A DNA stretch of 64,000 nucleotides from a virus: the IMG/VR virus record IMGVR_UViG_3300043775_003095, positions 1 through 64,000 of that record; one strand, written 5' to 3'. Numbering within the stretch: the stretch's first letter is position 1; each line of letters begins with the position of its first letter. The notes below the pieces were generated by a model. It was not told the DNA's origin. It was given only the letters and a program-made list of their open reading frames with translations, and ran no database searches. The position numbers and the translations under genes are program-made. Shown here in pieces: positions 1-64,000 of this stretch.

Positions 1-3000
1 TCTAAAATTATTATTTGCAATATCAATGACATTATTTGTTGGTTCAGTTTCATAATTGTCAAAGACATAAAATTGATTTTCTGTTGCTTTTCTGAAGAAA
101 CCAGCGTGAGTATTTGTCGCGCCATTAGTATAATGTCCAACAAAACCAATATCCTCTGCGTCACCAGTACTATTTGCTGACAACAAAATTATAGAGTCAT
201 TAACTGACAAGCTGCTGACATTGATCGTCGTTGCATTACCTTGAATAACAAGATTACCAGAAATTGTCAAGTCTCCGCTGATAGATCCACCAGAAGTCGA
301 CAATTTAGTGTTTGCTGCACCGTAAGCATCATTTGCTGTTGCTCGAGCAGTATTGGCTTGATCGCGCGCAGAGTTTGCTTGCCCATATCCAGAATTCGCT
401 GTATCACGAGCAGTGTTCGCTTGACCATATGCACCATTTGCGGTATTGCGAGCAGTATTTGCCTGATCTCTAGCGGTATTTGCTTGACCATAAGCATCAT
501 TGGCTGTATCACGAGCAGTATTCGCTTGTCCATACGCACCATTGGCTGTATCTCTAGCAGTATTGGCTTGTCCATACGAATCATTAGCAGTGTTGCGAGC
601 AGTATTTGCCTGGCTATATGAGTCGTTTGCAGTATTGCGAGCGGTATTCGCTTGAGCATATGAATCATTAGCTGTTGTTCGAGCAGTATTCGCTTGGTCT
701 CTGGCAGTATTTGCTTGATCATAAGCATTCAATGCATTGGTGTTGGCGGTATTTGCTTGACCATAAGAAGCATTTGCTACATCGCGAGCAGTGTTTGCTT
801 GTCCATAAGAATCATTTGCAGTACTACGTGCAGTGTTTGCTTGATCGTAAGCAGCATTGGCTTGATCGTAAGCAGCACCACCAGTTGCCGTGAATGCAAT
901 GTTTGCATTCCCAGCACTATTTGTTACTGATACGGTAATCGTGGAGGTATTAACAAAGTTGATTTTCTGAGTTGTGACATCAGAAGCACTGTTTGCGTAA
1001 ACAGTTACTTGTGCGTTATTTGCTGCATTGTAAGCACTGTTTGCAGTGTCACGAGCAGTATTTGCTTGGTCGTATGCTCCATTAGCAGTATCGCGTGCGG
1101 TATTAGCCTGATCTCTAGCAGTGTTCGCCTGTCCATAAGAATCATTTGCAGTTGTACGAGCAACGTTCGCTTGATCTCTGGCGGCAGTTGCTTGAGTGCT
1201 TCCAGTGTTTGCCTGTCCATAAGATGCATTGGCAACGTCGCGAGCCGTATTCGCTTGATCTCTAGCGGCATTCGCTTGCCCATAAGATGCATTAGCTGCG
1301 TCACGTGCAGTATTTGCTTGATCGTATACGATGTTTGCATGAGCATAAGCACCATTTGCTTGACCGTATGCTCCATTCGCAGTATCTCTGGCAGTATTCG
1401 CCTGATCTCTGGCAGCATTGGCTTGATTATATGACTCGAATGCAGCAACTAGATTTCCACTTCCATCAATTTCAATTCCAGAAACAACAAGAACTGGACC
1501 ATTTGCAGTTAGAACTGCATCACCAAGATAGATAGAACTGTTTGAAAGATAAAGATCATTGAATCTTTTATCAGCTGTACCAATGTCGTAAGTTACATTT
1601 AGATTTGGAACAATGTTCTGTGTGATTAATGACGCAGCGACATTTAATGTTCCTGTCATCGTATCGCCAGATTTCAATACTCTGGTATTTGCATCATCAT
1701 ATGCAGCATTTGCTTGACCATAAGATGCATTGGCAATATCTCGAGCTGTATTGGCTTGAGCGTATGCATTCTCACCAATAACAGTAGCACTATTCGCCTG
1801 ATCTCTAGCAGTATTTGCTTGATCTCTGGAAGTATTGGCTTGGTTTCTAGCAGTATTTGCTTGATCATAAACTGTATTCGTCAATGAATAAACGTTACTG
1901 CTCCAAATAGTGTCTCCATTACCATCTGTTTCAAGCACTTGACCAGCAACACCACCTGTTGGCGGTAGATTAAATGTGTAATTTGCTAGAGCACCAGAGG
2001 CATCAACAGTTACTGTATTTGCACCAGCAAGGAATTTAAACTTCGTACCAGTGACTTCATTTGTTAGAATGTTACCTTGACTTGCATCAATTGCAGTGCC
2101 AGTACCATTAGCGCGAATAACTTTTGCTTCAACAGTATTGCTTAATTGCAACGTACCATTGGAACGCATAATAGCATTTCGTGTAGTATTTCCATACCAC
2201 GCGAAACCAGTTTGACCGTTATTTTCGTCTGTGCCACTCCAAATAAAGTTTGTTTCAACGCCAATTGCATAGTTTGGGTGACCTGCTTCGTTAAAGTCAT
2301 AAAGACGAACACGTTCACCATTAAAGTTTGTGGTGCTTGGTGCTTGAAGAGTTGTTTTGCTGCTCAAGAATCCAACAGCTGTTACATTTGACTGTACATT
2401 TAGTGCACCAGTCATTGTATCGCCAGCCTTCAACACTCGAGTATTGGCGTCGCCATATGCTGCGTTTGCTTGATCGTATGCGCCGTTTGCTGTGTCTCGC
2501 GCAGTATTTGCCTGATTACGAGCAGTATTCGCTTGATCGTAAACAATATTTGCATGAGCATATGCGCCGTTAGCCTGACCATACGCACCATTTGCTTGGT
2601 CGTATGCTCCATTAGCAGTATCGCGTGCGGTGTTTGCTTGGTCTCTAGCAGTGTTCGCTTGACCATATGAATCATTAGCAGTCGTACGAGCAACGTTCGC
2701 TTGATCTCGAGCTATATCTGCTTGTCCTTTGGCGGTACTCGCATTAGTGTTAGCCGTATTTGCTTGATTGCGAGCGGCATTTGCTTGATCATAAACTGTG
2801 GCAACATTTGTGTTAACATTGACAATTGTTGCGTTTATTTGATTAAGAGCAGTATTTGTTGCAACAGTGGCTGCTCTTAACGAATCGAAGTAGATAACTC
2901 CATCACCGTCAGACCAACCCCAATACCCAATTCCAACTTCAGACCAAACTAGAGCTGAATTTTGATTTGATCCGCGATTTACCGTAATGAACGCATTTAA

Positions 3001-3444
3001 TGATGGTGCGCCGACCACGTTCGCATTTAGAACAATTTCATTATCTTCAACGAGAAGAGTTTCAACATTAAGTGTGGTGCTATTTCCTAAAACTTCTAAA
3101 TTTCCAGAAATTACAAGATTTCCACTGATTGTTCCACCAGAACTTGAAAGTTTTGTATTTGCTGTATTGTACGCATCGTTGGCGGTTGTTCGAGCAGTAT
3201 TTGCCTGGTCTCTGGCAGTATTGGCTTGATCTCGAGCACTGTTGGCTTGATCGTAGGCTGCATTAGCACCACCATATGCAGAAATAAGAGCAGACTCTCT
3301 AGCCAGAGGAAATCCACCAGAAGTAACACCATCCTGAACAACGATAGTGTCTTTATCCATATCAATGAAGATTTCACCAACAGCACCAGTTGTATTGGCA
3401 ATATTTGCTGTATCGTATCTTCTAAATTGTAATGTTGTTGGCAT
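1..3444 (-). CDS. Tail fibre protein with heptad (QAN) repeats, 3' end outside window
   Basis: The reading frame is open from the ATG at 3444 to the left edge (1148 codons seen, C-terminus missing). The N-terminus (MPTTLQFRRYDTANIANTTG) is followed by blocks of AxDQANTARxQAN-type heptads. These alternate with short beta-rich modules such as GDTMTGALNV and SGGTISGNLVISGN, which are typical head/shaft modules of phage fibres. The seven-residue period with Ala/Asn in fixed places suggests a trimeric coiled or beta-stranded shaft. It shares these modules with the genes at 3504-6113 and 15816-17240. A late promoter lies about 37 nt upstream. The role as a distal or side tail fibre is inferred from composition and from its place at the end of the baseplate module; receptor specificity cannot be read from the sequence. 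Confidence 0.85.
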   Translation of the reverse strand, partial: MPTTLQFRRYDTANIANTTGAVGEIFIDMDKDTIVVQDGVTSGGFPLARESALISAYGGANAAYDQANSARDQANTARDQANTARTTANDAYNTANTKLSSSGGTISGNLVISGNLEVLGNSTTLNVETLLVEDNEIVLNANVVGAPSLNAFITVNRGSNQNSALVWSEVGIGYWGWSDGDGVIYFDSLRAATVATNTALNQINATIVNVNTNVATVYDQANAARNQANTANTNASTAKGQADIARDQANVARTTANDSYGQANTARDQANTARDTANGAYDQANGAYGQANGAYAHANIVYDQANTARNQANTARDTANGAYDQANAAYGDANTRVLKAGDTMTGALNVQSNVTAVGFLSSKTTLQAPSTTNFNGERVRLYDFNEAGHPNYAIGVETNFIWSGTDENNGQTGFAWYGNTTRNAIMRSNGTLQLSNTVEAKVIRANGTGTAIDASQGNILTNEVTGTKFKFLAGANTVTVDASGALANYTFNLPPTGGVAGQVLETDGNGDTIWSSNVYSLTNTVYDQANTARNQANTSRDQANTARDQANSATVIGENAYAQANTARDIANASYGQANAAYDDANTRVLKSGDTMTGTLNVAASLITQNIVPNLNVTYDIGTADKRFNDLYLSNSSIYLGDAVLTANGPVLVVSGIEIDGSGNLVAAFESYNQANAARDQANTARDTANGAYGQANGAYAHANIVYDQANTARDAANASYGQANAARDQANTARDVANASYGQANTGSTQATAARDQANVARTTANDSYGQANTARDQANTARDTANGAYDQANTARDTANSAYNAANNAQVTVYANSASDVTTQKINFVNTSTITVSVTNSAGNANIAFTATGGAAYDQANAAYDQANTARSTANDSYGQANTARDVANASYGQANTANTNALNAYDQANTARDQANTARTTANDSYAQANTARNTANDSYSQANTARNTANDSYGQANTARDTANGAYGQANTARDTANDAYGQANTARDQANTARNTANGAYGQANTARDTANSGYGQANSARDQANTARATANDAYGAANTKLSTSGGSISGDLTISGNLVIQGNATTINVSSLSVNDSIILLSANSTGDAEDIGFVGHYTNGATNTHAGFFRKATENQFYVFDNYETEPTNNVIDIANNNFR
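260..880 (-). repeat. Array of degenerate 21-bp repeats encoding heptads
   Basis: On the coding (minus) strand a 21-nt unit encoding A-R/Y-D/G/T-Q/T-A-N-T/D recurs about thirty times. A similar array occurs at 1015-1440 and 2440-2800 in the same gene. Synonymous positions differ between copies, so selection acts on the protein, but the units are similar enough to allow slippage or recombination. Confidence 0.8.
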
Positions 3445-3481
3445 TTAGAGTACTCTTAAATTCTAGTTTTAATCAACGATA

Positions 3482-3489
3482 TATTTATA
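3482..3489 (-). promoter_or_regulatory. T4-type late promoter (TATAAATA)
   Basis: The minus strand reads TATAAATA, exactly the T4 late-promoter -10 consensus. It lies in the 59-nt gap between two fibre genes, 37 nt upstream of the ATG at 3444. The phage encodes the late-transcription co-activator gp33 (43585-43806), which fits use of such promoters. Confidence 0.75.
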
Positions 3490-3503
3490 AAATCCTATAA
3501 GAC

Positions 3504-6113
3504 CTATGCATTTAGATCTGTCGGTATGAGGTAGAGAACTTCCATCAGATCGTATGTGTCGATACCAGTCATGAGATCTGTTGGGAGAACTTCTGGGTCG
3601 AATCCAGAATCATTAATTAACAATGATCTGAAGTATCTAATTCTTGTCGTAATGTCGGTTGCTGCAAATCGAAGACGAACATTACCGTTATTTACATCCG
3701 ATGTGAATACGCCAACTGGTGCACCAATAGAAACGTTTCCATACTGTAACATGTTTGTGACATTTCCTGCATGAAGCAGAGCGATCTCGCAAGTCAAATA
3801 ACCCACAGAGCTGGAGACTTGAATTTGATACTTACCGCTTCGGAAGGCTGTAGTTGACCACGAATCTACAGTTTCGGTAGAGGTTGAAGTCGTATTATAA
3901 GAATAATCTTGAACACCACCGATAGAGGTGAATGATATATTTGCGTTTCCACTACTATTCTGAACACTTACAGTTACAGTTGATGTATTGACAAAATTTA
4001 GATTTTGAGTGGTTATTCCTGAAGCATTGTTCTGGAATACCGTTATTTTAGCATTATTGGCTGCATCATAAGCGGCATTGGCTTGAGCATAAGCATTTAA
4101 TGCATTAGTGTTTGCTGTATTTGCTGCGCCATAAGAATCATTCGCCGTTGTTCTGGCGGTATTCGCTTGATCGCGAGCTGTGTTCGCTTGATTTCTGGCA
4201 TTATTTGCCTGATCGTATGCATTTGCTGCTTGAGCAGTTACATTCAACCCAGCAGTTGTTGAGAAAGTTCCAGCATATATTGTATTAACGCCACTAATAT
4301 CACCACTTGCTCCTGTTGTGGTAATATTACCAGTAACAATCAAGCCACCTGAACTGATGTTCAATTGACCTGTCATTGTATCGCCAGATTTTAAGACTCG
4401 AGTATTAGAATCTGCGTAGGCTGAATTTGCTTGATTTCTGGCGGTATTGGCTTGATCTCTAGCGGTGTTCGCTTGGTCTCTAGCAGAATTGGCTTGTCCA
4501 TATGCATCGTTGGCAGTTGTTCTCGCCGTGTTTGCTTGATTGAACGCAAGAGTTAAGTTGGCTTGAGTAGCAACGACGTTTCCAACTAAAAGAATACTAT
4601 TTGCAGCGATATTTGCTCGAAGTGTTGCAAGCGTGGTGTTTGCAAAATCAACTACGTTATTTTGATGACCTGAATCTGGCAAATTATCGAACAAATACCA
4701 AGTACCATCTCCAGCATCACGAACAAGACCAGTATGAGTTACTGATGGACCACTGTTTTTCGCACCAATAAATCCTATGTCAACAACATCGCTAAGAGTA
4801 TTATTTGCGCCGAGATAAATTAATGCATCATCAACAACAAATGTTGAAACATTAATATATGATGTGTTGCCACTAACAAATAAATTTCCACTGATATTCA
4901 ATGAACCATTAATGGTTCCACCAGAAATATTAAGTTTTAAATTGGCTGTATCATAAGCATTATTTGCTTGTAGATATGCGCTGTTGGAAGTGTTTCTAGC
5001 GGTATTCGCTTGATCATATGCATCGTTTGCAGTAGTGCGCGCAACGTTGGCTTGACCATATGCGCCGTTCGCGATATCTAGTGCAGTGTTTGCTTTATCG
5101 TATGCGGCATTTGCAATTGTCGATACAGTTGATACCGTATTTGAGATTGCATTAGTTAATTCGGTTGTAAAGGCTGTAGTTTGTACTGTTGTGTCTGGAA
5201 ATGTTAATGTACCATCTGCACCAAATGTCCAGTTTTGTGATGCTCCTCCAGTATTGGCTCTAATTTGAACATATGTATTAGCGTATAACTCAGCAGACAC
5301 CGCTCCCATAAACAATGCAGTAGAATCATTATCAGTAGTTGTTAGATATGCGGTGTTGGCTCCGAAAGTAGTAAGGTCTAGTTTAGAATTTCCTAATCCA
5401 CTAATTGGTCCTGTAATTGTACCACCAGATAAACTTAATTTAGTGTTTGCTGTCGCATAAGCCGCATTAGCAGTTGCATATCCAGCATTCGCTTGACTGT
5501 ATGCATCATTGGCTTGATTGTAAGCACTATTTGCTTGAGAGTATGCTCCATTAGCCTGAGCATATGCACCATTGGCTTGAGCATATGCACCATTAGCCTG
5601 ATTATATGCTCCGTTTGCTTGCGAGTAAGCACCATTTGCTTGGGCATATGCTCCGTTGGCTTGACTATATGCGCCATTAGCAACATTAAGTGCTGTATTT
5701 GCTTGGTCTCTTGCCGCATTTGCTTGATCATACGCATCACCAGCAGCAGCACCAGTGACTGCAAACGAAATATTTGCATTTCCGTTTGTATTTGCAACTG
5801 TGACAAGAATCGACGATGTGTTTACAAAATTAATATTTTGTGTGGTTGCGTTGGCTGCACCACTATTTGCATACACCGTGACTTTGGCGCTATTTGCCGC
5901 ATTGTATGCAGCGTTGGCTTGTCCATAAGCACTATTCGCAGTAGATCTAGCAATGTTTGCTTGATCGTATGCAGGTCCTGTGCCAGCACCACCAACTGTT
6001 GAGATTTTAACAGTAGAACCTGCAGGTGGATTGACAGTTATGGCAGCACCAGAACCTCTGTCTGTTGCTGGTTGGAATGATGTATTACTATTTGATCCAA
6101 CCGTTACCTTCAT
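3504..6113 (-). CDS. Tail fibre protein with QAN heptad repeats
   Basis: An 869-aa fibre-like protein. It has a short N-terminal region (MKVTVGSNSNTSFQP), a first heptad block, a small beta module (ITTQNINFVNTSSI), and then a very regular run of AYxQANG heptads around residues 125-215. TKLSLSGGTITGPISGLGNS-type and TINGSLNISGNLFV-type beta modules and further heptads follow. The C-terminal non-repetitive domain is about 130 residues (from QDYSYNTTSTSTETVDSW to the end) and may be the tip or an oligomerisation domain. The modules are shared with the flanking fibres, which implies modular exchange. It is a structural protein; attachment point and receptor are unknown. Confidence 0.82.
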   Translation of the reverse strand: MKVTVGSNSNTSFQPATDRGSGAAITVNPPAGSTVKISTVGGAGTGPAYDQANIARSTANSAYGQANAAYNAANSAKVTVYANSGAANATTQNINFVNTSSILVTVANTNGNANISFAVTGAAAGDAYDQANAARDQANTALNVANGAYSQANGAYAQANGAYSQANGAYNQANGAYAQANGAYAQANGAYSQANSAYNQANDAYSQANAGYATANAAYATANTKLSLSGGTITGPISGLGNSKLDLTTFGANTAYLTTTDNDSTALFMGAVSAELYANTYVQIRANTGGASQNWTFGADGTLTFPDTTVQTTAFTTELTNAISNTVSTVSTIANAAYDKANTALDIANGAYGQANVARTTANDAYDQANTARNTSNSAYLQANNAYDTANLKLNISGGTINGSLNISGNLFVSGNTSYINVSTFVVDDALIYLGANNTLSDVVDIGFIGAKNSGPSVTHTGLVRDAGDGTWYLFDNLPDSGHQNNVVDFANTTLATLRANIAANSILLVGNVVATQANLTLAFNQANTARTTANDAYGQANSARDQANTARDQANTARNQANSAYADSNTRVLKSGDTMTGQLNISSGGLIVTGNITTTGASGDISGVNTIYAGTFSTTAGLNVTAQAANAYDQANNARNQANTARDQANTARTTANDSYGAANTANTNALNAYAQANAAYDAANNAKITVFQNNASGITTQNLNFVNTSTVTVSVQNSSGNANISFTSIGGVQDYSYNTTSTSTETVDSWSTTAFRSGKYQIQVSSSVGYLTCEIALLHAGNVTNMLQYGNVSIGAPVGVFTSDVNNGNVRLRFAATDITTRIRYFRSLLINDSGFDPEVLPTDLMTGIDTYDLMEVLYLIPTDLNA
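5460..5730 (-). repeat. Regular 21-bp tandem repeat (AYAQANG heptads)
   Basis: About a dozen consecutive 21-nt units encode A-Y-x-Q-A-N-G/S/D. This is the most regular heptad run in the window. Adjacent units differ mainly at the third residue (A, S, N) and at synonymous sites. Confidence 0.85.
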
Positions 6114-6117
6114 TTCT

Positions 6118-6456
6118 TTATGACTTTGTTACTTGTGGGTAGACAGTAATGACTCCTTCAATCACACGTGTAACAACATTTGATGTGTCTACCATTCTAA
6201 CGTCATAAAGATATCTGCCAGCTTTAATGTTTGCTGTAGTTGCTGCATTCATAGATAATGCAACGTTTCCGTTTGCGGCGTCTGTAGTTGCCACGGTTAA
6301 ATTCGCAGCAACTTTATTTGAATAATATGATTTACGAATAGATGATGAGAATGAATATCCAGCAACATTAATTTTTGTGCCGTCGTCATTTGCAATATCT
6401 ATCGTGTAGGAAAATGTAGATCCTTGATCGCAAAATAATTCTACTTGACTTGCCAT
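6118..6456 (-). CDS. Small BppU-like baseplate/fibre protein
   Basis: 112 aa, beginning MASQVELFCDQGSTFSYTID. The layout resembles the N-terminal Ig-like domain of BppU-type baseplate upper proteins: an early Gly/Ser-Thr-Phe strand, a 'Y(D)V...G...VYP' ending and a single beta-sandwich length. It sits 4 nt upstream of the following fibre gene on the same strand, so it is probably co-expressed and may connect the fibre to the baseplate. Family assignment is by pattern only. Confidence 0.5.
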   Translation of the reverse strand: MASQVELFCDQGSTFSYTIDIANDDGTKINVAGYSFSSSIRKSYYSNKVAANLTVATTDAANGNVALSMNAATTANIKAGRYLYDVRMVDTSNVVTRVIEGVITVYPQVTKS

Positions 6457-6472
6457 GCTATTTTCCTATTCT

Positions 6473-7159
6473 TTACTTTGGTGTCAACAAAACTAAATGA
6501 CAAGAGTTTGCAGTAGAAAATGTGCAATTTCCGTTAACTGAGAATCTATAATAATTTTTAAATTTTATAAACTGCGGATTCTTGTCAATAAGAATTTCGC
6601 AATAATCAGATTCAGTTGAGGTATTAAACACAATTGTTTCATTTCTTAAAGTAAATTCTTCCATGCTAGCATTAAACACTAGAAGAATGCTATTACCTGT
6701 TGTAGTGAAAGAAACGTTATCTGCACTCACTTTTTTAACTATCACATTTAAGTTTGATAGATCGTTGAGAGGCGAATCATTCTGTATTTCTTTTATTCTC
6801 TGAATTTTATATAAACATGCATTCTGAGAAGGAATAATCTTACATGGCTTATTCTCAGTCCAGAATTTTTTATAGGAAACCCAATCATTCGAATTATAAT
6901 AAGAACCAGAAACGCGATCGTCGGATCCGTCTTGATATTTAATATCAATCTCTCCAGCCACTAGAAAATAAAAACTATTGGCTAAAAACATTTGAGTAGA
7001 GTGGATCTTTGGGTCGATCTTGATACCTTCTAGAAAGTATCGATCAATTTTTCGAGTATTATAGAGATTTTTATCAATGTCATCGAAATTTAGATTGGTC
7101 CCACCACCAGCATGCATTGAATATGAAAATACTTCTTTAAAATCATTTTCAAGGCTCAT
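6473..7159 (-). CDS. Conserved hypothetical protein in fibre region
   Basis: I do not recognise a family. I take the ATG at 7159 (MSLENDFKEVFSYSMHAGGG) as start, overlapping the upstream glycosyltransferase gene by 11 nt. The longer frame from 7210 would run through that gene's end. The product of 228 aa has no signal peptide or membrane segment. It looks mixed alpha/beta, with a cupin-like feel in the middle (FYFLVAGEIDIKY) and two late beta segments (ILLVFNASMEEFTLRN, NCTFSTANSCHLVLL). It lies between a glycosyltransferase and fibre genes, so a role in fibre assembly or modification is possible but unproven. Confidence 0.6.
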   Translation of the reverse strand: MSLENDFKEVFSYSMHAGGGTNLNFDDIDKNLYNTRKIDRYFLEGIKIDPKIHSTQMFLANSFYFLVAGEIDIKYQDGSDDRVSGSYYNSNDWVSYKKFWTENKPCKIIPSQNACLYKIQRIKEIQNDSPLNDLSNLNVIVKKVSADNVSFTTTGNSILLVFNASMEEFTLRNETIVFNTSTESDYCEILIDKNPQFIKFKNYYRFSVNGNCTFSTANSCHLVLLTPK

Positions 7160-8132
7160 TTTTCTCTTCGTCTTTTGCTGGTTCTGGTGGTTGAGGCAAT
7201 TCCCAATCAACAGGAATTGTTGGAGGAACGGTTCTGGTGATTGCGCGCTCTTCTAATTTTCTATTTATATAATCAACTCCTGTCAATCTTCGATATTCTT
7301 CAAGTTTCTCCTCACCTAAAGAGTATATATAATTGATAAATTCCTCCTTCTCTCGCTTCTTATTGTCAAAGATCTTCGACGGACGAACTGGATCGTTCTC
7401 TTGGCGAGTTGTTGATTTCGCAGAATCCAGATAATGATAGCATTGGATCTTTCTCTGATGATAGATTTTATATCCAGCCAATATGGATGTAAGAGACATA
7501 TATTGTTCTTCATACTCAAAAAACAATCTAGTGTTGAATCCGACATCTTTAATCCAGGTAGCAGGTGCGAAAAAGTTACCTGCGATCGTATGGATTCCAG
7601 GAACAACAGTATCAGTCGCGGCAATCCAAGGACCATGAACCTTTAGACATAATTCCTTATCAAATTGCCAATACTTAAAATTCACTGTTATATCACGAGT
7701 TAGTGTATGTTTTGTGATATAATTTGAGAAATACTCGAAATTCTTCGTGCCTGTTGTTAAAATAACTTTAGGGTTATTTGCAAGCCTAGATGCTTGTTGA
7801 TAGTCCCACAAAAGAGTGTTATCCCAGTCTTTATCAAAGAGCATATGAGAGTCGATCTGATAGAAAAACTCTTCATCATAGTGCTGCATGGCGTTGATTG
7901 CTCGAGCCCAGACGACTCCATCAGCATATTCTGGGTCTATTCTTTTGTATCGAATCGCAGCATTGTCTAGCAACTCTGGTGCTTTTGTCTCTAAACTGTC
8001 TTCTTTTTTGGTCTGTTCGAAAACACCATAAACGATCTTATTTCGACCAGACTCATTTTGCCTTAATGAGTTCAGAGTTGCTAAAAGAAGTTTATCTCTA
8101 TATGAAGCAATGCTTACGAAAATAGTTTTCAT
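7149..8132 (-). CDS. GlcNAc-transferase-like glycosyltransferase (Skp1-hydroxyproline GnT type)
   Basis: 327 aa. The N-terminus MKTIFVSIASYRDK, the VVWARAINAM segment and the metal-binding YQIDSHMLFDKDWD motif (D94, H96) match the GlcNAc family (PF11397) that includes the Dictyostelium enzyme adding GlcNAc to hydroxyproline of Skp1. The IHTIAGNFFAPATWIKDVG and FFEYEEQYMSL segments followed by a late YHY also fit. It transfers a sugar from a nucleotide donor; acceptor and exact donor are unknown. It is translationally coupled (4-nt ATGA overlap) to the upstream gene at 8129-8914 and lies in a short enzyme island inside the fibre genes, together with a 2OG hydroxylase. A fibre protein is therefore a plausible acceptor. 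Confidence 0.8.
   Translation of the reverse strand: MKTIFVSIASYRDKLLLATLNSLRQNESGRNKIVYGVFEQTKKEDSLETKAPELLDNAAIRYKRIDPEYADGVVWARAINAMQHYDEEFFYQIDSHMLFDKDWDNTLLWDYQQASRLANNPKVILTTGTKNFEYFSNYITKHTLTRDITVNFKYWQFDKELCLKVHGPWIAATDTVVPGIHTIAGNFFAPATWIKDVGFNTRLFFEYEEQYMSLTSILAGYKIYHQRKIQCYHYLDSAKSTTRQENDPVRPSKIFDNKKREKEEFINYIYSLGEEKLEEYRRLTGVDYINRKLEERAITRTVPPTIPVDWELPQPPEPAKDEEKNEP
7262..7269 (-). promoter_or_regulatory. Possible late promoter (TATAAATA) inside glycosyltransferase gene
   Basis: A perfect minus-strand TATAAATA lies in the 3' part of the glycosyltransferase gene, about 100 nt upstream of the ATG at 7159. It could drive the genes at 7159 and 6456. Being intragenic in AT-rich coding sequence, it may be fortuitous. 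Confidence 0.4.
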
Positions 8133-8914
8133 TTATCTCCCATCTCCTTTCGTAAGGAGAATTTTCTCTTTCCGCAATAAAATTTTCTATAGAAACTCTT
8201 AATTTTACCAAAAAACTCATCTTCTTTATAGACATTTTTATAATTATCAACAAGTCCATAAGAAGCAGTGAATGGGACATTCTTGAGAGGAATGATGTGG
8301 AATAGAGGCTCGCCCATCATAATCTTAAACTGACCATATCTCTTTGGTCCAGTTAAGAAATTAATCGTATGAAATCCGCTACCATAATCAATAACACCTG
8401 GAAGGATATGAAAATCATCTAGAATATTGCTATGATAGAATGCAGGCATAATCATCATATGGACTCCAGGCTTGCATCGAATATGCCAAGGTGCTTGAAT
8501 GTTATAGATTTCAGTTTTAGATCCATCGTCGTTTTTAATTGCGCCATCGAAAATAGTTGGATCGAATCCTCTTAATGGAATTTTAGAGCGAACTCTAGAA
8601 TCGATTGTTCCATCAAATATCTCTACACCTGCAGAGTTGTACATGAACTCAAAGTTGGTCCATGCTGGAATGATATATCCTAGACGGGAATAATCTAACA
8701 TTCCTGGACATTGAGCAAAGGTGTACGATCCATGCTTTTCGACTTGATACTTTTTAAATTTTGTGTCGACTTCTTTTGCAAGTTTAACTCGAGTTTGTTC
8801 ATGAGACGCAGCCTGACCCATGAAACAGATAAACTCAATATCGTCTTTTTTTGGATGAATGCCATTGTCCAAAATGTCATTATTATCACCCATAAAATAC
8901 TTAATAAATCTCAT
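8129..8914 (-). CDS. Phage protein of unknown function, paralogue of the next gene
   Basis: 261 aa, no signal peptide. Several segments parallel the product of 8911-9657: a Cys-Pro followed by 'DYSRLGYIIPAW', a mid-protein 'APWHIRCKPGVHMMIMPAFY', a 'PGVIDYG...' block and a final 'MGEPLFHIIPLKN'. The same skeleton occurs in proteins of T4-like cyanophages and resembles, from memory, the DUF6065 family. No catalytic motif is obvious. The start at 8914 overlaps the preceding stop by 4 nt (ATGA). Position between a glycosyltransferase and a paralogue suggests a function in the same modification pathway, but this is inference. Confidence 0.7.
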   Translation of the reverse strand: MRFIKYFMGDNNDILDNGIHPKKDDIEFICFMGQAASHEQTRVKLAKEVDTKFKKYQVEKHGSYTFAQCPGMLDYSRLGYIIPAWTNFEFMYNSAGVEIFDGTIDSRVRSKIPLRGFDPTIFDGAIKNDDGSKTEIYNIQAPWHIRCKPGVHMMIMPAFYHSNILDDFHILPGVIDYGSGFHTINFLTGPKRYGQFKIMMGEPLFHIIPLKNVPFTASYGLVDNYKNVYKEDEFFGKIKSFYRKFYCGKRKFSLRKEMGDK

Positions 8915-9657
8915 TTCTTAACCCTCAACTCATTTGTATAATAACTAAGACGACTATTTTGAATTCGATTCATTTGATTATGAGTTTCTTGTTCTTTTTT
9001 AGTCATTTTTCGAATAACAGGTTTCTTATCAAAAATATTTCTTTTAATTGGTATTACAGTAATAAGCGGTGTTCCTGCATAAATCATTCCATCAAAATTA
9101 TGAGCATGCCAAACTGCTGGAAAATTCACTTCTTTTGTATATTTGTCAGTATCAACCATTCCACCTAAACAGGTAAACGGCTGTGAGAAATTATTAATCG
9201 GAGGAATAAAAAGGCTTGACCATCCTGGAGCAGTTTTCACAACCCAATAATTTAGGAATTTAAGAGCATCTCCATTATTTCTTTTAATTGTGCTGTGACC
9301 TCCGACTTGTCGCTTATCATGAGATTCAATAATTGGGAATGATCCAGCCAATCCATTAAAAAGTATTTGAGAATTGTCATGATTTGTTAAAACGTGGCAA
9401 TCAGCAGCAAGAGGGATAACAAAACCCAATGACATTGCATCGATGAGAGGCAGACATCTTTTCGCAGTCATGATTCTTTTATCACCACTGCTTTTATCTC
9501 TAGCAGCAATGTATGGTTCTAGATTTTTAAACCATTCTGGAAAGTATTTCGCTGCTGGTTTTGGTTCAGGAATTACACCTTCGAATTCTTTTCTACAATA
9601 AAATTCAATGATGTTATTTGACCAAAACTTGAGTTTTGTGAACTTTGAGAGATCCAT
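8911..9657 (-). CDS. Phage protein of unknown function (DUF6065-like)
   Basis: 248 aa. The N-terminal 'IPEPKPAAKYFPEWFKNLEPY' pattern, then 'RCLPLIDAMSLGFVIPLAAD', 'APGWSSLFIPPIN', 'GGMVDTDKY', 'VNFPAVWHAHNFD' and 'GTPLITVIPIKR' define a family common in T4-like cyanophages (DUF6065-like, named from memory). Function is unknown. The basic C-terminus (KKPVIRKMTKKEQETHNQ) resembles a tail seen in family members. It is followed by a paralogue with 4-nt overlap and preceded by a 2OG hydroxylase 10 nt away, so the four genes 7149-10258 probably form one translation-coupled unit. Confidence 0.72.
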   Translation of the reverse strand: MDLSKFTKLKFWSNNIIEFYCRKEFEGVIPEPKPAAKYFPEWFKNLEPYIAARDKSSGDKRIMTAKRCLPLIDAMSLGFVIPLAADCHVLTNHDNSQILFNGLAGSFPIIESHDKRQVGGHSTIKRNNGDALKFLNYWVVKTAPGWSSLFIPPINNFSQPFTCLGGMVDTDKYTKEVNFPAVWHAHNFDGMIYAGTPLITVIPIKRNIFDKKPVIRKMTKKEQETHNQMNRIQNSRLSYYTNELRVKK

Positions 9658-9667
9658 AATTTATCCA

Positions 9668-10258
9668 TTAATCCCATGGTCCATATATCCAATTCACTAG
9701 CGATTTCCGCACACCTTGTGTAACTGCTCGAACACGATGAGGCATGTGAGAGGCGAAGAAAATAATATCACCTGCATTTGGTCGAAGCATTATTGGCTGT
9801 TCCACATTACCATTTGCAATCAATTCGAACTCACCACCAACATAATCAGAAGCATCAGATAACATAATTGTTGCACTAATTTTTCGAGTTAAATCAGCAT
9901 ACATGGAATCTGAATCAACATGCCAGTTATAATATTGATTTTCGCGATAAAGAGTATATTGAAATGGACCCATATGATTAATATTACTATTGAAGAAATC
10001 ATAGTTCACGTTTGCTAAGACTTGAGCAAAACGATCAAAGATCCAACCTGATTCATGATTAGGATTAACCCACATAATCTCAGAATCTCGAGATTCGAGT
10101 TTAACCTCACCTTCAGAATTATTAGATCCAACCATTCCTCTTCGGAATTTTTCTAAATCTTCCAAATCATAAATTCTTTTTACTTCTTCTTTAGAAAAGA
10201 CTTGTTCAACATGACAGAATTTAGGAAACTGTCTTTTGAATTTATCAATCTTAAACAT
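9668..10258 (-). CDS. Fe(II)/2-oxoglutarate dioxygenase, PKHD-hydroxylase type
   Basis: 196 aa from the ATG at 10258. That start has GGAG 8 nt upstream; a GTG at 10267 would overlap the ribosome site. The double-stranded beta-helix signature is clear: NWHVDSD gives the HxD iron ligands (about H113, D115), FFASHMPHRV supplies the distal His, and RKSLVNW supplies the Arg that binds 2OG. The region before it (PFQYTLYRENQYYNWH) matches PiuC/PKHD-type prolyl-hydroxylase-like enzymes. It is expected to hydroxylate an amino-acid side chain or small molecule. The neighbours are a collagen-like fibre gene (Gly-Pro rich) and a GlcNAc-transferase of the hydroxyproline-linked type, so protein prolyl hydroxylation is an attractive hypothesis. 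Confidence 0.88.
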   Translation of the reverse strand: MFKIDKFKRQFPKFCHVEQVFSKEEVKRIYDLEDLEKFRRGMVGSNNSEGEVKLESRDSEIMWVNPNHESGWIFDRFAQVLANVNYDFFNSNINHMGPFQYTLYRENQYYNWHVDSDSMYADLTRKISATIMLSDASDYVGGEFELIANGNVEQPIMLRPNAGDIIFFASHMPHRVRAVTQGVRKSLVNWIYGPWD

Positions 10259-10282
10259 AATATTCACTCCACTCTCAATTAA

Positions 10283-11452
10283 TTATTCAAGTTTAATTAC
10301 GACTTCCGATCCAGAAGGGGCTGTAACAGGATATGTTGAATTATCTGGGTAAGTCCAGTAACTTACTGTTGTTGGTGAAATTGGTGTCGCTGGAATTGGA
10401 CCACCATCAATCACATTACCAACTGCACCGCCAGGTAATGTCACACCAAGAGCAGAAGCAGAAGCACCAATGTTTCCAGGAGTAAATCCTGTGGCTGGTT
10501 GATTTGCAATTGGTTGATTCGCAATTGGATACGCGACATTGTAGTTGGTATTATAATTTGTATTATAGTTTGTCGTCCAAGCAGTTATTGGTTGATTCGC
10601 CAGTGGCTGAGTTGCGATTGGTTGGTTGGCAATTGGATAAGCAACGTTGTAGTTCGTATTATAATTGGTATTATAGTTTGTCGTCCAAGCAGTTATAGGC
10701 TGGTTTGCAATTGGTTGATTTGCCACTGGTTGATTTGCAACAGGATATGCGACGTTATATTCTGTATTGTAATTTGTGAAAAAGAATGCATTTCCTGGTG
10801 CAAATTGATGCCAGCATTGAAAGTAAACCCAGTGCCACTGATATTGTAATGGATTTGTTTGATCGAATGCAAAGTGCGATGGACATTGAGAGTCGTCGAA
10901 GTTGTAACTGGTACTTTGAACATATCCTGGAGGACCAGCTTGGTTTTGATAGATACCGTAAGTCCAATATCGATAAGAGTTCACGAAATAAACACCTGGA
11001 TTATTTCCACCAAACGAGAAGTGTCCAAAACCGAATCCAGCAAATGGATATGTTACGAAATAGTTCGTATTATAATTGGTATTGTAGTTTGTTGTCCAAG
11101 CAGTTGCTGGTTGATTTGCGATTGGACGATTGGCGATTGGTTGATTCGCGATTGGGTACGCAACATTATAATTGGTGTTATAGTTTGTATTGTAATTGGT
11201 TGTCCAAGCAGTTGCTGGCTGATTCGCCAGTGGCTGATTTGCGATCGGCTGATTGGCGATTGGATACGCAACATTATAATTGGTGTTATAGTTTGTCACC
11301 CAACCTGCTGTTACTGGAGAGTTTCCAGGAGCACCCTTTCCTGAAACTGTACCAACAAAACGACCATATGGGATTGTAACGTTTCCTGGAGAGGTTACGG
11401 TAGTCGTTCCTCTCGAAGGTCCAGGGAGCCAAGTTTTATTTAAATCTGACAT
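10283..11452 (-). CDS. Repetitive structural protein with TNYNTNYN / ANQP repeats
   Basis: 389 aa. Blocks of TNYNTNYNVAYPIANQP followed by PxANQ pentads alternate with TAWT linkers on both sides of a non-repetitive centre (about residues 125-230). The centre is rich in aromatic residues and has two Cys (SQCPSH and FQCWHQ). The Asn/Tyr-rich repeats suggest an extended beta fibre. It starts right behind a late promoter (11476-11483), and its ATG has GGGA upstream. I do not recognise a family. A fibre or adhesin-like decoration protein is the likeliest role from composition and position. Confidence 0.7.
   Translation of the reverse strand: MSDLNKTWLPGPSRGTTTVTSPGNVTIPYGRFVGTVSGKGAPGNSPVTAGWVTNYNTNYNVAYPIANQPIANQPLANQPATAWTTNYNTNYNTNYNVAYPIANQPIANRPIANQPATAWTTNYNTNYNTNYFVTYPFAGFGFGHFSFGGNNPGVYFVNSYRYWTYGIYQNQAGPPGYVQSTSYNFDDSQCPSHFAFDQTNPLQYQWHWVYFQCWHQFAPGNAFFFTNYNTEYNVAYPVANQPVANQPIANQPITAWTTNYNTNYNTNYNVAYPIANQPIATQPLANQPITAWTTNYNTNYNTNYNVAYPIANQPIANQPATGFTPGNIGASASALGVTLPGGAVGNVIDGGPIPATPISPTTVSYWTYPDNSTYPVTAPSGSEVVIKLE
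10490..11310 (-). repeat. Tandem DNA repeats coding for ANQP/TNYN units
   Basis: Near-identical 12-15 nt units (GTAATTGGTAT and TGATTTGCGATTGGT types on the plus strand) recur in two blocks, 10490-10770 and 11055-11300. A longer composite unit of about 110 nt is visible. The two blocks flank a unique centre. Confidence 0.75.
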
Positions 11453-11475
11453 AGTAATCCCAAAAATCTTTTTTA

Positions 11476-11483
11476 TATTTATA
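11476..11483 (-). promoter_or_regulatory. T4-type late promoter (TATAAATA)
   Basis: Perfect minus-strand TATAAATA in the 84-nt gap between the collagen-like tailspike gene and the TNYN-repeat gene, 23 nt before the ATG at 11452. The spacing leaves room for a short leader with the ribosome site. Confidence 0.75.
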
Positions 11484-11536
11484 AGGATCGAAACATCCCT
11501 ATATTCTACGTTAAATTTACGCCAAAATCAAGTTGA

Positions 11537-14500
11537 TTATGTCTTGAAATATGTTAATTGCACGGACAATGCGTCTCCCGCAGCAAAATTTACAGGATTC
11601 TCAGAACCTGCAGCATTTCGAACGAACAAACCATTATCAACAGCCAAAGAGACAGTACTACCACCACCATCGACAAACGCAGATCCACTATAAAATTTAG
11701 CGACACTATCGTCGTAAATTCTCCAGACACCATTATAACTTAATCCTGCATAAGCAGAGGCAAAGGGTAATGCAAGATATACATATCCTGATGTTGATTT
11801 GGTGGCAATACTTGTTGTACTTCCCAACAATAATGTTGCGACAACTGTAACTTCATTTCCATTCAAACTATAATACCCAACGTTGTTTCCGTTTCCAATC
11901 GTTACAGCTGTTTGCGGAGAACCAAATTCTTGATTATACCAAGTTGGTGTGAAATTCGTGATGCTTGAAGCACCTGATGTTGGTCCACTTGGTCCTTGTG
12001 AGCCTTGTGCACCAGTTGGACCAGATGGACCTTGTGCGCCTTGCGGACCAGTTGCACCACCGCCATCTGCAGATCGTGTATTTGTGATAACCGCTCCAGT
12101 TGAATCAAAATCTGCTACTGTTGATCCATAGTATTTGTTCCCATCTCTCCAAAGATTATTAACTGTCCAATCACCAGATAATCTAATCCCATATTGCATT
12201 TGTGGCGAAGCACGATTATCAATAAATGAGTTATTATCGATAATTAATTCTTTGACTGTAGATGCACCACCAGTTGTATAAGCCAAAATTCCATATGCAC
12301 CAGATGGGAATGATGAAGTGGTGTTTGGATTTAAAATGGTATTGTTCGTGATTCGAATTGTTCCTAAACTCTTTCCTGATACAGCACTATACAAAACAAT
12401 GCCGCGAGCAAATCCAGTGCAATAGTTACCATCAATAACAATTCGATCCATCACGCCGCTTACACGTGCAGTGAATATTCCTATAAAATAAGATTGATAA
12501 TTTGATTGCCCAGCAGGCACTTCTTTTCTAGCAATGTTGTTACAGATGCTCCAATCTTCAATCTCTTCATCTTCAGCAATAAGAACACCCACTTTAGGAA
12601 CGCCATCTGCGCTAGAAGTATTGTCATATATGAATGTATTGTCAGAAATATTCACATTTCGAATAATTGTTGGACCACCTTCGCGTCTATACGAACCCAT
12701 TCCATAAGTCAATACTTTGAAATTATTTTGCGCAATTACAATATTGTTTGCTTCAAATGCTCCGTTTGAGGCAATCCAAAATCCTTGATAGTAATTTTCA
12801 AATAAATTGTTACTATATCTGTGATTGCTTCCGTGAGTTTCAATCGCAACAAGTGTACCACATGTTATTGTTCCACCACCATCAGCATATGGTCCAGTTG
12901 AACCATTTGGGAACATTGAATCTGCTGTGAATGAACATCCTTCTACAGTCAAATCATCAACCATACCGTAAAATGTTGAGTGGTCCGCAGCACGTTTACC
13001 ATTATTTTTAAATGTGCAGTTCAGAACTTTCCAATTTTTTCCTAATTTTATTTTCGTTGCGCCATCTAATTGAGCACAACCAAGAACAGTTTTACCCATA
13101 TTATTCAAGAAGATGCACTTTTCAATTACAACATCGTCAATATATGCTCCAATACCATCACCAATTGCCCAACGAGGCGCGCCACCAGAACTTCCACCGA
13201 CGCTTTGACCAACTCCATATATGCTAGTTTGAGTTACATTTACCACTAGAGCACCGCTGCCACTATTATACGATGTGACGGTTCCATGCATAGACCATAA
13301 TGATGCTCCAGTTCCTGAAGCAACTAACATACCAATATCTTCACCAACACTAAAACTTTTACCAGTTTCTATGGTGAATGATTTTGATCCTGTTCCAATT
13401 GTGTTGGTTGAGGTGCTTGTTGCTCTTCTTGATGGAATAGAATAGCGTGGTGTTTTACCACTAATAAAGATTTGTGGATTATTGTCTCCAGGGAATGGCG
13501 CGATACCATCATTGTTATTTCCATTCATGTCCATTGTCAAACCATAGAAGGAGACATTTGCAGTTGGGACATTTGTAAAGAACATCGCATGCGCTTTCAC
13601 AGCACCAACAACTGAGAAATTGTCTGCAAGTTTAAATACTGCACCTTCCTCAGCAACAATAGACATATTATTTTGTATTGTAAATGCAACATAAACTGGA
13701 CCAGAGTCAGCAGCACCACCAGCCCACTCAGATGCTGTTGCTGGAACGATCTTATACAATCCTGCTGGAATGAACAGATCTTTTCTTTGTGCTGATGCAG
13801 CGTCGATCGCTGCTTTAATTTTTGATGTTACATCAAGAGTAAACGATCTATTTTCAACATCGGTGATTTCAGCAGTTGTCATGAAATCAAATACACTAAT
13901 TCGATCTCTCAATCCTGCTTGAACTGTTCTGCTAACAGCACCTGTGCCATCTTGGATGTAATTGATTGATGCTGCATCATTTGGTCCTTGTGGACCTGAT
14001 GGACCAGATGGACCTGATGCACCTCTTGGACCACTCGGACCTGATGGTCCAGAAACTGTAGAGGCAGCGCCAGATGGACCCGATGGACCTGACGGACCAG
14101 TTGGACCAGAAATGGTAGATGCAGCACCTGATGGACCAGTAGGACCTTCTACTGTTGAGAATATTATTGCAACATCAACTTTCCAACTGCTAAATGAATT
14201 TCCTACACCTGCTGCAGAGTCAAGAATTGGATCTGAGAAGAATGTAAATTCACCAGTGGCTGGATTATATGCTTCAACACTTCCGTATATAAAGTTAAAT
14301 CCATCGTGTCGAATAAGAGCACCACGTCCAGGCGTCCAAGATAAACCAGTGCCGACTGTAATCGTGATGTTTATATTTTGAGCAATCGTAAATGTCGATG
14401 TACTAGATGTAGAATATTTGTCACCAGTTGGACCAGAAGGACCTTGTGGACCACTTGGACCAGATGGACCATTTGGTGGACCTTGCGGACCTTGTGGACC

Positions 14501-15226
14501 TGACGGACCAGATGGACCACCTGGATCTCCTTGTGGACCACTTGGACCAGAAACACCTTGAGTTCCTTGTGGACCTGACGGACCAGTTCCCTGTGGACCT
14601 GATACGCCTTGTGCACCAGACGGACCAGTTATACCTCTTGGTCCAGATGGTCCAGAAACTGTAGAGGCAGCGCCAGATGGACCCGATGGACCACTGGGAC
14701 CAGAAACACCTTGTGAACCTTGTGGACCTGAAACATTAGAGGCAGCACCAGATGGACCTGATGTTCCTTGCGGACCAGAAGGACCAGAAACTGTAGATGC
14801 TGCCCCCTGAGCACCCGATGGTCCAGATGGACCTTGTGCACCCTGTGGTCCAGAAACAGTAGATGCGGCACCTTGTGCGCCAGATGGACCAGACGGACCT
14901 TGTGCGCCTTGCGGACCAGAAACTGTTGATGCTGCTCCAGATGGACCACTTGGTCCAGATGGACCTGATGGACCTGATGGACCACTCACTCCACCGCCAC
15001 CCCCACCAGTTGATGTGAATGCAACGTTTGTATATCCAGGATTACCTGTGTTTGGAGTTACTGAAACGGTGACTGTATCAGTATTAATAAAATTGAGAAA
15101 TTTCGTAAACTCAATAGATGAGCCATTTGCTGCAACGTTGAGATTTGATCCAACTTGCGCAGTATCTAGAAAACTTCCATCAGGAAATAAAATTCCTTTT
15201 GTATTAATTGTAAGTAGATTAGACAT
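11537..15226 (-). CDS. Tailspike/fibre with collagen-like repeats and right-handed beta-helix
   Basis: 1229 aa. Residues 1-75 form a beta N-terminal module shared in style with other fibres of this window ([14 protein letters not shown]). About 78-268 is a long Gly-Pro-Ser/Gly-Pro-Gln collagen-like stalk. About 268-360 is a small beta domain, and about 360-415 a second collagen block. From about 415 a tailspike-type entry ([11 protein letters not shown]...AAIDAA) leads into a long region of short Asn-rich rungs (e.g. [20 protein letters not shown]), typical of a right-handed beta-helix. A third short collagen block (about 1057-1085) precedes a C-terminal trimerisation/binding domain. Pectate-lyase-like folds in this position often bind or cleave surface polysaccharide, but no catalytic residues can be assigned here. 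Confidence 0.85.
14410..15000 (-). repeat. Collagen-like 9-bp repeat array (Gly-Pro-Ser/Gln)
   Basis: The plus strand shows reiterated GGACCAGATGGACC / CCTTGTGGACC motifs, i.e. Gly-X-Y triplets on the minus strand. Most triplets are GPS or GPQ with Pro in the X position, interrupted by GAASTVS or GAQ linkers. Shorter arrays occur at 13980-14145 and 11975-12055. Confidence 0.85.
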
Positions 15227-15239
15227 TGATTACTCTAAA

Positions 15240-15803
15240 TTACAATCCACCGACATCAACTTGTAGAAAAACTGGAGCTGTTTGAATTGTGGTGCCTGTC
15301 GCTGAATTATTCGCGCAAATGATTATATCAAATGAAGAACTTTTAGTTCCATTCGAATTTATAAATAAAGAATATTCAACACCTGAACTTAATCTTGTGC
15401 GAGTACCATCAACTGGTCCGCTGCCACTTTCTAAATTATCTCCGCCAAAATTTGCAACATAAACATCATAATCAGAATTTGTTCCTGTTAGCAACCAATC
15501 AGCACTTGATGTTCTTACAGTTCCTGATATTGATGTTGATTCAAAGGTTTGAATTTTTCCGTTTGCAAAAATATTAACTCTGGCTTGAGCATTACCACCA
15601 CTCCCAGCATCTGTAGGATCAGTGGTGAAAACTGAATATCCAATTGTTGCATCTAATTCTACGCCAGGATGAACTTTTTGCCATGCTGTGCCAGTCCAAA
15701 CATGGACATTAGCCTGAGAGCCATTTTGCCAAGTGGTGCCATCCCAAACTTTGATTTGAGACGCCATTTTCCATTCTGTGCTGTCCCAGATTTTAAGAGC
15801 CAT
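15240..15803 (-). CDS. Small virion protein, W-repeat N-terminus
   Basis: 187 aa. The first 50 residues contain three copies of a 'V/I-WDGTTWQ'-like motif (KIWDSTEWK, KVWDGTTWQ, HVWTGTAWQ), seen in phage tail proteins as a short beta repeat. The rest is a beta-rich domain without recognised motif. It lies 13 nt from the tailspike gene and 12 nt from the next fibre gene on the same strand. It is probably a connector or minor fibre component; function inferred only from position. Confidence 0.65.
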   Translation of the reverse strand: MALKIWDSTEWKMASQIKVWDGTTWQNGSQANVHVWTGTAWQKVHPGVELDATIGYSVFTTDPTDAGSGGNAQARVNIFANGKIQTFESTSISGTVRTSSADWLLTGTNSDYDVYVANFGGDNLESGSGPVDGTRTRLSSGVEYSLFINSNGTKSSSFDIIICANNSATGTTIQTAPVFLQVDVGGL

Positions 15804-15815
15804 TTTGCACCTTAA

Positions 15816-17240
15816 TTAAAATTGAATCCAGATGTCACCCTTTTGATTTCCAGAGGCAGGTGCAGTGGCAGAGATGTATACGTTGGCGCTATCATAAGTT
15901 GCTGTTGCATGTTTCCATGCATTTGCACTTAAGAGACCACCAATTACTGAGAATGTTACATTTGCATTTCCAGCAGCATCACCACCACCGTCTAATACAT
16001 TCACTTGAATTGTTGATGTATTATTAAAGTTAAGTTGTTTTGCTGATAATGTGGATCCAAGATTTGCGGAAACACGAACTGTATTTGCTGATGTGTTTGC
16101 TTGAGCATATGCACCATTGGCTTGTCCATATGCACCATTGGCTGTATTGCGAGCAGTATTTGCCTGATCTCTAGCAGTATTGGCTTGATCTCTAGCAGCA
16201 GTTGCTTGAGTGCTTCCAGTATTTGCTTGACCATAAGCATCATTGGCTGTGGTTCGAGCAGTATTGGCTTGATCACGCGCTGTGTTGGCTTGACTGTAAG
16301 AATCGTTTGCAGTAGTGCGAGCAGTATTGGCTTGATTATATGCAGTATTCGCTTGGTCATAGGAAGTGTTGGCTTGAGCATAAACAATGTTCGCATGAGC
16401 GTATGCGCCGTTAGCCTGACCATAGGCACCATTTGCTCGATCATATGAACTGTTGGCTTGTCCATATGCAATATTCGCTGTATCACGTGCAGTATTCGCT
16501 TGATCGCGTGCCGTGTTTGCTTGTGTACGTGCCGTATTTGCTTGATCTCGGGCGGTGTTTGCTTGATCATATGGAGCACCGCCACCAGCAGTATTTGCGG
16601 CTTCATAGGCAGCGTTCGCAGTATTACGAGCAGTGTTTGCTTGATCATACGCATCACTAGGACTTGCAAAACTCGTTTGAAGAGAAATATTTGCATTTCC
16701 GTCTAATGCATCAGTGACACTCACAAGAATACTTGAAGTGTTGATGAAATTTAATTTTTTACTGGTTAAAGTAGAACCACTATTTGCAGAAATACTAGCA
16801 GTTTCAGAGGCAGTATTTGCGGTATCACGCGCAGTGTTCGCTTGATCTCTGGCAGTATTTGCAATATCATATGCAGCGTTTGCCTGATTTCGCGCAAGGT
16901 TAGCCTGATTCGTTACATTTAATCCAGCTGTTGTGATGAATGATGTTGAATTTACTGCAGTTGTTGCATTTATCACTGCAGCATTAATACCTGTTGTAAC
17001 AGTTAATCTGTTGATGGTCGCATTACCGCTAATTGAAGCGTCATTCGCAACAGAAAAAACAGTACCACCACCGTCTTTTTGAACACTTAAAACGCCATTT
17101 GCGATCGCATAATTACCGCCATCTTTGACATAATTTGTATTTCGTAAAGTGTTACGATCTGCAATCAAATCATTTGTAGCGACTCGCCACTCATCAAAGG
17201 TGTTGGTTACGACAACTGTTGAAATATTTGCATTAGCCAT
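15816..17240 (-). CDS. Tail fibre protein with QAN heptad repeats
   Basis: 474 aa. The N-terminus (ANISTVVVTNTFDEWRVATNDLIADRN) resembles the baseplate-proximal module of T4-like marine phage fibres. It is followed by beta segments and two large heptad blocks (ARDQANTARTTANDAYGQAN style) separated by the shared KKLNFINTSSILVSV module. The C-terminus is a short Gly/Asp-rich region ending in KGDIWIQF. Its start codon overlaps the stop of the coiled-coil gene at 17240-17464 (TAATG), so translation is coupled. Structural role is certain in kind; exact position in the virion is not. Confidence 0.8.
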   Translation of the reverse strand: MANANISTVVVTNTFDEWRVATNDLIADRNTLRNTNYVKDGGNYAIANGVLSVQKDGGGTVFSVANDASISGNATINRLTVTTGINAAVINATTAVNSTSFITTAGLNVTNQANLARNQANAAYDIANTARDQANTARDTANTASETASISANSGSTLTSKKLNFINTSSILVSVTDALDGNANISLQTSFASPSDAYDQANTARNTANAAYEAANTAGGGAPYDQANTARDQANTARTQANTARDQANTARDTANIAYGQANSSYDRANGAYGQANGAYAHANIVYAQANTSYDQANTAYNQANTARTTANDSYSQANTARDQANTARTTANDAYGQANTGSTQATAARDQANTARDQANTARNTANGAYGQANGAYAQANTSANTVRVSANLGSTLSAKQLNFNNTSTIQVNVLDGGGDAAGNANVTFSVIGGLLSANAWKHATATYDSANVYISATAPASGNQKGDIWIQF

Positions 17241-17464
17241 TACGGACCTCTAGTCTCAAGTATCTGAAGTATTTTATTCAGATTACCTTTTATTTCGTTT
17301 ACATCATTTTCTAGTTTATTTATCGCCTCGTCGACTTGTTTTTCTCGACGCATTTTTTGTTTATATAGAAGATCTTTATTTAATACATTTTTGTCAACAT
17401 TCAAGATTGCCATTGTTTGCGAATCTCGAACAAGATCACTTCTATCTTTAACTTTAATTTTCAT
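17240..17464 (-). CDS. Small coiled-coil protein upstream of fibre gene
   Basis: 74 aa from the ATG at 17464 (MKIKVKDRSDLVRDSQT). The second half (EKQVDEAINKLENDVNEIKGNLNKILQILE) is a strongly predicted parallel coiled coil. The start at 17485 in the same frame would overlap the upstream gene and is less likely. It is translationally coupled to the fibre gene by a 1-nt overlap. Similar short proteins precede fibre genes in T4-like marine phages, possibly as assembly factors or linkers; function unproven. Confidence 0.72.
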   Translation of the reverse strand: MKIKVKDRSDLVRDSQTMAILNVDKNVLNKDLLYKQKMRREKQVDEAINKLENDVNEIKGNLNKILQILETRGP

Positions 17465-17465
17465 A

Positions 17466-20171
17466 TTATCCTGATGGTGTTGCAATTGCTCTAAAGTTTA
17501 GAACTGTTGGAACAACAGTTGGATCTGCAGCGGACATCACAATCTTAATAGCATAGTATTTAAACGTACCACCAAGAGGATATACAACGCCATTCTCAAC
17601 ATATGAAAGAACGTTTTTCTCAAGATTTGGTCTAAATTCGAGTTCAATAACCTCGCTCTGATCTGCAGAATAGGTATCAAGAACCTTATTCATCAACTTC
17701 CACTTCTTCAACTCGAAGTTTTCAGGATCTGATGCTGATTTAACTTTGTAATAGACGTGAACATTAGTTCCACGTGGACGATTGACGTCAATATAAACAC
17801 GAAGATCACCTGCATCAAATCCGTCAGCAAGACTAATCTGTTTCGTGATATAGCGAGCCTTCATATTACCGCCAGAAGATCCTGTTTCACCAGCAATCAC
17901 AGCGGTTGCATTTGATGATGCTACAGCCTCTGAGAAAGTAATCGTTGGAGTTGTAATATATCCAGAACCTGAATTGTCAACAATAATTGTGCTAACACCA
18001 TTGCTAGATAGAGCAGAAACATATGCATTTGCTTGAATGCCATCTGCTAAATCTGGAGCAGAAATTGTAACTGTAATGTCACCAGCGTCAGTATGCGTTC
18101 CAACAGAAGTAATGCTAATATCAGTATTTGAAATACTTCCATCATTGATATCGTTTTCATAAGCAACAGCACTGATGCGCTCAATGTTTACAATTGGCGA
18201 TACGTCTGCGTCTGTCGTATTTAAATCAACACCAGCAATAAATGATCCTGTATCACCCTCTATAATTCGACGACGGCGATTTGATGTTGCGGTTGATGTC
18301 AACAAATCAGCACCAAAACTATATCGTGAATTGACAGGAATATAGGTGAACTGAGCATCTTGTACGTTAGAAACGTTGTTCGATTTAAACTTAAAGTTTG
18401 CAACTGTTGGTTTCTTTGTTAACAGTGTTGTGTGCATCAAAATAGAATCAATATTCACATTGGCAAATTGATTTTGTGGTTTAAACAATACCGTGCCACC
18501 AGTATTTGGCGTAAAGACACACTTCTTAATGCGGAACATCAAATCTTGATTTTGAATTGGTGTCCACGTTGATGAGTTTTGTGATTTAAACAATGAGCCA
18601 AGATATGGCTGCTGAGAAACACGACGTGGTGGATTTGCACCAAGAACACTTCCGCCGAGTTCAGAGATGAACACATAGTAATCTGGAGAATCAGACTTCA
18701 CAACAATAGCGTATTCTGTTTCTGGTTCCAAATATACTGGATCATCAAACTTAAAGTTGGTAATTGTGCTGGTATTTGATGCATCTGGAATCAATGACGT
18801 TTTAACATCACGACATTCTACTGATTTAGCAGCAATCACATTTTGTGTTGGAATTCCATTCACCACAGTTACAAGTTCAACTGTAATAGGAAGTTGAAGA
18901 TCTGCTAGAATTGGCTTACCAGCAAAGAACAAGTCGACAGATGACACATAAATGCCATAATTAAATTTAGGCGCGCCATTTACTTGCACATCAACTTCTG
19001 GCGTAAAGAATGTTTGAGCAAGAGGATCTCTTCTTCTTTGTGGAACAGGTGGTGGGACAAATACAGGTGGTGGAATAACTGGTGGCGCACCAACTGCATT
19101 ATATGTCGCAGTTGCACGCATTGAGAAGAAGTTATTTTGAGCACCTTCCGTATCAGTGATTGTGAAGATACGCTCACCTGCTGGGAATCGAGCACTTTCA
19201 GTTTCTGGAATATTAAAGATACCAGTGATGCGACCAAATTCATCAACCACGTGAGTGCCAAATGTATACTTAGAATTTGAACTCAATGTAACTGTAGCAT
19301 TGAGACGAAGTTCATTATGATTCGTACCATGAACTGCAAGAATTTCTCTTACAGTGTTTTGTCCAGTTCCAGAAGTGATGATAAGAGTGTTTCCAACAGA
19401 ATTAATTGAGTTGGCTTGAACAAGAATTGATAGAGTGTTGGTGCCATTTGCTGCAGTATAAACACCAGAAGCATGATCAAGAGAAACAATCAATCCAGTA
19501 TTTGACACATTCGCAGCACCACGAACTCTGTTGCCAGCTCTAAACGTGTTTCCGCGAATGAATGATGCAGCATTTGTAAGAACTGCACTGTTCAATTTTG
19601 AAATAACACTATTTGCCACAGCACCATATGCATTCATAGCACCATCAGAAGGAGAGATGGCAAGAACACCATTTGCACGATCATAGTATTGAACGCGACC
19701 ACGGAAAGTTGTTACACCACTTGTTCCACTGGCTCTCTGAATAACAATATCATTTACAGCATAATCATTGTCATTTAGTGAGTTGGCACCATAAGCAGCG
19801 ATATTCACAGTTAAAAAGTTTTGATTCAAATATAGAATATTATTCGAGCTTGCAAGAACACGAGCATATGCATTTGTTGTAATATCAACAATGCCCTCAC
19901 CTTGAACGAAGATGCTTGCGTTATTTGCAGCATTTAATTCTAGTCTATTTGACTTCTGTACAAAATTATTGACAACTGCATCATCTAAGAAAAAGTTAGG
20001 AACTTTATCTGGTGTTAACGATGTGCCAACAAACACAACTTCGTTTGCGCGAATAAATCGAGTAACGATATTTGGATCGTTAGATTGCTCAACTGGCGAA
20101 AACGCATTTGGATCCAAACCATTGATTAGGTTTGGATTGAATATAAAATTAAATGGAAATTCGTCGAACAT
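17466..20171 (-). CDS. Large baseplate-associated virion protein
   Basis: 901 aa, beta-rich. A Pro-rich hinge around residues 360-375 (PPVIPPPVFVPPPVPQRRR) precedes the 'DPLAQTFFTPE...YVSSVDLFFAGKP' segment. That segment is seen in structural proteins next to the baseplate genes of T4-like cyanophages. It sits directly downstream of the DUF4815-like gene, in the place where T4 has gp9-gp12 (fibre connectors). I infer a peripheral baseplate or fibre-connector protein; no direct T4 homologue is recognised. Confidence 0.7.
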   Translation of the reverse strand: MFDEFPFNFIFNPNLINGLDPNAFSPVEQSNDPNIVTRFIRANEVVFVGTSLTPDKVPNFFLDDAVVNNFVQKSNRLELNAANNASIFVQGEGIVDITTNAYARVLASSNNILYLNQNFLTVNIAAYGANSLNDNDYAVNDIVIQRASGTSGVTTFRGRVQYYDRANGVLAISPSDGAMNAYGAVANSVISKLNSAVLTNAASFIRGNTFRAGNRVRGAANVSNTGLIVSLDHASGVYTAANGTNTLSILVQANSINSVGNTLIITSGTGQNTVREILAVHGTNHNELRLNATVTLSSNSKYTFGTHVVDEFGRITGIFNIPETESARFPAGERIFTITDTEGAQNNFFSMRATATYNAVGAPPVIPPPVFVPPPVPQRRRDPLAQTFFTPEVDVQVNGAPKFNYGIYVSSVDLFFAGKPILADLQLPITVELVTVVNGIPTQNVIAAKSVECRDVKTSLIPDASNTSTITNFKFDDPVYLEPETEYAIVVKSDSPDYYVFISELGGSVLGANPPRRVSQQPYLGSLFKSQNSSTWTPIQNQDLMFRIKKCVFTPNTGGTVLFKPQNQFANVNIDSILMHTTLLTKKPTVANFKFKSNNVSNVQDAQFTYIPVNSRYSFGADLLTSTATSNRRRRIIEGDTGSFIAGVDLNTTDADVSPIVNIERISAVAYENDINDGSISNTDISITSVGTHTDAGDITVTISAPDLADGIQANAYVSALSSNGVSTIIVDNSGSGYITTPTITFSEAVASSNATAVIAGETGSSGGNMKARYITKQISLADGFDAGDLRVYIDVNRPRGTNVHVYYKVKSASDPENFELKKWKLMNKVLDTYSADQSEVIELEFRPNLEKNVLSYVENGVVYPLGGTFKYYAIKIVMSAADPTVVPTVLNFRAIATPSG

Positions 20172-20183
20172 GTTTTAAACCTA

Positions 20184-23100
20184 CTACGGTGCTAATTCTT
20201 CTACTCGTTCCTGCGCTCTATTTAACGCATTTGCCATACCGCCACCTCTGCGGAACCAATCCTCTTGAGTCAAGACAATTGGTGCAAATCCAAATGGATT
20301 ACGTGGATTTGTGGTAATTGTATTTTGCGGACCGACAACTGGAACAGGCGCATCAATTGTTGGAACTGGCGATGTTGGAGATACAGGAATTGGTGCTTGA
20401 TTCTCAGAGAACCAGCTGTCGCTTTGTGGCGAAAGAGTTAATTGCCCAATAAATGTTCCATACAAATATGGCTGAACAGTCACATTTGCAGTCGCTGTTG
20501 TTTGTTGAACAATAACTTCTTCTGTATAATCAAGCGAAACAGTTTTTGAATTTCTCTTAGTATTTGCACCAATTGTGCTAACTTCGAGAGGAATATGTTT
20601 CAAATTATTATAAGCAGAAAGTTTACCCTTTTCTAAAGAGCACTTGAAGTCTGCATTTAACGTATCAGCAACATTAAATCCTGTGAAATTATCTGCAACA
20701 ATACCATACTTTTCCTTTTCTGTAGCATTATCTTCGTACAAAATTGGAGCATCAGTTGCTTTTTTCTCAGCGATACTCAATGAGGTGTAGTATTCAATAT
20801 TGCGAATACGATTTTCTAGCGTTCCAATGTCACGCATTGTATAACGCTTATTGTCTACCTTTGTAAGTTTGATGCTGTTAACATTTGCAGTATATGCAGG
20901 AATGTCAACTCTAAACAATGTCATTCCATCTTCTGTATCCACAGGAGGAATTGGATACTTACCCGCAACACCAGTGAGAGTTTTAAATTCGCCTTCTGTT
21001 GTCAAAATAAGTTTATCAACACGTGGAACATAATATGAATATGTCAATTCCATTGGATCATCTGGCATTGGATTTTTCATACCAACAAAGGTATATGAAG
21101 CAACGCTCGAACTTGTTCCAATATCTCTCGTAGGGCGGAAGTCAATCGCATCACGAAGATTATATGTTGTTCCATCAGAAGTTATGAACGTTGGAATTGT
21201 TCCATTTGCATATTGAGCCGATGGGTAAGAATCTGCATCAAAGTATCCATTAATTGCTGATGAATGTTCATAATATTGCAACATCACAACAGTCTGTCCT
21301 CGTGGGGCAGAGGCACCTGGTTTCAATACAATCTTAGAATGATCATACATTCCAAGAGTTTGACCAGAATCTAGATAGAAACGACTCGTAATATCAATTG
21401 CATTTGTTGCTGTTGGTTCTTGAGTTCCGCTTCCAGAATCATAGATCTTTATGATCTTATAAACGTCTGGAATGAATAGTGAGTTATTGCCACCAGGAGT
21501 TTTATTAATAAAGCTGGTATTTGTAAACCAAACATGACCATTTGTCGTGTCAATTCTTACTGATGTGCAACCTGTAACTTGTGTAGCATTTAGATAACTA
21601 TCGGTTGCTAAAAGCGTAGTGTTTGCAGCGTTTCCACGAATCGTTTTTGTTCTACGATTATTTGTGGCTGATTCTGAATCATTGACCTTCACTACAGCAT
21701 AAATGTCTGCAGTAAATGTTCCCAATTCACCACTGAAAATTGTCAATTGTGTTGATGAATCTCTACGAACAGCAACTCCACGACCGCCACCACCTGGACC
21801 CACCGCAGCAGTTAAATTCAATATTTGACCAACTACAACGTTTGATGCAGTTCCAAGAGATTTGACCATTACAATAATGTTAGCATTTGCTGAGGTTGCA
21901 GATAAGAAACTTCCATCTGAACCATAACCATATGTCTCATTGCCAGCAAGAGTTAGTGCTAACTGACCATTTGAAGTGAATGACTTATCTTCAAACACCT
22001 TCATGCTATTAAAGTCAGCATTGGTGATTGATCCATAAGAAACATAATTATCTGGTAGCATGAACAACAATGAATCTCTATTTTCATCAGAGATGATTGT
22101 TGCATTTGTAATATCTTTACTGCTATTCGAGATATTCATCTTAACATTATAAGATGTCTTTGCAGCAGGTGCTTCAACCAATGAATCAATATCTTTTGTG
22201 CTATACAAGAGAGAAACTGTGTTACCGCTACCGATGAGTGCAGTAAAGTTTAAATCTGTAAATGCAGTCTTTGTAGCACCATCATATCTTACGATCTTAC
22301 GAACATCGCCAGCAGATACGTTACTTGCACCACCACTCAACACTCTTACGCTTACATTAGCGTATGCATCATTTAGATCAGAGTATCCTGCAGGGAACAC
22401 AATAGAGTTTGCATTTACAGCAGTTGCTGCTGCAGTTACGGTATTTGATACAAGATTAATATCAGTTAGATACACAAGATATTCTGTTGAACTGTCTCTT
22501 CTAAAGTTGCGAATTCTCGCATAACCCATATAAGTTGTATTATATGCATCAATAGTTGAAACTGATACGTTTACTTGAGGGACGCAGTGAAGATCAATCA
22601 CATCGAGTTTAGCGATATTAAACAATCCTGAAGAAGATCCAGTGATCGTATTCGCATAAACATACTTGCCATACTCAACTGAAAGATCGTAATCTGTTGA
22701 TGTATTTGTTGTTCTGGCTTTGTTTACTTCAATTTTTTGCGTTCCAGCAAACTCATATTCAAACCCTTTAACGTATGCCTTTCCTGGTTCAACATTAATA
22801 ATAAATGTATCATTACATGCTGTGTTTGCGGAAAGAGAAACACCAAATGGGCGAACTGTATAGTCGCCAGATTCGTCATAAGTGCGGCGAGCAAGAGTAT
22901 TTTCTAGTTCTGAGTAAATTGGATAACGAACTTGTTTTGTGATGAGTCCGTTTTCAACACGAACTAGTTCAAAAAACTTCTCATCGTCAACAGATGTGAG
23001 TTCTCGTTTTGCTAGATTTAATCTAAATTGATAACGCCATGCACCTGGAGCCTGATAGTTGAATGAATTTTGCGCAGGGTCTAAAAGATTTGTATCTTCA

Positions 23101-23732
23101 GACTCATCAATAATATTATCGTCGATCTCAAGACCAATTTTATATGTTGGTGTGTTACCATATGGATCTAAAACGATAGTTTGCGGACTAACTTTAACGA
23201 AATATCCATCAACATAAAAGATACCTTCGTCAATAGAGGCAACTGAGCCTTTACCAGAAGCACTATCAGCAGATAATTGAGCAAACGTTGTTCCTTGCGT
23301 GGTTGTTGCTTGAATGACGTCGCCATTCGCAAATTGATTTCCGCGAAGATAGCGAACCATCAATGTTGGCTGTGTTTGAGTTTCATCTACTGAAACAACT
23401 CTTGCTCGAATTTTCGAAGTGCCAGAACTATTTGAGATTACGGTATTTGCGAAATCTGCAGCTTCGACGTCAATTCCGTTATAGGTTGTTTGAAGTTTAA
23501 GATAGTTTGCGTTTGTATCAAGAGTAATTTGCCCACCGTAAACTGGAGAACCGTCTTTAAAGATATGGTCACCAAAACTCTTAATTTGATTTTGAACGAT
23601 GGACTGAATTTGAGTAAGTTCACGTGCCTGAACTGCATATCCAGGACGGAATAATACTCTCATATAATTCTGATCTTTGGCTCCGTTGGAAGCCTCAAAA
23701 TCGTCATAAAACGGTTCTACATTAAAATCCAT
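20184..23732 (-). CDS. Large baseplate protein, DUF4815-like
   Basis: 1182 aa. The N-terminus (EPFYDDFEASNGAKDQNYMR, then VLFRPGYAVQARELTQIQ, ending with FGDHIFKDGS) is the hallmark of the DUF4815 family of tail/baseplate proteins in marine T4-like phages. Long beta-rich stretches follow, with a late 'AIDFRPTRDIG' and a C-terminal Pro-rich segment. Following gp8, it occupies the position of T4 gp9/gp10, so it is probably the peripheral baseplate part that receives the fibres. The last 30 residues end in an acidic helix. Confidence 0.8.
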   Translation of the reverse strand: MDFNVEPFYDDFEASNGAKDQNYMRVLFRPGYAVQARELTQIQSIVQNQIKSFGDHIFKDGSPVYGGQITLDTNANYLKLQTTYNGIDVEAADFANTVISNSSGTSKIRARVVSVDETQTQPTLMVRYLRGNQFANGDVIQATTTQGTTFAQLSADSASGKGSVASIDEGIFYVDGYFVKVSPQTIVLDPYGNTPTYKIGLEIDDNIIDESEDTNLLDPAQNSFNYQAPGAWRYQFRLNLAKRELTSVDDEKFFELVRVENGLITKQVRYPIYSELENTLARRTYDESGDYTVRPFGVSLSANTACNDTFIINVEPGKAYVKGFEYEFAGTQKIEVNKARTTNTSTDYDLSVEYGKYVYANTITGSSSGLFNIAKLDVIDLHCVPQVNVSVSTIDAYNTTYMGYARIRNFRRDSSTEYLVYLTDINLVSNTVTAAATAVNANSIVFPAGYSDLNDAYANVSVRVLSGGASNVSAGDVRKIVRYDGATKTAFTDLNFTALIGSGNTVSLLYSTKDIDSLVEAPAAKTSYNVKMNISNSSKDITNATIISDENRDSLLFMLPDNYVSYGSITNADFNSMKVFEDKSFTSNGQLALTLAGNETYGYGSDGSFLSATSANANIIVMVKSLGTASNVVVGQILNLTAAVGPGGGGRGVAVRRDSSTQLTIFSGELGTFTADIYAVVKVNDSESATNNRRTKTIRGNAANTTLLATDSYLNATQVTGCTSVRIDTTNGHVWFTNTSFINKTPGGNNSLFIPDVYKIIKIYDSGSGTQEPTATNAIDITSRFYLDSGQTLGMYDHSKIVLKPGASAPRGQTVVMLQYYEHSSAINGYFDADSYPSAQYANGTIPTFITSDGTTYNLRDAIDFRPTRDIGTSSSVASYTFVGMKNPMPDDPMELTYSYYVPRVDKLILTTEGEFKTLTGVAGKYPIPPVDTEDGMTLFRVDIPAYTANVNSIKLTKVDNKRYTMRDIGTLENRIRNIEYYTSLSIAEKKATDAPILYEDNATEKEKYGIVADNFTGFNVADTLNADFKCSLEKGKLSAYNNLKHIPLEVSTIGANTKRNSKTVSLDYTEEVIVQQTTATANVTVQPYLYGTFIGQLTLSPQSDSWFSENQAPIPVSPTSPVPTIDAPVPVVGPQNTITTNPRNPFGFAPIVLTQEDWFRRGGGMANALNRAQERVEELAP

Positions 23733-23742
23733 CTGTTACACC

Positions 23743-25122
23743 TTAAAATCTGAGCGTAAGTTTAACTTGTTGAGTTTCAACAGTTGATCGAGAAATATTT
23801 GCGCTGTTTTCAATATATAGTAGATCCCCTGAGAACTTCTTTATTTCTGGAGCAGTTTGACTTAAAACGCTAGTAATTGCTCCAGAAGTATTCCCCACAA
23901 TCGTTGCTGGAGTTGTGAGGGATCCAGTTGTATTGTTTACATATAATACAAGATTTGCGCTATCATAGTTTTCAACCACTGCAGTAAATGTCGCGGTTGC
24001 AAGAGAAGTTCCAACATAGATTGTTTCTTTCAAACTAAATGCTGGAGTGACTGCAGCTGAAATGCCGAGAGCTGTTGTCGTTCTGTATACGTTATTTGAC
24101 GCAAAAGCAGAGTTGGCTAATAGAGGATCTTTTAGAATGCCAATCTGTCTAAATGTGTTTAATCCATTAATTGGAAGTTTTCCACCCTCATCACCCTCAA
24201 TTTGAACGCAAAGCATCAAATTAGATGCACCCAATTCTTGCGCTACATCTGAGCCATGTCCTCCTGGAGGACCTATAACTGCGGTTAATGTGCCATTTGC
24301 AGTTCCAGGAACTTTGATAGGGTCGGTCAAACTGAGCGTGGCTCTGGTATAATTGTTACCTGCAGAAATAATATTATATCCGCTCAAATTACCACCAAGA
24401 AGGGCAGTAGTTGTAACCTTCACAGTCACATTTGCATTAGATCCATCACCACTAATAGAAACGATGCTATAACTATTTGAATTTGCATTCGCATAAAAAC
24501 CAGCACCATTTGCAGTAATCTTAATGATGTCAAGACGACCATCAACAGCATTATTTGTGACAATAGCCTCTGTCACAACAGGCATATATTGATTTGTGAA
24601 AAACTTTTCTTTAAGTCCAGGTGGAATTGTATACAAATACTTCCATTTGTATCCATCTGATGTTTCAACAAATGCATTTTCTGGAAGTTGGCCATCTAAA
24701 TTAATTTCTGGCATCACAGTAGATGATCCACTGTTGTTATTGAACAAACATTTAAAGATTTGATCTCGCGTATTTCTCACATAAAATTTGTTATCATACG
24801 CAACATTTGCAGTATTGGCTTTTGCAAACATTTGAGTATCTTGATTATATTCAATATACGTTGTTCCTGTTTCCCAATCAACACGTGGAACAACTAAATT
24901 CATGTCAGCAGCAGTGATTTTCTTCATACCGATCATGGTGTCCCAGAATCGATAGAAACTGTTTGAAGTGTCTACAGGAGCAGCAGCAACATCACCACCC
25001 GACCAGTCGCTTTGACGACCAATCGCGACGTAGCAATTTGCAAATGCCCCAGTTGTTAAACGCTCGAAGTTCTGGGCGTTTAAAACACCGAAATTTTTAG
25101 TTAAGATTGCATAACTCGCCAT
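23743..25122 (-). CDS. 8: Baseplate wedge subunit gp8
   Basis: 459 aa. T4 gp8 hallmarks are visible in order: an N-terminal FERLTTGAF...YVAIGRQSDW segment (T4: ITFGRSEPW), a 'FWDTMIGMKKI...VVPRVDWETGT' block (T4: VIPRRDWGDTRY), then 'FKCLFNN...DGYKWKYLYTIPP' (T4: GYVWEYLFEIPP). gp8 is one of the wedge proteins that assemble with gp10, gp7, gp6 and gp53 in T4. It is longer than T4 gp8 (334 aa), mainly in the second half, which has beta repeats with DSANLVLYVNNTTG-type loops. It lies between the gp7-like and DUF4815-like genes. Confidence 0.88.
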   Translation of the reverse strand: MASYAILTKNFGVLNAQNFERLTTGAFANCYVAIGRQSDWSGGDVAAAPVDTSNSFYRFWDTMIGMKKITAADMNLVVPRVDWETGTTYIEYNQDTQMFAKANTANVAYDNKFYVRNTRDQIFKCLFNNNSGSSTVMPEINLDGQLPENAFVETSDGYKWKYLYTIPPGLKEKFFTNQYMPVVTEAIVTNNAVDGRLDIIKITANGAGFYANANSNSYSIVSISGDGSNANVTVKVTTTALLGGNLSGYNIISAGNNYTRATLSLTDPIKVPGTANGTLTAVIGPPGGHGSDVAQELGASNLMLCVQIEGDEGGKLPINGLNTFRQIGILKDPLLANSAFASNNVYRTTTALGISAAVTPAFSLKETIYVGTSLATATFTAVVENYDSANLVLYVNNTTGSLTTPATIVGNTSGAITSVLSQTAPEIKKFSGDLLYIENSANISRSTVETQQVKLTLRF

Positions 25123-25139
25123 TTTATATTATCTCTCCG

Positions 25140-27986
25140 TTAAGAGAATTCGTCAGTCGTACTGACTATTTTGTAACTTACTGCGTTTAACTTCGGATAA
25201 ACGAAGTAAACAAGATTTGTATTGGTCGTTGTAATACCCACATTGCTGTTGAGAGTAATTACATTGCCAGAAATACTATTAATCGTTTTAACCAAGATAG
25301 AATTATTTACGTTTATTCTAAGTTCGTCGTCTACTGTGATGAATTGTACAATAGAGTTTGAATTGCCGCTAATTGTAAGTGTATTGAGGTTTGCTGTAAC
25401 TTTACCGCGACCTTCACCAACAATAACGCAAGGGCTCTCTATATTTAGTTGAGTGTTGCTGGTAAACGAAGTGATCACCTTTGCAAAAGAGCGATACACA
25501 TTACCAGAATTAATTATGATAATATCACCAATATTTGCAAGCAAATCAAAGTCACTGCCTGTGTTTCCAGAAACAATAGCTGCATTAAATCCAACGTTAC
25601 AGTTCGTGATTAAACTATTACTATTTGTATAGAGTGTATGAACATTTATATTAGAAAGCTGCGAGACCTGCAAATCTGTTTTGATCATATGCGCAGCAAG
25701 TAGTGATGCGCCTGCAGGATGTAAACTCTCAAGAACAGTTTTACTATACTCAGTGTAAGAGCGATCAGAGATTAATTCATAAGAATAATTGTGATATCTC
25801 TTAGCGTCTTGTAATCTCTTATCAGAACTTAATTGTCCATCGGTGTTTAGATAATATCCGTTATAGCGAATAAGACCATTTAAAAATTCTGCTGTTGCTC
25901 TGGCTCTGCCGTCACCATATTTGTATGGATACGTTTTACCTCCAATCGTTGAAGTTTGAATGAAGGTGTTTGTTTGTGCTGCTGTCTCAGTCTTATAAAC
26001 AACAAGATTTTGTGCTACGTTTATAGAACCAGAATAATTGAAAACTCTGATAATATTATTAGATGGATAATATTCATCAACGATGGCTCTAAATGTAGTT
26101 GTATTTACATTTACACCTTGATATACAATATCATTCTCGAGAATTACTTCAGATCCACCAAGAGGAGAAATTAAAATGTCATATACTTTTAGTGATACAT
26201 TTGGTGCTGAAACATAATCTGATCCACGATTTGAGAGAATAATGTCTCTGACTTGACCAATGTCTCCAGTTACAACATCAAATTCCTCACCATTTCCAAG
26301 AACATAAACTTTAAATAATGCCCCACTACCAGTTGATGTATTTACGATTACTGTTGGCGGTTCAACATATCCCTCACCACGATTTGATACTGAAACTGCA
26401 GTAAATGAACCACCTGTTATCGTTGGGCTGAGGACAGCACCATAACCTGTTCCAGCTAGTGAAAGAGTATCGCCACTATCATATCCACTTCCACCATTTA
26501 ATACTTCAACGTGAGCAATATAGCCCATAGATTTAGTTGATGGGCGGGAATCAAGATAAAGATTTTTAGTGAGAATATTGGTTAAATTTATATTTACTTC
26601 GAACGATCTATCTAAAAATGCAGTTTTAGTTGCACCATCATAATCTATGATTGTTCTATATTGTTTTTCAAGTAAAATTCTCCATCCATTGTAATAATCA
26701 TTCACACTAGAAAACCCACCACCAACAAATTTAATGGAAGAATTTGATGCATTGTATGTACTAAATGAGCCTGGACTTAACAATAGGTTGCCATTTGTTT
26801 CTGAATAATCACTCTCGAATAGAGAAACAACATCTAAAGTTGGCTCTTCACTGAAGAAAGATCCGCCATTTACAACACTCATTGTAAGTATTGGATAAAC
26901 GTTTATTTTTTCAAATGTTAATGCATCAATAATGGTTGTATTAATGTCTGCTGAAGCAACATTATCAAAATCATAGTCTGCAGCATTTAATAAAGTATCT
27001 TTTTTGTATAAAATTGCATCAATGTTATAAGGAATTTCAATATTGTTTGCTGTGTCTACCGAAGCAACAATTACGTTTGCACCAACGCCATTTGCTGTTA
27101 CAATATCAACTAAAGAATTTGGAAATGTTCTAAATCCATATCCGCGATTTAATACGGTGACAGAATCAATTGAACCTGTGGTTACATTCCCAACAGTTGC
27201 AACAGCCTTTACTTTTGTAGTTGATGTGGTATCCAAACCACCATTAATCACAACTGGGTCACCTGTTAGATATCTTGTGCCGCGACGATTTTGAGTAATT
27301 TGAATATTTGAAAGTGCACCAATAATCTTTTCTGAGAATGTTTGAGTCGCGCCATTAATGTCAAGATACTCTATTTCTAGATCTTCACCATTTTGAAATG
27401 CACGATTTACATTTGAAACATAAATTTCAACAATTTCATTGTTGGTGCTTTTATCAATTGTTCTTATTGCGCTTTCAACAATACAGCTCGCTCTGGAAAT
27501 GCTGCCATATGCTTTTCGCTTTTCAATTAAATTTAAATCAAGAGAAAGATTTGCACCAGTAAGCGTTAAACGAAATGCTTGAGGTAGAATCCATTTACCA
27601 TCAGATGCTTTTAAAATTTGTAATTTTGGGAAAAATACTTCTAATTCTGCACCATATAAAGCACTGAAAAGAAATTTAAATGAGTCAGGAGTACCTTTCT
27701 TTGCATAAAAATCGCGCGCAGCCTTAATAATTCTTTCTGTTGACAACTCTGTAGAATCAGGAAAAGAAGGTATGATTTTATTTTTAAAATATTGTAAAAA
27801 TGCTTCTCTGGCTTTATCTACATCATAGTTATCAGAGAATCTCTTTAATTCGTAAACAGGAGAATTTGGCGTTTCAAGATATTCGTAATACTTTTGCAAA
27901 AATTCTACGAACAATGGATGATCCCGACGAATAAAGTCAGGAAGTTGCCATTCTACGAGTGTTGAAAGTCTATTCTGTGATGACAT
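25140..27986 (-). CDS. 7: Baseplate wedge protein gp7-like
   Basis: 948 aa. The opening (FVEFLQKYYEYLE...FYAKKGTPDSFKFLFSALYG) parallels a block in the C-terminal third of T4 gp7 (FCEAYIQYLSDG...SYKFLFKVLYN). Near residues 760-775 'LHPAGASLLAAHMI' parallels T4 gp7 'VHPVGFGFIA'. Between them is a long insertion of beta modules with repeated 'GSGYDSGDTL', 'GEGYVEPPTV' and 'GSDYVSAPNV' motifs. The N-terminal two-thirds of T4 gp7 is absent. Gene order gp6-gp7-gp8 supports the call. Its predicted place is the baseplate wedge core. Confidence 0.75.
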   Translation of the reverse strand: MSSQNRLSTLVEWQLPDFIRRDHPLFVEFLQKYYEYLETPNSPVYELKRFSDNYDVDKAREAFLQYFKNKIIPSFPDSTELSTERIIKAARDFYAKKGTPDSFKFLFSALYGAELEVFFPKLQILKASDGKWILPQAFRLTLTGANLSLDLNLIEKRKAYGSISRASCIVESAIRTIDKSTNNEIVEIYVSNVNRAFQNGEDLEIEYLDINGATQTFSEKIIGALSNIQITQNRRGTRYLTGDPVVINGGLDTTSTTKVKAVATVGNVTTGSIDSVTVLNRGYGFRTFPNSLVDIVTANGVGANVIVASVDTANNIEIPYNIDAILYKKDTLLNAADYDFDNVASADINTTIIDALTFEKINVYPILTMSVVNGGSFFSEEPTLDVVSLFESDYSETNGNLLLSPGSFSTYNASNSSIKFVGGGFSSVNDYYNGWRILLEKQYRTIIDYDGATKTAFLDRSFEVNINLTNILTKNLYLDSRPSTKSMGYIAHVEVLNGGSGYDSGDTLSLAGTGYGAVLSPTITGGSFTAVSVSNRGEGYVEPPTVIVNTSTGSGALFKVYVLGNGEEFDVVTGDIGQVRDIILSNRGSDYVSAPNVSLKVYDILISPLGGSEVILENDIVYQGVNVNTTTFRAIVDEYYPSNNIIRVFNYSGSINVAQNLVVYKTETAAQTNTFIQTSTIGGKTYPYKYGDGRARATAEFLNGLIRYNGYYLNTDGQLSSDKRLQDAKRYHNYSYELISDRSYTEYSKTVLESLHPAGASLLAAHMIKTDLQVSQLSNINVHTLYTNSNSLITNCNVGFNAAIVSGNTGSDFDLLANIGDIIIINSGNVYRSFAKVITSFTSNTQLNIESPCVIVGEGRGKVTANLNTLTISGNSNSIVQFITVDDELRINVNNSILVKTINSISGNVITLNSNVGITTTNTNLVYFVYPKLNAVSYKIVSTTDEFS

Positions 27987-27987
27987 A

Positions 27988-30072
27988 TTAGATTGTTACA
28001 GGTATAGCGTCGACAGTGATTGCAGCTGCATCTTCTTGATCAACTGTTATAATTGAACTTCTTGTTGAACTGAACAAATTATTCTCAGGCATTGCATAGA
28101 ACTTAAGAACTTTTAAAGTATTTCTAATATCAAGTGGTGAGAAGTTTTGAAGTGTGATTGTTCCAGCAGCATAATCTACTGTTGCAGCATCTTCAGAAAG
28201 AATGGTTTTAATTTGATTGTCATCGAAATAGTATGTTCGAAGTTTACCGACGCTATTCTGAATAACTGCTTCAAGTAAAACGCTTGTCAATTCGTTTCCA
28301 TCAGAGTCATATGCTTTCACAACTGCTGTTGTATATTCTGAGCCAGCATTTGTAATATTTACAGAGGTGATTTTGCCGTTTGTAATTACTGCTGTTGCGG
28401 CTGCTCCATAGCCATCGCCTGTGATTCTTATCTCTGGAGCAACAGTAAATCCTGAACCACCTGCTTTAATGGTTATTGATGAGATGCCTGTTGTTGACTG
28501 GGGCACTTCTTCGAAGAATACCTGACGAACAACATCTTCGCTGTCATATGCAGTAAATGCTGGAGTTGAGCGAATTCTATTTCCGCTAGTTGATTTCTTT
28601 AGTGGCGTATAATATTTCAAAGTATAGTTTCTTGGTGTTGCGCCAAGAATTGGTTCAAGTCTTTTCTCAATTGTAACGTCAATTTCGTTACTTAAAATTG
28701 CAGTTTCGATATTATCAATTTCTCTTGTCAAACGAGAAACTTTGAAGTATGAATTGAAATTGTCAAGGTTTGTATTTGCAAAGTTGTACACAGCTGATTT
28801 TACAGAGCTTACAATCTGACCTGGAGTTTTCGTTGTTGCAGTTGGATCGTAAGTAACTTTAACACTTAGATTCAAATAATTATAATCTGGGTCAACAAAT
28901 TCTGGTGTTACAGTTACCATGCTTAACGGGGCAACAACCTCATTTAAAATATATTGTTTTTCTGTTGTTGTTAATTCGTAGCCAGAAGCAGGTTTTGCAG
29001 AAATAAAGACTTTGCCGTAAACTGGTGGATCATTTTCTTCACCACCCCAAACGTTGACTGCTTCAAGAGAAGGATAGTCGCGTTGAATTAGAGAAATATA
29101 ATCTGTTTTTGTGACTGCTCTATTTCTTGCAGCAAATGCTTTTGGCGCAGTAAATTTAATTTTATTAATAGATTCTGCAGATGTGCCACCTTGAGCAGCA
29201 TCGTTGACCACAACTGTTCCGCTTGTTAATGTTCCAACTGAATCAATTAGTGTGAATTGATTTGTCTTATTCGAATCAGCACCCTTACTTCTCAAATAAC
29301 TCAAAATCACAATGTTGCTATCTGAAAGTTGTTTACCTAAAATACCATCACCGAAGTATACTTGATATTTTCCATCATTAATTTCATCAAGATAATAAAC
29401 TGCGCTATTTGCTGAAACTTCAGTTGCATCTAGAGCAAGCGTATATGTTTTTTGAGTTAAGTCGGCAGCAGAGTTTTGAACAATAACTTCTAGTGTTGAC
29501 GTATCAACATCTGGATCAGGAATTGTAAATTGTTGTAGTGGGTTATTTTGCGCACTATAAGTGAAGACAATGTTTATTGGTTTGCCTTCAGTAATCTCGA
29601 GATTGGAGAATGTAAATGCTGAATTGGCTTTTGTTACAGTTTTTTCTTCAAGAGTCGTGAATGTATAGTTGACTCCGTTTAAAGAAATTCCAGCAAATTT
29701 TGTAAATCTTGGAATCGTGAGAGATGTTAAATTTGCCACAGCCGCATTATTTGCTTGTGTGAAGGTTAGATTCACATTTGCACGTGCACTTGTTACAGAA
29801 GTTGGAGTATATCCAAGCATCTTGGCGTGAGAAACTACTGCATCACGAAGTGAGGCTGTATCCAAGAAGGCTTCGTTTGCAATCATGTTTGCATAGAAAG
29901 CCATATAGTGAGTGTTATACGCTAACAGATCGATCAAATTAGAAAGACCAGAACCTTCGAAATCATAATCCGAAAAAGTGGTTTGAGCTCGCAAAAAATC
30001 TTTTAAGTTGCTTCGAATCGCATTAAAGTCTGGATTTGAAACAATCAATTTACTTTCTAAGTTTGCTGACAT
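27988..30072 (-). CDS. 6: Baseplate wedge subunit gp6 (Baseplate J family)
   Basis: 694 aa, close to T4 gp6 (660 aa). The N-terminus (DFNAIRSNLKDFLRAQTTFS, DYDFEGSGLSNLIDLLAYNT, ANEAFLDTASLRDAVVSHAK) is the conserved gp6/Baseplate_J entry. The middle contains the family's YFGDGILGKQLSDSN and PKAFAARNRAVTKTDY motifs. The C-terminal 120 residues include a 'GGSGFTVAPEIRITGDGYGA' beta repeat like those in the gp7-like protein. gp6 forms the inner ring joining the wedges. Its start overlaps the gp25 stop by one base (TAATG). Confidence 0.93.
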   Translation of the reverse strand: MSANLESKLIVSNPDFNAIRSNLKDFLRAQTTFSDYDFEGSGLSNLIDLLAYNTHYMAFYANMIANEAFLDTASLRDAVVSHAKMLGYTPTSVTSARANVNLTFTQANNAAVANLTSLTIPRFTKFAGISLNGVNYTFTTLEEKTVTKANSAFTFSNLEITEGKPINIVFTYSAQNNPLQQFTIPDPDVDTSTLEVIVQNSAADLTQKTYTLALDATEVSANSAVYYLDEINDGKYQVYFGDGILGKQLSDSNIVILSYLRSKGADSNKTNQFTLIDSVGTLTSGTVVVNDAAQGGTSAESINKIKFTAPKAFAARNRAVTKTDYISLIQRDYPSLEAVNVWGGEENDPPVYGKVFISAKPASGYELTTTEKQYILNEVVAPLSMVTVTPEFVDPDYNYLNLSVKVTYDPTATTKTPGQIVSSVKSAVYNFANTNLDNFNSYFKVSRLTREIDNIETAILSNEIDVTIEKRLEPILGATPRNYTLKYYTPLKKSTSGNRIRSTPAFTAYDSEDVVRQVFFEEVPQSTTGISSITIKAGGSGFTVAPEIRITGDGYGAAATAVITNGKITSVNITNAGSEYTTAVVKAYDSDGNELTSVLLEAVIQNSVGKLRTYYFDDNQIKTILSEDAATVDYAAGTITLQNFSPLDIRNTLKVLKFYAMPENNLFSSTRSSIITVDQEDAAAITVDAIPVTI

Positions 30073-30464
30073 TATCTCAACCTATTTAAAAATAATACTG
30101 TTCTGAGTGGTTCAGTAGAATTAACCGTAAAAAATGTTAAAGTAACTTGATATGCATTTCTATCATAATCAGCCACTACTTGTATATCTCTCACAGAAAC
30201 TCTTGGTTCATAGTTATCAATAAGAATTTTCAATTCTTTTTGTAGAACAGTTCCTGTTAACGGATCTAATGGTTCGAACAGTAAACCGCGAATATTGCTT
30301 CCCAATTTTGGATTAAATGGTCTTTCGTAGAAATTAGTATTAATTAAATTCTTTAAAGAAGCGATAATCGCATTATACCCAGTTTTACGAGCAACATCTT
30401 TTGTAATCGGATGTTTCGTAAAATTTAAATCTAGATCAGAAAATGCTCTTTCTTCTGCTGCCAT
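30072..30464 (-). CDS. 25: Baseplate wedge subunit gp25
   Basis: 130 aa, matching T4 gp25 (132 aa). The family's gpW/gp25 features are present: AFSDLDLNFTKHPITKDVAR at the start, NLINTNFYERPFNPKLGSNIRG, LFEPLDPLTG and the final NSTEPLRTVLFLNRLR. In T4 it is a wedge component that nucleates the sheath. It lies immediately behind a late promoter and overlaps gp6 by one base, forming the head of the gp25-gp6-gp7-gp8 unit. Confidence 0.94.
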   Translation of the reverse strand: MAAEERAFSDLDLNFTKHPITKDVARKTGYNAIIASLKNLINTNFYERPFNPKLGSNIRGLLFEPLDPLTGTVLQKELKILIDNYEPRVSVRDIQVVADYDRNAYQVTLTFFTVNSTEPLRTVLFLNRLR

Positions 30465-30488
30465 TTTTTACTCTAAAATTTGTTTTTA

Positions 30489-30496
30489 TATTTATA
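30489..30496 (-). promoter_or_regulatory. T4-type late promoter (TATAAATA)
   Basis: Perfect minus-strand TATAAATA in the 32-nt gap between the gp5 and gp25 genes, 24 nt upstream of the gp25 ATG. It probably drives the baseplate wedge operon. Confidence 0.78.
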
Positions 30497-32722
30497 TTAG
30501 ACTTTTACAGGTCTAAAGATTCCGAGCAAAGTTCCATCTCCTGGAGACGAATAACCATTTTGCCAAGAGATACTTACATCACCCTGCGAAGGATTATTCT
30601 TAGAGCCACCAACGCTGCTGCGACTCTTTTGATTTCCACCCACAAACGAAAGGGCACCATTATTGTTTTTATAGACAAAGCTGACGTGACTATATTTCCA
30701 AAGAGCGATATCTCCAGGTCTTGCCTCGCTTGGATTTATGACCTGAGTTGCGCCGAAATCTGACAAACGATCTCGAATGTCAAACGCTCTTGCAGTTTGG
30801 ACGAAACGGTATCCATTTTGTTTGAGACCATAGTTGATGAAGCCCATACACCATGCGGTTTGGTCGGTGTTCCATGGAGCTCTGTTTCCAAATCCTAGAT
30901 CTTTCCAGATGTTTATAATGTTTGGATTTGAATCTCCTCCACTCATTCCAGTTTCTAACCAGAAGCCGCCTGAACTGGTCTTTGATAATTGTTCTTCTAG
31001 CCAAGCAGCCAAATCTGAAGCATCATCGATGTTTGGATTATTTGGATTAATTAACGAATCACCAAATCCGCTTGTATCTGGTGTTCCTTGATAATTCGAC
31101 TTCACATCACCACGATCTGCGTCTTCATTATAGAAGGAGTTTGGATTCTTAACGTATTCTAGAATCTGTTGTTCAATATCTGCAGCTCGATCTGGAGGAA
31201 GTCGAACGCTTGGGCTCTTCTCAAAGAACACAGGAGGATCGTTATATTCGAGCAATTCAAGTGGATCGCCTAATCCTGTTGGTGAGGCAGGAATTACTTC
31301 CCCAGCTGGAATTCCTGGGATTGGAACACCAATTATAGGAGATGGTGGGAATGTTGTGAACGTTTGTAATGGAGCAACGAGACTTGCACCAACACCAACA
31401 ACTGTACCCTGCAAATTCACAAGACCAGCAGAGGTGAGAGAGATAACCGCTCCATTCAATCCGACTGTGGCTGCTGTCATTGCCGCAGTACCAGCAGCAA
31501 GAACATTAAATTGCGCCCCTGCTTGAATGCTAACTGCACCGCCAGCTTGAGCAGCGATAAATCCACCAGCAGTCAATGAAATGTCAATACCTGCAGTTAT
31601 CGTAGTTCCAACTGTAGAAAGAACTGAAACTTCTCCACCCTGAAGTCCAACTGAACCTTCTCCAACTATGAACACACCGCCGTCGTCGTCATCTCCATTG
31701 CCAGTAATAAACACGCCAGTATTTGCAAGTTGATTGATATAACTGTTGGCTTCAAGATTAATATTCTCAGCCTTCACATTAAAGTCACCGCCGACAGTAT
31801 AGTTCACACTTCCAGCAACATTAGCATTGATGTCATTGTGGGCTTCAAGATTAACATGTCCATAGACCTTCATGTTTACATTTGATTCAACGGTAAGATT
31901 TACACGCCCCTTAATGTAAACATGATGATCAGAGAAAACAATTTTATAATTGTTTTTTACAATCTTTTCGACTTTAGTTCCAGAAGGATAAATTTCTTGG
32001 AATGTTCCAGATCTGTGTGCAATATGAACACGCTCTGATCCTGGAGTATCATCAAACTCCATAATGTGACCAGATTCTGTTTCCCAAACTTTATTGAATG
32101 GATACTCTGCATCATATGCAGGATCTGGTTCTTTCCATTGGTTTTCTTCTGAAATTGGAACAGTGACAACTGATGCTTTCTTGGCAGAAAGAATTGTTTC
32201 GTCTACCTGCTCGTTTCTTGCGAGTGGGCTATTTGTTGGAAAACCAATTTGAAATGCAGATGGATTTCTTAATGCCGACAATTCTTCTTCATCAGTATAT
32301 TCTTCAAGAGTTGCGCCAGTACCATCTGTAGCATACTCAACTGATCTTGTTCTTTTTGGTGAATTTGCAATTTCTTCTGGGGTTCTAAGATCAGCAAATC
32401 CAGAATTTGGATCAGTCATTGACTCAGGAATTCCAGGAACAATACCCATCATTACTGGTTGTTGCGCATATGATCCATCAATAAAGAATCCAAAAACATA
32501 ATCACCTTCTTTTGGTGTTGAGAAGGTTTGATTGTTTAGTGAATGGACTGGCAAAGCCCAAGGAAGGTCTGCTGATGGAATATCAGTTAAATTTGGAGAA
32601 TGTATTCCATAAATGCGAACTTGACATCTTCCAAGCAATAATGGATCGTTTCGGTTTTCAACCACACCGAACCACCACTGAAATCCATCTAATCCGATAA
32701 AGTCTTTTCGAAATTTACTCAT
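30497..32722 (-). CDS. 5: Central spike gp5 with C-terminal NlpC/P60-CHAP-like peptidase
   Basis: 741 aa. Residues 1-110 form the gp5 OB-fold (GFQWWFGVVENRNDPLLLGR, then CQVRIYGIHSPN). About 210-345 is the VgrG/gp5-like spike with repeated YTVGGDFNVKAENINLEAN strands. About 345-460 is an Ala/Gly-rich beta stretch. The C-terminal 170 residues carry a cysteine-peptidase pattern: TAWCMGFINYGLKQNG (Cys about 626), GDIALWKYSHVSFVY (His about 678) and GNQKSRSSVG, as in the TIGR02594/NlpC-P60-like phage enzymes. T4 gp5 instead has an internal lysozyme domain. The predicted role is membrane puncture plus peptidoglycan cleavage. The stop overlaps nothing; the start overlaps gp27 by 4 nt. Confidence 0.88.
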   Translation of the reverse strand: MSKFRKDFIGLDGFQWWFGVVENRNDPLLLGRCQVRIYGIHSPNLTDIPSADLPWALPVHSLNNQTFSTPKEGDYVFGFFIDGSYAQQPVMMGIVPGIPESMTDPNSGFADLRTPEEIANSPKRTRSVEYATDGTGATLEEYTDEEELSALRNPSAFQIGFPTNSPLARNEQVDETILSAKKASVVTVPISEENQWKEPDPAYDAEYPFNKVWETESGHIMEFDDTPGSERVHIAHRSGTFQEIYPSGTKVEKIVKNNYKIVFSDHHVYIKGRVNLTVESNVNMKVYGHVNLEAHNDINANVAGSVNYTVGGDFNVKAENINLEANSYINQLANTGVFITGNGDDDDGGVFIVGEGSVGLQGGEVSVLSTVGTTITAGIDISLTAGGFIAAQAGGAVSIQAGAQFNVLAAGTAAMTAATVGLNGAVISLTSAGLVNLQGTVVGVGASLVAPLQTFTTFPPSPIIGVPIPGIPAGEVIPASPTGLGDPLELLEYNDPPVFFEKSPSVRLPPDRAADIEQQILEYVKNPNSFYNEDADRGDVKSNYQGTPDTSGFGDSLINPNNPNIDDASDLAAWLEEQLSKTSSGGFWLETGMSGGDSNPNIINIWKDLGFGNRAPWNTDQTAWCMGFINYGLKQNGYRFVQTARAFDIRDRLSDFGATQVINPSEARPGDIALWKYSHVSFVYKNNNGALSFVGGNQKSRSSVGGSKNNPSQGDVSISWQNGYSSPGDGTLLGIFRPVKV

Positions 32723-34011
32723 GATAATCTAGCAGATGTTAAGAGTTGAGAATCATCAGCAACAGCAGAAGGGAATGGCTGTAGAACTGAATCTTTGCAT
32801 AATTCAAGATAGCAGATGTATTTATTGTTAAGAATTCGATGGCGAACGGCAGTAAGAAGATAGCGACCTGCCTTGTATGGATCTACTTGAGTTTCTTCTG
32901 CTTCATTAATTGGTTGCAGATATGGAAAGTCAACGCTGATCACTTGACCTGCTTCGTAACTTGTATCGCCAGCCATTGTAACTTGCATTGTATAGTTATT
33001 TAAAAGAGAAAATTGATGCGCTCTTTGCAACATAATCTTGTCAATTAATCCACCTTTTACGTTAGTGAAGAATCTTTGATATGCTGAAGCATCAATTATT
33101 CTATCATTAAATCTATTTTTCGCGTCATTCATTGGTAAAAATGCATTCAACGTTGTGACAGGTGTTGAAGATGCTGGATCTGAGAATGCTGTTTGCACAT
33201 CTTGCTTGATTAGATCCATTTTTAACATTGATGATGCATAACCACCAGTTGACATTGTTTGCAACACATTGAATAACTGAGAAATATTAAAATCGCTGAT
33301 GTAGTCTATTCCTGCTAAAGAATCAGTTTCATTACTTACATTTTGGGGACGAAGATAAATGGTTCGAGCATCATCAGCCTGTATCAAAGACTCCAAACTT
33401 ACAAATTTATAACCAGAAACGGTCTCGAAAAATACAAACGCTGAGGTTAAATTGTTGTTGAGTGAAAATGCTGTGAGCATATTCAATGCTTCAAATGGTT
33501 TTAAATTTGGAATAATAAACTCATCATGAGGAAGAACAGTTGGTTCTAAAGTCACTCTTTCTGGAGAAACTCCAAGATAATTAACTAAAATATCTGCAGC
33601 AATTTGAAAATTATAAAACCCTTTGTATGACTTTGAAATTCTAATTTGATGATCAAGTAAAAACTCTTCTGAGCAAAAGTCAATTCTATAGGTCAATGTT
33701 GTTGTATTATTCTTTAGAGTTACATCAGAAATTTTATAGATTCGAAACACCTTTTCGTATGGCGCCAAACCTTCTGCTTTCATAAAATTGATATAAAGAA
33801 ACTCAGTGCCTGATAAACACAATTTAGACAATTGATTAGATGCATCTTTAATTAGTAAGTGTCCAGAAACAACGCTGTTATAAATGCTTTCGTAGATACT
33901 AAAATCCTCTACAGTAAACTTAAAGTCTTTTAGATCAACAGTTCCAATTGATGGACTTACGATTGATATCGAAGTAATATCAAATATTGTTGTTTCAATA
34001 TTAGTCGCCAT
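32719..34011 (-). CDS. 27: Baseplate central hub gp27-like
   Basis: 430 aa (T4 gp27 is 391 aa). The sequence has the hub layout: an N-terminal 'FKFTVEDFSIYESIYNSVVSGHLLIKDAS' beta module, 'RIYKISDV...LTYRIDFCSEEFLLDH', an AADILVNYLGV helix, 'FEALNMLTAFSLN', and a second beta module ending 'GRYLLTAVRHRI...YICYLELCKDS'. It directly precedes and overlaps the spike gene gp5, its partner in T4. The identification rests on this layout and on gene order. It would form the trimeric ring on which the tail tube and spike sit. Confidence 0.82.
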   Translation of the reverse strand: MATNIETTIFDITSISIVSPSIGTVDLKDFKFTVEDFSIYESIYNSVVSGHLLIKDASNQLSKLCLSGTEFLYINFMKAEGLAPYEKVFRIYKISDVTLKNNTTTLTYRIDFCSEEFLLDHQIRISKSYKGFYNFQIAADILVNYLGVSPERVTLEPTVLPHDEFIIPNLKPFEALNMLTAFSLNNNLTSAFVFFETVSGYKFVSLESLIQADDARTIYLRPQNVSNETDSLAGIDYISDFNISQLFNVLQTMSTGGYASSMLKMDLIKQDVQTAFSDPASSTPVTTLNAFLPMNDAKNRFNDRIIDASAYQRFFTNVKGGLIDKIMLQRAHQFSLLNNYTMQVTMAGDTSYEAGQVISVDFPYLQPINEAEETQVDPYKAGRYLLTAVRHRILNNKYICYLELCKDSVLQPFPSAVADDSQLLTSARLS

Positions 34012-34012
34012 A

Positions 34013-34897
34013 TTATGATCTCATCAATCTGCGCAACTCGTTCTCTATTGATGGAACAAATGTTGGTTTAATAATAATGATGCTTCGTTTTTCTTCATTT
34101 AGATTTAATTCATAATCATAATAAGTTACAGGAGCAATAGTAGTGTCGACTGTTAAAGTTGATCCATCAACTAGATTATAGGTATTTGAATACGATATGT
34201 TCACATTTTTATCAATTACAGAATCAGTTTCCCAATTATAATCTTTTGCAGTTACTTGATATTTGGTTGTTGTCTTTTTACCATCGTAATTATTTGATGC
34301 AACTTCTGTCAATAAAGAATAATAAGTTGTATTTGAAGCCCAATTATATCCATCATTATTATAAGTCATTCCTACAACTTTATGAGTCACATTTGAAGTT
34401 GCGCCAGTTACATTTGCGTTATTTGCGAAAACTTGGTCTGCAAATTTAATTTGTAGTGTTTTATTTCCGCTGCTATAAGCAACAACTGTTCCAACGCAAT
34501 CTGCCTTATCTAAAGAACTTCCCTGATATACTGTTTCGCCGACCGTGTAACTTGAGGTATATGATTCAGATGGATCCAGATTAAATGTTATTGAACTATA
34601 TTTTTTATTAATATAATCTTCTAATTGATTTGTGCTTAAGACCCAATCATATTGAGGATCTAAAATATTATTCGACAGTAAAATGATCCAATGCTTTTTT
34701 GGATCTTTATACATTTTATATGCAATATCTTCTGGTCGCTCTCCGTCTTTTACAGAATAATTGTAAAAGATGCTCGTATTGTTAATACTCTCAGAAAGAA
34801 AATTAACCTTTGCAATTATATTTGTGACTGCTTTCGGATTTGCAACACCCAAAGATGTTGAATATAACATTTTGGGAAAATTGGAAAAATATGACAT
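34013..34897 (-). CDS. 53: Baseplate wedge subunit gp53
   Basis: 294 aa. The N-terminal third matches T4 gp53: 'YSVKDGERPEDIAYKMYKDP' (LysM-like), then 'KKHWIILLSNNILDPQYDW' and 'TNQLEDYINKKYSS'. The C-terminus 'EEKRSIIIIKPTFVPSIENE' with a final arginine-rich LRRLMRS also fits. A beta-rich insertion (about residues 110-260) makes it longer than T4 gp53 (196 aa). In T4 it completes the wedge by joining gp6 and gp25. The start overlaps the stop of gp48 by one base. Confidence 0.88.
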   Translation of the reverse strand: MSYFSNFPKMLYSTSLGVANPKAVTNIIAKVNFLSESINNTSIFYNYSVKDGERPEDIAYKMYKDPKKHWIILLSNNILDPQYDWVLSTNQLEDYINKKYSSITFNLDPSESYTSSYTVGETVYQGSSLDKADCVGTVVAYSSGNKTLQIKFADQVFANNANVTGATSNVTHKVVGMTYNNDGYNWASNTTYYSLLTEVASNNYDGKKTTTKYQVTAKDYNWETDSVIDKNVNISYSNTYNLVDGSTLTVDTTIAPVTYYDYELNLNEEKRSIIIIKPTFVPSIENELRRLMRS

Positions 34898-36093
34898 TAG
34901 TATCCAGCCTGAATATCTTCTTTGGTGAGGATGATTGTTTCAGTAAACGTCAATTGGACTTGGGTTTCAACTGGCTGAAAATCTTCATACGCAGAAAATT
35001 GACCGCTTGGAGCATAATTGACGTCAATATTTGTAAGCACGCACTGAGCGATTCTTGGCATTTTTGTATTCGGTATCGCTGCGCCATTCGTCATTACTAA
35101 AAATTCAATCTCAAATTGAGATGGTGGAATAAAGTATCTTGAATTGTCTGTTGCACCTACGCCAACACCAAAAAAAGTTCCTGCCAATCCATCTTCACCT
35201 GATCTTTGATAATTTGGAGCGGCATGATAGCGAAGCGTGCGAATTATGCCTTCAATTGTTTCCGCTTCATTCGCATTTCTTGGAACAAATTTGAAGGTAA
35301 AGACAAACTCTCTATTCTTACTTCCCTTAAACAATACTTGAAGTTGAGGATTTAATGCATATCCAGAGTTATAAAGAGCCAAGTCAGTAATGTTTTGCCC
35401 CAACAATTGCACACCAGCAATTCGAGCATTCTCACCCAAACGAGCTCCAATTTCTGTAACAGAACCTGTCCCTAAAACTCCCAAATTACCAAGAGCATCT
35501 GTGACAGAAACAGCATCGTAATCATGACGATCAACGAAATTGAGACCATCTGGCATATAAAGATTAATATATGAGAGTGGATCAGTAACTACGTTTTGAC
35601 TTCCAGAAAATCCAGAATCAAATGCATTTGCGACCGCAAATGCACCTGTAAGTTGCGCTGCAGAGACAGCAGCATCCCCCACAGCGTTTAAAGCACCAGA
35701 AGCTCGAGAACCTTTTGAGGCAAATTCTTCAACAACTCTTCCAACTACTGCACCTGCAGCTCCTGCAAGTACTGCAGTGACTGTTGTAGGATTTACAATA
35801 TCTGTTCTAAGCCTCCCTTCTTGGGATGCTTTTCTAGAAAAATCTAGTGTATTCGGAGTTATAATTGGTACAGCATTCACATCTCGTATTTGACGAAAAA
35901 TCAACAATCTCATCACATACTTAAATTGATTGTTGTTACCTAAATCTTGAGGATATGTCAGAACTTCTGCGCCTTCTTCAAACGTTTCCAATGCCTTTAA
36001 TGGACCATCGAATTGTTTTGGTCGCTCAGCTAAAACTAACTCTCGTTCTTTTTTTGCTGGTCCTGTACTGCTTCGAGTGAGTGGTCCTGCCAT
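34897..36093 (-). CDS. 48: Baseplate tail-tube cap gp48
   Basis: 398 aa (T4 gp48 364 aa). The C-terminal half carries the tail-tube-cap pattern 'LQVLFKGSKNREFVFTFKFVP' with 'RNANEAETIEGIIRTLRYH', then 'YFIPPSQFEIEFLV' and the final 'YAPSGQFSAYEDFQP...QLTFTET'. An Ala/Gly-rich hydrophobic stretch (about residues 105-160, AVLAGAAGAVVGRV...) may pack inside the hub. It is the first gene of the leftward virion operon and is divergent from gp4, with only 22 nt between the start codons. Confidence 0.85.
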   Translation of the reverse strand: MAGPLTRSSTGPAKKERELVLAERPKQFDGPLKALETFEEGAEVLTYPQDLGNNNQFKYVMRLLIFRQIRDVNAVPIITPNTLDFSRKASQEGRLRTDIVNPTTVTAVLAGAAGAVVGRVVEEFASKGSRASGALNAVGDAAVSAAQLTGAFAVANAFDSGFSGSQNVVTDPLSYINLYMPDGLNFVDRHDYDAVSVTDALGNLGVLGTGSVTEIGARLGENARIAGVQLLGQNITDLALYNSGYALNPQLQVLFKGSKNREFVFTFKFVPRNANEAETIEGIIRTLRYHAAPNYQRSGEDGLAGTFFGVGVGATDNSRYFIPPSQFEIEFLVMTNGAAIPNTKMPRIAQCVLTNIDVNYAPSGQFSAYEDFQPVETQVQLTFTETIILTKEDIQAGY

Positions 36094-36103
36094 TAAAATG
36101 TCC

Positions 36104-36111
36104 TATAAATA
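36104..36111 (+). promoter_or_regulatory. Late-promoter-like TATAAATA immediately before gp4
   Basis: Perfect plus-strand TATAAATA in the 22-nt gap between divergent gp48 and gp4. Only four bases separate it from the gp4 ATG at 36116, and no Shine-Dalgarno sequence is visible there. If used, the transcript would begin at or inside the start codon. Either gp4 is made from a leaderless or upstream transcript, or the motif is chance. Confidence 0.45.
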
Positions 36112-36115
36112 GTTG

Positions 36116-36550
36116 ATGGCTTACAGTGGAAAATTTAGTCCGAAAAATACCAATAAATATTTAGGTGATCCTACGAACATCTGGTACAGAAGTCTCTGGG
36201 AACGCCGAGTCATGGTGCATTTGGACACAAATCCAAGTGTGATCGAATGGTCAAATGAAGAAATCGTTATTCCGTATTTATCGCCTGTTGATAATCGCTG
36301 GCATAGATACTTTCCAGACTTCTTTGTTAAGATAAAAAATCGAACTGGAGTTGTGGAGTCAATGATTTTAGAAGTAAAACCTAAAAGTCAGACTAAACCA
36401 CCAGTAAAGAAATCTAAGATCACACGAAGATATATCACCGAAGTTATGACTTGGGGTGTAAACGAAGCAAAATGGAAGGCTGCATCAGAGTATTGTAAAG
36501 ATCGTAACTGGACCTTTAAATTAATCACGGAACAAGAAATAGGTATCTGA
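36116..36550 (+). CDS. 4: Head completion protein gp4 (nuclease fold)
   Basis: 144 aa from the ATG at 36116; a TTG three bases earlier is less likely because T4 gp4 also begins MAYSGKW. T4 gp4 landmarks are MAYSGKFSPKNTNKYLGDP, 'IWYRSLWERRVMVHLDTNPSVIEW' and the nuclease-like core RYFPDFFVKIKN...ILEVKPKSQTKPP with Asp, Glu and Lys in place. The ending is 'NEAKWKAASEYCKDRNWTFK'. In T4 gp4 is needed for head completion before tail joining. It opens the only rightward gene set of the window. Confidence 0.93.
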   Translation: MAYSGKFSPKNTNKYLGDPTNIWYRSLWERRVMVHLDTNPSVIEWSNEEIVIPYLSPVDNRWHRYFPDFFVKIKNRTGVVESMILEVKPKSQTKPPVKKSKITRRYITEVMTWGVNEAKWKAASEYCKDRNWTFKLITEQEIGI

Positions 36551-37098
36551 TGCCATCACTACTTGATAAATTAAAATCTGAAATGACCGCAGCGGGATTC
36601 CCGCCTCGATCTCAAAATGCTCGAGCATGGTTGTTCGGTAAGATATCTCAACTTAAAATTCCATCAAATCGTTCGAACATTCTAAACGATGCAAACAGAA
36701 TTTCCCCTCGTGCATTCGTGGGAAGAATGTATTTCTTCCATTACGATCCGAAATATAAAGATAAACTTCCAGTTTGGGATAAATTCCCACTCGTTCTTCC
36801 GATGGAAATGTATTCAGATGGATTCCTCGGATTGAATCTACACTTTATTGATCCATACACTCGTCTGCTATTATTAGATCGTCTGCAGGATTTTATAAAC
36901 AACGATAAATACGACGATACTACAAGATTTAGATTATCTTATGATTTATTGTCTAAATCAAGAAGATTTAATATGATTGAGCCATGCGTGAAGCGATATC
37001 TTTATTCTCATATTCGTTCGTCATTAATTTATATTGAGCCTAGTCAGTGGGAAACTGCAATATTTTTGCCAACCGAAAAGATGGTGTATAAAACGTAA
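36550..37098 (+). CDS. Conserved phage protein next to gp4 (possible DNA end protector type)
   Basis: 182 aa. The signature 'GRMYFFHYDPKYKDKLPVWD' followed by 'KFPLVLPMEMYSDGFLGLNLHF' is widespread in T4-like phages. There it is often annotated as DNA end protector (gp2), but I cannot confirm similarity to T4 gp2 from memory. No membrane segment or catalytic motif is seen. Its ATG overlaps the gp4 stop by one base and its own stop overlaps the next gene by one base, so the three are co-translated. A role in head completion or tail tube assembly fits the neighbours. Confidence 0.6.
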   Translation: MPSLLDKLKSEMTAAGFPPRSQNARAWLFGKISQLKIPSNRSNILNDANRISPRAFVGRMYFFHYDPKYKDKLPVWDKFPLVLPMEMYSDGFLGLNLHFIDPYTRLLLLDRLQDFINNDKYDDTTRFRLSYDLLSKSRRFNMIEPCVKRYLYSHIRSSLIYIEPSQWETAIFLPTEKMVYKT

Positions 37099-38012
37099 TG
37101 GAAGATCCAGTAAGACCAATTTCTCAATCAGCCATCAATTCAACAAATGGCACAACGGTTGGTAGCGTAGAACAACAAAGCGATTCTGCTGCATTAGCCG
37201 CTGATGTTGTTCAAGATGTTCCAGTAACATCTGATGGATTAGAAGAATTTACTACTCAAGGCAGAAACGAAAATTTCTCTAGTATCTCAGGTTTTCTGGC
37301 TAGAAATCGTGTTACTGGATTTTCTCGAAGCAATAGATTTATCGTTGACTTTCAACTACAAAAACTATTCTCAGAATTAAATCAACAAGATTTCTCAAAT
37401 CTTCTCAGTTTTAAATGCGAGCAGGCAGAGTTTCCAGGAAGAGAGTTGATCACTTCAGACGCCAGAATTTACGGACCAAGTTATAAAAGTCCATATATGA
37501 GTGCTTATGGAGATGTGACGTTAACATTATTGTGCGATAACAATCTAATTCAAAAACAAATCTTTGAAACTTGGATGAGTATTATCAATACTCCATACTC
37601 TTTTGACTTTAAGTATAGAGAAGATTATGTTTGTACAGTTCAGATTACTCAGTATAACGAATTGAATCAAGCAATGTTCATGTGCCATCTCTTAGAAGCA
37701 TATCCTGTTTCAGTTGCTCCGCTTCAAACTAACTGGGGTGATGATGCAGTAAACAGATTGCAGGTGACATTAACCTATCGTTATTGGAAATCTGAAATTC
37801 TTAAAACAAATGATGAGGCTGAATATCTAGATCTGCAGCAACAGCATACGATCAATCTTCAGCAGCCAAGATTTAATTTGATTAGCACTGGCGATCTCTT
37901 TTCTGTAGAAAATAGAGAACATCAAAGAAAGATCACTAGAGCAAACGAAGAAAGTAGAAATAATTTTAGAGCGATTGTAGACGAAATAATGATTGCAAAT
38001 GAAGGTATATAA
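37098..38012 (+). CDS. 54: Baseplate tail-tube initiator gp54-like
   Basis: 304 aa (T4 gp54 320 aa). After a disordered N-terminus of about 65 residues comes a tube-type beta domain. 'FPGRELITSDARIYGPSYKS', 'DVTLTLLCDNN', 'QKQIFETWMSIIN' and 'AYPVSVAPLQTNW...LQVTLTYRYWKS' parallel T4 gp54 (NYNSPNIRITGRELDPL, ALQDWVNSV, GCVPVSVSAPELTY, TFDVTFAYRV). A charged helical tail of about 70 residues follows. gp54 sits on gp48 and initiates tube polymerisation. A gp19-type tube protein is the alternative, but tube proteins lack the long tails. Confidence 0.75.
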   Translation: MEDPVRPISQSAINSTNGTTVGSVEQQSDSAALAADVVQDVPVTSDGLEEFTTQGRNENFSSISGFLARNRVTGFSRSNRFIVDFQLQKLFSELNQQDFSNLLSFKCEQAEFPGRELITSDARIYGPSYKSPYMSAYGDVTLTLLCDNNLIQKQIFETWMSIINTPYSFDFKYREDYVCTVQITQYNELNQAMFMCHLLEAYPVSVAPLQTNWGDDAVNRLQVTLTYRYWKSEILKTNDEAEYLDLQQQHTINLQQPRFNLISTGDLFSVENREHQRKITRANEESRNNFRAIVDEIMIANEGI

Positions 38013-38025
38013 TTGAGGAATAGTT

Positions 38026-38742
38026 ATGGCTTTACCAAAAATTGATTTGCCAATTTATAGTGTGCACCTTAAATCAGAAAACAAAGATGTACGCTTCAGA
38101 CCTTTTGTTGTAAAAGAAGAAAAACTTCTTATTATGGCATTAGAATCTAACGAACATAAGATGATTATTGATACGATTAAACAAGTCATCAATAATTGTT
38201 TAGTGGAAGAAATTGATCTTGATAGATTGCCAATGTTCGAAGTTGAGAATATTTTTTTAAATCTTCGAGCAAGATCAATGGGTGAAAAGGTAGAAATCAC
38301 CTATGTCTGTCAAAACGTTGTTGATGAAAGAAAGTGTGGTGCTGAAATGGATTTGGAGGTGGACCTTCTTCAAGTTACAACGAAGATGGGAAATGTGAAT
38401 CCAGTAGTGCAGTTGACTGACAATATTGGCATTAAGATGAAATATCCTACTTTCGAAACTGCTAAGAAGATTCAGTTAGAAAGAGATTTAGATTTGGTAA
38501 TTAAGATCATTCGTGAGTGCACGGAATTTATTTTTGATAAAGAGCAAACTTATCCTGTGAGTGATGTTGATGAAAAAGAATTTGACGATTTCATTAACAG
38601 TTTGAGTCAAGAACAATTTGGAAGAATTAAGAACTTTTTTGATAACATTCCAAAATTGAGTTATACAGGAAAGGTTGAATGTCCAAGATGTAAGAAAGAA
38701 CATGATGTTGTTCTGGAGGGTATTCTAGATTTTTTCGAATAA
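38026..38742 (+). CDS. 26: Baseplate hub assembly protein gp26 (T4_baseplate family)
   Basis: 238 aa (T4 gp26 208 aa). The start LPIYSVHLKSENKDVRFRPF followed by VVKEEKLLIMALES is the family pattern. It is followed by the helix 'IDTIKQVINNCLVEEIDLDRLPMFEVENIFLNLRA' (shown in part). Two Cys pairs, CQNV...RKC (mid-protein) and CPRC near the end, could form a zinc ribbon, as in the related chaperone-like proteins. In T4 it acts in hub assembly. The stop overlaps the next start by one base (TAATG). Confidence 0.85.
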   Translation: MALPKIDLPIYSVHLKSENKDVRFRPFVVKEEKLLIMALESNEHKMIIDTIKQVINNCLVEEIDLDRLPMFEVENIFLNLRARSMGEKVEITYVCQNVVDERKCGAEMDLEVDLLQVTTKMGNVNPVVQLTDNIGIKMKYPTFETAKKIQLERDLDLVIKIIRECTEFIFDKEQTYPVSDVDEKEFDDFINSLSQEQFGRIKNFFDNIPKLSYTGKVECPRCKKEHDVVLEGILDFFE

Positions 38743-38960
38743 TGCTTCGTGAAGAGAGTTTGAGGAGTTACTTCCTCAACAACTTCTCGTTGATGCAGTA
38801 TCATAATTATTCTTTACATGAATTAGAATCGATGCTGCCATGGGAAAGAAAGACTTATATTTCTCTAGTCGCGAAGCACGTTGAAGAAGAAAACGAAAGA
38901 ATACGACAGCAAAAAGAAAAATCTTCCTCTGATAGAGCAATAAAGAAACGTATGAGATAA
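38742..38960 (+). CDS. Small protein between gp26 and tape measure
   Basis: 72 aa: an N-terminal hydrophobic/aromatic half (YFLNNFSLMQYHNYSLHELE) with the motif MLPWERKTYISLV, and a highly charged helical tail (EEENERIRQQKEKSS). This pattern is like small tail-assembly chaperones that pair with a gp26-type protein ahead of the tape measure gene. By position it corresponds to T4 gp51, but it is much shorter (T4 gp51 249 aa). Start and stop are tightly coupled to both neighbours. Confidence 0.7.
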   Translation: MLREESLRSYFLNNFSLMQYHNYSLHELESMLPWERKTYISLVAKHVEEENERIRQQKEKSSSDRAIKKRMR

Positions 38961-38961
38961 A

Positions 38962-40701
38962 ATGGCAAAGAAAACAGATCCAGAAATTGAAGAACTAAAA
39001 GAAACAGTTGATCAACTTAAAAAGAAGGTCAAGACTGTAGAATCAGACATCTACAGTCCAGAGGCACAGAAGTCATTTAGTGAATACACTGGATCTCGAG
39101 AAGAATTTCGCAGAGAAAAGAAACTCCGTGAAATTGCTTCAGGTAAAAAAGATACTGCAACATCTCAAACTCTACGTTTTGTTGCCGCAGCAGTTTTTGG
39201 GAATAAAGATCTAACTGCAATTGTTAGAGAAAGATTTCAAACAAGATATACAAAAGAAGAAATCGAACAAGCAAAGAAAACTCTTGAAGAGGAGTTTGGT
39301 GTAAAGAAACAAAAAGAGAAAAAGACTCTCTCACCGCAAAGATTAAAGAAAGAACTTAATGATGCACTTGAGCCAATTAAATCCTCAATCATGGGTTTAT
39401 CAGTTGCTGTTGATAAGGTAAGTCAAGAAGTCTCATCAACAAATCGTCGTGTTAAATCTATTGCTGATAATTTAGTCGGAACAATAAATGATGCATTGAC
39501 AGCACTAGCAAAAGGTAGAGGATCCCTTGAAAAGATTCCAGAACAAATGAAGCCTTTGTCTGTTGCTGATGAAGAAGGGAAGGAATATCTCTATTATCCA
39601 GATGCTCCTACAGGCAGACAATTATATGAGAAAAGTAAGACAGGCACTGCTGGTAAAATTGCAAGTAAAAAGATTCAAAGAAAATTAGACGCAGAAATCA
39701 AACGTCTATCTCGCGAGACTAACTTAAAGCCAGTTCGCTTCACTGGAGGAGATCCAGAAGTTGATTCAATTGTAGAACAAATTAAAGTTTTACTTGAAGA
39801 AGAAAGTATGTTTCGTAAAAAAGATATGGAATTGCTCGTCAAGGATTTAAAAGAATCGCTCATTAAAAAACAACCAAACAGCGTCTTCGATTTAGAGGCT
39901 GATGAGCAGCAAGCCATTCTCCAAAGAGCCATGGAAAAAGCACTTGATGCAACTTTATATGATGCTTTGAAGAGAGTGTTTAGAGATAATCCTGATTTAT
40001 TGTCAAATAATGGATTTGATTTCCCAACTTTTCTTCCAGGAAGAAACAACAGAGTCCCAACTCCAACTCCTCCAGTACCAACACCACCTACACCAGATGG
40101 TGGAAAAAAGAAAATCCCAGAAAAGATAAAAGATGTTTTTCAAAAAATTCCTTTACCGCTTCGTGGAAGATTATTGGGTGCTGCAGGTTTATTAGGATTA
40201 GCAACAATTCCAACTATGGGTATATTTGACTCTCTTGATTTTAGTTTAAAAGAATCTGGAAATAAAGCCATTCAGAATATATCAAAGGGGTCTGTTCAAG
40301 ACATCGCAACAGCAATTCAAGTTCCAAAGTATGGTGCATATACTCTTCAAGAATTAGAGAGAATGGCTGTTGATGATCCTTCTCTTAAGATAAAACTTGA
40401 TAAAGCAAAAGAGATTGCTGGACTGAAACCAATCTCAAAAACGGATTTAAATCTTTCTCCACCAAAGCCAGCAGAAGGTCAGCAAATTGTTGACATGAAT
40501 CAAAAGAGAATTGAAATTCAATCGGCTGATAGAGTTGAGATTCCTTCTCAGACAGTAAATCAAATCAACAATACGCAAGTCATTCCTGTGCCTTCTACTA
40601 AAAAGAATATTGAAGTGCATAATCAAGAGAACACATTCAATCGTTTATTGGCTCAAGAGTTCGATCATCCAGCAACATATGCTAATATGAATATGGGATA
40701 A
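38962..40701 (+). CDS. 29: Tail length tape measure protein gp29-like
   Basis: 579 aa, very close to T4 gp29 (590 aa). It is almost entirely helical and charged. A coiled coil opens the protein (IEELKETVDQLKKKVKTVES), long amphipathic helices run to about residue 350, and a Pro-rich hinge follows (TPTPPVPTPPTPDGG). A single hydrophobic segment (GRLLGAAGLLGLATIPTMGI, about 397-416) could insert in the host membrane. The C-terminal tail is disordered. It is the last gene before the convergent terminator. The number of residues would set tail length by the usual tape-measure rule; T4-like length is expected. Confidence 0.8.
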   Translation: MAKKTDPEIEELKETVDQLKKKVKTVESDIYSPEAQKSFSEYTGSREEFRREKKLREIASGKKDTATSQTLRFVAAAVFGNKDLTAIVRERFQTRYTKEEIEQAKKTLEEEFGVKKQKEKKTLSPQRLKKELNDALEPIKSSIMGLSVAVDKVSQEVSSTNRRVKSIADNLVGTINDALTALAKGRGSLEKIPEQMKPLSVADEEGKEYLYYPDAPTGRQLYEKSKTGTAGKIASKKIQRKLDAEIKRLSRETNLKPVRFTGGDPEVDSIVEQIKVLLEEESMFRKKDMELLVKDLKESLIKKQPNSVFDLEADEQQAILQRAMEKALDATLYDALKRVFRDNPDLLSNNGFDFPTFLPGRNNRVPTPTPPVPTPPTPDGGKKKIPEKIKDVFQKIPLPLRGRLLGAAGLLGLATIPTMGIFDSLDFSLKESGNKAIQNISKGSVQDIATAIQVPKYGAYTLQELERMAVDDPSLKIKLDKAKEIAGLKPISKTDLNLSPPKPAEGQQIVDMNQKRIEIQSADRVEIPSQTVNQINNTQVIPVPSTKKNIEVHNQENTFNRLLAQEFDHPATYANMNMG

Positions 40702-40724
40702 AAAAAGGGGGACCGAAGTCCCCC
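40701..40724 (-). terminator. Rho-independent terminator (UUCG loop) for the gp32 operon
   Basis: Minus strand: GGGGGAC, loop TTCG, GTCCCCC, then TTTTTT. The T-run lies on the gp29 side, so it stops leftward transcription from gp32. The same stem also ends the rightward gp29 transcript but lacks a T-run in that direction. The same core (GGGGAC-TTCG-GTCCCC) recurs at 52982-53008. Confidence 0.9.
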
Positions 40725-40753
40725 TGAAAACATCTACGGTTTTCTAATTGAAA

Positions 40754-41653
40754 TTACTCTGCTGCTAACTTCTCGAAAAACGCCATATCGTCGTCATCGA
40801 CGCTGACATTTTCAGCAGTTACTTTCTTGGCTGGAGCAGAGCGAATGACAGGAGCGGCTGCTTCCTCATCATCAACTCGCTTGGCAGTTGCACCAGCAAC
40901 ACCACCAGCACCAAGAACCTTATCCAACTTCGCCTTGAGTTCATCATAGGACTTGAAGTTTTCAGGCTTCAAGAAATCCTTGAGTGAATGAGCCGACTTC
41001 CAAACCTGCTCAATCTTCGCATCTTCACCATTGTACAATGCAGCAGGAGCAGCAAACTCCGACTTGTCATAGTTACGATAGCCTTCAACGTTGCGAATCT
41101 TGATCTTGAAGTCTGCACCCTTCCAGAAGTCAAACGGATTCATTGGAGTCTCATCAGCAAACTGTGGCTCGAGTTGCTCCTTGATCTTGTCGAAAATCTT
41201 CTTTCCGAACTTGAACAAGAAAACCTTGCCTTCATTTTGCGGACGCTTGGCGTCAGAGATCACAAGAACGTTTGCAATGTACGTCAACTTGCGCTTTTGC
41301 TTGCGAGCAATTTCTTTGTTTGCTTCAATACCTGAGTTCCACAGAACAGTGTTGTACTCAGAAACAGGATCGGTCTTGCCAAGAGTTGTGAGAGAATTCT
41401 CAATATACCAACCACCTGGACCTTGGAAACCATGTGACCAGATCTGGACCCACGGAAGACCATCCTCACCGTCGACGGCTGGCGTATCGAGAAAACGGAC
41501 AACTGCGTATCCGTTGCCAGCAGCATCAACTTCAGGTTGCCAGAAACGTTCATCGACGTTCTTGCCACCACCATTACCTGCTGAAGATTGCTCAACTGCT
41601 TTCTTCAACTTGTCAAGAGATGAACTCTTGTTCTTTAGACTTGATAGACTCAT
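40754..41653 (-). CDS. 32: Single-stranded DNA-binding protein gp32, lacking the zinc cysteines
   Basis: 299 aa (T4 301 aa). Features: a basic N-terminal cooperativity region (MSLSSLKNKSSSLDKLKKAV), a core OB fold (FWQPEVDAAGNGYAVVRFLD, then RKLTYIANVLVISD, 'NEGKVFLFKFGKKIFDKIKE'), and an acidic C-terminus (DDDDMAFFEKLAAE) for partner binding. The T4 zinc site (His64-Cys77-Cys87-Cys90, in IENCSSTHGDYDSCPVCQ) aligns with YIENSLTTLGKTDPVSEY here and has no Cys. The whole protein in fact has none. It coats ssDNA during replication and repair. GGAG lies 7 nt before the ATG, with a sigma70-type promoter upstream. Codons are richer in C-ending forms than in the fibre genes, as expected for an abundant protein. 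Confidence 0.95.
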   Translation of the reverse strand: MSLSSLKNKSSSLDKLKKAVEQSSAGNGGGKNVDERFWQPEVDAAGNGYAVVRFLDTPAVDGEDGLPWVQIWSHGFQGPGGWYIENSLTTLGKTDPVSEYNTVLWNSGIEANKEIARKQKRKLTYIANVLVISDAKRPQNEGKVFLFKFGKKIFDKIKEQLEPQFADETPMNPFDFWKGADFKIKIRNVEGYRNYDKSEFAAPAALYNGEDAKIEQVWKSAHSLKDFLKPENFKSYDELKAKLDKVLGAGGVAGATAKRVDDEEAAAPVIRSAPAKKVTAENVSVDDDDMAFFEKLAAE

Positions 41654-41721
41654 ATGTATTCTCCGTATAGCGTTGTATTAAATGTATATCGACTTGTCCA
41701 CTTTTTCATCATTACCATACT

Positions 41722-41750
41722 ATTATATATCATTTTTTCTCAAAAGTAAA
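41722..41750 (-). promoter_or_regulatory. Sigma70-type promoter for gp32
   Basis: Minus strand: TTTACT (41750-41745), 17-nt spacer, TATAAT (41727-41722), about 70 nt before the gp32 ATG. The same -35 (TTTACT) with the same spacer occurs before the gene at 53024. Confidence 0.65.
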
Positions 41751-41751
41751 A

Positions 41752-42399
41752 TCACAATCTTTTAATTTTGTATTCACTTTTATATATGAACAAAAATAAA
41801 TTTACCAATCTTTCGATAACAAATGGAAAATTTATTGTTATTCGTTCTCTATAGTTAGTGCCTGTATTATACAAATAAGCATTTAACTCAAGATCATTAT
41901 TTGCTATTGTGATTGCTGTTTCTAAGAATACAATCCATTGATCCCAAAATTTGTTGTTACCAATGTAGTAAGAACAATATATGAAATTATCTTTTTCAAA
42001 ATGTTCTTTGTTTATATCAATATCATATCCCATTTTGTTTAAAAGACGGTTTGTGAAATCAATCATTCCAGGATGATGACAGTCGCCTTGAGTAAAGGGA
42101 TTAGAAAATTTAGTCACCTCATCAAAAAATGGATTAACATGATAAACGTCATAATCTGGATTATTTAAAATTGAATCATAGAGTTGCTTGCCAGAAATTT
42201 TTGTTTTTTCTGCAAATCTCCAACTCAGCATCCCCCAATATCCATCAAAATGTCTATTCTTAGAATAAAGATCAAGTATGATTGGATATTCTCGAAGTTC
42301 TGGTTTATCATTAGCCATATTGTTATATGGAATGAACATTTTATCTAGAGAAGCGAACTGCTGTCCCATGAAGAAAGATTGATAGATCTTAAGGCGCAT
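41752..42399 (-). CDS. Unknown protein in the gp59-gp32 interval
   Basis: 215 aa. I do not recognise the family. It opens with MRLKIYQSFFMGQQFASLDK and has a conserved-looking 'HFDGYWGMLSWRFAEKTKIS' segment reminiscent of proteins found in glycan-synthesis gene sets. An acidic/aromatic middle (VYHVNPFFDEVTKFSNPFTQ) and a hydrophobic helix near the C-terminus (FVIERLVNLFLFIYKS) follow. It overlaps the gp59 stop by 11 nt. A sugar-related role is speculative; it could equally be a replication accessory factor because of its neighbours. Confidence 0.6.
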   Translation of the reverse strand: MRLKIYQSFFMGQQFASLDKMFIPYNNMANDKPELREYPIILDLYSKNRHFDGYWGMLSWRFAEKTKISGKQLYDSILNNPDYDVYHVNPFFDEVTKFSNPFTQGDCHHPGMIDFTNRLLNKMGYDIDINKEHFEKDNFIYCSYYIGNNKFWDQWIVFLETAITIANNDLELNAYLYNTGTNYRERITINFPFVIERLVNLFLFIYKSEYKIKRL

Positions 42400-42991
42400 G
42401 ATTCACCAAATAATCTTTAGTTAGTGTTTTATACTTATCAACGTTCACATTCAAGAAGGCACCATACTTGCGCACCTTTCTTGACACTTTGGGATAGATG
42501 ATATCATCTGAAATCTTCTTGTCCCAAATTTGGATAAAGTTGAAGATGTTATTCAGAATCACAAGAGTCTCAATCGTTACATCTTTTTGGAGAAATGCCA
42601 CTAACAATTTTGGAAATTGTCCATCTTCAACTTTAAATAGATTGTTAAACTCTTTCGGATCAGGGCAAATCTTTTGTAAATCTTCAATATAGATTTTGCT
42701 CATGGAATCGGTGGTTCGTTTCCAATCCCTATAAGTTTCTTCAGCCTGGTCTTCAAGCAATGACTTGGTCCAATTATCATCACTGTGTACAAAATTAGCA
42801 ACCAGAAATGGAACCATTTCATCGTCGCGATACTTCCGCGCAAGGCGGTGGAATAGAAACTTGTCACGACGTTTTTGAAATGCATCTACTGATACTCGAG
42901 TTTTGCCATCATATTGAAAGAAGTTATAACTCTCTGACGTGAAGTGCAGCTTGATGGCTTGATAGATGCAATACAAATCGTAACCGTTCAT
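42389..42991 (-). CDS. 59: DNA helicase loader gp59
   Basis: 200 aa (T4 217 aa). The N-terminal 'YDLYCIYQAIKLHFTSESYN' and especially RVSVDAFQKRRDKFLFHRLA match T4 gp59 (SDAAYQKRRDKYFFQKLS). 'FVHSDDNW' parallels T4 'LVANQDAW', and 'VTIETLVILNNIFNFI' parallels T4 'ISFETFILLDSFLNII'. It loads the gp41 helicase onto gp32-coated forks. gp33, gp59 and gp32 cluster here as they do in T4. Confidence 0.92.
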   Translation of the reverse strand: MNGYDLYCIYQAIKLHFTSESYNFFQYDGKTRVSVDAFQKRRDKFLFHRLARKYRDDEMVPFLVANFVHSDDNWTKSLLEDQAEETYRDWKRTTDSMSKIYIEDLQKICPDPKEFNNLFKVEDGQFPKLLVAFLQKDVTIETLVILNNIFNFIQIWDKKISDDIIYPKVSRKVRKYGAFLNVNVDKYKTLTKDYLVNHAP

Positions 42992-42994
42992 GAT

Positions 42995-43588
42995 TTAAAT
43001 ATCTGAAATGTTTGAGACTAGAGTAATTCTACCTTCTGCGCAATTATTCTTCGGCACAAAGTGCTCAATCCATGCATCGAATATTAATAACATTCCCTTT
43101 TTAGGAGGAATCGAGAATATCTTTGCATTATGCATGGTATGTCTTATGATTGGTTTGTTAATAAATCTATGATGTGGTCTAGAATCATCAAAGCATATTG
43201 GTGAAGATCCTTCGGGCGTTTGCAAATAAAATACACTTGAGTATGAACAGTTTGGGTGGAAGTGAGGCAGATGCTCGTCATCTTTTACCATTTCGCTCGC
43301 AAAGGTTGTGATTGATTTTATATTCATCAGATCATAACCCTTAATTCTGTTAAAGTTTTGAACATGATCGCATATAAAAGAATTATATAAACCAAATTCT
43401 TCTAAATTCCCAATACTTTTACTTGGGTCATAGTTGAATGTGCTTTTGTATTTGAAGATAGTAGATGCTGCGTACCTTTCGTCGCTGAGATATTTTTTCG
43501 CAAGTGGCAGCATCATATCTGCCAGTTCTACATCTTCCGCCACATACACTGATGTGGGGAAAAAATTTTCTATCTTCACATTACTCAC
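42995..43588 (-). CDS. Putative Fe(II)/2OG oxygenase (TIGR02466-like)
   Basis: 197 aa. The IENFFPTSVYVAED opening is the standard start of this phage/bacterial family (TIGR02466, PF13759). The core 'HLPHFHPNCSYSSVFYLQTP' gives the first His ligands, 'FDAWIEHFVPKNN' the distal His, and GRITLVSNI the 2OG-binding Arg. Substrate is unknown. It overlaps the gp33 stop by 4 nt. A similar layout is found in the cluster at 58586-64000. Confidence 0.82.
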   Translation of the reverse strand: MSNVKIENFFPTSVYVAEDVELADMMLPLAKKYLSDERYAASTIFKYKSTFNYDPSKSIGNLEEFGLYNSFICDHVQNFNRIKGYDLMNIKSITTFASEMVKDDEHLPHFHPNCSYSSVFYLQTPEGSSPICFDDSRPHHRFINKPIIRHTMHNAKIFSIPPKKGMLLIFDAWIEHFVPKNNCAEGRITLVSNISDI

Positions 43589-43806
43589 AAAGGCAACTTA
43601 CTTGATCTCGGTAAGAATCGTAACTCCATTGCTTCACCTTGAATGATGCTTTTAAGAGAATCATTAATTAGTGTAGCAGCAACTTCAATTTCTAGATTAT
43701 TTCTTTCACAATATGAAGTGATTGCATCCATATGATCAATCTTTTCTGAAATTGCCAAGTTCATAATCATCATAGAGAAGTTATTCTTTTCTTCGCGGCT
43801 TGCCAT
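43585..43806 (-). CDS. 33: Late transcription co-activator gp33
   Basis: 73 aa from the ATG at 43806 (MASREEKNNFSM), which falls 4 nt after the GMP reductase stop. An earlier in-frame start at 43827 would overlap that gene. The core ITSYCERNNLEIEVAATLIN and the end LRFLPRSSKLPL match the short gp33 of T4-like cyanophages. In T4 it binds the flap of the host RNA polymerase and couples it to the sliding clamp at TATAAATA promoters, several of which are present here. T4 gp33 is longer (112 aa). Confidence 0.8.
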   Translation of the reverse strand: MASREEKNNFSMMIMNLAISEKIDHMDAITSYCERNNLEIEVAATLINDSLKSIIQGEAMELRFLPRSSKLPL

Positions 43807-43810
43807 TCTA

Positions 43811-44833
43811 TTAGACCTCATATGCACTCAAGGAATTGTTCAATTGCTGAGTCACACGAACAAAAGTAGTTCGCTTGCTCAGTTCTTTCAATTCACTTGC
43901 CCCCACATAAGTACATGCCGAACGAAGTCCACCCAAAATATCTTGCATCGTAAGTTTCACCTCGCCACGATATGGAATCTCTACGGTCTTGCCTTCAGAT
44001 GCTCTGTAATTAGCAACACCACCATTATGTAAATCCATTGCAGTATCAGAACTCATGCCGTAGAATTTATTTCCACCAAGTGGTGATGCACCACCTTCCT
44101 TGTGACCTGCCAACATTCCACCAAGCATCACGAAATCGGCTCCCGCAGCAAATGCTTTCACTACGTCTCCAGGAACGGAACACCCTCCATCCGCTATGAT
44201 GTGACCCTTGAGACCATGAGCAGCATCAGCACACTCGATAACCGCACTCAACTGCGGGTAGCCGACGCCTGTCTTTTTGCGTGTAGTGCAAACAGAACCA
44301 GGACCAATACCAACCTTCACGATGTCAACACCTGCGAGAATTAGTTCTTCTGTCATTTCTGGTGTGACGACATTACCTGCCATCAATACAACATAAGGAT
44401 AACGGTCGCGGAAATGGCGAACGAAATTTACAAAGGCTTGTGTGTAACCATTCGCAACATCAATACAAACTCTCATGTATCGATTTCCAACGGTATTGTA
44501 TACATCATCGAATTTCTTTAAATCTTCACTGGAAGTGCCAAGAGAATAAATGGTGCTATCTAATCTTCGCGTAAAGTGACTAATTAATTCAGGCGCACCA
44601 TAATGTTTAGTCAAAGCAACCAAACAATTATGTTTGGCGAACTCTAAATCCATTTCGAAAGTACCAACACCATCCATGTTGGCAGCAATAATTGGAACAC
44701 CTTTCCAACTATTGCCACTTCTGAAAGTAAATGTTCTTTCTAGATTTACTTCGCTTCTTGAAGAAAGACTAGATCGTTTCGGAGTGATGAGGACATCTTT
44801 ATAGTCCAACTTAACGTCTTCAATGATTCTCAT
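43811..44833 (-). CDS. guaC: GMP reductase
   Basis: 340 aa (E. coli GuaC 347 aa). The IMPDH/GMPR barrel is clear: [18 protein letters not shown] at the start, [14 protein letters not shown], the active-site loop [20 protein letters not shown] with Cys182, '[20 protein letters not shown]', '[10 protein letters not shown]' and [10 protein letters not shown]. The [10 protein letters not shown] loop and absence of CBS domains indicate GMP reductase rather than IMP dehydrogenase. It converts GMP to IMP with NADPH, letting guanine from degraded host nucleic acid be turned into adenine nucleotides. This suits an AT-rich phage. Neighbours are gp33 and a cell-wall hydrolase. Confidence 0.93.
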
Positions 44834-44839
44834 AGAACC

Positions 44840-45481
44840 TCAATGATAAAATATATGATTGCCAATCTTGCGAATCAATTTCTTCTTTTCTGCCCAAGAA
44901 GGATCAACATAATCTGCGTGAAAATACTTTGCAGATCCAATTATACCATACTTCCTGTCTAAAATCAATATAGTCTCTGCAATTTGCAAGGACTCTTTCC
45001 ATGCCGCACGATTGATAATTGCTTTCTTGCCTTCACACACCCAAGAAAATTGGCAAGTACCTTTAGTCTTTTGATAGACGACACCACAAACAGAACGAGG
45101 GAATTGCTTGCTCTTGACGCGATTCATCGTCACTTCAGCAACTGCAATTTTACCAGCCCGTGGTTCGCCCTTTGCTTCGAAGTAAATGTTCTTCGCAAGG
45201 CAATCGACCTCTCGCATGACTTTTTGCTTTTCGTCATAACTGAGTTGCAAGAATTTCATCTCGCGAGACATATCATTGACTTGGGTAGCAAGATATGTAT
45301 TCTGAGTTTGATATGCTGACAGTTGAGCAGTCAGGGATGCTTCTTGTATTGCTAACATTCTGTATGGTATAAAGATTCCGAAAAATATTAGGCAGAATAA
45401 TCCACCCCACATACAGAACAAATTGTGATTGCGATCAAAATATTTTTCAACATTATGTAATATATCTACTGCATTCATGTT
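44840..45481 (-). CDS. SleB/CwlJ-type cell-wall hydrolase with N-terminal membrane anchor
   Basis: 213 aa from the ATG at 45481, which has GGAG 9 nt upstream. An ATG 12 nt earlier overlaps that site. Residues 15-45 contain a hydrophobic helix (LFCLIFFGIFIPYRMLAI), so the enzyme is anchored or exported in SAR-like fashion. A coiled segment follows, and then the Hydrolase_2 domain: CLAKNIYFEAKGEPRAGKIA with the catalytic Glu, AEVTMNRVKSKQFP, CQFSWVCEG and AKYFHADYVDP. It is likely the phage endolysin (lytic transglycosylase or amidase-like). No holin was recognised next to it. Confidence 0.85.
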   Translation of the reverse strand, partial: NMNAVDILHNVEKYFDRNHNLFCMWGGLFCLIFFGIFIPYRMLAIQEASLTAQLSAYQTQNTYLATQVNDMSREMKFLQLSYDEKQKVMREVDCLAKNIYFEAKGEPRAGKIAVAEVTMNRVKSKQFPRSVCGVVYQKTKGTCQFSWVCEGKKAIINRAAWKESLQIAETILILDRKYGIIGSAKYFHADYVDPSWAEKKKLIRKIGNHIFYH

Positions 45482-45509
45482 TCGAGTCTCCATTATTGCA
45501 GTGGAAAGA

Positions 45510-45536
45510 AAAGGGTGGTGGTTCGCACCACCACCC
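45510..45536 (-). terminator. Rho-independent terminator behind tmRNA
   Basis: Minus strand: GGGTGGTGGT, loop GCGA, ACCACCACCC, then TTTTCTTT. A 10-bp perfect stem lies immediately downstream of the tmRNA coding piece, 29 nt before the hydrolase gene. Confidence 0.9.
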
Positions 45537-45540
45537 CAGA

Positions 45541-45815
45541 CCTTTCTGTTACCGAGCGGTCAACTCTTTGTACTCAATGTGCTTATTAGGCAGCGAGAGC
45601 CATAGGTGTAAATGAATCATCGTTTGCATTTACGTTTTTTGCGCTGATTGAGTCAGTCGCCTCACTGGTTGCTGTCAGGTTATTACTTGCCCTGTCGAAG
45701 CCAAATTCATCCCCGTCAGATAGCCATCACGTACATTACTGCAGAGGTGATGGGCATTTGGTGGAGATGTCGGGGGTCGAACCCGAGTCCAGAACACCTT
45801 TAGTTGTCAGTTTAC
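45541..45815 (-). ncRNA. ssrA: Two-piece (circularly permuted) tmRNA
   Basis: On the minus strand the acceptor part comes first. Its T arm is TCGGG-TTCGACC-CCCGA, its 3' acceptor strand is CATCTCC followed by ACCA, and its mature end is at 45759. A 44-nt intervening segment with a CCATCAC/GTGATGG hairpin follows. The coding part then starts at 45714 with GGGGATGAATTTGGCTTCGA. Its first seven bases pair with CATCTCC (one G-U), rebuilding the acceptor stem across the break. The tag reading frame is at 45586-45627. The resulting RNA rescues stalled ribosomes and tags their products for ClpXP-type proteolysis. The outer ends of both pieces are estimates. A phage tRNA is excluded by the 5' tmRNA signature and the tag. 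Confidence 0.94.
45586..45627 (-). other. tmRNA proteolysis-tag reading frame (ANDDSFTPMALAA)
   Basis: By alignment with the E. coli tmRNA context (GCAAAAAA...GCAAACGAC), the resume codon is the GCA at 45627-45625. The frame reads ANDDSFTPMALAA and then TAA TAA. The ALAA end is the usual degradation signal. Starting at an earlier in-frame GCA would give a longer tag with AKNVN in front; this is less likely. Confidence 0.85.
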
Positions 45816-45820
45816 AACCA

Positions 45821-45970
45821 TTATTTTTGATCTATTACTTGTCCAGACAAACCCCGCTCAATACCTTGTTGAATTTCTTTGTCAACATCGATGCCGAGTT
45901 CAGTCAATTCTTTCCTGACTTCTTTGTCAACATGCACTTCAACGGTATTTTCATTCACTTCAATCTTCAT
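45821..45970 (-). CDS. Small acidic protein upstream of tmRNA
   Basis: 49 aa (MKIEVNENTVEVHVDKEVRK at the start, ending GLSGQVIDQK). A beta strand is followed by an amphipathic helix. The stop lies a few bases upstream of the predicted tmRNA acceptor piece, so the tmRNA precursor probably shares this transcript. I do not recognise a family. The frame is intact and follows the gene at 45982 by 11 nt, which supports it being real. Confidence 0.65.
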   Translation of the reverse strand: MKIEVNENTVEVHVDKEVRKELTELGIDVDKEIQQGIERGLSGQVIDQK

Positions 45971-45981
45971 AATATTATTCT

Positions 45982-46140
45982 TTAGTCAATTAGAAACTGT
46001 GGTTTGGTTTGCTCATTCAACGACTTCTGCTGCTCCTCAAGATATCTCTTGTACTGCTCAGTTGTCATTGCATGCAAGCCAACGCAATAGCCAGTTGGAC
46101 TGCGTCCGCATGCGCATGGATATTGTTTCACTTCAGACAT
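45982..46140 (-). CDS. Small CxC/C/H metal-site protein
   Basis: 52 aa. The N-terminal motif CACGRSPTGYCVGLH (CxC-x7-C-x3-H) resembles a shortened CDGSH iron-sulfur site: Cys, Cys, Ser, Cys, Gly and His are kept in order, with one residue fewer before the third Cys. It is followed by a helix (TEQYKRYLEEQQKSL). Similar small proteins occur in aquatic phages. It may bind 2Fe-2S or zinc. The ATG is preceded by GGGAG 6 nt upstream. It is located directly after ahpD and rubredoxin in the same operon, which favours a redox function; that is inference. Confidence 0.7.
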   Translation of the reverse strand: MSEVKQYPCACGRSPTGYCVGLHAMTTEQYKRYLEEQQKSLNEQTKPQFLID

Positions 46141-46175
46141 ATTATACTCCCAATAATAGAAAAAGGTAGTATTAT

Positions 46176-46688
46176 TTAGCCAGCAAGAACTTTTGCGACT
46201 GAATTGACAACTGCAGCAATACGACCGACGTCGCGGAGTTGCTCAACTGTCATACCCTCTTTCTTGAGAGTATCATAGTGCGCCTTTACACAGAAGTGGC
46301 ATTTGCCTACGATTGAGGCAGCGAGAGAATATGCTTCAAAATTGACCTTTGAAGTGCCACCGTGATTAATAATTCCATTCATACGAAGTAATGCAGGCAA
46401 TCCTTTAAGCGCAGGATCATCAGCCATTTCAACGTATGGATACCAAACATTATTTTGAGCCATAATTGCAGCAGCAGTCAACGCAGCGTCCGCTTCCTTA
46501 CGGTCCTCGAACTCTGCGTCGATTGCTGTTGCTAATCGAGAATTACCTGCGGCAAATGCTGCTGCAAGTGCGCATCCTTGCGCAACCAATGGGTCAAGGG
46601 AACTGCGAAGTAACACTGCATCAAGATTCAACTTTGTATCTTTTGCGTAATCTGGTAGACCTTCTTTAACTACATTGACCCAATTCAT
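46176..46688 (-). CDS. ahpD: Alkylhydroperoxidase AhpD
   Basis: 170 aa. The carboxymuconolactone decarboxylase/AhpD fold ends with GKCHFCVKAHYDTLKKEGMT. Cys130, Cys133 and His137 plus Glu118 fall at the same numbering as the catalytic residues of M. tuberculosis AhpD; only the His at 132 is Phe. AhpD uses its CxxC to reduce the AhpC peroxiredoxin. The ATG overlaps the rubredoxin stop (ATGA), so the two are made together. In mycobacteria electrons come from lipoamide; here the coupled rubredoxin may be the donor. Function of the protein is well supported; the donor is a hypothesis. Confidence 0.93.
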   Translation of the reverse strand: MNWVNVVKEGLPDYAKDTKLNLDAVLLRSSLDPLVAQGCALAAAFAAGNSRLATAIDAEFEDRKEADAALTAAAIMAQNNVWYPYVEMADDPALKGLPALLRMNGIINHGGTSKVNFEAYSLAASIVGKCHFCVKAHYDTLKKEGMTVEQLRDVGRIAAVVNSVAKVLAG

Positions 46689-46837
46689 TCTTTTATCTCC
46701 TTCTCTTCAAACAAGTCTTTCTCTGAGCGACATTCTGGACATTCAAAGTCATCAGTTAAACTTTCCCAATCTCCATATCTACCGTCATACTTCCATCCGC
46801 AAATAATGCAAACATGATCGACTTGTTTGTTAGACAT
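46685..46837 (-). CDS. Rubredoxin
   Basis: 50 aa. It has two iron-binding knuckles, VCIICGWKYD and FECPECRSEKDLF, separated by the standard length with a W/L/DD pattern (GDWESLTDDFECP), as in classical rubredoxins. It binds one Fe in a Cys4 site and carries single electrons. The stop overlaps the ahpD start by 4 nt, and its ATG is 3 nt after the EF-hand gene's stop. A zinc-ribbon protein is the alternative, but the DDFECPEC pattern and the spacing favour rubredoxin. Confidence 0.88.
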   Translation of the reverse strand: MSNKQVDHVCIICGWKYDGRYGDWESLTDDFECPECRSEKDLFEEKEIKE

Positions 46838-46840
46838 AAA

Positions 46841-47089
46841 TTAAGCGTCCTTTGGTACTTCCATGCAGCGATCAAACAAATAACGTCTTGCTTGACGCAT
46901 TTCTGCATTTGTTAAAAAGCCATCACCATCCTTATCAGCACGATCAAAGAGACCCTTTGATACTGTGCAATAACGATTTACATCTTCAAATGAAACTTTG
47001 CCGTCCTTGTCAAAGTCATACTGAGCCACACGATCTTGAGCCATCGCTGGCGCAGATAACATCATCAATCCAATGATTAGTTTTTTCAT
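46841..47089 (-). CDS. Secreted EF-hand calcium-binding protein
   Basis: 82 aa. A clear signal peptide (MKKLIIGLMMLSAPAMA, cleavage before QDR) is followed by two EF-hand loops, DFDKDGKVSFED and DKDGDGFLTNAE, each with Asp/Asn at positions 1, 3 and 5 and Glu/Asp at 12. Two Cys (RYC and DRC) could form a disulfide. It would act in the periplasm or at the envelope, unlike its cytoplasmic redox neighbours. It could be a calcium sensor or an envelope-active factor; function unknown. It lies 15 nt downstream of ahpC. Confidence 0.85.
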   Translation of the reverse strand: MKKLIIGLMMLSAPAMAQDRVAQYDFDKDGKVSFEDVNRYCTVSKGLFDRADKDGDGFLTNAEMRQARRYLFDRCMEVPKDA

Positions 47090-47104
47090 TTAAGTTTCTT
47101 TCCT

Positions 47105-47689
47105 TTATTTTGAGAGAGTTGCTTCACCAACCTGACGATTGCACTGGCAAAGTTCACCCGTCTGCAAAGCATCGAGGATACGAAGTGTTTCCTCTGGATT
47201 GCGTCCGACGTTTAGATTATTCACAGTCACATGCTGAATGATATTGTCAGGATCGACAATGAATGTTGCACGAAGAGCAGCACCTGCTGGCTTGTAGAAT
47301 ACACCAAGTTGTTGAACCAGACTTTGTGTATCTTCGTCCCAAACATCTTCAAGGTCGCGTGCTGTATCAGCAAAGAACCAGCAAGTGGTTTTCTTTAGAT
47401 CTTCGTGAGCATTCTTCCATGCCAACTTACAGAACTCGTTGTCTGTTGAACCGATCAAAAGAACCGCATCGCGGTCAGCAAAGTCTGAATTCAACTTATC
47501 ATAGGCAACGATTTCTGTTGGGCAAACAAAGGTGAAGTCCTTTGGATAAAACACAACGACCTTCCACTTACCTTCAAAAGAAAGATCTGTAATCGTTTCA
47601 AAAGCATTATCTGGCGTCAATGCTCCTGGCTTGACACCAGTAACTGCGAAATTCTTTACCTTATCTCCAACTGTCTTCATTCTATTCAT
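47105..47689 (-). CDS. ahpC: AhpC-type peroxiredoxin
   Basis: 194 aa from the ATG at 47689 (GGAG 7 nt upstream). The peroxidatic Cys56 is in FYPKDFTFVCPTEIVAYDKL. A second Cys is in NEFCKLAW. The C-terminus has the CxC pair ELCQCNRQVG (Cys181, Cys183), the arrangement of mycobacterial AhpC (DELCACN), which is reduced by AhpD. It reduces H2O2 and organic peroxides. It heads an operon with EF-hand protein, rubredoxin and AhpD, so oxidant, reductant and probable donor are together. A tandem repeat precedes it (47709-47731). Confidence 0.95.
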   Translation of the reverse strand: MNRMKTVGDKVKNFAVTGVKPGALTPDNAFETITDLSFEGKWKVVVFYPKDFTFVCPTEIVAYDKLNSDFADRDAVLLIGSTDNEFCKLAWKNAHEDLKKTTCWFFADTARDLEDVWDEDTQSLVQQLGVFYKPAGAALRATFIVDPDNIIQHVTVNNLNVGRNPEETLRILDALQTGELCQCNRQVGEATLSK

Positions 47690-47708
47690 TTTCAAACTCC
47701 TGTATAAT

Positions 47709-47731
47709 GAAAACCTATACGAAACCTATAC
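47709..47731 (-). promoter_or_regulatory. Tandem direct repeat in the ahpC leader
   Basis: Minus strand: GTATAGGTTTC followed directly by GTATAGGTTTTC, an 11-12 nt direct repeat 20 nt before the ahpC ATG. TATAGG could serve as a -10, and the two copies could be an operator. No clean -35 is visible. The remaining part of the 120-nt gap (47690-47809) is AT-rich with no other gene. Confidence 0.4.
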
Positions 47732-47809
47732 ACAAACGTATATATGCAAAATGCTACTACAATTCATCGTTTTTGCGATAAATTAATTTAATCGAAATGA
47801 TAGGTAAAA

Positions 47810-48163
47810 TTAATTGATTAAATTTTGTACGATAACTGCAACTGCCAACCAAACCCAAAGAGTGTTAAATCCAACCAATGTTGGGAGAAGTTTTTCATTT
47901 GATGCCCAAATCAATGTCAAACTAGTTAGCAAAGCAAAAAAATAGAGCCACCAGATTTGTATTCCAAATACGAGCCCAGGAATAATAATGATTGCTTTTG
48001 CGAACCAACTTGCAGCCTCAACAATATTATATGGCTTCCAATATTCTCGAGTGAACCACATGTGGTAACAATCAATAATTTTTTGCCATCCTGTGAGAGC
48101 GTAGACAGTTCCGATTAAAAAAGCCCAAAGGGAAAACGTCCAAATGATTTGATCAAAAGTCAC
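47810..48163 (-). CDS. Small integral membrane protein
   Basis: 117 aa, starting with GTG at 48163, which overlaps the preceding stop (GTGA). About four hydrophobic helices are visible (IIWTFSLWAFLIGTVYALTG, AKAIIIIPGLVFGI, WWLYFFALLTSLTLIWAS, FNTLWVWLAVAVIVQ). The mid-loop YHMWFTREYWKPYN is aromatic-rich. No family is recognised. A holin-like role is possible, but four helices and position away from the hydrolase gene do not favour it. Confidence 0.68.
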   Translation of the reverse strand: MTFDQIIWTFSLWAFLIGTVYALTGWQKIIDCYHMWFTREYWKPYNIVEAASWFAKAIIIIPGLVFGIQIWWLYFFALLTSLTLIWASNEKLLPTLVGFNTLWVWLAVAVIVQNLIN

Positions 48164-48324
48164 GCCACAATCCCATACTCTTCGCGAAGAATTTTCTTGT
48201 ATGGCTTGCCTTCGATAATTAATTGCTCAACAAGTTTGAGGCGATCAGCAAGTTCAAGTTGATTGTCTTTTTGAAGAGCAATTACAACATCACGCAATTC
48301 ATCAATATTAATTGGCAGATCCAT
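48160..48324 (-). CDS. Small helical protein
   Basis: 54 aa (starts MDLPINIDELRDVVIALQKD; ends EEYGIVA). Amphipathic helices, no Cys. The stop overlaps the GTG start of the membrane protein by 4 nt, and the start lies inside the last 17 nt of the glycine-zipper gene, which supports coupled translation. Function unknown. Confidence 0.6.
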   Translation of the reverse strand: MDLPINIDELRDVVIALQKDNQLELADRLKLVEQLIIEGKPYKKILREEYGIVA

Positions 48325-48709
48325 TTAATCCATCCTCAAATGCTTGTCTTTCAAGTTCGCGTTGTTGACGTTGTAAACGAGTTACGCATCCAGCAATCCA
48401 TCGATCACGAAGATTTGAATATTGCTCATAGCGATGCGGAACTTCAGAACGACACCAGCGACGAAAATCATTTTGATCCAATCTCATAAAATCACGATGT
48501 TCATCAGAACGCAATACACGCTCACCCATACGATAACCGATAATGGCTCCAATGACTGTAGCAGCCTTTTGCCCATCACCGTCTCCAATAGTGCTGCCAA
48601 GTGCGCCGCCAGCAATTGCACCCAACACTTGTTCCGTACTTTGGGTGTTTGCGACGGTGCTTGAGAAGCCAAGAAGAAGGCTTGCAATTATAACAGGAAT
48701 ACATTTCAT
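48308..48709 (-). CDS. Exported glycine-zipper protein (17-kDa antigen-like)
   Basis: 133 aa. The N-terminal signal peptide (MKCIPVIIASLLLGFSSTVA) is followed by a glycine-zipper 2TM region (LGAIAGGALGSTIGDGDGQK, then VIGAIIGYRMGERVL) as in the bacterial 17-kDa antigen/OmpA-like accessory family. The basic C-terminal domain has two Cys (RRWC, AGC). It would sit in the inner or outer membrane. Role in infection unknown; superinfection exclusion or envelope destabilisation are guesses. Host-derived origin is plausible. Confidence 0.75.
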   Translation of the reverse strand: MKCIPVIIASLLLGFSSTVANTQSTEQVLGAIAGGALGSTIGDGDGQKAATVIGAIIGYRMGERVLRSDEHRDFMRLDQNDFRRWCRSEVPHRYEQYSNLRDRWIAGCVTRLQRQQRELERQAFEDGLNGSAN

Positions 48710-48743
48710 TTAATTCTCCAAAAGACAGATATATTGTACTACA

Positions 48744-49430
48744 TTACGCAAGCAAGGGCAAATTATTCTTGGTTCGATATGCCTCGATGTATTTCAGTAA
48801 TTCTTGCTTGTGGAGTTCTAACTCATCCTCTTTTACGACAAGAGTTTGGCAAAAGTTCGCCGTATCAACACCAATCAGAATAATGACTTGCTTGGCATCT
48901 AGACCAGTCATCTCGTAGAACATCTGGCGATAGGCAGCGGCTTGCATAAAGTAGTTGCCGATGTTTTCTTTCTTCTTGAGGCGAACGGAAGTCTTAAAGT
49001 CGATCACAGAAAGAATGCCGTTATGTTCCGCAATACAGTCTACGGTTCCAGCAAGTTTGAGTTCGTGAGAGAACAAACGATCTTCCAAGCAATGGATGTT
49101 ATTGACCTTTGCATCTATTTCTTGCTTCATTCGAACGAAAAGAGACTTGACGTTCGGCAACATTTCGAGAGAGGAGATGTCCTCATTCTTAAGATACATC
49201 TCGAGTGCTTTGTGGACGCTAGTCCCTCGAGTGGTGGCTTTGCGAGAGACTTCGTTTGCTTTGGCTTCACCGACTCTCTTGCGCCATTCTAGAATTGCTT
49301 CTTTCCCATAATCAGAAAGAACTGTCGTGACAGAAGGATACTTTTCCCCTGTTGGTGTTACATAACAGCGAGTGCCGTCGACGTTCTCTTGCAAGAGTTT
49401 GGGGAAATCATGGTGTATATGGTTAAACAT
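48744..49430 (-). CDS. PD-(D/E)XK exonuclease, RecB/Cas4-like
   Basis: 228 aa. 'PSVTTVLSDYG' and 'RGTSVHKALEMYL' are the opening motifs of the phage RecB-like/MGME1-like nuclease family. The core KLAGTVDCIAEHNGI, then LSVIDFKTS, gives the Asp...Asp-x-Lys active site, and 'YFMQAAAYRQMF' provides the downstream Gln/Tyr motif. It is likely a 5'-3' or single-strand exonuclease for recombination or host DNA breakdown. No iron-sulfur Cys cluster is seen, unlike Cas4. A good sigma70-like promoter lies upstream. Confidence 0.85.
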   Translation of the reverse strand: MFNHIHHDFPKLLQENVDGTRCYVTPTGEKYPSVTTVLSDYGKEAILEWRKRVGEAKANEVSRKATTRGTSVHKALEMYLKNEDISSLEMLPNVKSLFVRMKQEIDAKVNNIHCLEDRLFSHELKLAGTVDCIAEHNGILSVIDFKTSVRLKKKENIGNYFMQAAAYRQMFYEMTGLDAKQVIILIGVDTANFCQTLVVKEDELELHKQELLKYIEAYRTKNNLPLLA

Positions 49431-49463
49431 TATAAAGTATCTCTATCAAAACCGACATAGTCT

Positions 49464-49492
49464 ATTGTATAACAAAGTCAAGTAAAAGTCAA
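49464..49492 (-). promoter_or_regulatory. Sigma70-type promoter for the nuclease gene
   Basis: Minus strand: TTGACT (49492-49487), 17-nt spacer, TACAAT (49469-49464), about 35 nt upstream of the ATG at 49430. A second TTGACT lies within the spacer as part of an 11-nt direct repeat (ACTTGACTTT). The -35 overlaps the phoH stop codon. Confidence 0.75.
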
Positions 49493-50244
49493 GTATTTTC
49501 TTGTCTTTCGTATTTCTCAACAGCAATCAAGAAGTCCTTGACAAGACTACTGCGGACGATATCCTCTGTCGTAAACTCGATATTGGTGAACGACTTCATA
49601 GTCTTGGCAACTTCGTGGAACTTTCGAAGTCCACTCTTGTCCTTGGTATTGCGATATAAATCTGTCTGTTTGTAATCGCCACAGAAGATGATCTTAGAAC
49701 GATGACCAACACGAGTCATAATTGTTGTCAATTCTTCCCAAGTCATATTCTGACATTCGTCGACGATGATCACAGCATCATCGAAACTCATACCACGAAT
49801 GAAACTAGTAGAGATAAACTCAATACGACCGCATTCCTTCATTGCGTCATATGCATCACGACGACCAAACAGCGTATGACAGATTTGCATATATGGTTGT
49901 TCATACAAACTCATCTTTTCTTCTACGGATCCTGGAGTGAATCCAAGATCACGAGACTGAACAGCAGAGCGAACAATCACGATGCGATGAAATGGTGATG
50001 AGCGATCAAGAACTTCTTCAATTGCTTTGTAACATGCAATGAATGATTTACCAGTACCTGCTGAACCACAGAGCATCGTGAAGTAATCTCCACGAGCATA
50101 GGCTTCAAAGAATTTTGCCTGATTTGGTGTGAGTGGTTCGAACTTTTTCAATTCCGCTGCTTTGATTCGCGGTGGCTTTTTCTCCGTAGTTTCCGACGTT
50201 ATTTCGATGTAAGTGTTAGTGTTTCCATTTTTCTTCTTGCTCAA
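49489..50244 (-). CDS. phoH: PhoH-family ATPase
   Basis: 251 aa. A Walker A motif (CGSAGTGKSFIACYKAIEE), 'HRIVIVRSAVQSRDLGFTPG', Walker B 'AVIIVDECQNMTWEELTTIM' and 'SKIIFCGDYKQTDLYR' define the PhoH core. A charged, disordered N-terminal 40 residues precede it. PhoH is a predicted RNA-acting NTPase common in T4-like marine phages; its role in infection is not known. It is followed by a promoter overlapping its stop, so it ends one transcription unit. Confidence 0.94.
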   Translation of the reverse strand: MSKKKNGNTNTYIEITSETTEKKPPRIKAAELKKFEPLTPNQAKFFEAYARGDYFTMLCGSAGTGKSFIACYKAIEEVLDRSSPFHRIVIVRSAVQSRDLGFTPGSVEEKMSLYEQPYMQICHTLFGRRDAYDAMKECGRIEFISTSFIRGMSFDDAVIIVDECQNMTWEELTTIMTRVGHRSKIIFCGDYKQTDLYRNTKDKSGLRKFHEVAKTMKSFTNIEFTTEDIVRSSLVKDFLIAVEKYERQENT

Positions 50245-50251
50245 AACCCCC

Positions 50252-50581
50252 TCACTTCCCTGCTCGAGCAGCGGCTTGCTTTTTACGATGCTTTTCTAAC
50301 ACTTGATCAGTCTTAATGCGCTTGGTGTCCTTGCGCAAAACTTTATCAGCAAGAGGCGAGCGAGGATTCTGTTCAGCAATCTTGCTCATGACTTCTTTCC
50401 AAGTGTTATCGGTTTTCTTTCCTGCAAAATCACCAGTGCCACTGTAACTATACAATGGTGGTTCGCTGTAATATCTTTCTAGATGCGGATTATCTGCCTT
50501 GAACTGATCGTAGGCAGAAATAGACATTGAATGTTCTTCAAGTTTCTTTGTCTTTGTATTCACAAACTCATAAATTGGCAT
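50252..50581 (-). CDS. Small basic phage protein, FmdB-like N-terminus without cysteines
   Basis: 109 aa. It begins MPIYEFVNTKTKKLEEHSMS, resembling the start of FmdB-type zinc ribbon proteins, but the CxxC knuckles are absent. A middle tyrosine/proline-rich part (LERYYSEPPLYSYSG) and a C-terminal very basic helix (KHRKKQAAARAGK) follow. It belongs to a family common in T4-like phages with unknown function. Nucleic-acid binding is plausible from its charge. 7 nt separate it from phoH. Confidence 0.7.
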   Translation of the reverse strand: MPIYEFVNTKTKKLEEHSMSISAYDQFKADNPHLERYYSEPPLYSYSGTGDFAGKKTDNTWKEVMSKIAEQNPRSPLADKVLRKDTKRIKTDQVLEKHRKKQAAARAGK

Positions 50582-50584
50582 ATA

Positions 50585-51202
50585 TCACCCAGTGTAACGT
50601 TTGGACTTTCCATCTGGCTTCACGTGATGCGCATTAAAATTAATGTGCGGAAATTCTTTCTTCAAATCTAAAAATGACTTGAGATTTTGTTCGCTGTCGT
50701 CATAAAGAGAAACATGTTTATAATTTCCCTTTTGAATTTGATTGCGAATGATTGATGCTTTCTTATCAGCAACAGTGCCTGAAGTTTTCATATTACCTGC
50801 ACGGTGAACATGAATATTATCAATGTCGACTTTGTGCTTGCGGAAAGCATCTAGAAAACGATCTTTATCGTCGAAGTCAGCGCGAGCGGTATTGATAATG
50901 ACTTTGCCGCCAGCCTTCTTTGTTTTGTCGTGCAATTGCTTCATCTTCTGAATCATACGCTGATTTGGTTTTGATTCAGTATCGAACTTTTCTGAAGAAC
51001 GAAACTCCGAGAAGTCATAGTGATGACCATCTGGAAGTTTGTGCGTATTGTATTCTGAATTAGAAAGAGAAGCGACTTGTTTCTTTCCCTTCATCACACG
51101 GATCTTGGCAGTCGTGTGAAAAAGAGTATCGTCCACGTCGAATACATGGAGCCCATGGGCTTTCGCGGTTTCTTCTTGTAGATAATCGAGGAATTTCTTC
51201 AT
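50585..51202 (-). CDS. HAD-superfamily phosphatase
   Basis: 205 aa from the ATG at 51202 (MKKFLDYLQEETAKAHGLHV). The HAD motifs are HVFDVDDTLFHT (nucleophile Asp), KVIINTARADFDDKDRF (motif II region) and KKASIIRNQIQKG...VSLYDDSEQN (motifs III/IV). The substrate might be a polynucleotide 3'-phosphate or a nucleotide; this cannot be told. An earlier start at 51250 would overlap the upstream gene. The last codons of the upstream gene plus its stop read TATAAATA, which is probably chance. Confidence 0.8.
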   Translation of the reverse strand: MKKFLDYLQEETAKAHGLHVFDVDDTLFHTTAKIRVMKGKKQVASLSNSEYNTHKLPDGHHYDFSEFRSSEKFDTESKPNQRMIQKMKQLHDKTKKAGGKVIINTARADFDDKDRFLDAFRKHKVDIDNIHVHRAGNMKTSGTVADKKASIIRNQIQKGNYKHVSLYDDSEQNLKSFLDLKKEFPHINFNAHHVKPDGKSKRYTG

Positions 51203-51206
51203 CCTC

Positions 51207-51755
51207 TTATTTATACCACGAAGGAACCTCGCGATTGGTCCATTTAGCAAAACGTTTCTTGTAGACTCGATAATAGTTTTTATATGCAGTGATCGAGTCT
51301 CCAGGAACCTTTACATCCTCTGGCATGGCTTGTGGTGGCTCGGAAAAGATTCCAGTTCGAGGAATGTTATCAGGAGCAAAACTGAGTTTCTGAATGACTA
51401 GCGAGGACTTGTGCTGCTTATCATTTGCGCCACCATAACGATGACGATATTCCTGACAGAGTTCAGAAGCCATATTCCAGAGCCATTGATAGTGATCGAA
51501 AGACTCGCGAACCCAAATAGCCGAGGGATGATTCCAACTCACTGCATGATACATCGTACCTTCACGATACTGATCTAACTTCCAGCGATGAATCTTTCGA
51601 TTATTTTTGCTTTTGTCGAAATAGTGATTGCCATCTAGAATGCGATGAGCAGTTGACATCAATTGCGCATACTCAACGATCATCTTTACGACATGTTTGT
51701 CGCAATGCTCTTGAGCGCAGACTTTTGTATCACGATTTAGATAAAAGATATTCAT
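51207..51755 (-). CDS. Conserved phage protein, HCDKHVVKM family
   Basis: 182 aa. The N-terminus 'MNIFYLNRDTKVCAQEHCDK' followed by HVVKMIVEYAQLMSTAHRIL marks a family widespread in large phages and without assigned function that I know. Later Trp/His-rich segments (SWNHPSAIWVRESFDHYQWL, HRWKLDQYREG) and the closing AYKNYYRVYKKRFAKWTNRE are conserved-looking. The many His, Cys and Asp suggest metal binding or a nucleotide enzyme. Its ATG lies within the upstream small gene's 3' end. Confidence 0.75.
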   Translation of the reverse strand: MNIFYLNRDTKVCAQEHCDKHVVKMIVEYAQLMSTAHRILDGNHYFDKSKNNRKIHRWKLDQYREGTMYHAVSWNHPSAIWVRESFDHYQWLWNMASELCQEYRHRYGGANDKQHKSSLVIQKLSFAPDNIPRTGIFSEPPQAMPEDVKVPGDSITAYKNYYRVYKKRFAKWTNREVPSWYK

Positions 51756-51987
51756 GCGGAACCTCTAATGTTCGATCTTTCTCTTCCCAATACTCTTCAA
51801 TTGCTCGTTTAGCATATTCTAATTCAACATACTGACCGAGGATCAATTCCTCAGCAGCATTGATTGGAATCTTTGCACCCCAAACAATCGTATGAACAAC
51901 GTTGTATGCATGACCTACAATCAATCCATTGTGAGACTGATGATAGTAATGATTGTTTTTATCAGCAAGACGCCATTGACGATTCAT
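51730..51987 (-). CDS. Small hypothetical protein
   Basis: 85 aa from the ATG at 51987 (MNRQWRLADKNNHYYHQSHN); that start overlaps the upstream stop as TAATG. It has an aromatic/His-rich N-terminus, a hydrophobic middle (AYNVVHTIVWGAKIPINAAE) and an acidic helical end (EEYWEEKDRTLEV). No family recognised. It overlaps the next gene by 26 nt. Confidence 0.65.
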   Translation of the reverse strand: MNRQWRLADKNNHYYHQSHNGLIVGHAYNVVHTIVWGAKIPINAAEELILGQYVELEYAKRAIEEYWEEKDRTLEVPHEYLLSKS

Positions 51988-52169
51988 TATTTGACTCGAG
52001 TGATTAATGCACCACACTTATTTGTGTAGATGCTTGGTGAGATTTTGTTGATTCTAAATTTTCTATTGCTCATGTGATGCGCGATAGAGCGAATCGTACT
52101 CAAATGATTTTGTAATGTTAAGTTAGATTTTCGATTGATGAACGTTTGTTGTTTTGGTTCTAACGACAT
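51987..52169 (-). CDS. Small basic hypothetical protein
   Basis: 60 aa from the ATG at 52169 (MSLEPKQQTFINRKSNLTLQ). Net positive, no Cys pairs, possibly one helix and two strands (FRINKISPSIYTNKCGALIT). The only support is an intact frame, the 1-nt coupling to the next gene and the absence of another reading. The start at 52193 in the same frame is possible. Confidence 0.5.
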   Translation of the reverse strand: MSLEPKQQTFINRKSNLTLQNHLSTIRSIAHHMSNRKFRINKISPSIYTNKCGALITRVK

Positions 52170-52189
52170 TATGATCTTTGTGATATTCA

Positions 52190-52717
52190 TCAATTCACAC
52201 TCAAAACTTGATCAACACGACCATTGACTTTATAAACCAAACGGCATCGATTTTCGCCACGTGGATCATTCGCAATGAAGTTATCGAACATCGATTCAGC
52301 AATGCGCTCATCGTTTGATCCTGGACCATCAATCCAACTTCCATGACGACGATATTGAATCACATATGAACCATAATCATCACTGGAATGCGAGAAAGAG
52401 CCACCACCTTTAGAAAATGCGCCGAATAATCCTTGCAAAAATGCTCGTTGATGTTCGGGATTAGACCAGTCCATCTTACGAAATGCAACAATGATTATTG
52501 CAAGAACATTAATCGCAACAAAACAGAATGCAAAGATTAATGATAGTGCAAATCCAAGACTGAATAACTCACTACCACTCTCATCGGCAAGACTTAAAAA
52601 TGCACCAAACAATCCAATTGGAACATATAGAAACAAACTATACTTTCCGACTTTGTCACCCCAGAACATTTTAGTCAACCACCAGGCAAGAGTGATTGTA
52701 ATGATAAAAATAATCAT
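52190..52717 (-). CDS. Membrane protein, three predicted helices
   Basis: 175 aa. Helices at about 1-15 (MIIFIITITLAWWL), 27-43 (LFLYVPIGLFGAFLSLA) and 52-78 (LGFALSLIFAFCFVAINVLAIIIVAF). A cytoplasmic or periplasmic domain follows with a Gly/Ser-rich linker (FSKGGGSFSHSSDD) and a beta-type end (CRLVYKVNGRVDQVLSV). No family is recognised. It overlaps the stop of the preceding small gene by one base. Confidence 0.7.
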   Translation of the reverse strand: MIIFIITITLAWWLTKMFWGDKVGKYSLFLYVPIGLFGAFLSLADESGSELFSLGFALSLIFAFCFVAINVLAIIIVAFRKMDWSNPEHQRAFLQGLFGAFSKGGGSFSHSSDDYGSYVIQYRRHGSWIDGPGSNDERIAESMFDNFIANDPRGENRCRLVYKVNGRVDQVLSVN

Positions 52718-52968
52718 CAGTTCAATCTTCCTGCAGTTCCATATTCTTCAAATGATTTGATTTCATCTCGGCTGTCTGAGATAGCATTGATCATTGAATT
52801 GTAGTCTTCAGCATTCAATGAAGTCTTGTATATCATGAATGCCAACTTGGTCATTACTGCAGCGCAGGCAAATGGATTGATGCCTTCTTCTGCAAACTTG
52901 CGAGTGAGTTCGCCATAAGCAACTTCAATTGCAAGCAACTCATCATCATTTGTATTAATTGTGGTCAT
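52717..52968 (-). CDS. Small acidic helical protein
   Basis: 83 aa. 'ELLAIEVAYGELTRKFAEEG' and 'PFACAAVMTKLAFMIYKTSL' are helices; the end is 'DEIKSFEEYGTAGRLN'. This layout is common in pelagic T4-like phages, where the function is unknown. It starts 14 nt downstream of a terminator and thus probably opens a new transcript or is reached by read-through. Confidence 0.7.
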   Translation of the reverse strand: MTTINTNDDELLAIEVAYGELTRKFAEEGINPFACAAVMTKLAFMIYKTSLNAEDYNSMINAISDSRDEIKSFEEYGTAGRLN

Positions 52969-52981
52969 TTTTCACCTGTAG

Positions 52982-53008
52982 AAAAAAGTGGGGACCGAAG
53001 TCCCCACT
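52982..53008 (-). terminator. Rho-independent terminator (UUCG loop)
   Basis: Minus strand: AGTGGGGAC, loop TTCG, GTCCCCACT, then TTTTT. A 9-bp perfect stem, 15 nt after the stop of the gene at 53024. The core is the same as that of the terminator at 40701. Confidence 0.92.
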
Positions 53009-53023
53009 TTGCTAGAACAATTC

Positions 53024-53446
53024 TTACTCCGAATAAGAATCGCCCAGACCCAACTCAGCCTTCAGCGAGGCAAGTTCATCGAACCCAACCTCTTCAACCT
53101 CGACCGTCGGAACCTCATCGGTCACAACAGCCTTCGGCTTACGACCGACGGTGGTCTTGGTCTTCAGCACAGCGACCTTCGCAGCCTTCGGTGCCTTGGT
53201 TGCCTTGCTCTTACCGACCATCTTGCTCGCAATAGCAGCAGCATTATGCAACTGATACGAGTCAACCTTACGACCATCGCGGATCGTCTCAATTTCAGCA
53301 TCGCAGTCACGCTTCAATGCACAAATCAAGACCATCGCGGTCACAGGCTTGCAGCCGAGTCGCGAAACAAGAGTATCGAACTTCAGCGGCTTGCCGTCCT
53401 TCAACATCTCATACACTTCAATCATCTTTCGAGTAGGATTAGCCAT
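53024..53446 (-). CDS. Winged-helix-like protein with basic tail
   Basis: 140 aa from the ATG at 53446 (GGAG 10 nt upstream). The first 65 residues (TRKMIEVYEMLKDGKPLKFD, TLVSRLGCKPVTAMVLICAL, ETIRDGRKVDSYQL) have a winged helix-turn-helix pattern. A Lys/Ala-rich linker follows (KSKATKAPKAAKVAV...KTTVGRKPKA) and then an acidic end. It is likely DNA-binding, either a transcription regulator or a nucleoid-like protein. Codons are GC-rich compared with the fibre genes. It has its own promoter (53485-53513) and terminator, so it is a single-gene transcript. Confidence 0.72.
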   Translation of the reverse strand: MANPTRKMIEVYEMLKDGKPLKFDTLVSRLGCKPVTAMVLICALKRDCDAEIETIRDGRKVDSYQLHNAAAIASKMVGKSKATKAPKAAKVAVLKTKTTVGRKPKAVVTDEVPTVEVEEVGFDELASLKAELGLGDSYSE

Positions 53447-53484
53447 TTTCAAAACTCCATAACAAATTAATAACGGACAACAAT

Positions 53485-53513
53485 AGTATAAAACAAATCA
53501 AAGCAAAAGTAAA
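53485..53513 (-). promoter_or_regulatory. Sigma70-type promoter
   Basis: Minus strand: TTTACT (53513-53508), 17-nt spacer, TATACT (53490-53485), 39 nt upstream of the ATG at 53446. Same -35 and spacing as the gp32 promoter. Confidence 0.7.
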
Positions 53514-53523
53514 CCAGCAAGAA

Positions 53524-53664
53524 TTACAGGCTATGCAACGGATTTCGTTGCCGCAAGAATGCGAGTGCTTCTTGCTTGCTGCCAAACTTGCCACTGATCG
53601 GAGTCTGATGCCGACCACGGACGATGTACCAACCACCTAACAACTTATTGAATACGACTTTCAT
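53524..53664 (-). CDS. Small basic protein (DUF2188-like pattern)
   Basis: 46 aa (MKVVFNKLLGGWYIVRGRHQ at the start, FGSKQEALAFLRQRNPLHSL at the end). The W-I-V...F-x-S/T-K-x-E-A pattern resembles DUF2188-type mini-domains, which have two strands and a helix. Its start overlaps the stop of the upstream gene as TAATG, which supports translation. It may bind nucleic acid. Confidence 0.65.
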   Translation of the reverse strand: MKVVFNKLLGGWYIVRGRHQTPISGKFGSKQEALAFLRQRNPLHSL

Positions 53665-53873
53665 TAAGCAACCACTGCTTCAGTCTGGGCTTGCTCTCGC
53701 ACGAGCCACTCGCGGAGACGAGTCCATCGTGCTTTCTTGCCATCGGTCAAACTCTTGCGAGCCAGAACCAAATCCACACGAACGATCGCATCAGCATGTT
53801 TGACCACACCAGTGGAGACCAGAGTCTTGATATCGCTGACGCTCGCCAACAAAAGAGGATTCACATTACTCAT
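53664..53873 (-). CDS. Small helical basic protein
   Basis: 69 aa from the ATG at 53873 (MSNVNPLLLASVSDIKTLVS). An earlier in-frame start at 53954 would run through the terminator at 53931-53951 and is rejected. The middle VDLVLARKSLTDGKKARWTRLREWL is a basic helix. No family is recognised. It is GC-rich and Ala-rich like its neighbours. Confidence 0.65.
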   Translation of the reverse strand: MSNVNPLLLASVSDIKTLVSTGVVKHADAIVRVDLVLARKSLTDGKKARWTRLREWLVREQAQTEAVVA

Positions 53874-53930
53874 AAAAAAAGTTCCTTCATCAACCTTGTA
53901 CAACAATTCTAACGCACAGCAAGAGAAAAG

Positions 53931-53951
53931 GCAAGGGGAAAAACCCCTTGC
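53931..53951 (-). terminator. Rho-independent terminator
   Basis: Minus strand: GCAAGGGG, loop TTTTT, CCCCTTGC, then CTTTTCTC. An 8-bp perfect stem, 12 nt after the stop of the gene at 53963. Confidence 0.85.
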
Positions 53952-53962
53952 CATTCAATCAC

Positions 53963-54337
53963 TTACGAATTCAGCGCAGCAATCTCATCAGCCGACCAAA
54001 CCTTCACAGGGCTGGCTTTTCGCTGATTCTTGCGAATCGTCTTGGGGGCAGTCGCCTTCAGGCGCAACTCAGCAAGACGCGCCTCCGCTTTCGCGATCCG
54101 ATCAGCCACTCGCTGGGCTCGCTTCGCCGCACGTGCTTCCTTCACAGCGCGACGATGATCTTCCTTCACGACGCGATTAATCTGCGTCTCGCGACGAATC
54201 TCAGCGCGCAGAGCACTCTGCATCGCACGCGATGCTTTAATCGCTTCTCGCGTCGCCTTCATGGCGCCGATCATATCCTTCACAACCTGACGCTCACGAG
54301 CCAGATTCGCCTTCATTTGATTTAGTGTAAGACCCAT
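53963..54337 (-). CDS. Ala/Arg/Lys-rich coiled-coil protein, histone-like composition
   Basis: 124 aa, one long charged helix (e.g. RRAVKEARAAKRAQRVADRI, ARERQVVKDMIGAMKATREA) with a Lys/Pro-rich end (APKTIRKNQRKASPVK). Net charge is strongly positive. The composition resembles bacterial/phage nucleoid or histone H1-like proteins, so DNA binding or compaction is plausible but unproven. It is conspicuously GC-rich. A promoter (54387-54415) and terminator flank it, so it is a single-gene transcript, probably well expressed. Confidence 0.75.
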   Translation of the reverse strand: MGLTLNQMKANLARERQVVKDMIGAMKATREAIKASRAMQSALRAEIRRETQINRVVKEDHRRAVKEARAAKRAQRVADRIAKAEARLAELRLKATAPKTIRKNQRKASPVKVWSADEIAALNS

Positions 54338-54386
54338 AATTTTCTTTCCTTCAGTTTCGGGGACCGTTTCCCCATCCGATAAGACA

Positions 54387-54415
54387 ATTATGCCCCAGAC
54401 CTACTGCAAAAGCAA
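54387..54415 (-). promoter_or_regulatory. Sigma70-type promoter
   Basis: Minus strand: TTGCTT (54415-54410), 17-nt spacer, CATAAT (54392-54387), about 50 nt before the ATG at 54337. A GGGG...CCCC inverted repeat lies in the leader. Confidence 0.55.
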
Positions 54416-54472
54416 TAGTAAAAAACCGAATAAAATCAATAACTTACGAGATCCCCGTAAAACCGAAGGAGA

Positions 54473-54490
54473 AGCCCCGAGAGAGGGGCT
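54473..54490. terminator. Probable terminator hairpin in 206-nt gap
   Basis: AGCCCC, loop GAGAGA, GGGGCT. The plus side continues GTTTT; the minus side continues TCTCCTTCGGTTTT. It follows the FkbM gene at 54544 by 54 nt and most likely ends the leftward glycan operon. The rest of 54338-54543 holds the promoter above and purine-rich filler, with no gene seen. Confidence 0.55.
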
Positions 54491-54543
54491 GTTTTAGGCT
54501 AGGGAAAGGGGAGGGGAGGGGCGATAGAGCTCCCCATTCGGGC

Positions 54544-55194
54544 TCAGACTCTGATCGTCTTACATTCCCCCAGAAATTCATTCTTCGCCGATCGGAGCAT
54601 GAACGCAAAATCTAGTTGAAAGATAATTCCCTCAGCCTGATGAACTTCGAGCAATTCAACAGGAATGTAATCATAATCTCGAAAAAATGTGAGATACTCA
54701 GAAATGTTCGGCGCACCTTGATTGTATTCAATCAATGGTGTTTCACAAAAAATCAATTCTGTCTTTCCCATGACTTTTTTTGCGGCAGAAAGAATATCCA
54801 ATTCTGAACCTTGTGTATCAATTTTCAACAAATTGGGAACTGGAAGATCTTTATTTTCGATCATTTTGTCTAAAGTTGTGCATGACATCTTCACTGGAGT
54901 TTTGCCATCATACCAAGTTGTTGTCTCTTTATAATATGAATCACCAGTATTGCATCCAGGATAGAATTCAACAAACTCACGACCTTCATTGGAAAGAACA
55001 TTCAAGAAGAATGAATGTCCTGTAACAATTAAATCAGACAAATAGTGAGCGTTTGCTTCAAAAAGATAAAATGATGATTCAGGCAATACCTCACGTTTCG
55101 CTTTATTACTCCATGAACCGTTGCATGCACCCACATCATAGCATATAGGAAATTGCATTCCTCTTGACTTTAAATGTTTTATAAACTCAATCAT
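54544..55194 (-). CDS. FkbM-family methyltransferase
   Basis: 216 aa. The SAM-binding start is PICYDVGACNGSWSNKAKRE. The FkbM middle is SCTTLDKMIENKDLPVPNLL followed by KIDTQGSELDILSAAKKVMG and 'ELIFCETPLIEYNQGAP'. It would O-methylate a sugar hydroxyl or related group. The gene overlaps the stop of the carbamoyltransferase N-domain gene by 4 nt, so both act in the same glycan-modifying pathway. It ends the glycan operon. Confidence 0.9.
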   Translation of the reverse strand: MIEFIKHLKSRGMQFPICYDVGACNGSWSNKAKREVLPESSFYLFEANAHYLSDLIVTGHSFFLNVLSNEGREFVEFYPGCNTGDSYYKETTTWYDGKTPVKMSCTTLDKMIENKDLPVPNLLKIDTQGSELDILSAAKKVMGKTELIFCETPLIEYNQGAPNISEYLTFFRDYDYIPVELLEVHQAEGIIFQLDFAFMLRSAKNEFLGECKTIRV

Positions 55195-56447
55195 ACAATT
55201 GCCTCGTTCATAAAGTGTTCTATAGTTTGTTCCAATTCGTTTAAATCATATTCAGGACCAAGATATATTGTTTCCAGCCCTTGTGGTTTTTTAATCAATG
55301 TTCCTTGCATTCTTTCTACGTTATAGTGATGAATGCCTAATCCGATTGAATGCGTCGCATCATTTGCAATCGGATCAACGAAAATGTTAAATTCTGGATG
55401 CTTCTCTTTAATTATAGAAACTCCCAGAATATTTAAAGCGCAGCCACCACCAACAATCAAGTTTCTAATTTTAGAATTCTCTTTGATAAATTGTGCATGA
55501 TGAAGAAAGACTTTTTCCAATGCTCTTTGAACTTCATATGCCAGATCTGCCTTTTGTTGAAACGTTAATTCGTCAAAAAGTTCAGGATACAAATTGTAAT
55601 TCAATTCTCTTCCGCAACCAAATAGATTGTTGTTTGAGTAGATGGTATCACCAACAAGAAATGGTGGCAAGTTATTGTCTGCCTTTCCATATGCTGATAA
55701 TCCCATGACCTTTCCATATCCATTCGCTCCCATCTTAAGATGGCGTGTAATCGTTTCATACATGTTACCAATATCCATATGAGCCGAAGCATCAAACTTA
55801 TATGGAATTTTATCAAATCCAATTTTAGGATCGATCAACTCACTTATTCCACCATTCGAACTATAAACAGGGATTGAATCTTTCACATAGACAGGACCGC
55901 ACTGAGATTTCTTATAGAGATAATTTCTTCGATATCTTGAATCAATTTCTAAGATAGAAGTGTTCTCAGATCCACCAACCCCTAAATTGTTTTTAGGGTT
56001 TTGAATCACATATCCAGAACCTAGCGCATCAACAATTAAGCAAACTGCTTCGTCAAATGGAGACATATAAAATGCAGATATCGCATGACTACAATGATGA
56101 GAGTATTTGGTGAAATCATTTTTAAGATTGATTGTTCCACGACGCTCGCTTGTTTCAATTATTTTACCAAACTCAAACATCTGAGTAATTTTATCATAGA
56201 TCTGCATACAACTCTTTTCTTCTGGTAAAAGAGTATTCATGGTTTTAAATCCATGAGCAACCAATAAATCTATTTTTTTGGTGATCTTATTGCGAATGTA
56301 TTCAAATGGTTTTAAATTAAATAGCACATCATTCTTTTTACGAGTCGCTCTTTCTGCTTGCAAAAAGAAAATGAGTTTTTCATCTTCAAATAATGCTACA
56401 GAGGCATCATGTCCAAGTGTTTGAATTGCTAGTGTGTAGTAACTCAT
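55191..56447 (-). CDS. Carbamoyltransferase N-terminal (Kae1-like) domain as a separate protein
   Basis: 418 aa. NodU/TobZ-type N-domain: LGHDASVALFEDEKLIFFLQ at the start, SHHCSHAISAFYMSPFDEAV with the metal/ATP His residues, IVDALGSG, MGLSAYGKADN, and VGGGCALNILGVS near the C-terminus. It catalyses carbamoyl-adenylate formation or transfer to a sugar only together with the C-terminal domain. That domain is missing here and is encoded by the gene at 56444-57001, which lies upstream in transcription order. The 4-nt overlap (ATGA) ties the two. The protein ends at about the domain boundary, so this is a clean split, not a truncation. Confidence 0.9.
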   Translation of the reverse strand: MSYYTLAIQTLGHDASVALFEDEKLIFFLQAERATRKKNDVLFNLKPFEYIRNKITKKIDLLVAHGFKTMNTLLPEEKSCMQIYDKITQMFEFGKIIETSERRGTINLKNDFTKYSHHCSHAISAFYMSPFDEAVCLIVDALGSGYVIQNPKNNLGVGGSENTSILEIDSRYRRNYLYKKSQCGPVYVKDSIPVYSSNGGISELIDPKIGFDKIPYKFDASAHMDIGNMYETITRHLKMGANGYGKVMGLSAYGKADNNLPPFLVGDTIYSNNNLFGCGRELNYNLYPELFDELTFQQKADLAYEVQRALEKVFLHHAQFIKENSKIRNLIVGGGCALNILGVSIIKEKHPEFNIFVDPIANDATHSIGLGIHHYNVERMQGTLIKKPQGLETIYLGPEYDLNELEQTIEHFMNEAIV

Positions 56448-57001
56448 TTTGCTAGAATCGTTTTTAATTCTGGGAAGTAAATAACGTCAATATCTGAATT
56501 ATGAAAAGTCTTAAGAGCATCAAATGGAGTTTCTACAATCGGCTCGCCAGCAAGATTAAATGATGTGTTTAGAAGAAGAGGAACTCCAGTTAGATCATTG
56601 AATGCAGAGATTAAATTATAGTAATGTTCGTTTTGTTCTTTGCGAACAGTTTGAATTCTACACGAACCATCAACGTGAATAACTGAGGGAATCTCGTCAG
56701 TCTTATCTGCCTTCGCCGCAAAGGAATACGTCATATATGGTGCTTCTGGAATTTGAGACATATCAAACCAATCAGCAGCATATTCGTAAAGTATTGAAGC
56801 GGCAAGTGGGCGAAATAATTCTCTACCCTTCATTTTGTTAATGCGATCTCTGCCATCAGGATCAACAGGAGTATAGAGCATTGATCTATTTCCTAATGCT
56901 CTTGGTCCTGCCTCTGACCTTCCTTGGAAGATTGCAACTATTTTCTTTTGCGCTAAGAGTTGAGCAACTTCAATCGGTTTAACATTAATCAACTTTCTCA
57001 T
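56444..57001 (-). CDS. Carbamoyltransferase C-terminal domain as a separate protein
   Basis: 185 aa from the ATG at 57001 (a TTG is three bases earlier). The C-terminal domain signature is GRSEAGPRALGNRSMLYTPV, with 'ELFRPLAASILYEYAADWFD', 'DGSCRIQTV' and 'GVPLLLNTSFNLAGEPIVET' following. In NodU, TobZ and cyanophage homologues this domain is at the C-terminus of one chain. Here it is an independent gene placed before the N-domain gene. Its start overlaps the GT4 stop by 17 nt. The two proteins presumably form a complex. Confidence 0.9.
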   Translation of the reverse strand: MRKLINVKPIEVAQLLAQKKIVAIFQGRSEAGPRALGNRSMLYTPVDPDGRDRINKMKGRELFRPLAASILYEYAADWFDMSQIPEAPYMTYSFAAKADKTDEIPSVIHVDGSCRIQTVRKEQNEHYYNLISAFNDLTGVPLLLNTSFNLAGEPIVETPFDALKTFHNSDIDVIYFPELKTILAK

Positions 57002-57992
57002 CAATGAAAACCTCTTTGAACTTTGCCATCACATTTTTGGGATTATATTTCTCTACAGCCAACTCTCTATAGTTGACTCCAATCTTACTGCGCAAAGTTG
57101 TAATCTTTTTATAAAGATCTTCTTCATCATTCTCTCTATAAATGAGATCAAATGGCTTTAGTGTTTCAACGTGATTGCGATCAAATCCAACATCACATGC
57201 AAGAACTGGTCTGTTGAAGAAAAGAGATTCCGCAATTGCTAATCCAAATGATTCACCTAACCATCTAGCGTGTATAAATGCATCACATGCGTTGATGTAG
57301 TTAGACTTTTGTTGATTTCCCAAGAATGGTCCCAAGAAAATAACATTTGGTAGATCGCAAAAAGGTTCCGTGTTTGCAAATAAGAAAACAATATCATCTC
57401 TTTCTTGCGCAACTCTGATTACAACGTTCCGAACAAATTGTAAGTCAAATGTTTTGTAACCACCAAATCTTCCAATGACAAATTTATCTTTTGGAATACC
57501 AAGAGCAGTTCTTGTATCGTAATCTGGCTCTGGTAAATCTACAATATATGGAACCCATGGATGAACAGGGGCATTGTACATTTTAGAAACGTTATGCGAC
57601 ATCCACTCAGAGATATACGCATACACATCACCATGAGGGTCGTACCATTGAAACACACAATGCACACCCATCTTTGTTGATGTGATTACTGCATTTTCTC
57701 TTTTTGTGTGAGAGTCAACTCGTTCACCAGCACGTTGACTGTAGAAAAGATCGTATCCTGAAGCAATTTCGTTTAAATGATTGTTGTCATTGTATGTGAG
57801 GAGTTTAAATTTTTTACTCACATCATCGATGACTGCAGGAACACTTCCAACATCTAAACCTTCAGGATTTTCTTGAGAATATACGATGACGCTCTCATTT
57901 CCCAAAATTTCTTGATTGTAGTGAGCATACTCTAGAATGGAGTTAGTTGTTCCGCGATAATTTAACTGCTCAGCATGAAATAGAATTTTCAC
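56985..57992 (-). CDS. GT4-type glycosyltransferase
   Basis: 335 aa. GT-B fold: MKILFHAEQLNYRGTTNSIL (N-terminal Rossmann with the Gly-rich loop), 'YDLFYSQRAGERV', 'DKFVIGRFGGYKTFDLQFV' and the donor-binding WLGESFGLAIAESLFFNRPV with 'LACDVGF'. The ESFGLAIAE pattern carries the family Glu residues. Donor and acceptor unknown; it transfers a nucleotide sugar. It forms one transcript with carbamoyltransferase and methyltransferase genes. Confidence 0.85.
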   Translation of the reverse strand: MKILFHAEQLNYRGTTNSILEYAHYNQEILGNESVIVYSQENPEGLDVGSVPAVIDDVSKKFKLLTYNDNNHLNEIASGYDLFYSQRAGERVDSHTKRENAVITSTKMGVHCVFQWYDPHGDVYAYISEWMSHNVSKMYNAPVHPWVPYIVDLPEPDYDTRTALGIPKDKFVIGRFGGYKTFDLQFVRNVVIRVAQERDDIVFLFANTEPFCDLPNVIFLGPFLGNQQKSNYINACDAFIHARWLGESFGLAIAESLFFNRPVLACDVGFDRNHVETLKPFDLIYRENDEEDLYKKITTLRSKIGVNYRELAVEKYNPKNVMAKFKEVFIDEKVD

Positions 57993-57999
57993 AAATTTA

Positions 58000-58161
58000 T
58001 CACTCTTTAGTTACAATTTCCCACTGCTGTTGCACAGAAGTCTTTACAACTCGACGAGTTGATGGTTCTGCGCCAAAATCTCTTTCGTAAACAGTTTTGC
58101 CTTTGTCTGGGCTTTCGTAGATCTTTGGCTTTAATTCTTCAAACATATCAAGTTGTTCCAT
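58000..58161 (-). CDS. Small hypothetical protein between glutaredoxin and GT4
   Basis: 53 aa (MEQLDMFEELKPKIYESPDK at the start, TSVQQQWEIVTKE at the end). Charged, with no membrane segment. It begins inside the last 14 nt of the glutaredoxin gene and stops 8 nt before the GT4 start, filling the gap exactly. A family with this 'VYERDFG...R+V' pattern is frequent in phages; function unknown. Confidence 0.72.
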   Translation of the reverse strand: MEQLDMFEELKPKIYESPDKGKTVYERDFGAEPSTRRVVKTSVQQQWEIVTKE

Positions 58162-58387
58162 TTTTCACCTCAAAGTGTTTCACAAGGTCATCATAACCGC
58201 CAATATACTCATCGTCAAGAAAAATCTGAGGAACTGTTCTTGCATTTGGAACTGACTCAAGAAGTTGCTCTTTAGTCCACCCAAATTCCAACTTTCGTTC
58301 TTCAATGAAGTACCCCTTTAAATTTAAAAGATTGACTGCTCTTACGCAGTAGGGGCAATTTGTTTTCGACCATACGATTGCTTTCAT
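58148..58387 (-). CDS. Glutaredoxin
   Basis: 79 aa, the standard size. MKAIVWSKTNCPYCVRAVNL with the CPYC dithiol, 'ARTVPQIFLDDEYIGGYDDL' with the cis-Pro and GG motifs. It reduces protein disulfides with glutathione, typically ribonucleotide reductase in phages. Neither RNR gene is in this window. It may also serve the peroxide system at 46-47 kb. The ATG lies 14 nt upstream of the tRNA 3' end in transcription order. Confidence 0.94.
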   Translation of the reverse strand: MKAIVWSKTNCPYCVRAVNLLNLKGYFIEERKLEFGWTKEQLLESVPNARTVPQIFLDDEYIGGYDDLVKHFEVKNGTT

Positions 58388-58400
58388 AATAACTCCAAAA

Positions 58401-58476
58401 TGGTAGCGGGGGTTGGATTCGAACCAACGGAAACTGGATTATGAGTCCAGTGACTTGACCTCTAGTCTACCCCGCA
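58401..58476 (-). tRNA. tRNA with CAT anticodon (Met, or Ile2 if lysidine-modified)
   Basis: 76 nt including an encoded CCA. D arm GACT/AGTC, anticodon arm CTGGA-CTCATAA-TCCAG, variable TTTCC, T arm GTTGG-TTCGAAT-CCAAC. The acceptor is a 6-bp stem with a T1:T72 mismatch (TGCGGGG/CCCCGCT). Position 8 T and 9 A are normal. It does not have three G-C pairs at the base of the anticodon stem, so it is not a typical initiator. The choice between Met and Ile2 depends on modification of C34. Confidence 0.93.
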
Positions 58477-58589
58477 GTTTTTTGTTTCGGTTGCTTCTTC
58501 TGACCGAAGATGCGTTCCCAGTTTTCATCAAATTGTTTTCTTGGCACGCTCAATGGGCGTGGTTTACTTCCTTTTCCACCAGTGCTCAT
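58467..58589 (-). CDS. Small conserved phage protein (MSTGGKGSKPRP family)
   Basis: 40 aa. MSTGGKGSKPRPLSVPRKQF followed by DENWERIFGQKKQPKQ matches a tiny protein that recurs in many tailed phages. Its last codons and stop (TAG) lie within the first bases of the tRNA gene, so CDS and tRNA overlap by 10 nt. The start is coupled to the stop of the 2OG oxygenase gene. Function unknown. Confidence 0.75.
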   Translation of the reverse strand: MSTGGKGSKPRPLSVPRKQFDENWERIFGQKKQPKQKTAG

Positions 58590-59137
58590 AAAACTTTAAA
58601 CCTATATGCTAATGTTATTCTAAATCCTTCGAAGTATCTCGTTGGTGCTTCGGCAAAATGCGCGATATATCCTTTAAACAGCAACGCAGAATTATATCTA
58701 GGATAAAATATCTTTGTTGCGTTATTTCCAACGAGACCATCTTGTTGTTTACTGTAATGTCTATTTATGAATACTGTCTGACCGCCCCATTCAATATTCC
58801 ATTCTTTGTTCATATAAACAAGGAAAACATTTACATCCTCATCATGAGCATCAACATGAACGCTTGAAGACATTGAAGTCGTTGTAGCGTTAAAGTATAC
58901 GTCATTCAACGTTGCATTTAATTGAGTCGTCTGTAAAACTTTCTGAAAGAGAGTTTGAGTGAACAACTCATCATTCATTAGATTCATTCGCCAAAATGGT
59001 CTTTTTGGAGAGGATCCACTGATAGCCATTTCCCATTTTGGACGGCAAGACATGTTGTCAATGAGTTCTAATTCTTCCTGATTAAAAACGTTTTCAAATT
59101 CTTTAATTTGTGAGAGAAAATCCACTAATTTCTCCAA
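58586..59137 (-). CDS. Putative Fe(II)/2OG oxygenase
   Basis: 183 aa. The core SSVHVDAHDEDVNVFLVYMN gives H-x-D with the preceding FNATTTSM strand, WNIEWGGQTVFIN follows, and LLFKGYIAHFAEAPTRYFEG supplies the distal His with GFRITLAYRF containing the 2OG Arg. It is a paralogue of 61257-61880 (same WGGQ and F-G-x-R-I order). Likely hydroxylase of an unknown substrate. Its stop overlaps the small gene's start by 4 nt. Confidence 0.82.
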   Translation of the reverse strand: MEKLVDFLSQIKEFENVFNQEELELIDNMSCRPKWEMAISGSSPKRPFWRMNLMNDELFTQTLFQKVLQTTQLNATLNDVYFNATTTSMSSSVHVDAHDEDVNVFLVYMNKEWNIEWGGQTVFINRHYSKQQDGLVGNNATKIFYPRYNSALLFKGYIAHFAEAPTRYFEGFRITLAYRFKVL

Positions 59138-59691
59138 ACACGACTGTTCTTTGGGATGCTTGCTTTTAAATATTCCATTTGATCAGCAAGCACTCTACGA
59201 TTCTTTAAAAGAATGCGCTCATGTACAGTTGGTGCATAGGGAACATAAAGCAGATGCATCTTCGCTTCTTCTGGCGTTTTGTCACCTTTCTTATGGTTAC
59301 ACGCCCGACATGATGTAACGCAATTGTTCCATTGATTCCCACCACCGCGAGATTTAGGCATAACATGGTCAATAGTTAATTGGCTAGTGCTAAACTCATC
59401 TCCACAATAAGCGCAGATATGCCAATCTCGAGCATATAATGTCATTCGATCAGCAAATTTAGTTTGTTGATTGTAGAATTTGTCACCTAGCAATGGACCA
59501 CTTACGCCAATGATGCAAGAAATATCAATGCGTGATTGTTCGCCATGCTCATTGTGACCACCGAGCATGGTTTTCATCTTTTCGCCTAATTCCCAGATAA
59601 CTTTCTTTTTGGCATAGTAACATGCCGCCATTTCAAAGTTCACCCAGTCTTTCGGCATTCCACCTTTGTCTACAACTAATACTAAACTCAT
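59125..59691 (-). CDS. HNH endonuclease
   Basis: 188 aa. The Cys4 zinc frame (HICAYCGDEFS and SCRACNHKKGDK) holds the HNH core TIDHVMPKSRGGGNQWNNCV. The N-terminal VLVVDKGGMPKDWVNFEMAA and the 'YARDWHICAYC' linker match the family of free-standing HNH proteins common in T4-like marine phages and cyanobacteria. It is likely a nicking or homing-type or host-DNA-directed enzyme; no intron is visible. It overlaps the following oxygenase gene by 13 nt. Confidence 0.9.
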   Translation of the reverse strand: MSLVLVVDKGGMPKDWVNFEMAACYYAKKKVIWELGEKMKTMLGGHNEHGEQSRIDISCIIGVSGPLLGDKFYNQQTKFADRMTLYARDWHICAYCGDEFSTSQLTIDHVMPKSRGGGNQWNNCVTSCRACNHKKGDKTPEEAKMHLLYVPYAPTVHERILLKNRRVLADQMEYLKASIPKNSRVWRN

Positions 59692-59716
59692 ATTAATCTC
59701 TAGTTTTAATTATTTA

Positions 59717-60418
59717 TCACTCAAAATAGAATTTAACACTTTCACAATATTCTTGATCTTGTAACTGAATTCGGTTAAAATTCGGATCAACTCCTTCTGC
59801 TAAATTTTTCCAAGTAGTATGCCATGGTGTATCCGTATCACAATTCACCACAACATAATTTTTTTTAATCGGATCCAATCGATTCCATTGTAGTATTTCG
59901 CCGTGAAATATCTTAACGAATGGTATTTCTTTCCAATGCTTTTTCTTGATGAAAAACAAATTCCCCATTCCCGCTGCACTAGGTCGTTTTCCGACCTCGC
60001 CTTCATGGATATAAATTATATCAATATTTCCATCTCTGTAAAAGCGTTGGTATGTGTCGTCACCTTCATATCGAAAGACAGTTCCCACAATACCAACGTT
60101 GTCTTCAACATCTTGCGATAAAAAATCATCAACCTTTCGAAAGATGTTGATGTTTACAAACACATCATCTCCCAAAAAAGCCAGATGCTCAAATTGTGCA
60201 AGATTTGCTCCCAAATTCCAAGAGGGAGCAACATATAAATTTGATTCTGAGTTATGTATTCTAACCTTCGGATGAGAAAAAATCAAGTCGTTGGGAGTTT
60301 CTTGTTTATTGTTATTGATGATGATGAGTTCACCAATGCATCCGATGTGAACCAAACTCTTGAAAAATTCCAAGAATGGTGGATGTTTCCACATTGTGGG
60401 AACAATAACAGAAATCAT
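59717..60418 (-). CDS. GT2-type glycosyltransferase
   Basis: 233 aa. ISVIVPTMWKHPPFLEFFKS is the GT-A start, 'ELIIINNNK' and 'NLYVAPSWNLGANLAQFEHL' follow, and the metal site is AFLGDDVFVN (DD-V). The 'GMGNLFFIKKKHW' segment is typical of GT2 enzymes. Donor and acceptor unknown. Its start overlaps the stop of the UDP-glucose-dehydrogenase-like gene by 4 nt, indicating one pathway. Confidence 0.85.
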   Translation of the reverse strand: MISVIVPTMWKHPPFLEFFKSLVHIGCIGELIIINNNKQETPNDLIFSHPKVRIHNSESNLYVAPSWNLGANLAQFEHLAFLGDDVFVNINIFRKVDDFLSQDVEDNVGIVGTVFRYEGDDTYQRFYRDGNIDIIYIHEGEVGKRPSAAGMGNLFFIKKKHWKEIPFVKIFHGEILQWNRLDPIKKNYVVVNCDTDTPWHTTWKNLAEGVDPNFNRIQLQDQEYCESVKFYFE

Positions 60419-61260
60419 TTATTTTCAACAATCTCAAAAGACTTAAACATATTTCCATCGCGAAGATCATCGTTGATATAAACTGCTTCTGTTAGAAGCC
60501 ATAACTGAATACCATTTTCTTCGCAATAATTTAATAGTGCTGCGGTATCTTTCGGAAAGCAAGATCCACCAAATCCAAGTTTACCATCAGGTCCTGGAAC
60601 TCTCCAGTGAGTGTGACCCAAACGTTTATCCAGAACAGCGAGTTCAGAGATCTTGTTATAATCAACATCAATTGAATCACACAAAGTTTTAAATTCGTTT
60701 GCAAAGGTGACTTTAGTTGCCAAGAAACAGTTTGCAAGATATTTAAAGAGTTCTGCTTCTTTTGTCGTTCTTTGAATCACATGCGCAACATTATCAACTT
60801 TGCTATTAAATTCATAATAAAGCTGAGTCATGACTGTTGCGATACCTGGATCATCTGCTCCAATCACAATGAGTGGTTGAGTTCGAAAATCATTATATGC
60901 CTTTGCTTCTGTCAAAAACTCTGGATTAAATCCGATCGTCATCTGAAAATCAGATGCAAGACGTTCAGTTGTTCCTGGAGTTACAGTTGACTTAATGACA
61001 ACATACTTGCGGCGATCAACTTGAGCAATGTCGTCAATCACAGAACCAACAATGCTGATGTCGCATGAACCATCTTGTCTACTTGGTGTTGGAACGCAAA
61101 CAAAAATAATGTCGGATTTATCAACAAATTCTCGAAATGTTGCAACAGTGCGTTTTGTTTCATCCGTATCCCAAACCAGTGTATTGAAAACATCTTTAAA
61201 ATTTTCATACATGGCACCACCAACAAATCCTTTACCAATAATTCCCACAGTGTAACTCAT
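60415..61260 (-). CDS. UDP-glucose/GDP-mannose dehydrogenase-like enzyme (short form)
   Basis: 281 aa. Rossmann start YTVGIIGKGFVGGAMYENF, 'IIFVCVPTPSRQDGSCDISI', VVIKSTVTPGTTERLASDFQ, 'GFNPEFLTEAKAYNDF' and the catalytic loop GKLGFGGSCFPKDTAALLNY with Cys. The family's C-terminal UDP-sugar-binding domain (about 100 residues) is missing, as in other T4-like phage versions. It would oxidise UDP-glucose or GDP-mannose to the uronic acid, or bind a smaller donor. It lies upstream of GT2 in one transcript. Confidence 0.88.
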   Translation of the reverse strand: MSYTVGIIGKGFVGGAMYENFKDVFNTLVWDTDETKRTVATFREFVDKSDIIFVCVPTPSRQDGSCDISIVGSVIDDIAQVDRRKYVVIKSTVTPGTTERLASDFQMTIGFNPEFLTEAKAYNDFRTQPLIVIGADDPGIATVMTQLYYEFNSKVDNVAHVIQRTTKEAELFKYLANCFLATKVTFANEFKTLCDSIDVDYNKISELAVLDKRLGHTHWRVPGPDGKLGFGGSCFPKDTAALLNYCEENGIQLWLLTEAVYINDDLRDGNMFKSFEIVENK

Positions 61261-61880
61261 GTTGATTCCTCAGTTTTTTTATATAATTTAAAAGCCATTG
61301 AAATTCGCATTCCGCTAAAATCTTTAGTTGGACCAAATGCAAAGTGAATTATGTTTGCTGGAAAGAATACGCACAAATTTGGCATTGGAAACACTGTTAC
61401 ATGTTTACTTTTATCCAGCACTATGGTTTCATTTGTATCAGGATCAATGTAGCGATCGAATGCAACGAACTGCCCGCCCCATCTAAAATCCCAATATGGG
61501 TTTAGAAACCAAATGAATGTGTATGCATTTTCAATTTCACTATCGAAATGCGGATCTCCATCTTGACACGCAGTTTGTCCGTTCAGCAATAAATGATTTA
61601 ATTCTAAAGTTGGTTCGCCTGTAATTTCTCTGATACGATTTAAACATACCGTATTGAAAAATTCTTCTTTGTGCCACATTCTACCTGCACCCCAAAATCG
61701 ACGGATAGTGGGTGAGTATGATTCAATATTTGGAGAAACCCAATCATTATCAATGCCATCTTTTTGATTGCTTTGATTAGATTTCCATCTCGCCTTTGAA
61801 ACCCAAGACATCCCCTCATTAAATTCTTCTTGAGAAAATGCGTTTTCGTAAATTTTAACTTGATCTAATACTGTCTTCAT
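61257..61880 (-). CDS. Putative Fe(II)/2OG oxygenase
   Basis: 207 aa. 'NHLLLNGQTACQDGDPHFDS' contains H-x-D, 'YTFIWFLNPYWDFRWGGQFV' follows, and the distal part FFPANIIHFAFGPTKDFSGM plus RISMAFKLYK supplies His and Arg. The order matches the paralogue at 58586-59137. 4-nt overlaps with both neighbours (61260 and 61877) indicate co-translation. Substrate unknown. Confidence 0.82.
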   Translation of the reverse strand: MKTVLDQVKIYENAFSQEEFNEGMSWVSKARWKSNQSNQKDGIDNDWVSPNIESYSPTIRRFWGAGRMWHKEEFFNTVCLNRIREITGEPTLELNHLLLNGQTACQDGDPHFDSEIENAYTFIWFLNPYWDFRWGGQFVAFDRYIDPDTNETIVLDKSKHVTVFPMPNLCVFFPANIIHFAFGPTKDFSGMRISMAFKLYKKTEEST

Positions 61881-62476
61881 TTTTTATAAATGTTTCCCGC
61901 AATAGAAATCCTCTCACCATCACTTGTTCTAAATGGATAAACGCAATGAATAAGTGTGGATGGAAACATCATAATAGTGCCTTCATGATTCTTATCTACG
62001 AATATAGCCTCATTTCTTATTGTACCGTCAAGTGTTGCATAAGTGAAGTCAAAACACGAATTTTTCGAAGAATAGTTTGGATTGTTATAAGAAGAATAAT
62101 TCATTTCTTCTTCAATATCATATGGAATTTGCATCCAAACAACAAACACAGCAAGTGCTCCAGGGTGAGAGTGATTTGGATTGAACTCGCCTTTCTTCAT
62201 GTAATTAGTCCAAACAGGACCAATTGAATATTCTGCAACCTCTGTGCAGTATGTTGTTCTCCATTCTTCATACATTTCTGAAATATATTGTATAAATTCT
62301 GGCACATAAGGTGTTGCAAACTCATCATCAATACTGCCAACAAGATCATGACTTAATGAGTTTGATCTGGCTTCTTCACTATGCACAACTCTCAGCATCG
62401 TTTCATATAACGGCTGAGGAAGTTTACCAAGAAGAATTCCTGGATTATAGAGTTTTGGTATCGTGAATTTACTCAT
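61877..62476 (-). CDS. Putative Fe(II)/2OG oxygenase (TIGR02466-like)
   Basis: 199 aa. 'YNPGILLGKLPQPLYETMLR' at the start; core GEFNPNHSHPGALAVFVVWM with H-x-H, 'FDFTYATLDGTI', then 'GTIMMFPSTLIHCVYPFRTS' and 'GERISIAGNIYK' with the distal His and the Arg. It is paralogous to the following gene (62480-63007), which keeps the same framework but not the ligands. Its stop is coupled to the downstream oxygenase start. Confidence 0.82.
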   Translation of the reverse strand: MSKFTIPKLYNPGILLGKLPQPLYETMLRVVHSEEARSNSLSHDLVGSIDDEFATPYVPEFIQYISEMYEEWRTTYCTEVAEYSIGPVWTNYMKKGEFNPNHSHPGALAVFVVWMQIPYDIEEEMNYSSYNNPNYSSKNSCFDFTYATLDGTIRNEAIFVDKNHEGTIMMFPSTLIHCVYPFRTSDGERISIAGNIYKK

Positions 62477-62479
62477 TTA

Positions 62480-63007
62480 TTATGCTGTTGCAATATATCC
62501 GCAAATTGCGATTCGCTCTTCTCGTTCTTCGACTCTAGGGAAAACAGAATATGAGATTCCTGCAGGAAACATGATCATGGTTCCTTGATATGATTTATCA
62601 ATTTCAATTGGATTATTACAGATTGATCCATTGTATTGAGAATAAGTCAATACAAGTTTTTCTCCTTTATCTGGAATCTGAATCCAAAGAATAAATGATA
62701 CTGCTGAACCTTTATGTGATTCTAAAGAAACATAGTCATTCTTATTCAGAATCTGAGACCAAACCTGCAAATCCATTACAGTGTATTCAACTTCGAATGC
62801 TTTGCACCAATTTGAATACATGTCTTGCAAATAGTCATTTAAACCATCATTAAATGGTAAGTGATACTTAAATGAGGTATTTTCTAGTGGCGTCTCTTTG
62901 GCAGTTGGGAGTGTGTAGAAACTCATTAATTCTCTGAAAAGAGTTTCTGGAATTTTCCCAGAAATCATTCCAGGATTAAAAACATAAGGATAGTTGTATT
63001 CGTTCAT
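62480..63007 (-). CDS. Degenerate 2OG-oxygenase paralogue without metal ligands
   Basis: 175 aa from the ATG at 63007, which has GGAG 7 nt upstream; the earlier ATG at 63019 overlaps that site. FNPGMISGKIPETLFRELMS, VSLESHKGSAVSFILWIQIP and GTMIMFPAGISYSVFPRVEE with ERIAICGYIA align with the previous protein. The first ligand pair reads ESH instead of HSH, and the distal His of 'STLIHCVYP' is Tyr in 'AGISYSVFP'. The Arg is kept. It is probably not an oxygenase but a partner or regulator of its sister. Confidence 0.78.
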   Translation of the reverse strand: MNEYNYPYVFNPGMISGKIPETLFRELMSFYTLPTAKETPLENTSFKYHLPFNDGLNDYLQDMYSNWCKAFEVEYTVMDLQVWSQILNKNDYVSLESHKGSAVSFILWIQIPDKGEKLVLTYSQYNGSICNNPIEIDKSYQGTMIMFPAGISYSVFPRVEEREERIAICGYIATA

Positions 63008-63018
63008 TTTATACTCCA

Positions 63019-63693
63019 TTAAATCGGAATCCAGTGGTTTTTATAACCAACCAACTGATTTTGGGGATCATTACACAAAGCCTCTGCTAATTTTTGAGGA
63101 CCATTTAAAACAATGTTTTGTTCTGGAACGATATCAAAGGCAATCGTGATTCTTGGATGCGAAAAGGACCATGCGGAACTTCTATGCGCATCGCCATCAC
63201 TAATACCCATAACAATCAATCCATCTTTACTTTCTACGTCAATGATATTCTCAACACCTTTCCATTTGTATGATGTTTTAGAATTTGGTTCAGTATCAAC
63301 GCAAACAAAACCATGCCACGCTTTTGGAAAATGCTCAGGTCGATTCATATTCCAATCATGATTGTGCCAATCAATAAAATCGTCTTTGAAATAAAAATTC
63401 AACCAACACTGAATGAACCAGTTATGATTTTCAGGAGGATCAGAATACAAATTTAATGAGTTATAGAACATTTTCTGAATTTCGAAATATAAACTTCGAA
63501 TCTCAGGAAATGGATACATTAAAAAGTTATATTTCTGAAAAATACTTTCATGAAGACCAATGTTCCCATTGTATTGATCGCCGTCATTGAAGTTGGAAAG
63601 TATGATTTCATACATTGCATGACATGTTTGTTTCAATTCAGGAATGTTTAAATTTGTATGATCAGTATACAATCCACGAACATATTCTTTCAT
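63019..63693 (-). CDS. Putative Fe(II)/2OG oxygenase-like protein
   Basis: 224 aa. 'WLNFYFKDDFIDWHNHDWNM' carries His/His/Asp in the iron-ligand position, and 'GLIVMGISDGDAHRSSAWSF' followed by 'HPRITIAFDIVP' supplies the distal His and the Arg. An N-terminal helical part (DGDQYNGNIGLHESIFQKYN) is unlike its neighbours. The stop overlaps the next ATG at 63019-63021. Substrate unknown. Confidence 0.7.
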   Translation of the reverse strand: MKEYVRGLYTDHTNLNIPELKQTCHAMYEIILSNFNDGDQYNGNIGLHESIFQKYNFLMYPFPEIRSLYFEIQKMFYNSLNLYSDPPENHNWFIQCWLNFYFKDDFIDWHNHDWNMNRPEHFPKAWHGFVCVDTEPNSKTSYKWKGVENIIDVESKDGLIVMGISDGDAHRSSAWSFSHPRITIAFDIVPEQNIVLNGPQKLAEALCNDPQNQLVGYKNHWIPI

Positions 63694-63696
63694 AAA

Positions 63697-64000
63697 TCAC
63701 CATATGTTTTCAGATCCAAACGACAATCCTGCTCTTGGCGTCATTGGTTTTGTATCATGCCACATACCTCGAGGAACATAAACAAGTTCTCCAGGTTCTA
63801 GCACCTTTTCAAAATTACGATATCTTCCTTCTATTTTCCATAAAGTATAACCAGTCATCTGCCAACACCATACATCCATTACATCACTATGACGTCCATA
63901 AGTGGCAGATTCTGTGCTTAAACTTATATATGTGAGTGCCGTGAAGTGTTGGCGATCTCTGTGATGAGATTTACTCACTGCTTCTAAAAACTTACCAACA
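63697..64000 (-). CDS. Cupin/JmjC-type oxygenase, 5' part outside window
   Basis: The frame is open to the right edge, so at least 100 C-terminal residues are seen (stop at 63697). 'GRHSDVMDVWCWQMTGYTLW' with HxD, 'VLEPGELVYVPRGMWHDTKP' with the distal His and 'RAGLSFGSENIW' match the cupin-4 group of JmjC oxygenases (ROXA/NO66-like), which hydroxylate protein His or Arg. The apparent GTG at 63978 is internal to the domain, so the true start lies beyond 64000. Confidence 0.78.
   Translation of the reverse strand, partial: VGKFLEAVSKSHHRDRQHFTALTYISLSTESATYGRHSDVMDVWCWQMTGYTLWKIEGRYRNFEKVLEPGELVYVPRGMWHDTKPMTPRAGLSFGSENIW

Follow-up and report, generated by a model that had tools for sequence, protein, structure and literature searches.

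A large set of uncultured tailed phages, absent from isolate records, carries a peroxide-removal system of apparent bacterial origin. The stretch of DNA analysed here (the window, positions 1 to 64,000 of a 72,961-base virus record in IMG/VR) encodes both of its proteins, AhpC and AhpD, with intact catalytic residues. We consider it likely that a Burkholderiales-type ahpCD operon was captured and has been kept under selection, with AhpC receiving electrons from AhpD and AhpD from the lipoyl-E2 and dihydrolipoamide dehydrogenase (Lpd) of the host. The pair is not peculiar to the window phage but is common to many uncultured phages.

Layout of the cluster and identity of the phage

Five genes lie together (Table 1), transcribed in the order AhpC, EF-hand protein, rubredoxin (Rd), AhpD and 52-aa protein. 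The AhpD start lies inside the Rd stop, the TGA of Rd and the ATG of AhpD overlapping as ATGA. An in-frame TTG upstream, at 47695, is a second possible start of AhpC. A first-pass annotation had correctly located AhpC, Rd and AhpD, together with this overlap, the C-terminal CxC of an AhpD-dependent AhpC and the numbering of the four AhpD residues. It was also right to place Rd between AhpC and AhpD, but overlooked the EF-hand gene between AhpC and Rd and the shortness of Rd, and its gene set lacked the 52-aa gene that follows AhpD.

Table 1. Genes of the ahp cluster in the window.
Feature	Position	Strand	Basis
AhpC, 2-Cys peroxiredoxin, 194 aa from ATG	47105-47689	minus	Pfam and solved-structure match
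EF-hand protein, 82 aa, putative signal peptide, conserved Cys41 and Cys75	46841-47089	minus	PF00036
Short rubredoxin (Rd), 50 aa, CxxC-x19-CxxC	46685-46837	minus	PF00301, profile and fold
AhpD, 170 aa, Glu118, Cys130-His-Phe-Cys133, His137	46176-46688	minus	PF02627
52-aa protein, CxCGRSPxGxCxGxH motif	45982-46140	minus	motif also near ahpC/ahpD in other phages

Tail fibre, baseplate wedge, tail lysozyme, tail tube, gp32-like and PhoH-like proteins are encoded in the same window, and the phage, which is known from metagenomes only, is therefore T4-like. A second record of 172,991 bases (G051, fetched as locus L246) shows no difference from the window in any of the 8150 bases fetched. A near-identity search of the first 25 kb of the window against phage records returned no match. 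A promoter and terminator scan gave no decisive signal, with 13 promoter-like sites where 7.7 were expected. The five cluster proteins had no match in PADLOC and an anti-defence role of the cluster was dropped on that account. Adjoining the cluster on the minus strand are genes for a cell wall hydrolase (44840-45493) and an IMP dehydrogenase/GMP reductase family protein (43811-44833), and a putative 2OG-Fe(II) oxygenase (PF13759, 4.6e-17) is encoded at 42995-43588 on the same strand.

Identity and conservation of AhpC and AhpD

AhpC matches the Pfam family AhpC-TSA (7e-23), and its best solved-structure match is 2bmx, 'alkyl hydroperoxidase C' (2.8e-40). It has the cysteines of an AhpD-dependent 2-Cys peroxiredoxin, namely a peroxidatic Cys54 in an FVCPTE motif and a C-terminal Cys179-x-Cys181. 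Conservation over 152 AhpC rows was 0.99 for Cys54 and 1.00 for both Cys179 and Cys181, and over 143 AhpD rows it was 1.00 for each of Glu118, Cys130, Cys133 and His137 (neither set was dereplicated and both include the window). AhpD scores above the PF02627 cut-off, with Glu118, CxxC and His137 in its CMD domain, and clears the TIGR00778 core-domain model; against TIGR00777 it reaches 128 bits (3e-37), which is below the cut-off of 191.95. A profile of the phage AhpDs gave three matches among solved sequences (PDB), all of them AhpD and the best being 1gu9. Residue 132 is Phe (CHFC) where solved AhpD has His. CHFC is present in 125 of the 143 viral AhpD rows; in the cellular set, 70 of 79 loci have it.

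Median pairwise dN/dS was 0.106 for ahpC, 0.094 for ahpD, 0.118 for Rd and 0.203 for the EF-hand gene, as calculated from non-independent pairs with 0.1<dS<1.2 and with three rubrerythrin-linked rows of the GWVY kind still contained in the Rd set. With dN/dS of about 0.1, ahpC, ahpD and Rd are under purifying selection. Taken together, the profile E-values, the conservation and these ratios exclude chance matches.

Distribution among viral contigs and phage records

IMG/VR viral contigs contained at least 597 relatives of AhpD and at least 599 of AhpC. The best 80 loci for each protein came from 144 distinct contigs, which are metagenomic and mostly fragments. AhpC was found upstream of AhpD on the same strand in all 62 AhpD-picked contigs having 2 kb of upstream sequence (18 of the best 80 were too short). 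In the reciprocal comparison, 50 AhpC-picked contigs extended 2 kb downstream; AhpD lay downstream of AhpC in 39 of them and was missing from 11 (a further 14 of 64 were too short). The proposal of a phage-encoded pair conserved in related phages is thus borne out. In 32 of the 101 pairs the two genes are separated by 30 bases or fewer. Of eight other window proteins, one or more recur at 80 of the 144 loci; the remaining 64 share none, and several phage groups must therefore be involved. Eight of 50 records encode a full-length gp23.

The isolate-phage collection (50,697 records) yielded no AhpD match at E<=1e-3, no EF-hand match and weak Rd matches in three records. AhpC-like matches occurred in 20 of its records; these too are viral AhpC, yet they are 27-51% identical and come with no AhpD match. 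Several of the 20 are very short or carry host-like genes, and we suspect that some are host DNA. The earlier description of phage peroxiredoxins as rare does not hold for AhpC in uncultured phages. Viruses of Microcystis blooms have a viral AhpC as the window phage does, ahpC being mentioned in the relevant passage of PMC12542629. No paper on an AhpC-AhpD pair in phages was found among the open-licence full texts searched.

Cellular relatives and origin of the pair

The genome_contigs search was followed through the best 80 loci of 582 AhpD relatives. Their titles are nearly all from Burkholderiales, other betaproteobacteria or unspecified proteobacteria, with the exception of a Bacteroidota MAG contig (L161) and a Mycobacteriaceae MAG (L187). 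Within these best 80, Burkholderiales ahpCD are the nearest sequence relatives, with AhpD 47-61% identical. In 77 of the 80 loci ahpC is succeeded by ahpD on one strand; one has both genes in pieces and two have ahpD alone, one of these being cut at the contig end. Profiles of the phage-type Rd and EF-hand proteins matched at none of the 80 loci within the flanks fetched. Among 398 Pseudomonadota genomes, 32 had a match at E<=1e-20, seven scoring 230-241 bits and 25 scoring 98-142 bits, and because of this split the phage AhpD profile is considered close to a single cellular type. The ahpC-ahpD order is also present at each of the 20 Pseudomonadota loci that were fetched.

These relatives are consistent with capture of an operon of this type by the ancestor of a tailed-phage group that includes several T4-like members. 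In a midpoint-rooted AhpD tree with no outgroup the viral sequences fall on one side of a branch with SH-aLRT 98. With an outgroup this value is 77, and the Burkholderiales-type side of the rooted tree has a support of 0, so that a single capture and its direction are unproved and a single viral capture was not accepted as settled. The AhpD of the Bacteroidota contig L161 is up to 93% identical to viral AhpDs and belongs to a phage-type ahpC-ahpD pair. This contig is probably a mis-binned phage contig, judging by its sequence; it was treated as such and dropped from the reduced tree rows by similarity.

The rubredoxin and its company

Rd scores above the cut-off of PF00301 (1.1e-6, 29 bits) and its fold is predicted with a pLDDT of 83, the TM scores lying between 0.65 and 0.79 among the matches listed. 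By profile and predicted fold it is a rubredoxin with two CxxC knuckles. It is short, having 19 residues between the Cys pairs as against 29 in all eight rubredoxins from ahpCD-bearing bacterial genomes; the type-1 Rd cores (n=23) have 19 or 20, none reaching the canonical spacing of about 29. Zinc ribbons are abundant in phages, and the short loop and a Pfam score of only 29 bits would also suit a zinc-binding protein of structural or regulatory rather than redox function. Nevertheless, the best profile and fold matches are rubredoxins, and the aromatic positions are conserved, as is the CPxC...KDxFE end; the zinc reading is possible but somewhat unlikely.

The first-pass annotation had made Rd the electron donor of AhpD in a complete Rd-AhpD-AhpC chain. 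Such a chain would agree with the overlap of the Rd stop and AhpD start, with Rd and AhpD lying -1 to 19 bases apart in all but one of the 28 type-1 Rd contigs having AhpD (27 of 28), and with the purifying selection on Rd. A second, different Rd also stands 26 bases before AhpD in three contigs (L309, L311, L312), but the AhpD of these same contigs has CKHS, not CxxC. In the experiments described in the relevant part of PMC6626918, a CxxS form of Burkholderia thailandensis AhpD kept approximately 10% of activity.

The co-occurrence counts argue against such a donor. Rd is present in only 23 of the 144 contigs with AhpC and/or AhpD, and is missing beside AhpDs that are 95-97% identical to that of the window (L004-L008); for two of these relatives it is absent throughout the record, of 108 kb and 55 kb respectively. 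Pfam Rd was found in 6 of 50 records with AhpC and/or AhpD, every time at the ahp locus. The window-type Rd was collected from 42 contigs (not dereplicated, 18 distinct Rd cores). AhpC is upstream in 35 of the 35 that allow the check; full AhpD is downstream in 28 of the 42 and absent from 14, each of which extends 3.2 kb or more downstream. On the AhpD tree, Rd-AhpD adjacency needs six changes, five of them forced by well-supported branches. Conservation across related phages therefore extends to AhpC-AhpD and not to Rd with AhpD: Rd is an insertion carried by some of these phages, and it accompanies AhpC more faithfully than AhpD. Moreover, rubredoxins have redox potentials near 0 mV and dithiols near -270 mV. 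At these potentials Rd is too weak a reductant for the AhpD dithiol, the transfer being uphill and the reverse step downhill. On the counts and the potentials together, the donor role was rejected as the main reading and we regard it as highly improbable.

The company of AhpC raises the question of whether AhpC is the direct partner of Rd, or is recycled by Rd in place of AhpD, with AhpD dispensable in several lineages. The constant adjacency to AhpC would fit this, as would the spread of the 14 contigs lacking full AhpD over 7 of the 18 distinct Rd cores, of two kinds, with Rd 2 or 22 bases behind AhpC in 10 of the 14. In one of these contigs (L093) only the first 16 AhpD codons are left, whilst AhpC and Rd are still open and the C-terminal CxC of AhpC is kept. 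However, five AhpC-picked contigs without AhpD are also without Rd (L099-L102, L150), and host AhpD or thioredoxin could recycle AhpC; the link between AhpC and Rd is therefore a hint and not proof. The AhpD-less contigs are, in addition, fragments of 37 kb or less, and AhpD could thus lie elsewhere in those phages. We know of no peroxiredoxin that is reduced by a rubredoxin. A direct role of Rd at AhpC is accordingly a distinctly unlikely reading. It is just as much of a long shot that phages evolved an AhpC-rubredoxin peroxidase, in which a dedicated short Rd takes over recycling wholly or partly and AhpD has been deleted in several lineages. If true, electrons would here enter thiol peroxidase chemistry one at a time and by way of iron. 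The natural AhpC-Rd pairs without AhpD are a setting in which the ability of a rubredoxin to serve a peroxiredoxin can be examined.

Short rubredoxins also occur in a different setting. Of the 80 Rd loci collected with the Rd alignment, 43 have other short Rds, in which 20 or 23 residues separate the Cys pairs, and in 35 of those 43 a rubrerythrin-like gene (strict motif) lies directly upstream. PF02915 was found in all 22 rubrerythrin-Rd records tested, 19 of them without AhpD and three with the arrangement rubrerythrin-Rd-AhpD (L309, L311, L312). A rubrerythrin gene followed by a separate short Rd gene, i.e. a split rubrerythrin set, is seen in L274, L288, L290, L305, L309 and L312. Rubrerythrin and AhpD occur together in 3 of 85 records tested, and PF02915 is found in none of the 63 AhpC and/or AhpD records outside the rubrerythrin group (22 + 41), the window record and its 173-kb twin G051 included among those lacking it. 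Since possession of AhpC, AhpD or Rd was the criterion for choosing the records, most of which are fragments, this split between AhpC/AhpD and rubrerythrin is a description and not a test. It points to a second kind of peroxide removal, by rubrerythrin and rubredoxin, in other uncultured phages.

The window Rd might then derive from such a cassette and still serve a diiron enzyme, a reading favoured by the frequency of these cassettes and by L120, an AhpC-AhpD phage with an Rd of the cassette type. Against it, the absence of PF02915 from the 63 records is joined by that of a class I ribonucleotide reductase small chain from the seven window-clade records tested, and a diiron partner in the phage was set aside since neither PF02915 nor PF00268 was found in the window clade. 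Both Rd kinds are short, but the mean identity of the window-type Rd is 42.9% to rubrerythrin-linked Rd and 41.5% to bacterial Rd, which does not favour the cassette, and the tree has 46 columns only; derivation from it was not adopted and we judge this reading unlikely. The most likely role of Rd is that of an independent one-electron or iron accessory working with host partners, rather than that of AhpD donor.

Other neighbours of the pair

The EF-hand protein (PF00036, 2.5e-10) is encoded beside ahpC in 38 of the 144 viral contigs. Its N-terminus looks like a signal peptide, and it has a weak match to lanmodulin (3e-5) far below the cut-off. The motif of the 52-aa protein, CxCGRSPxGxCxGxH (three Cys, one His), is invariant and recurs in 42 of the 161 viral ahp sources and at 15 of the 80 Rd loci, and at none of the best 80 genome_contigs loci (counts not dereplicated, window copies included). 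We take this motif to resemble that of CDGSH-type iron-sulfur proteins. The searches returned no family near significance, no fold match and no relevant solved relative, and the CDGSH assignment was dropped for lack of such support. A further small CxxC-CxxC protein (WHFxCSKCxLWW...WYCPHCG; L031, 1662-1826, and relatives) is encoded between ahpC and ahpD or upstream in several phages, both Rd-less and Rd-bearing.

Electron route and comparison with known systems

During infection, Cys54 of the phage AhpC would reduce peroxides and then form a disulfide with Cys179/Cys181, which Cys130/Cys133 of AhpD would in turn reduce. The lipoyl-E2 (SucB/DlaT) and dihydrolipoamide dehydrogenase of the host would recharge AhpD from NADH, host thioredoxin may offer a second route to AhpC, and phage replication would be shielded from peroxide. 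We infer the electron source, timing, benefit and host, the first of these by analogy with two bacterial systems. B. thailandensis AhpC is described in the relevant part of PMC6626918 as acting via Cys57/171/173 and having two reductants, namely AhpD (together with SucB, Lpd and NADH) and TrxC; the M. tuberculosis chain is given in the corresponding part of PMC12028322 as NADH-Lpd-DlaT-AhpD-AhpC. On these precedents the phage AhpC is most likely recycled by the phage AhpD together with host lipoyl-E2 and Lpd. A phage thioredoxin as the recycler was rejected, being present in 2 of 24 records only; the thioredoxin family had no match in nine of ten window-clade records, including the 173-kb G051, the tenth (G003) having two. 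In PMC5931967 a host ahpC is tabulated among the genes that go up when cyanophages infect, consistent with a need to remove peroxide. The chemistry is ordinary and its carrier unusual, and a testable question is opened, namely whether phage replication in such hosts is truly limited by peroxide.

Of the known phage systems, that of rubrerythrin followed by a short Rd differs from the window record in its PF02915 protein. The T4-like Pelagibacter phage Mosig EXVC030M (MT647606) has a putative rubrerythrin gene beside that for a ssDNA-binding protein, and has no AhpC, AhpD or Rd annotated within the 6.4 kb shown. Among cellular systems, the AhpC and AhpD of M. tuberculosis (2bmx, 1gu9) are the best solved-structure matches and share the positions of the catalytic residues; they differ in that the phage AhpD has Phe132 for His and that the phage AhpC, aligned with 2bmx, shows an 11-residue insertion. 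B. thailandensis AhpC (BTH_I2092) and AhpD (BTH_I2091) have the same gene order as the phage and, as described in the relevant part of PMC6626918, the AhpC likewise has one N-terminal and two C-terminal Cys and the AhpD a CxxC. Compared with Burkholderiales ahpCD, part of the phages have added Rd, the EF-hand gene and the gene of the CxCGRSPxGxCxGxH protein.
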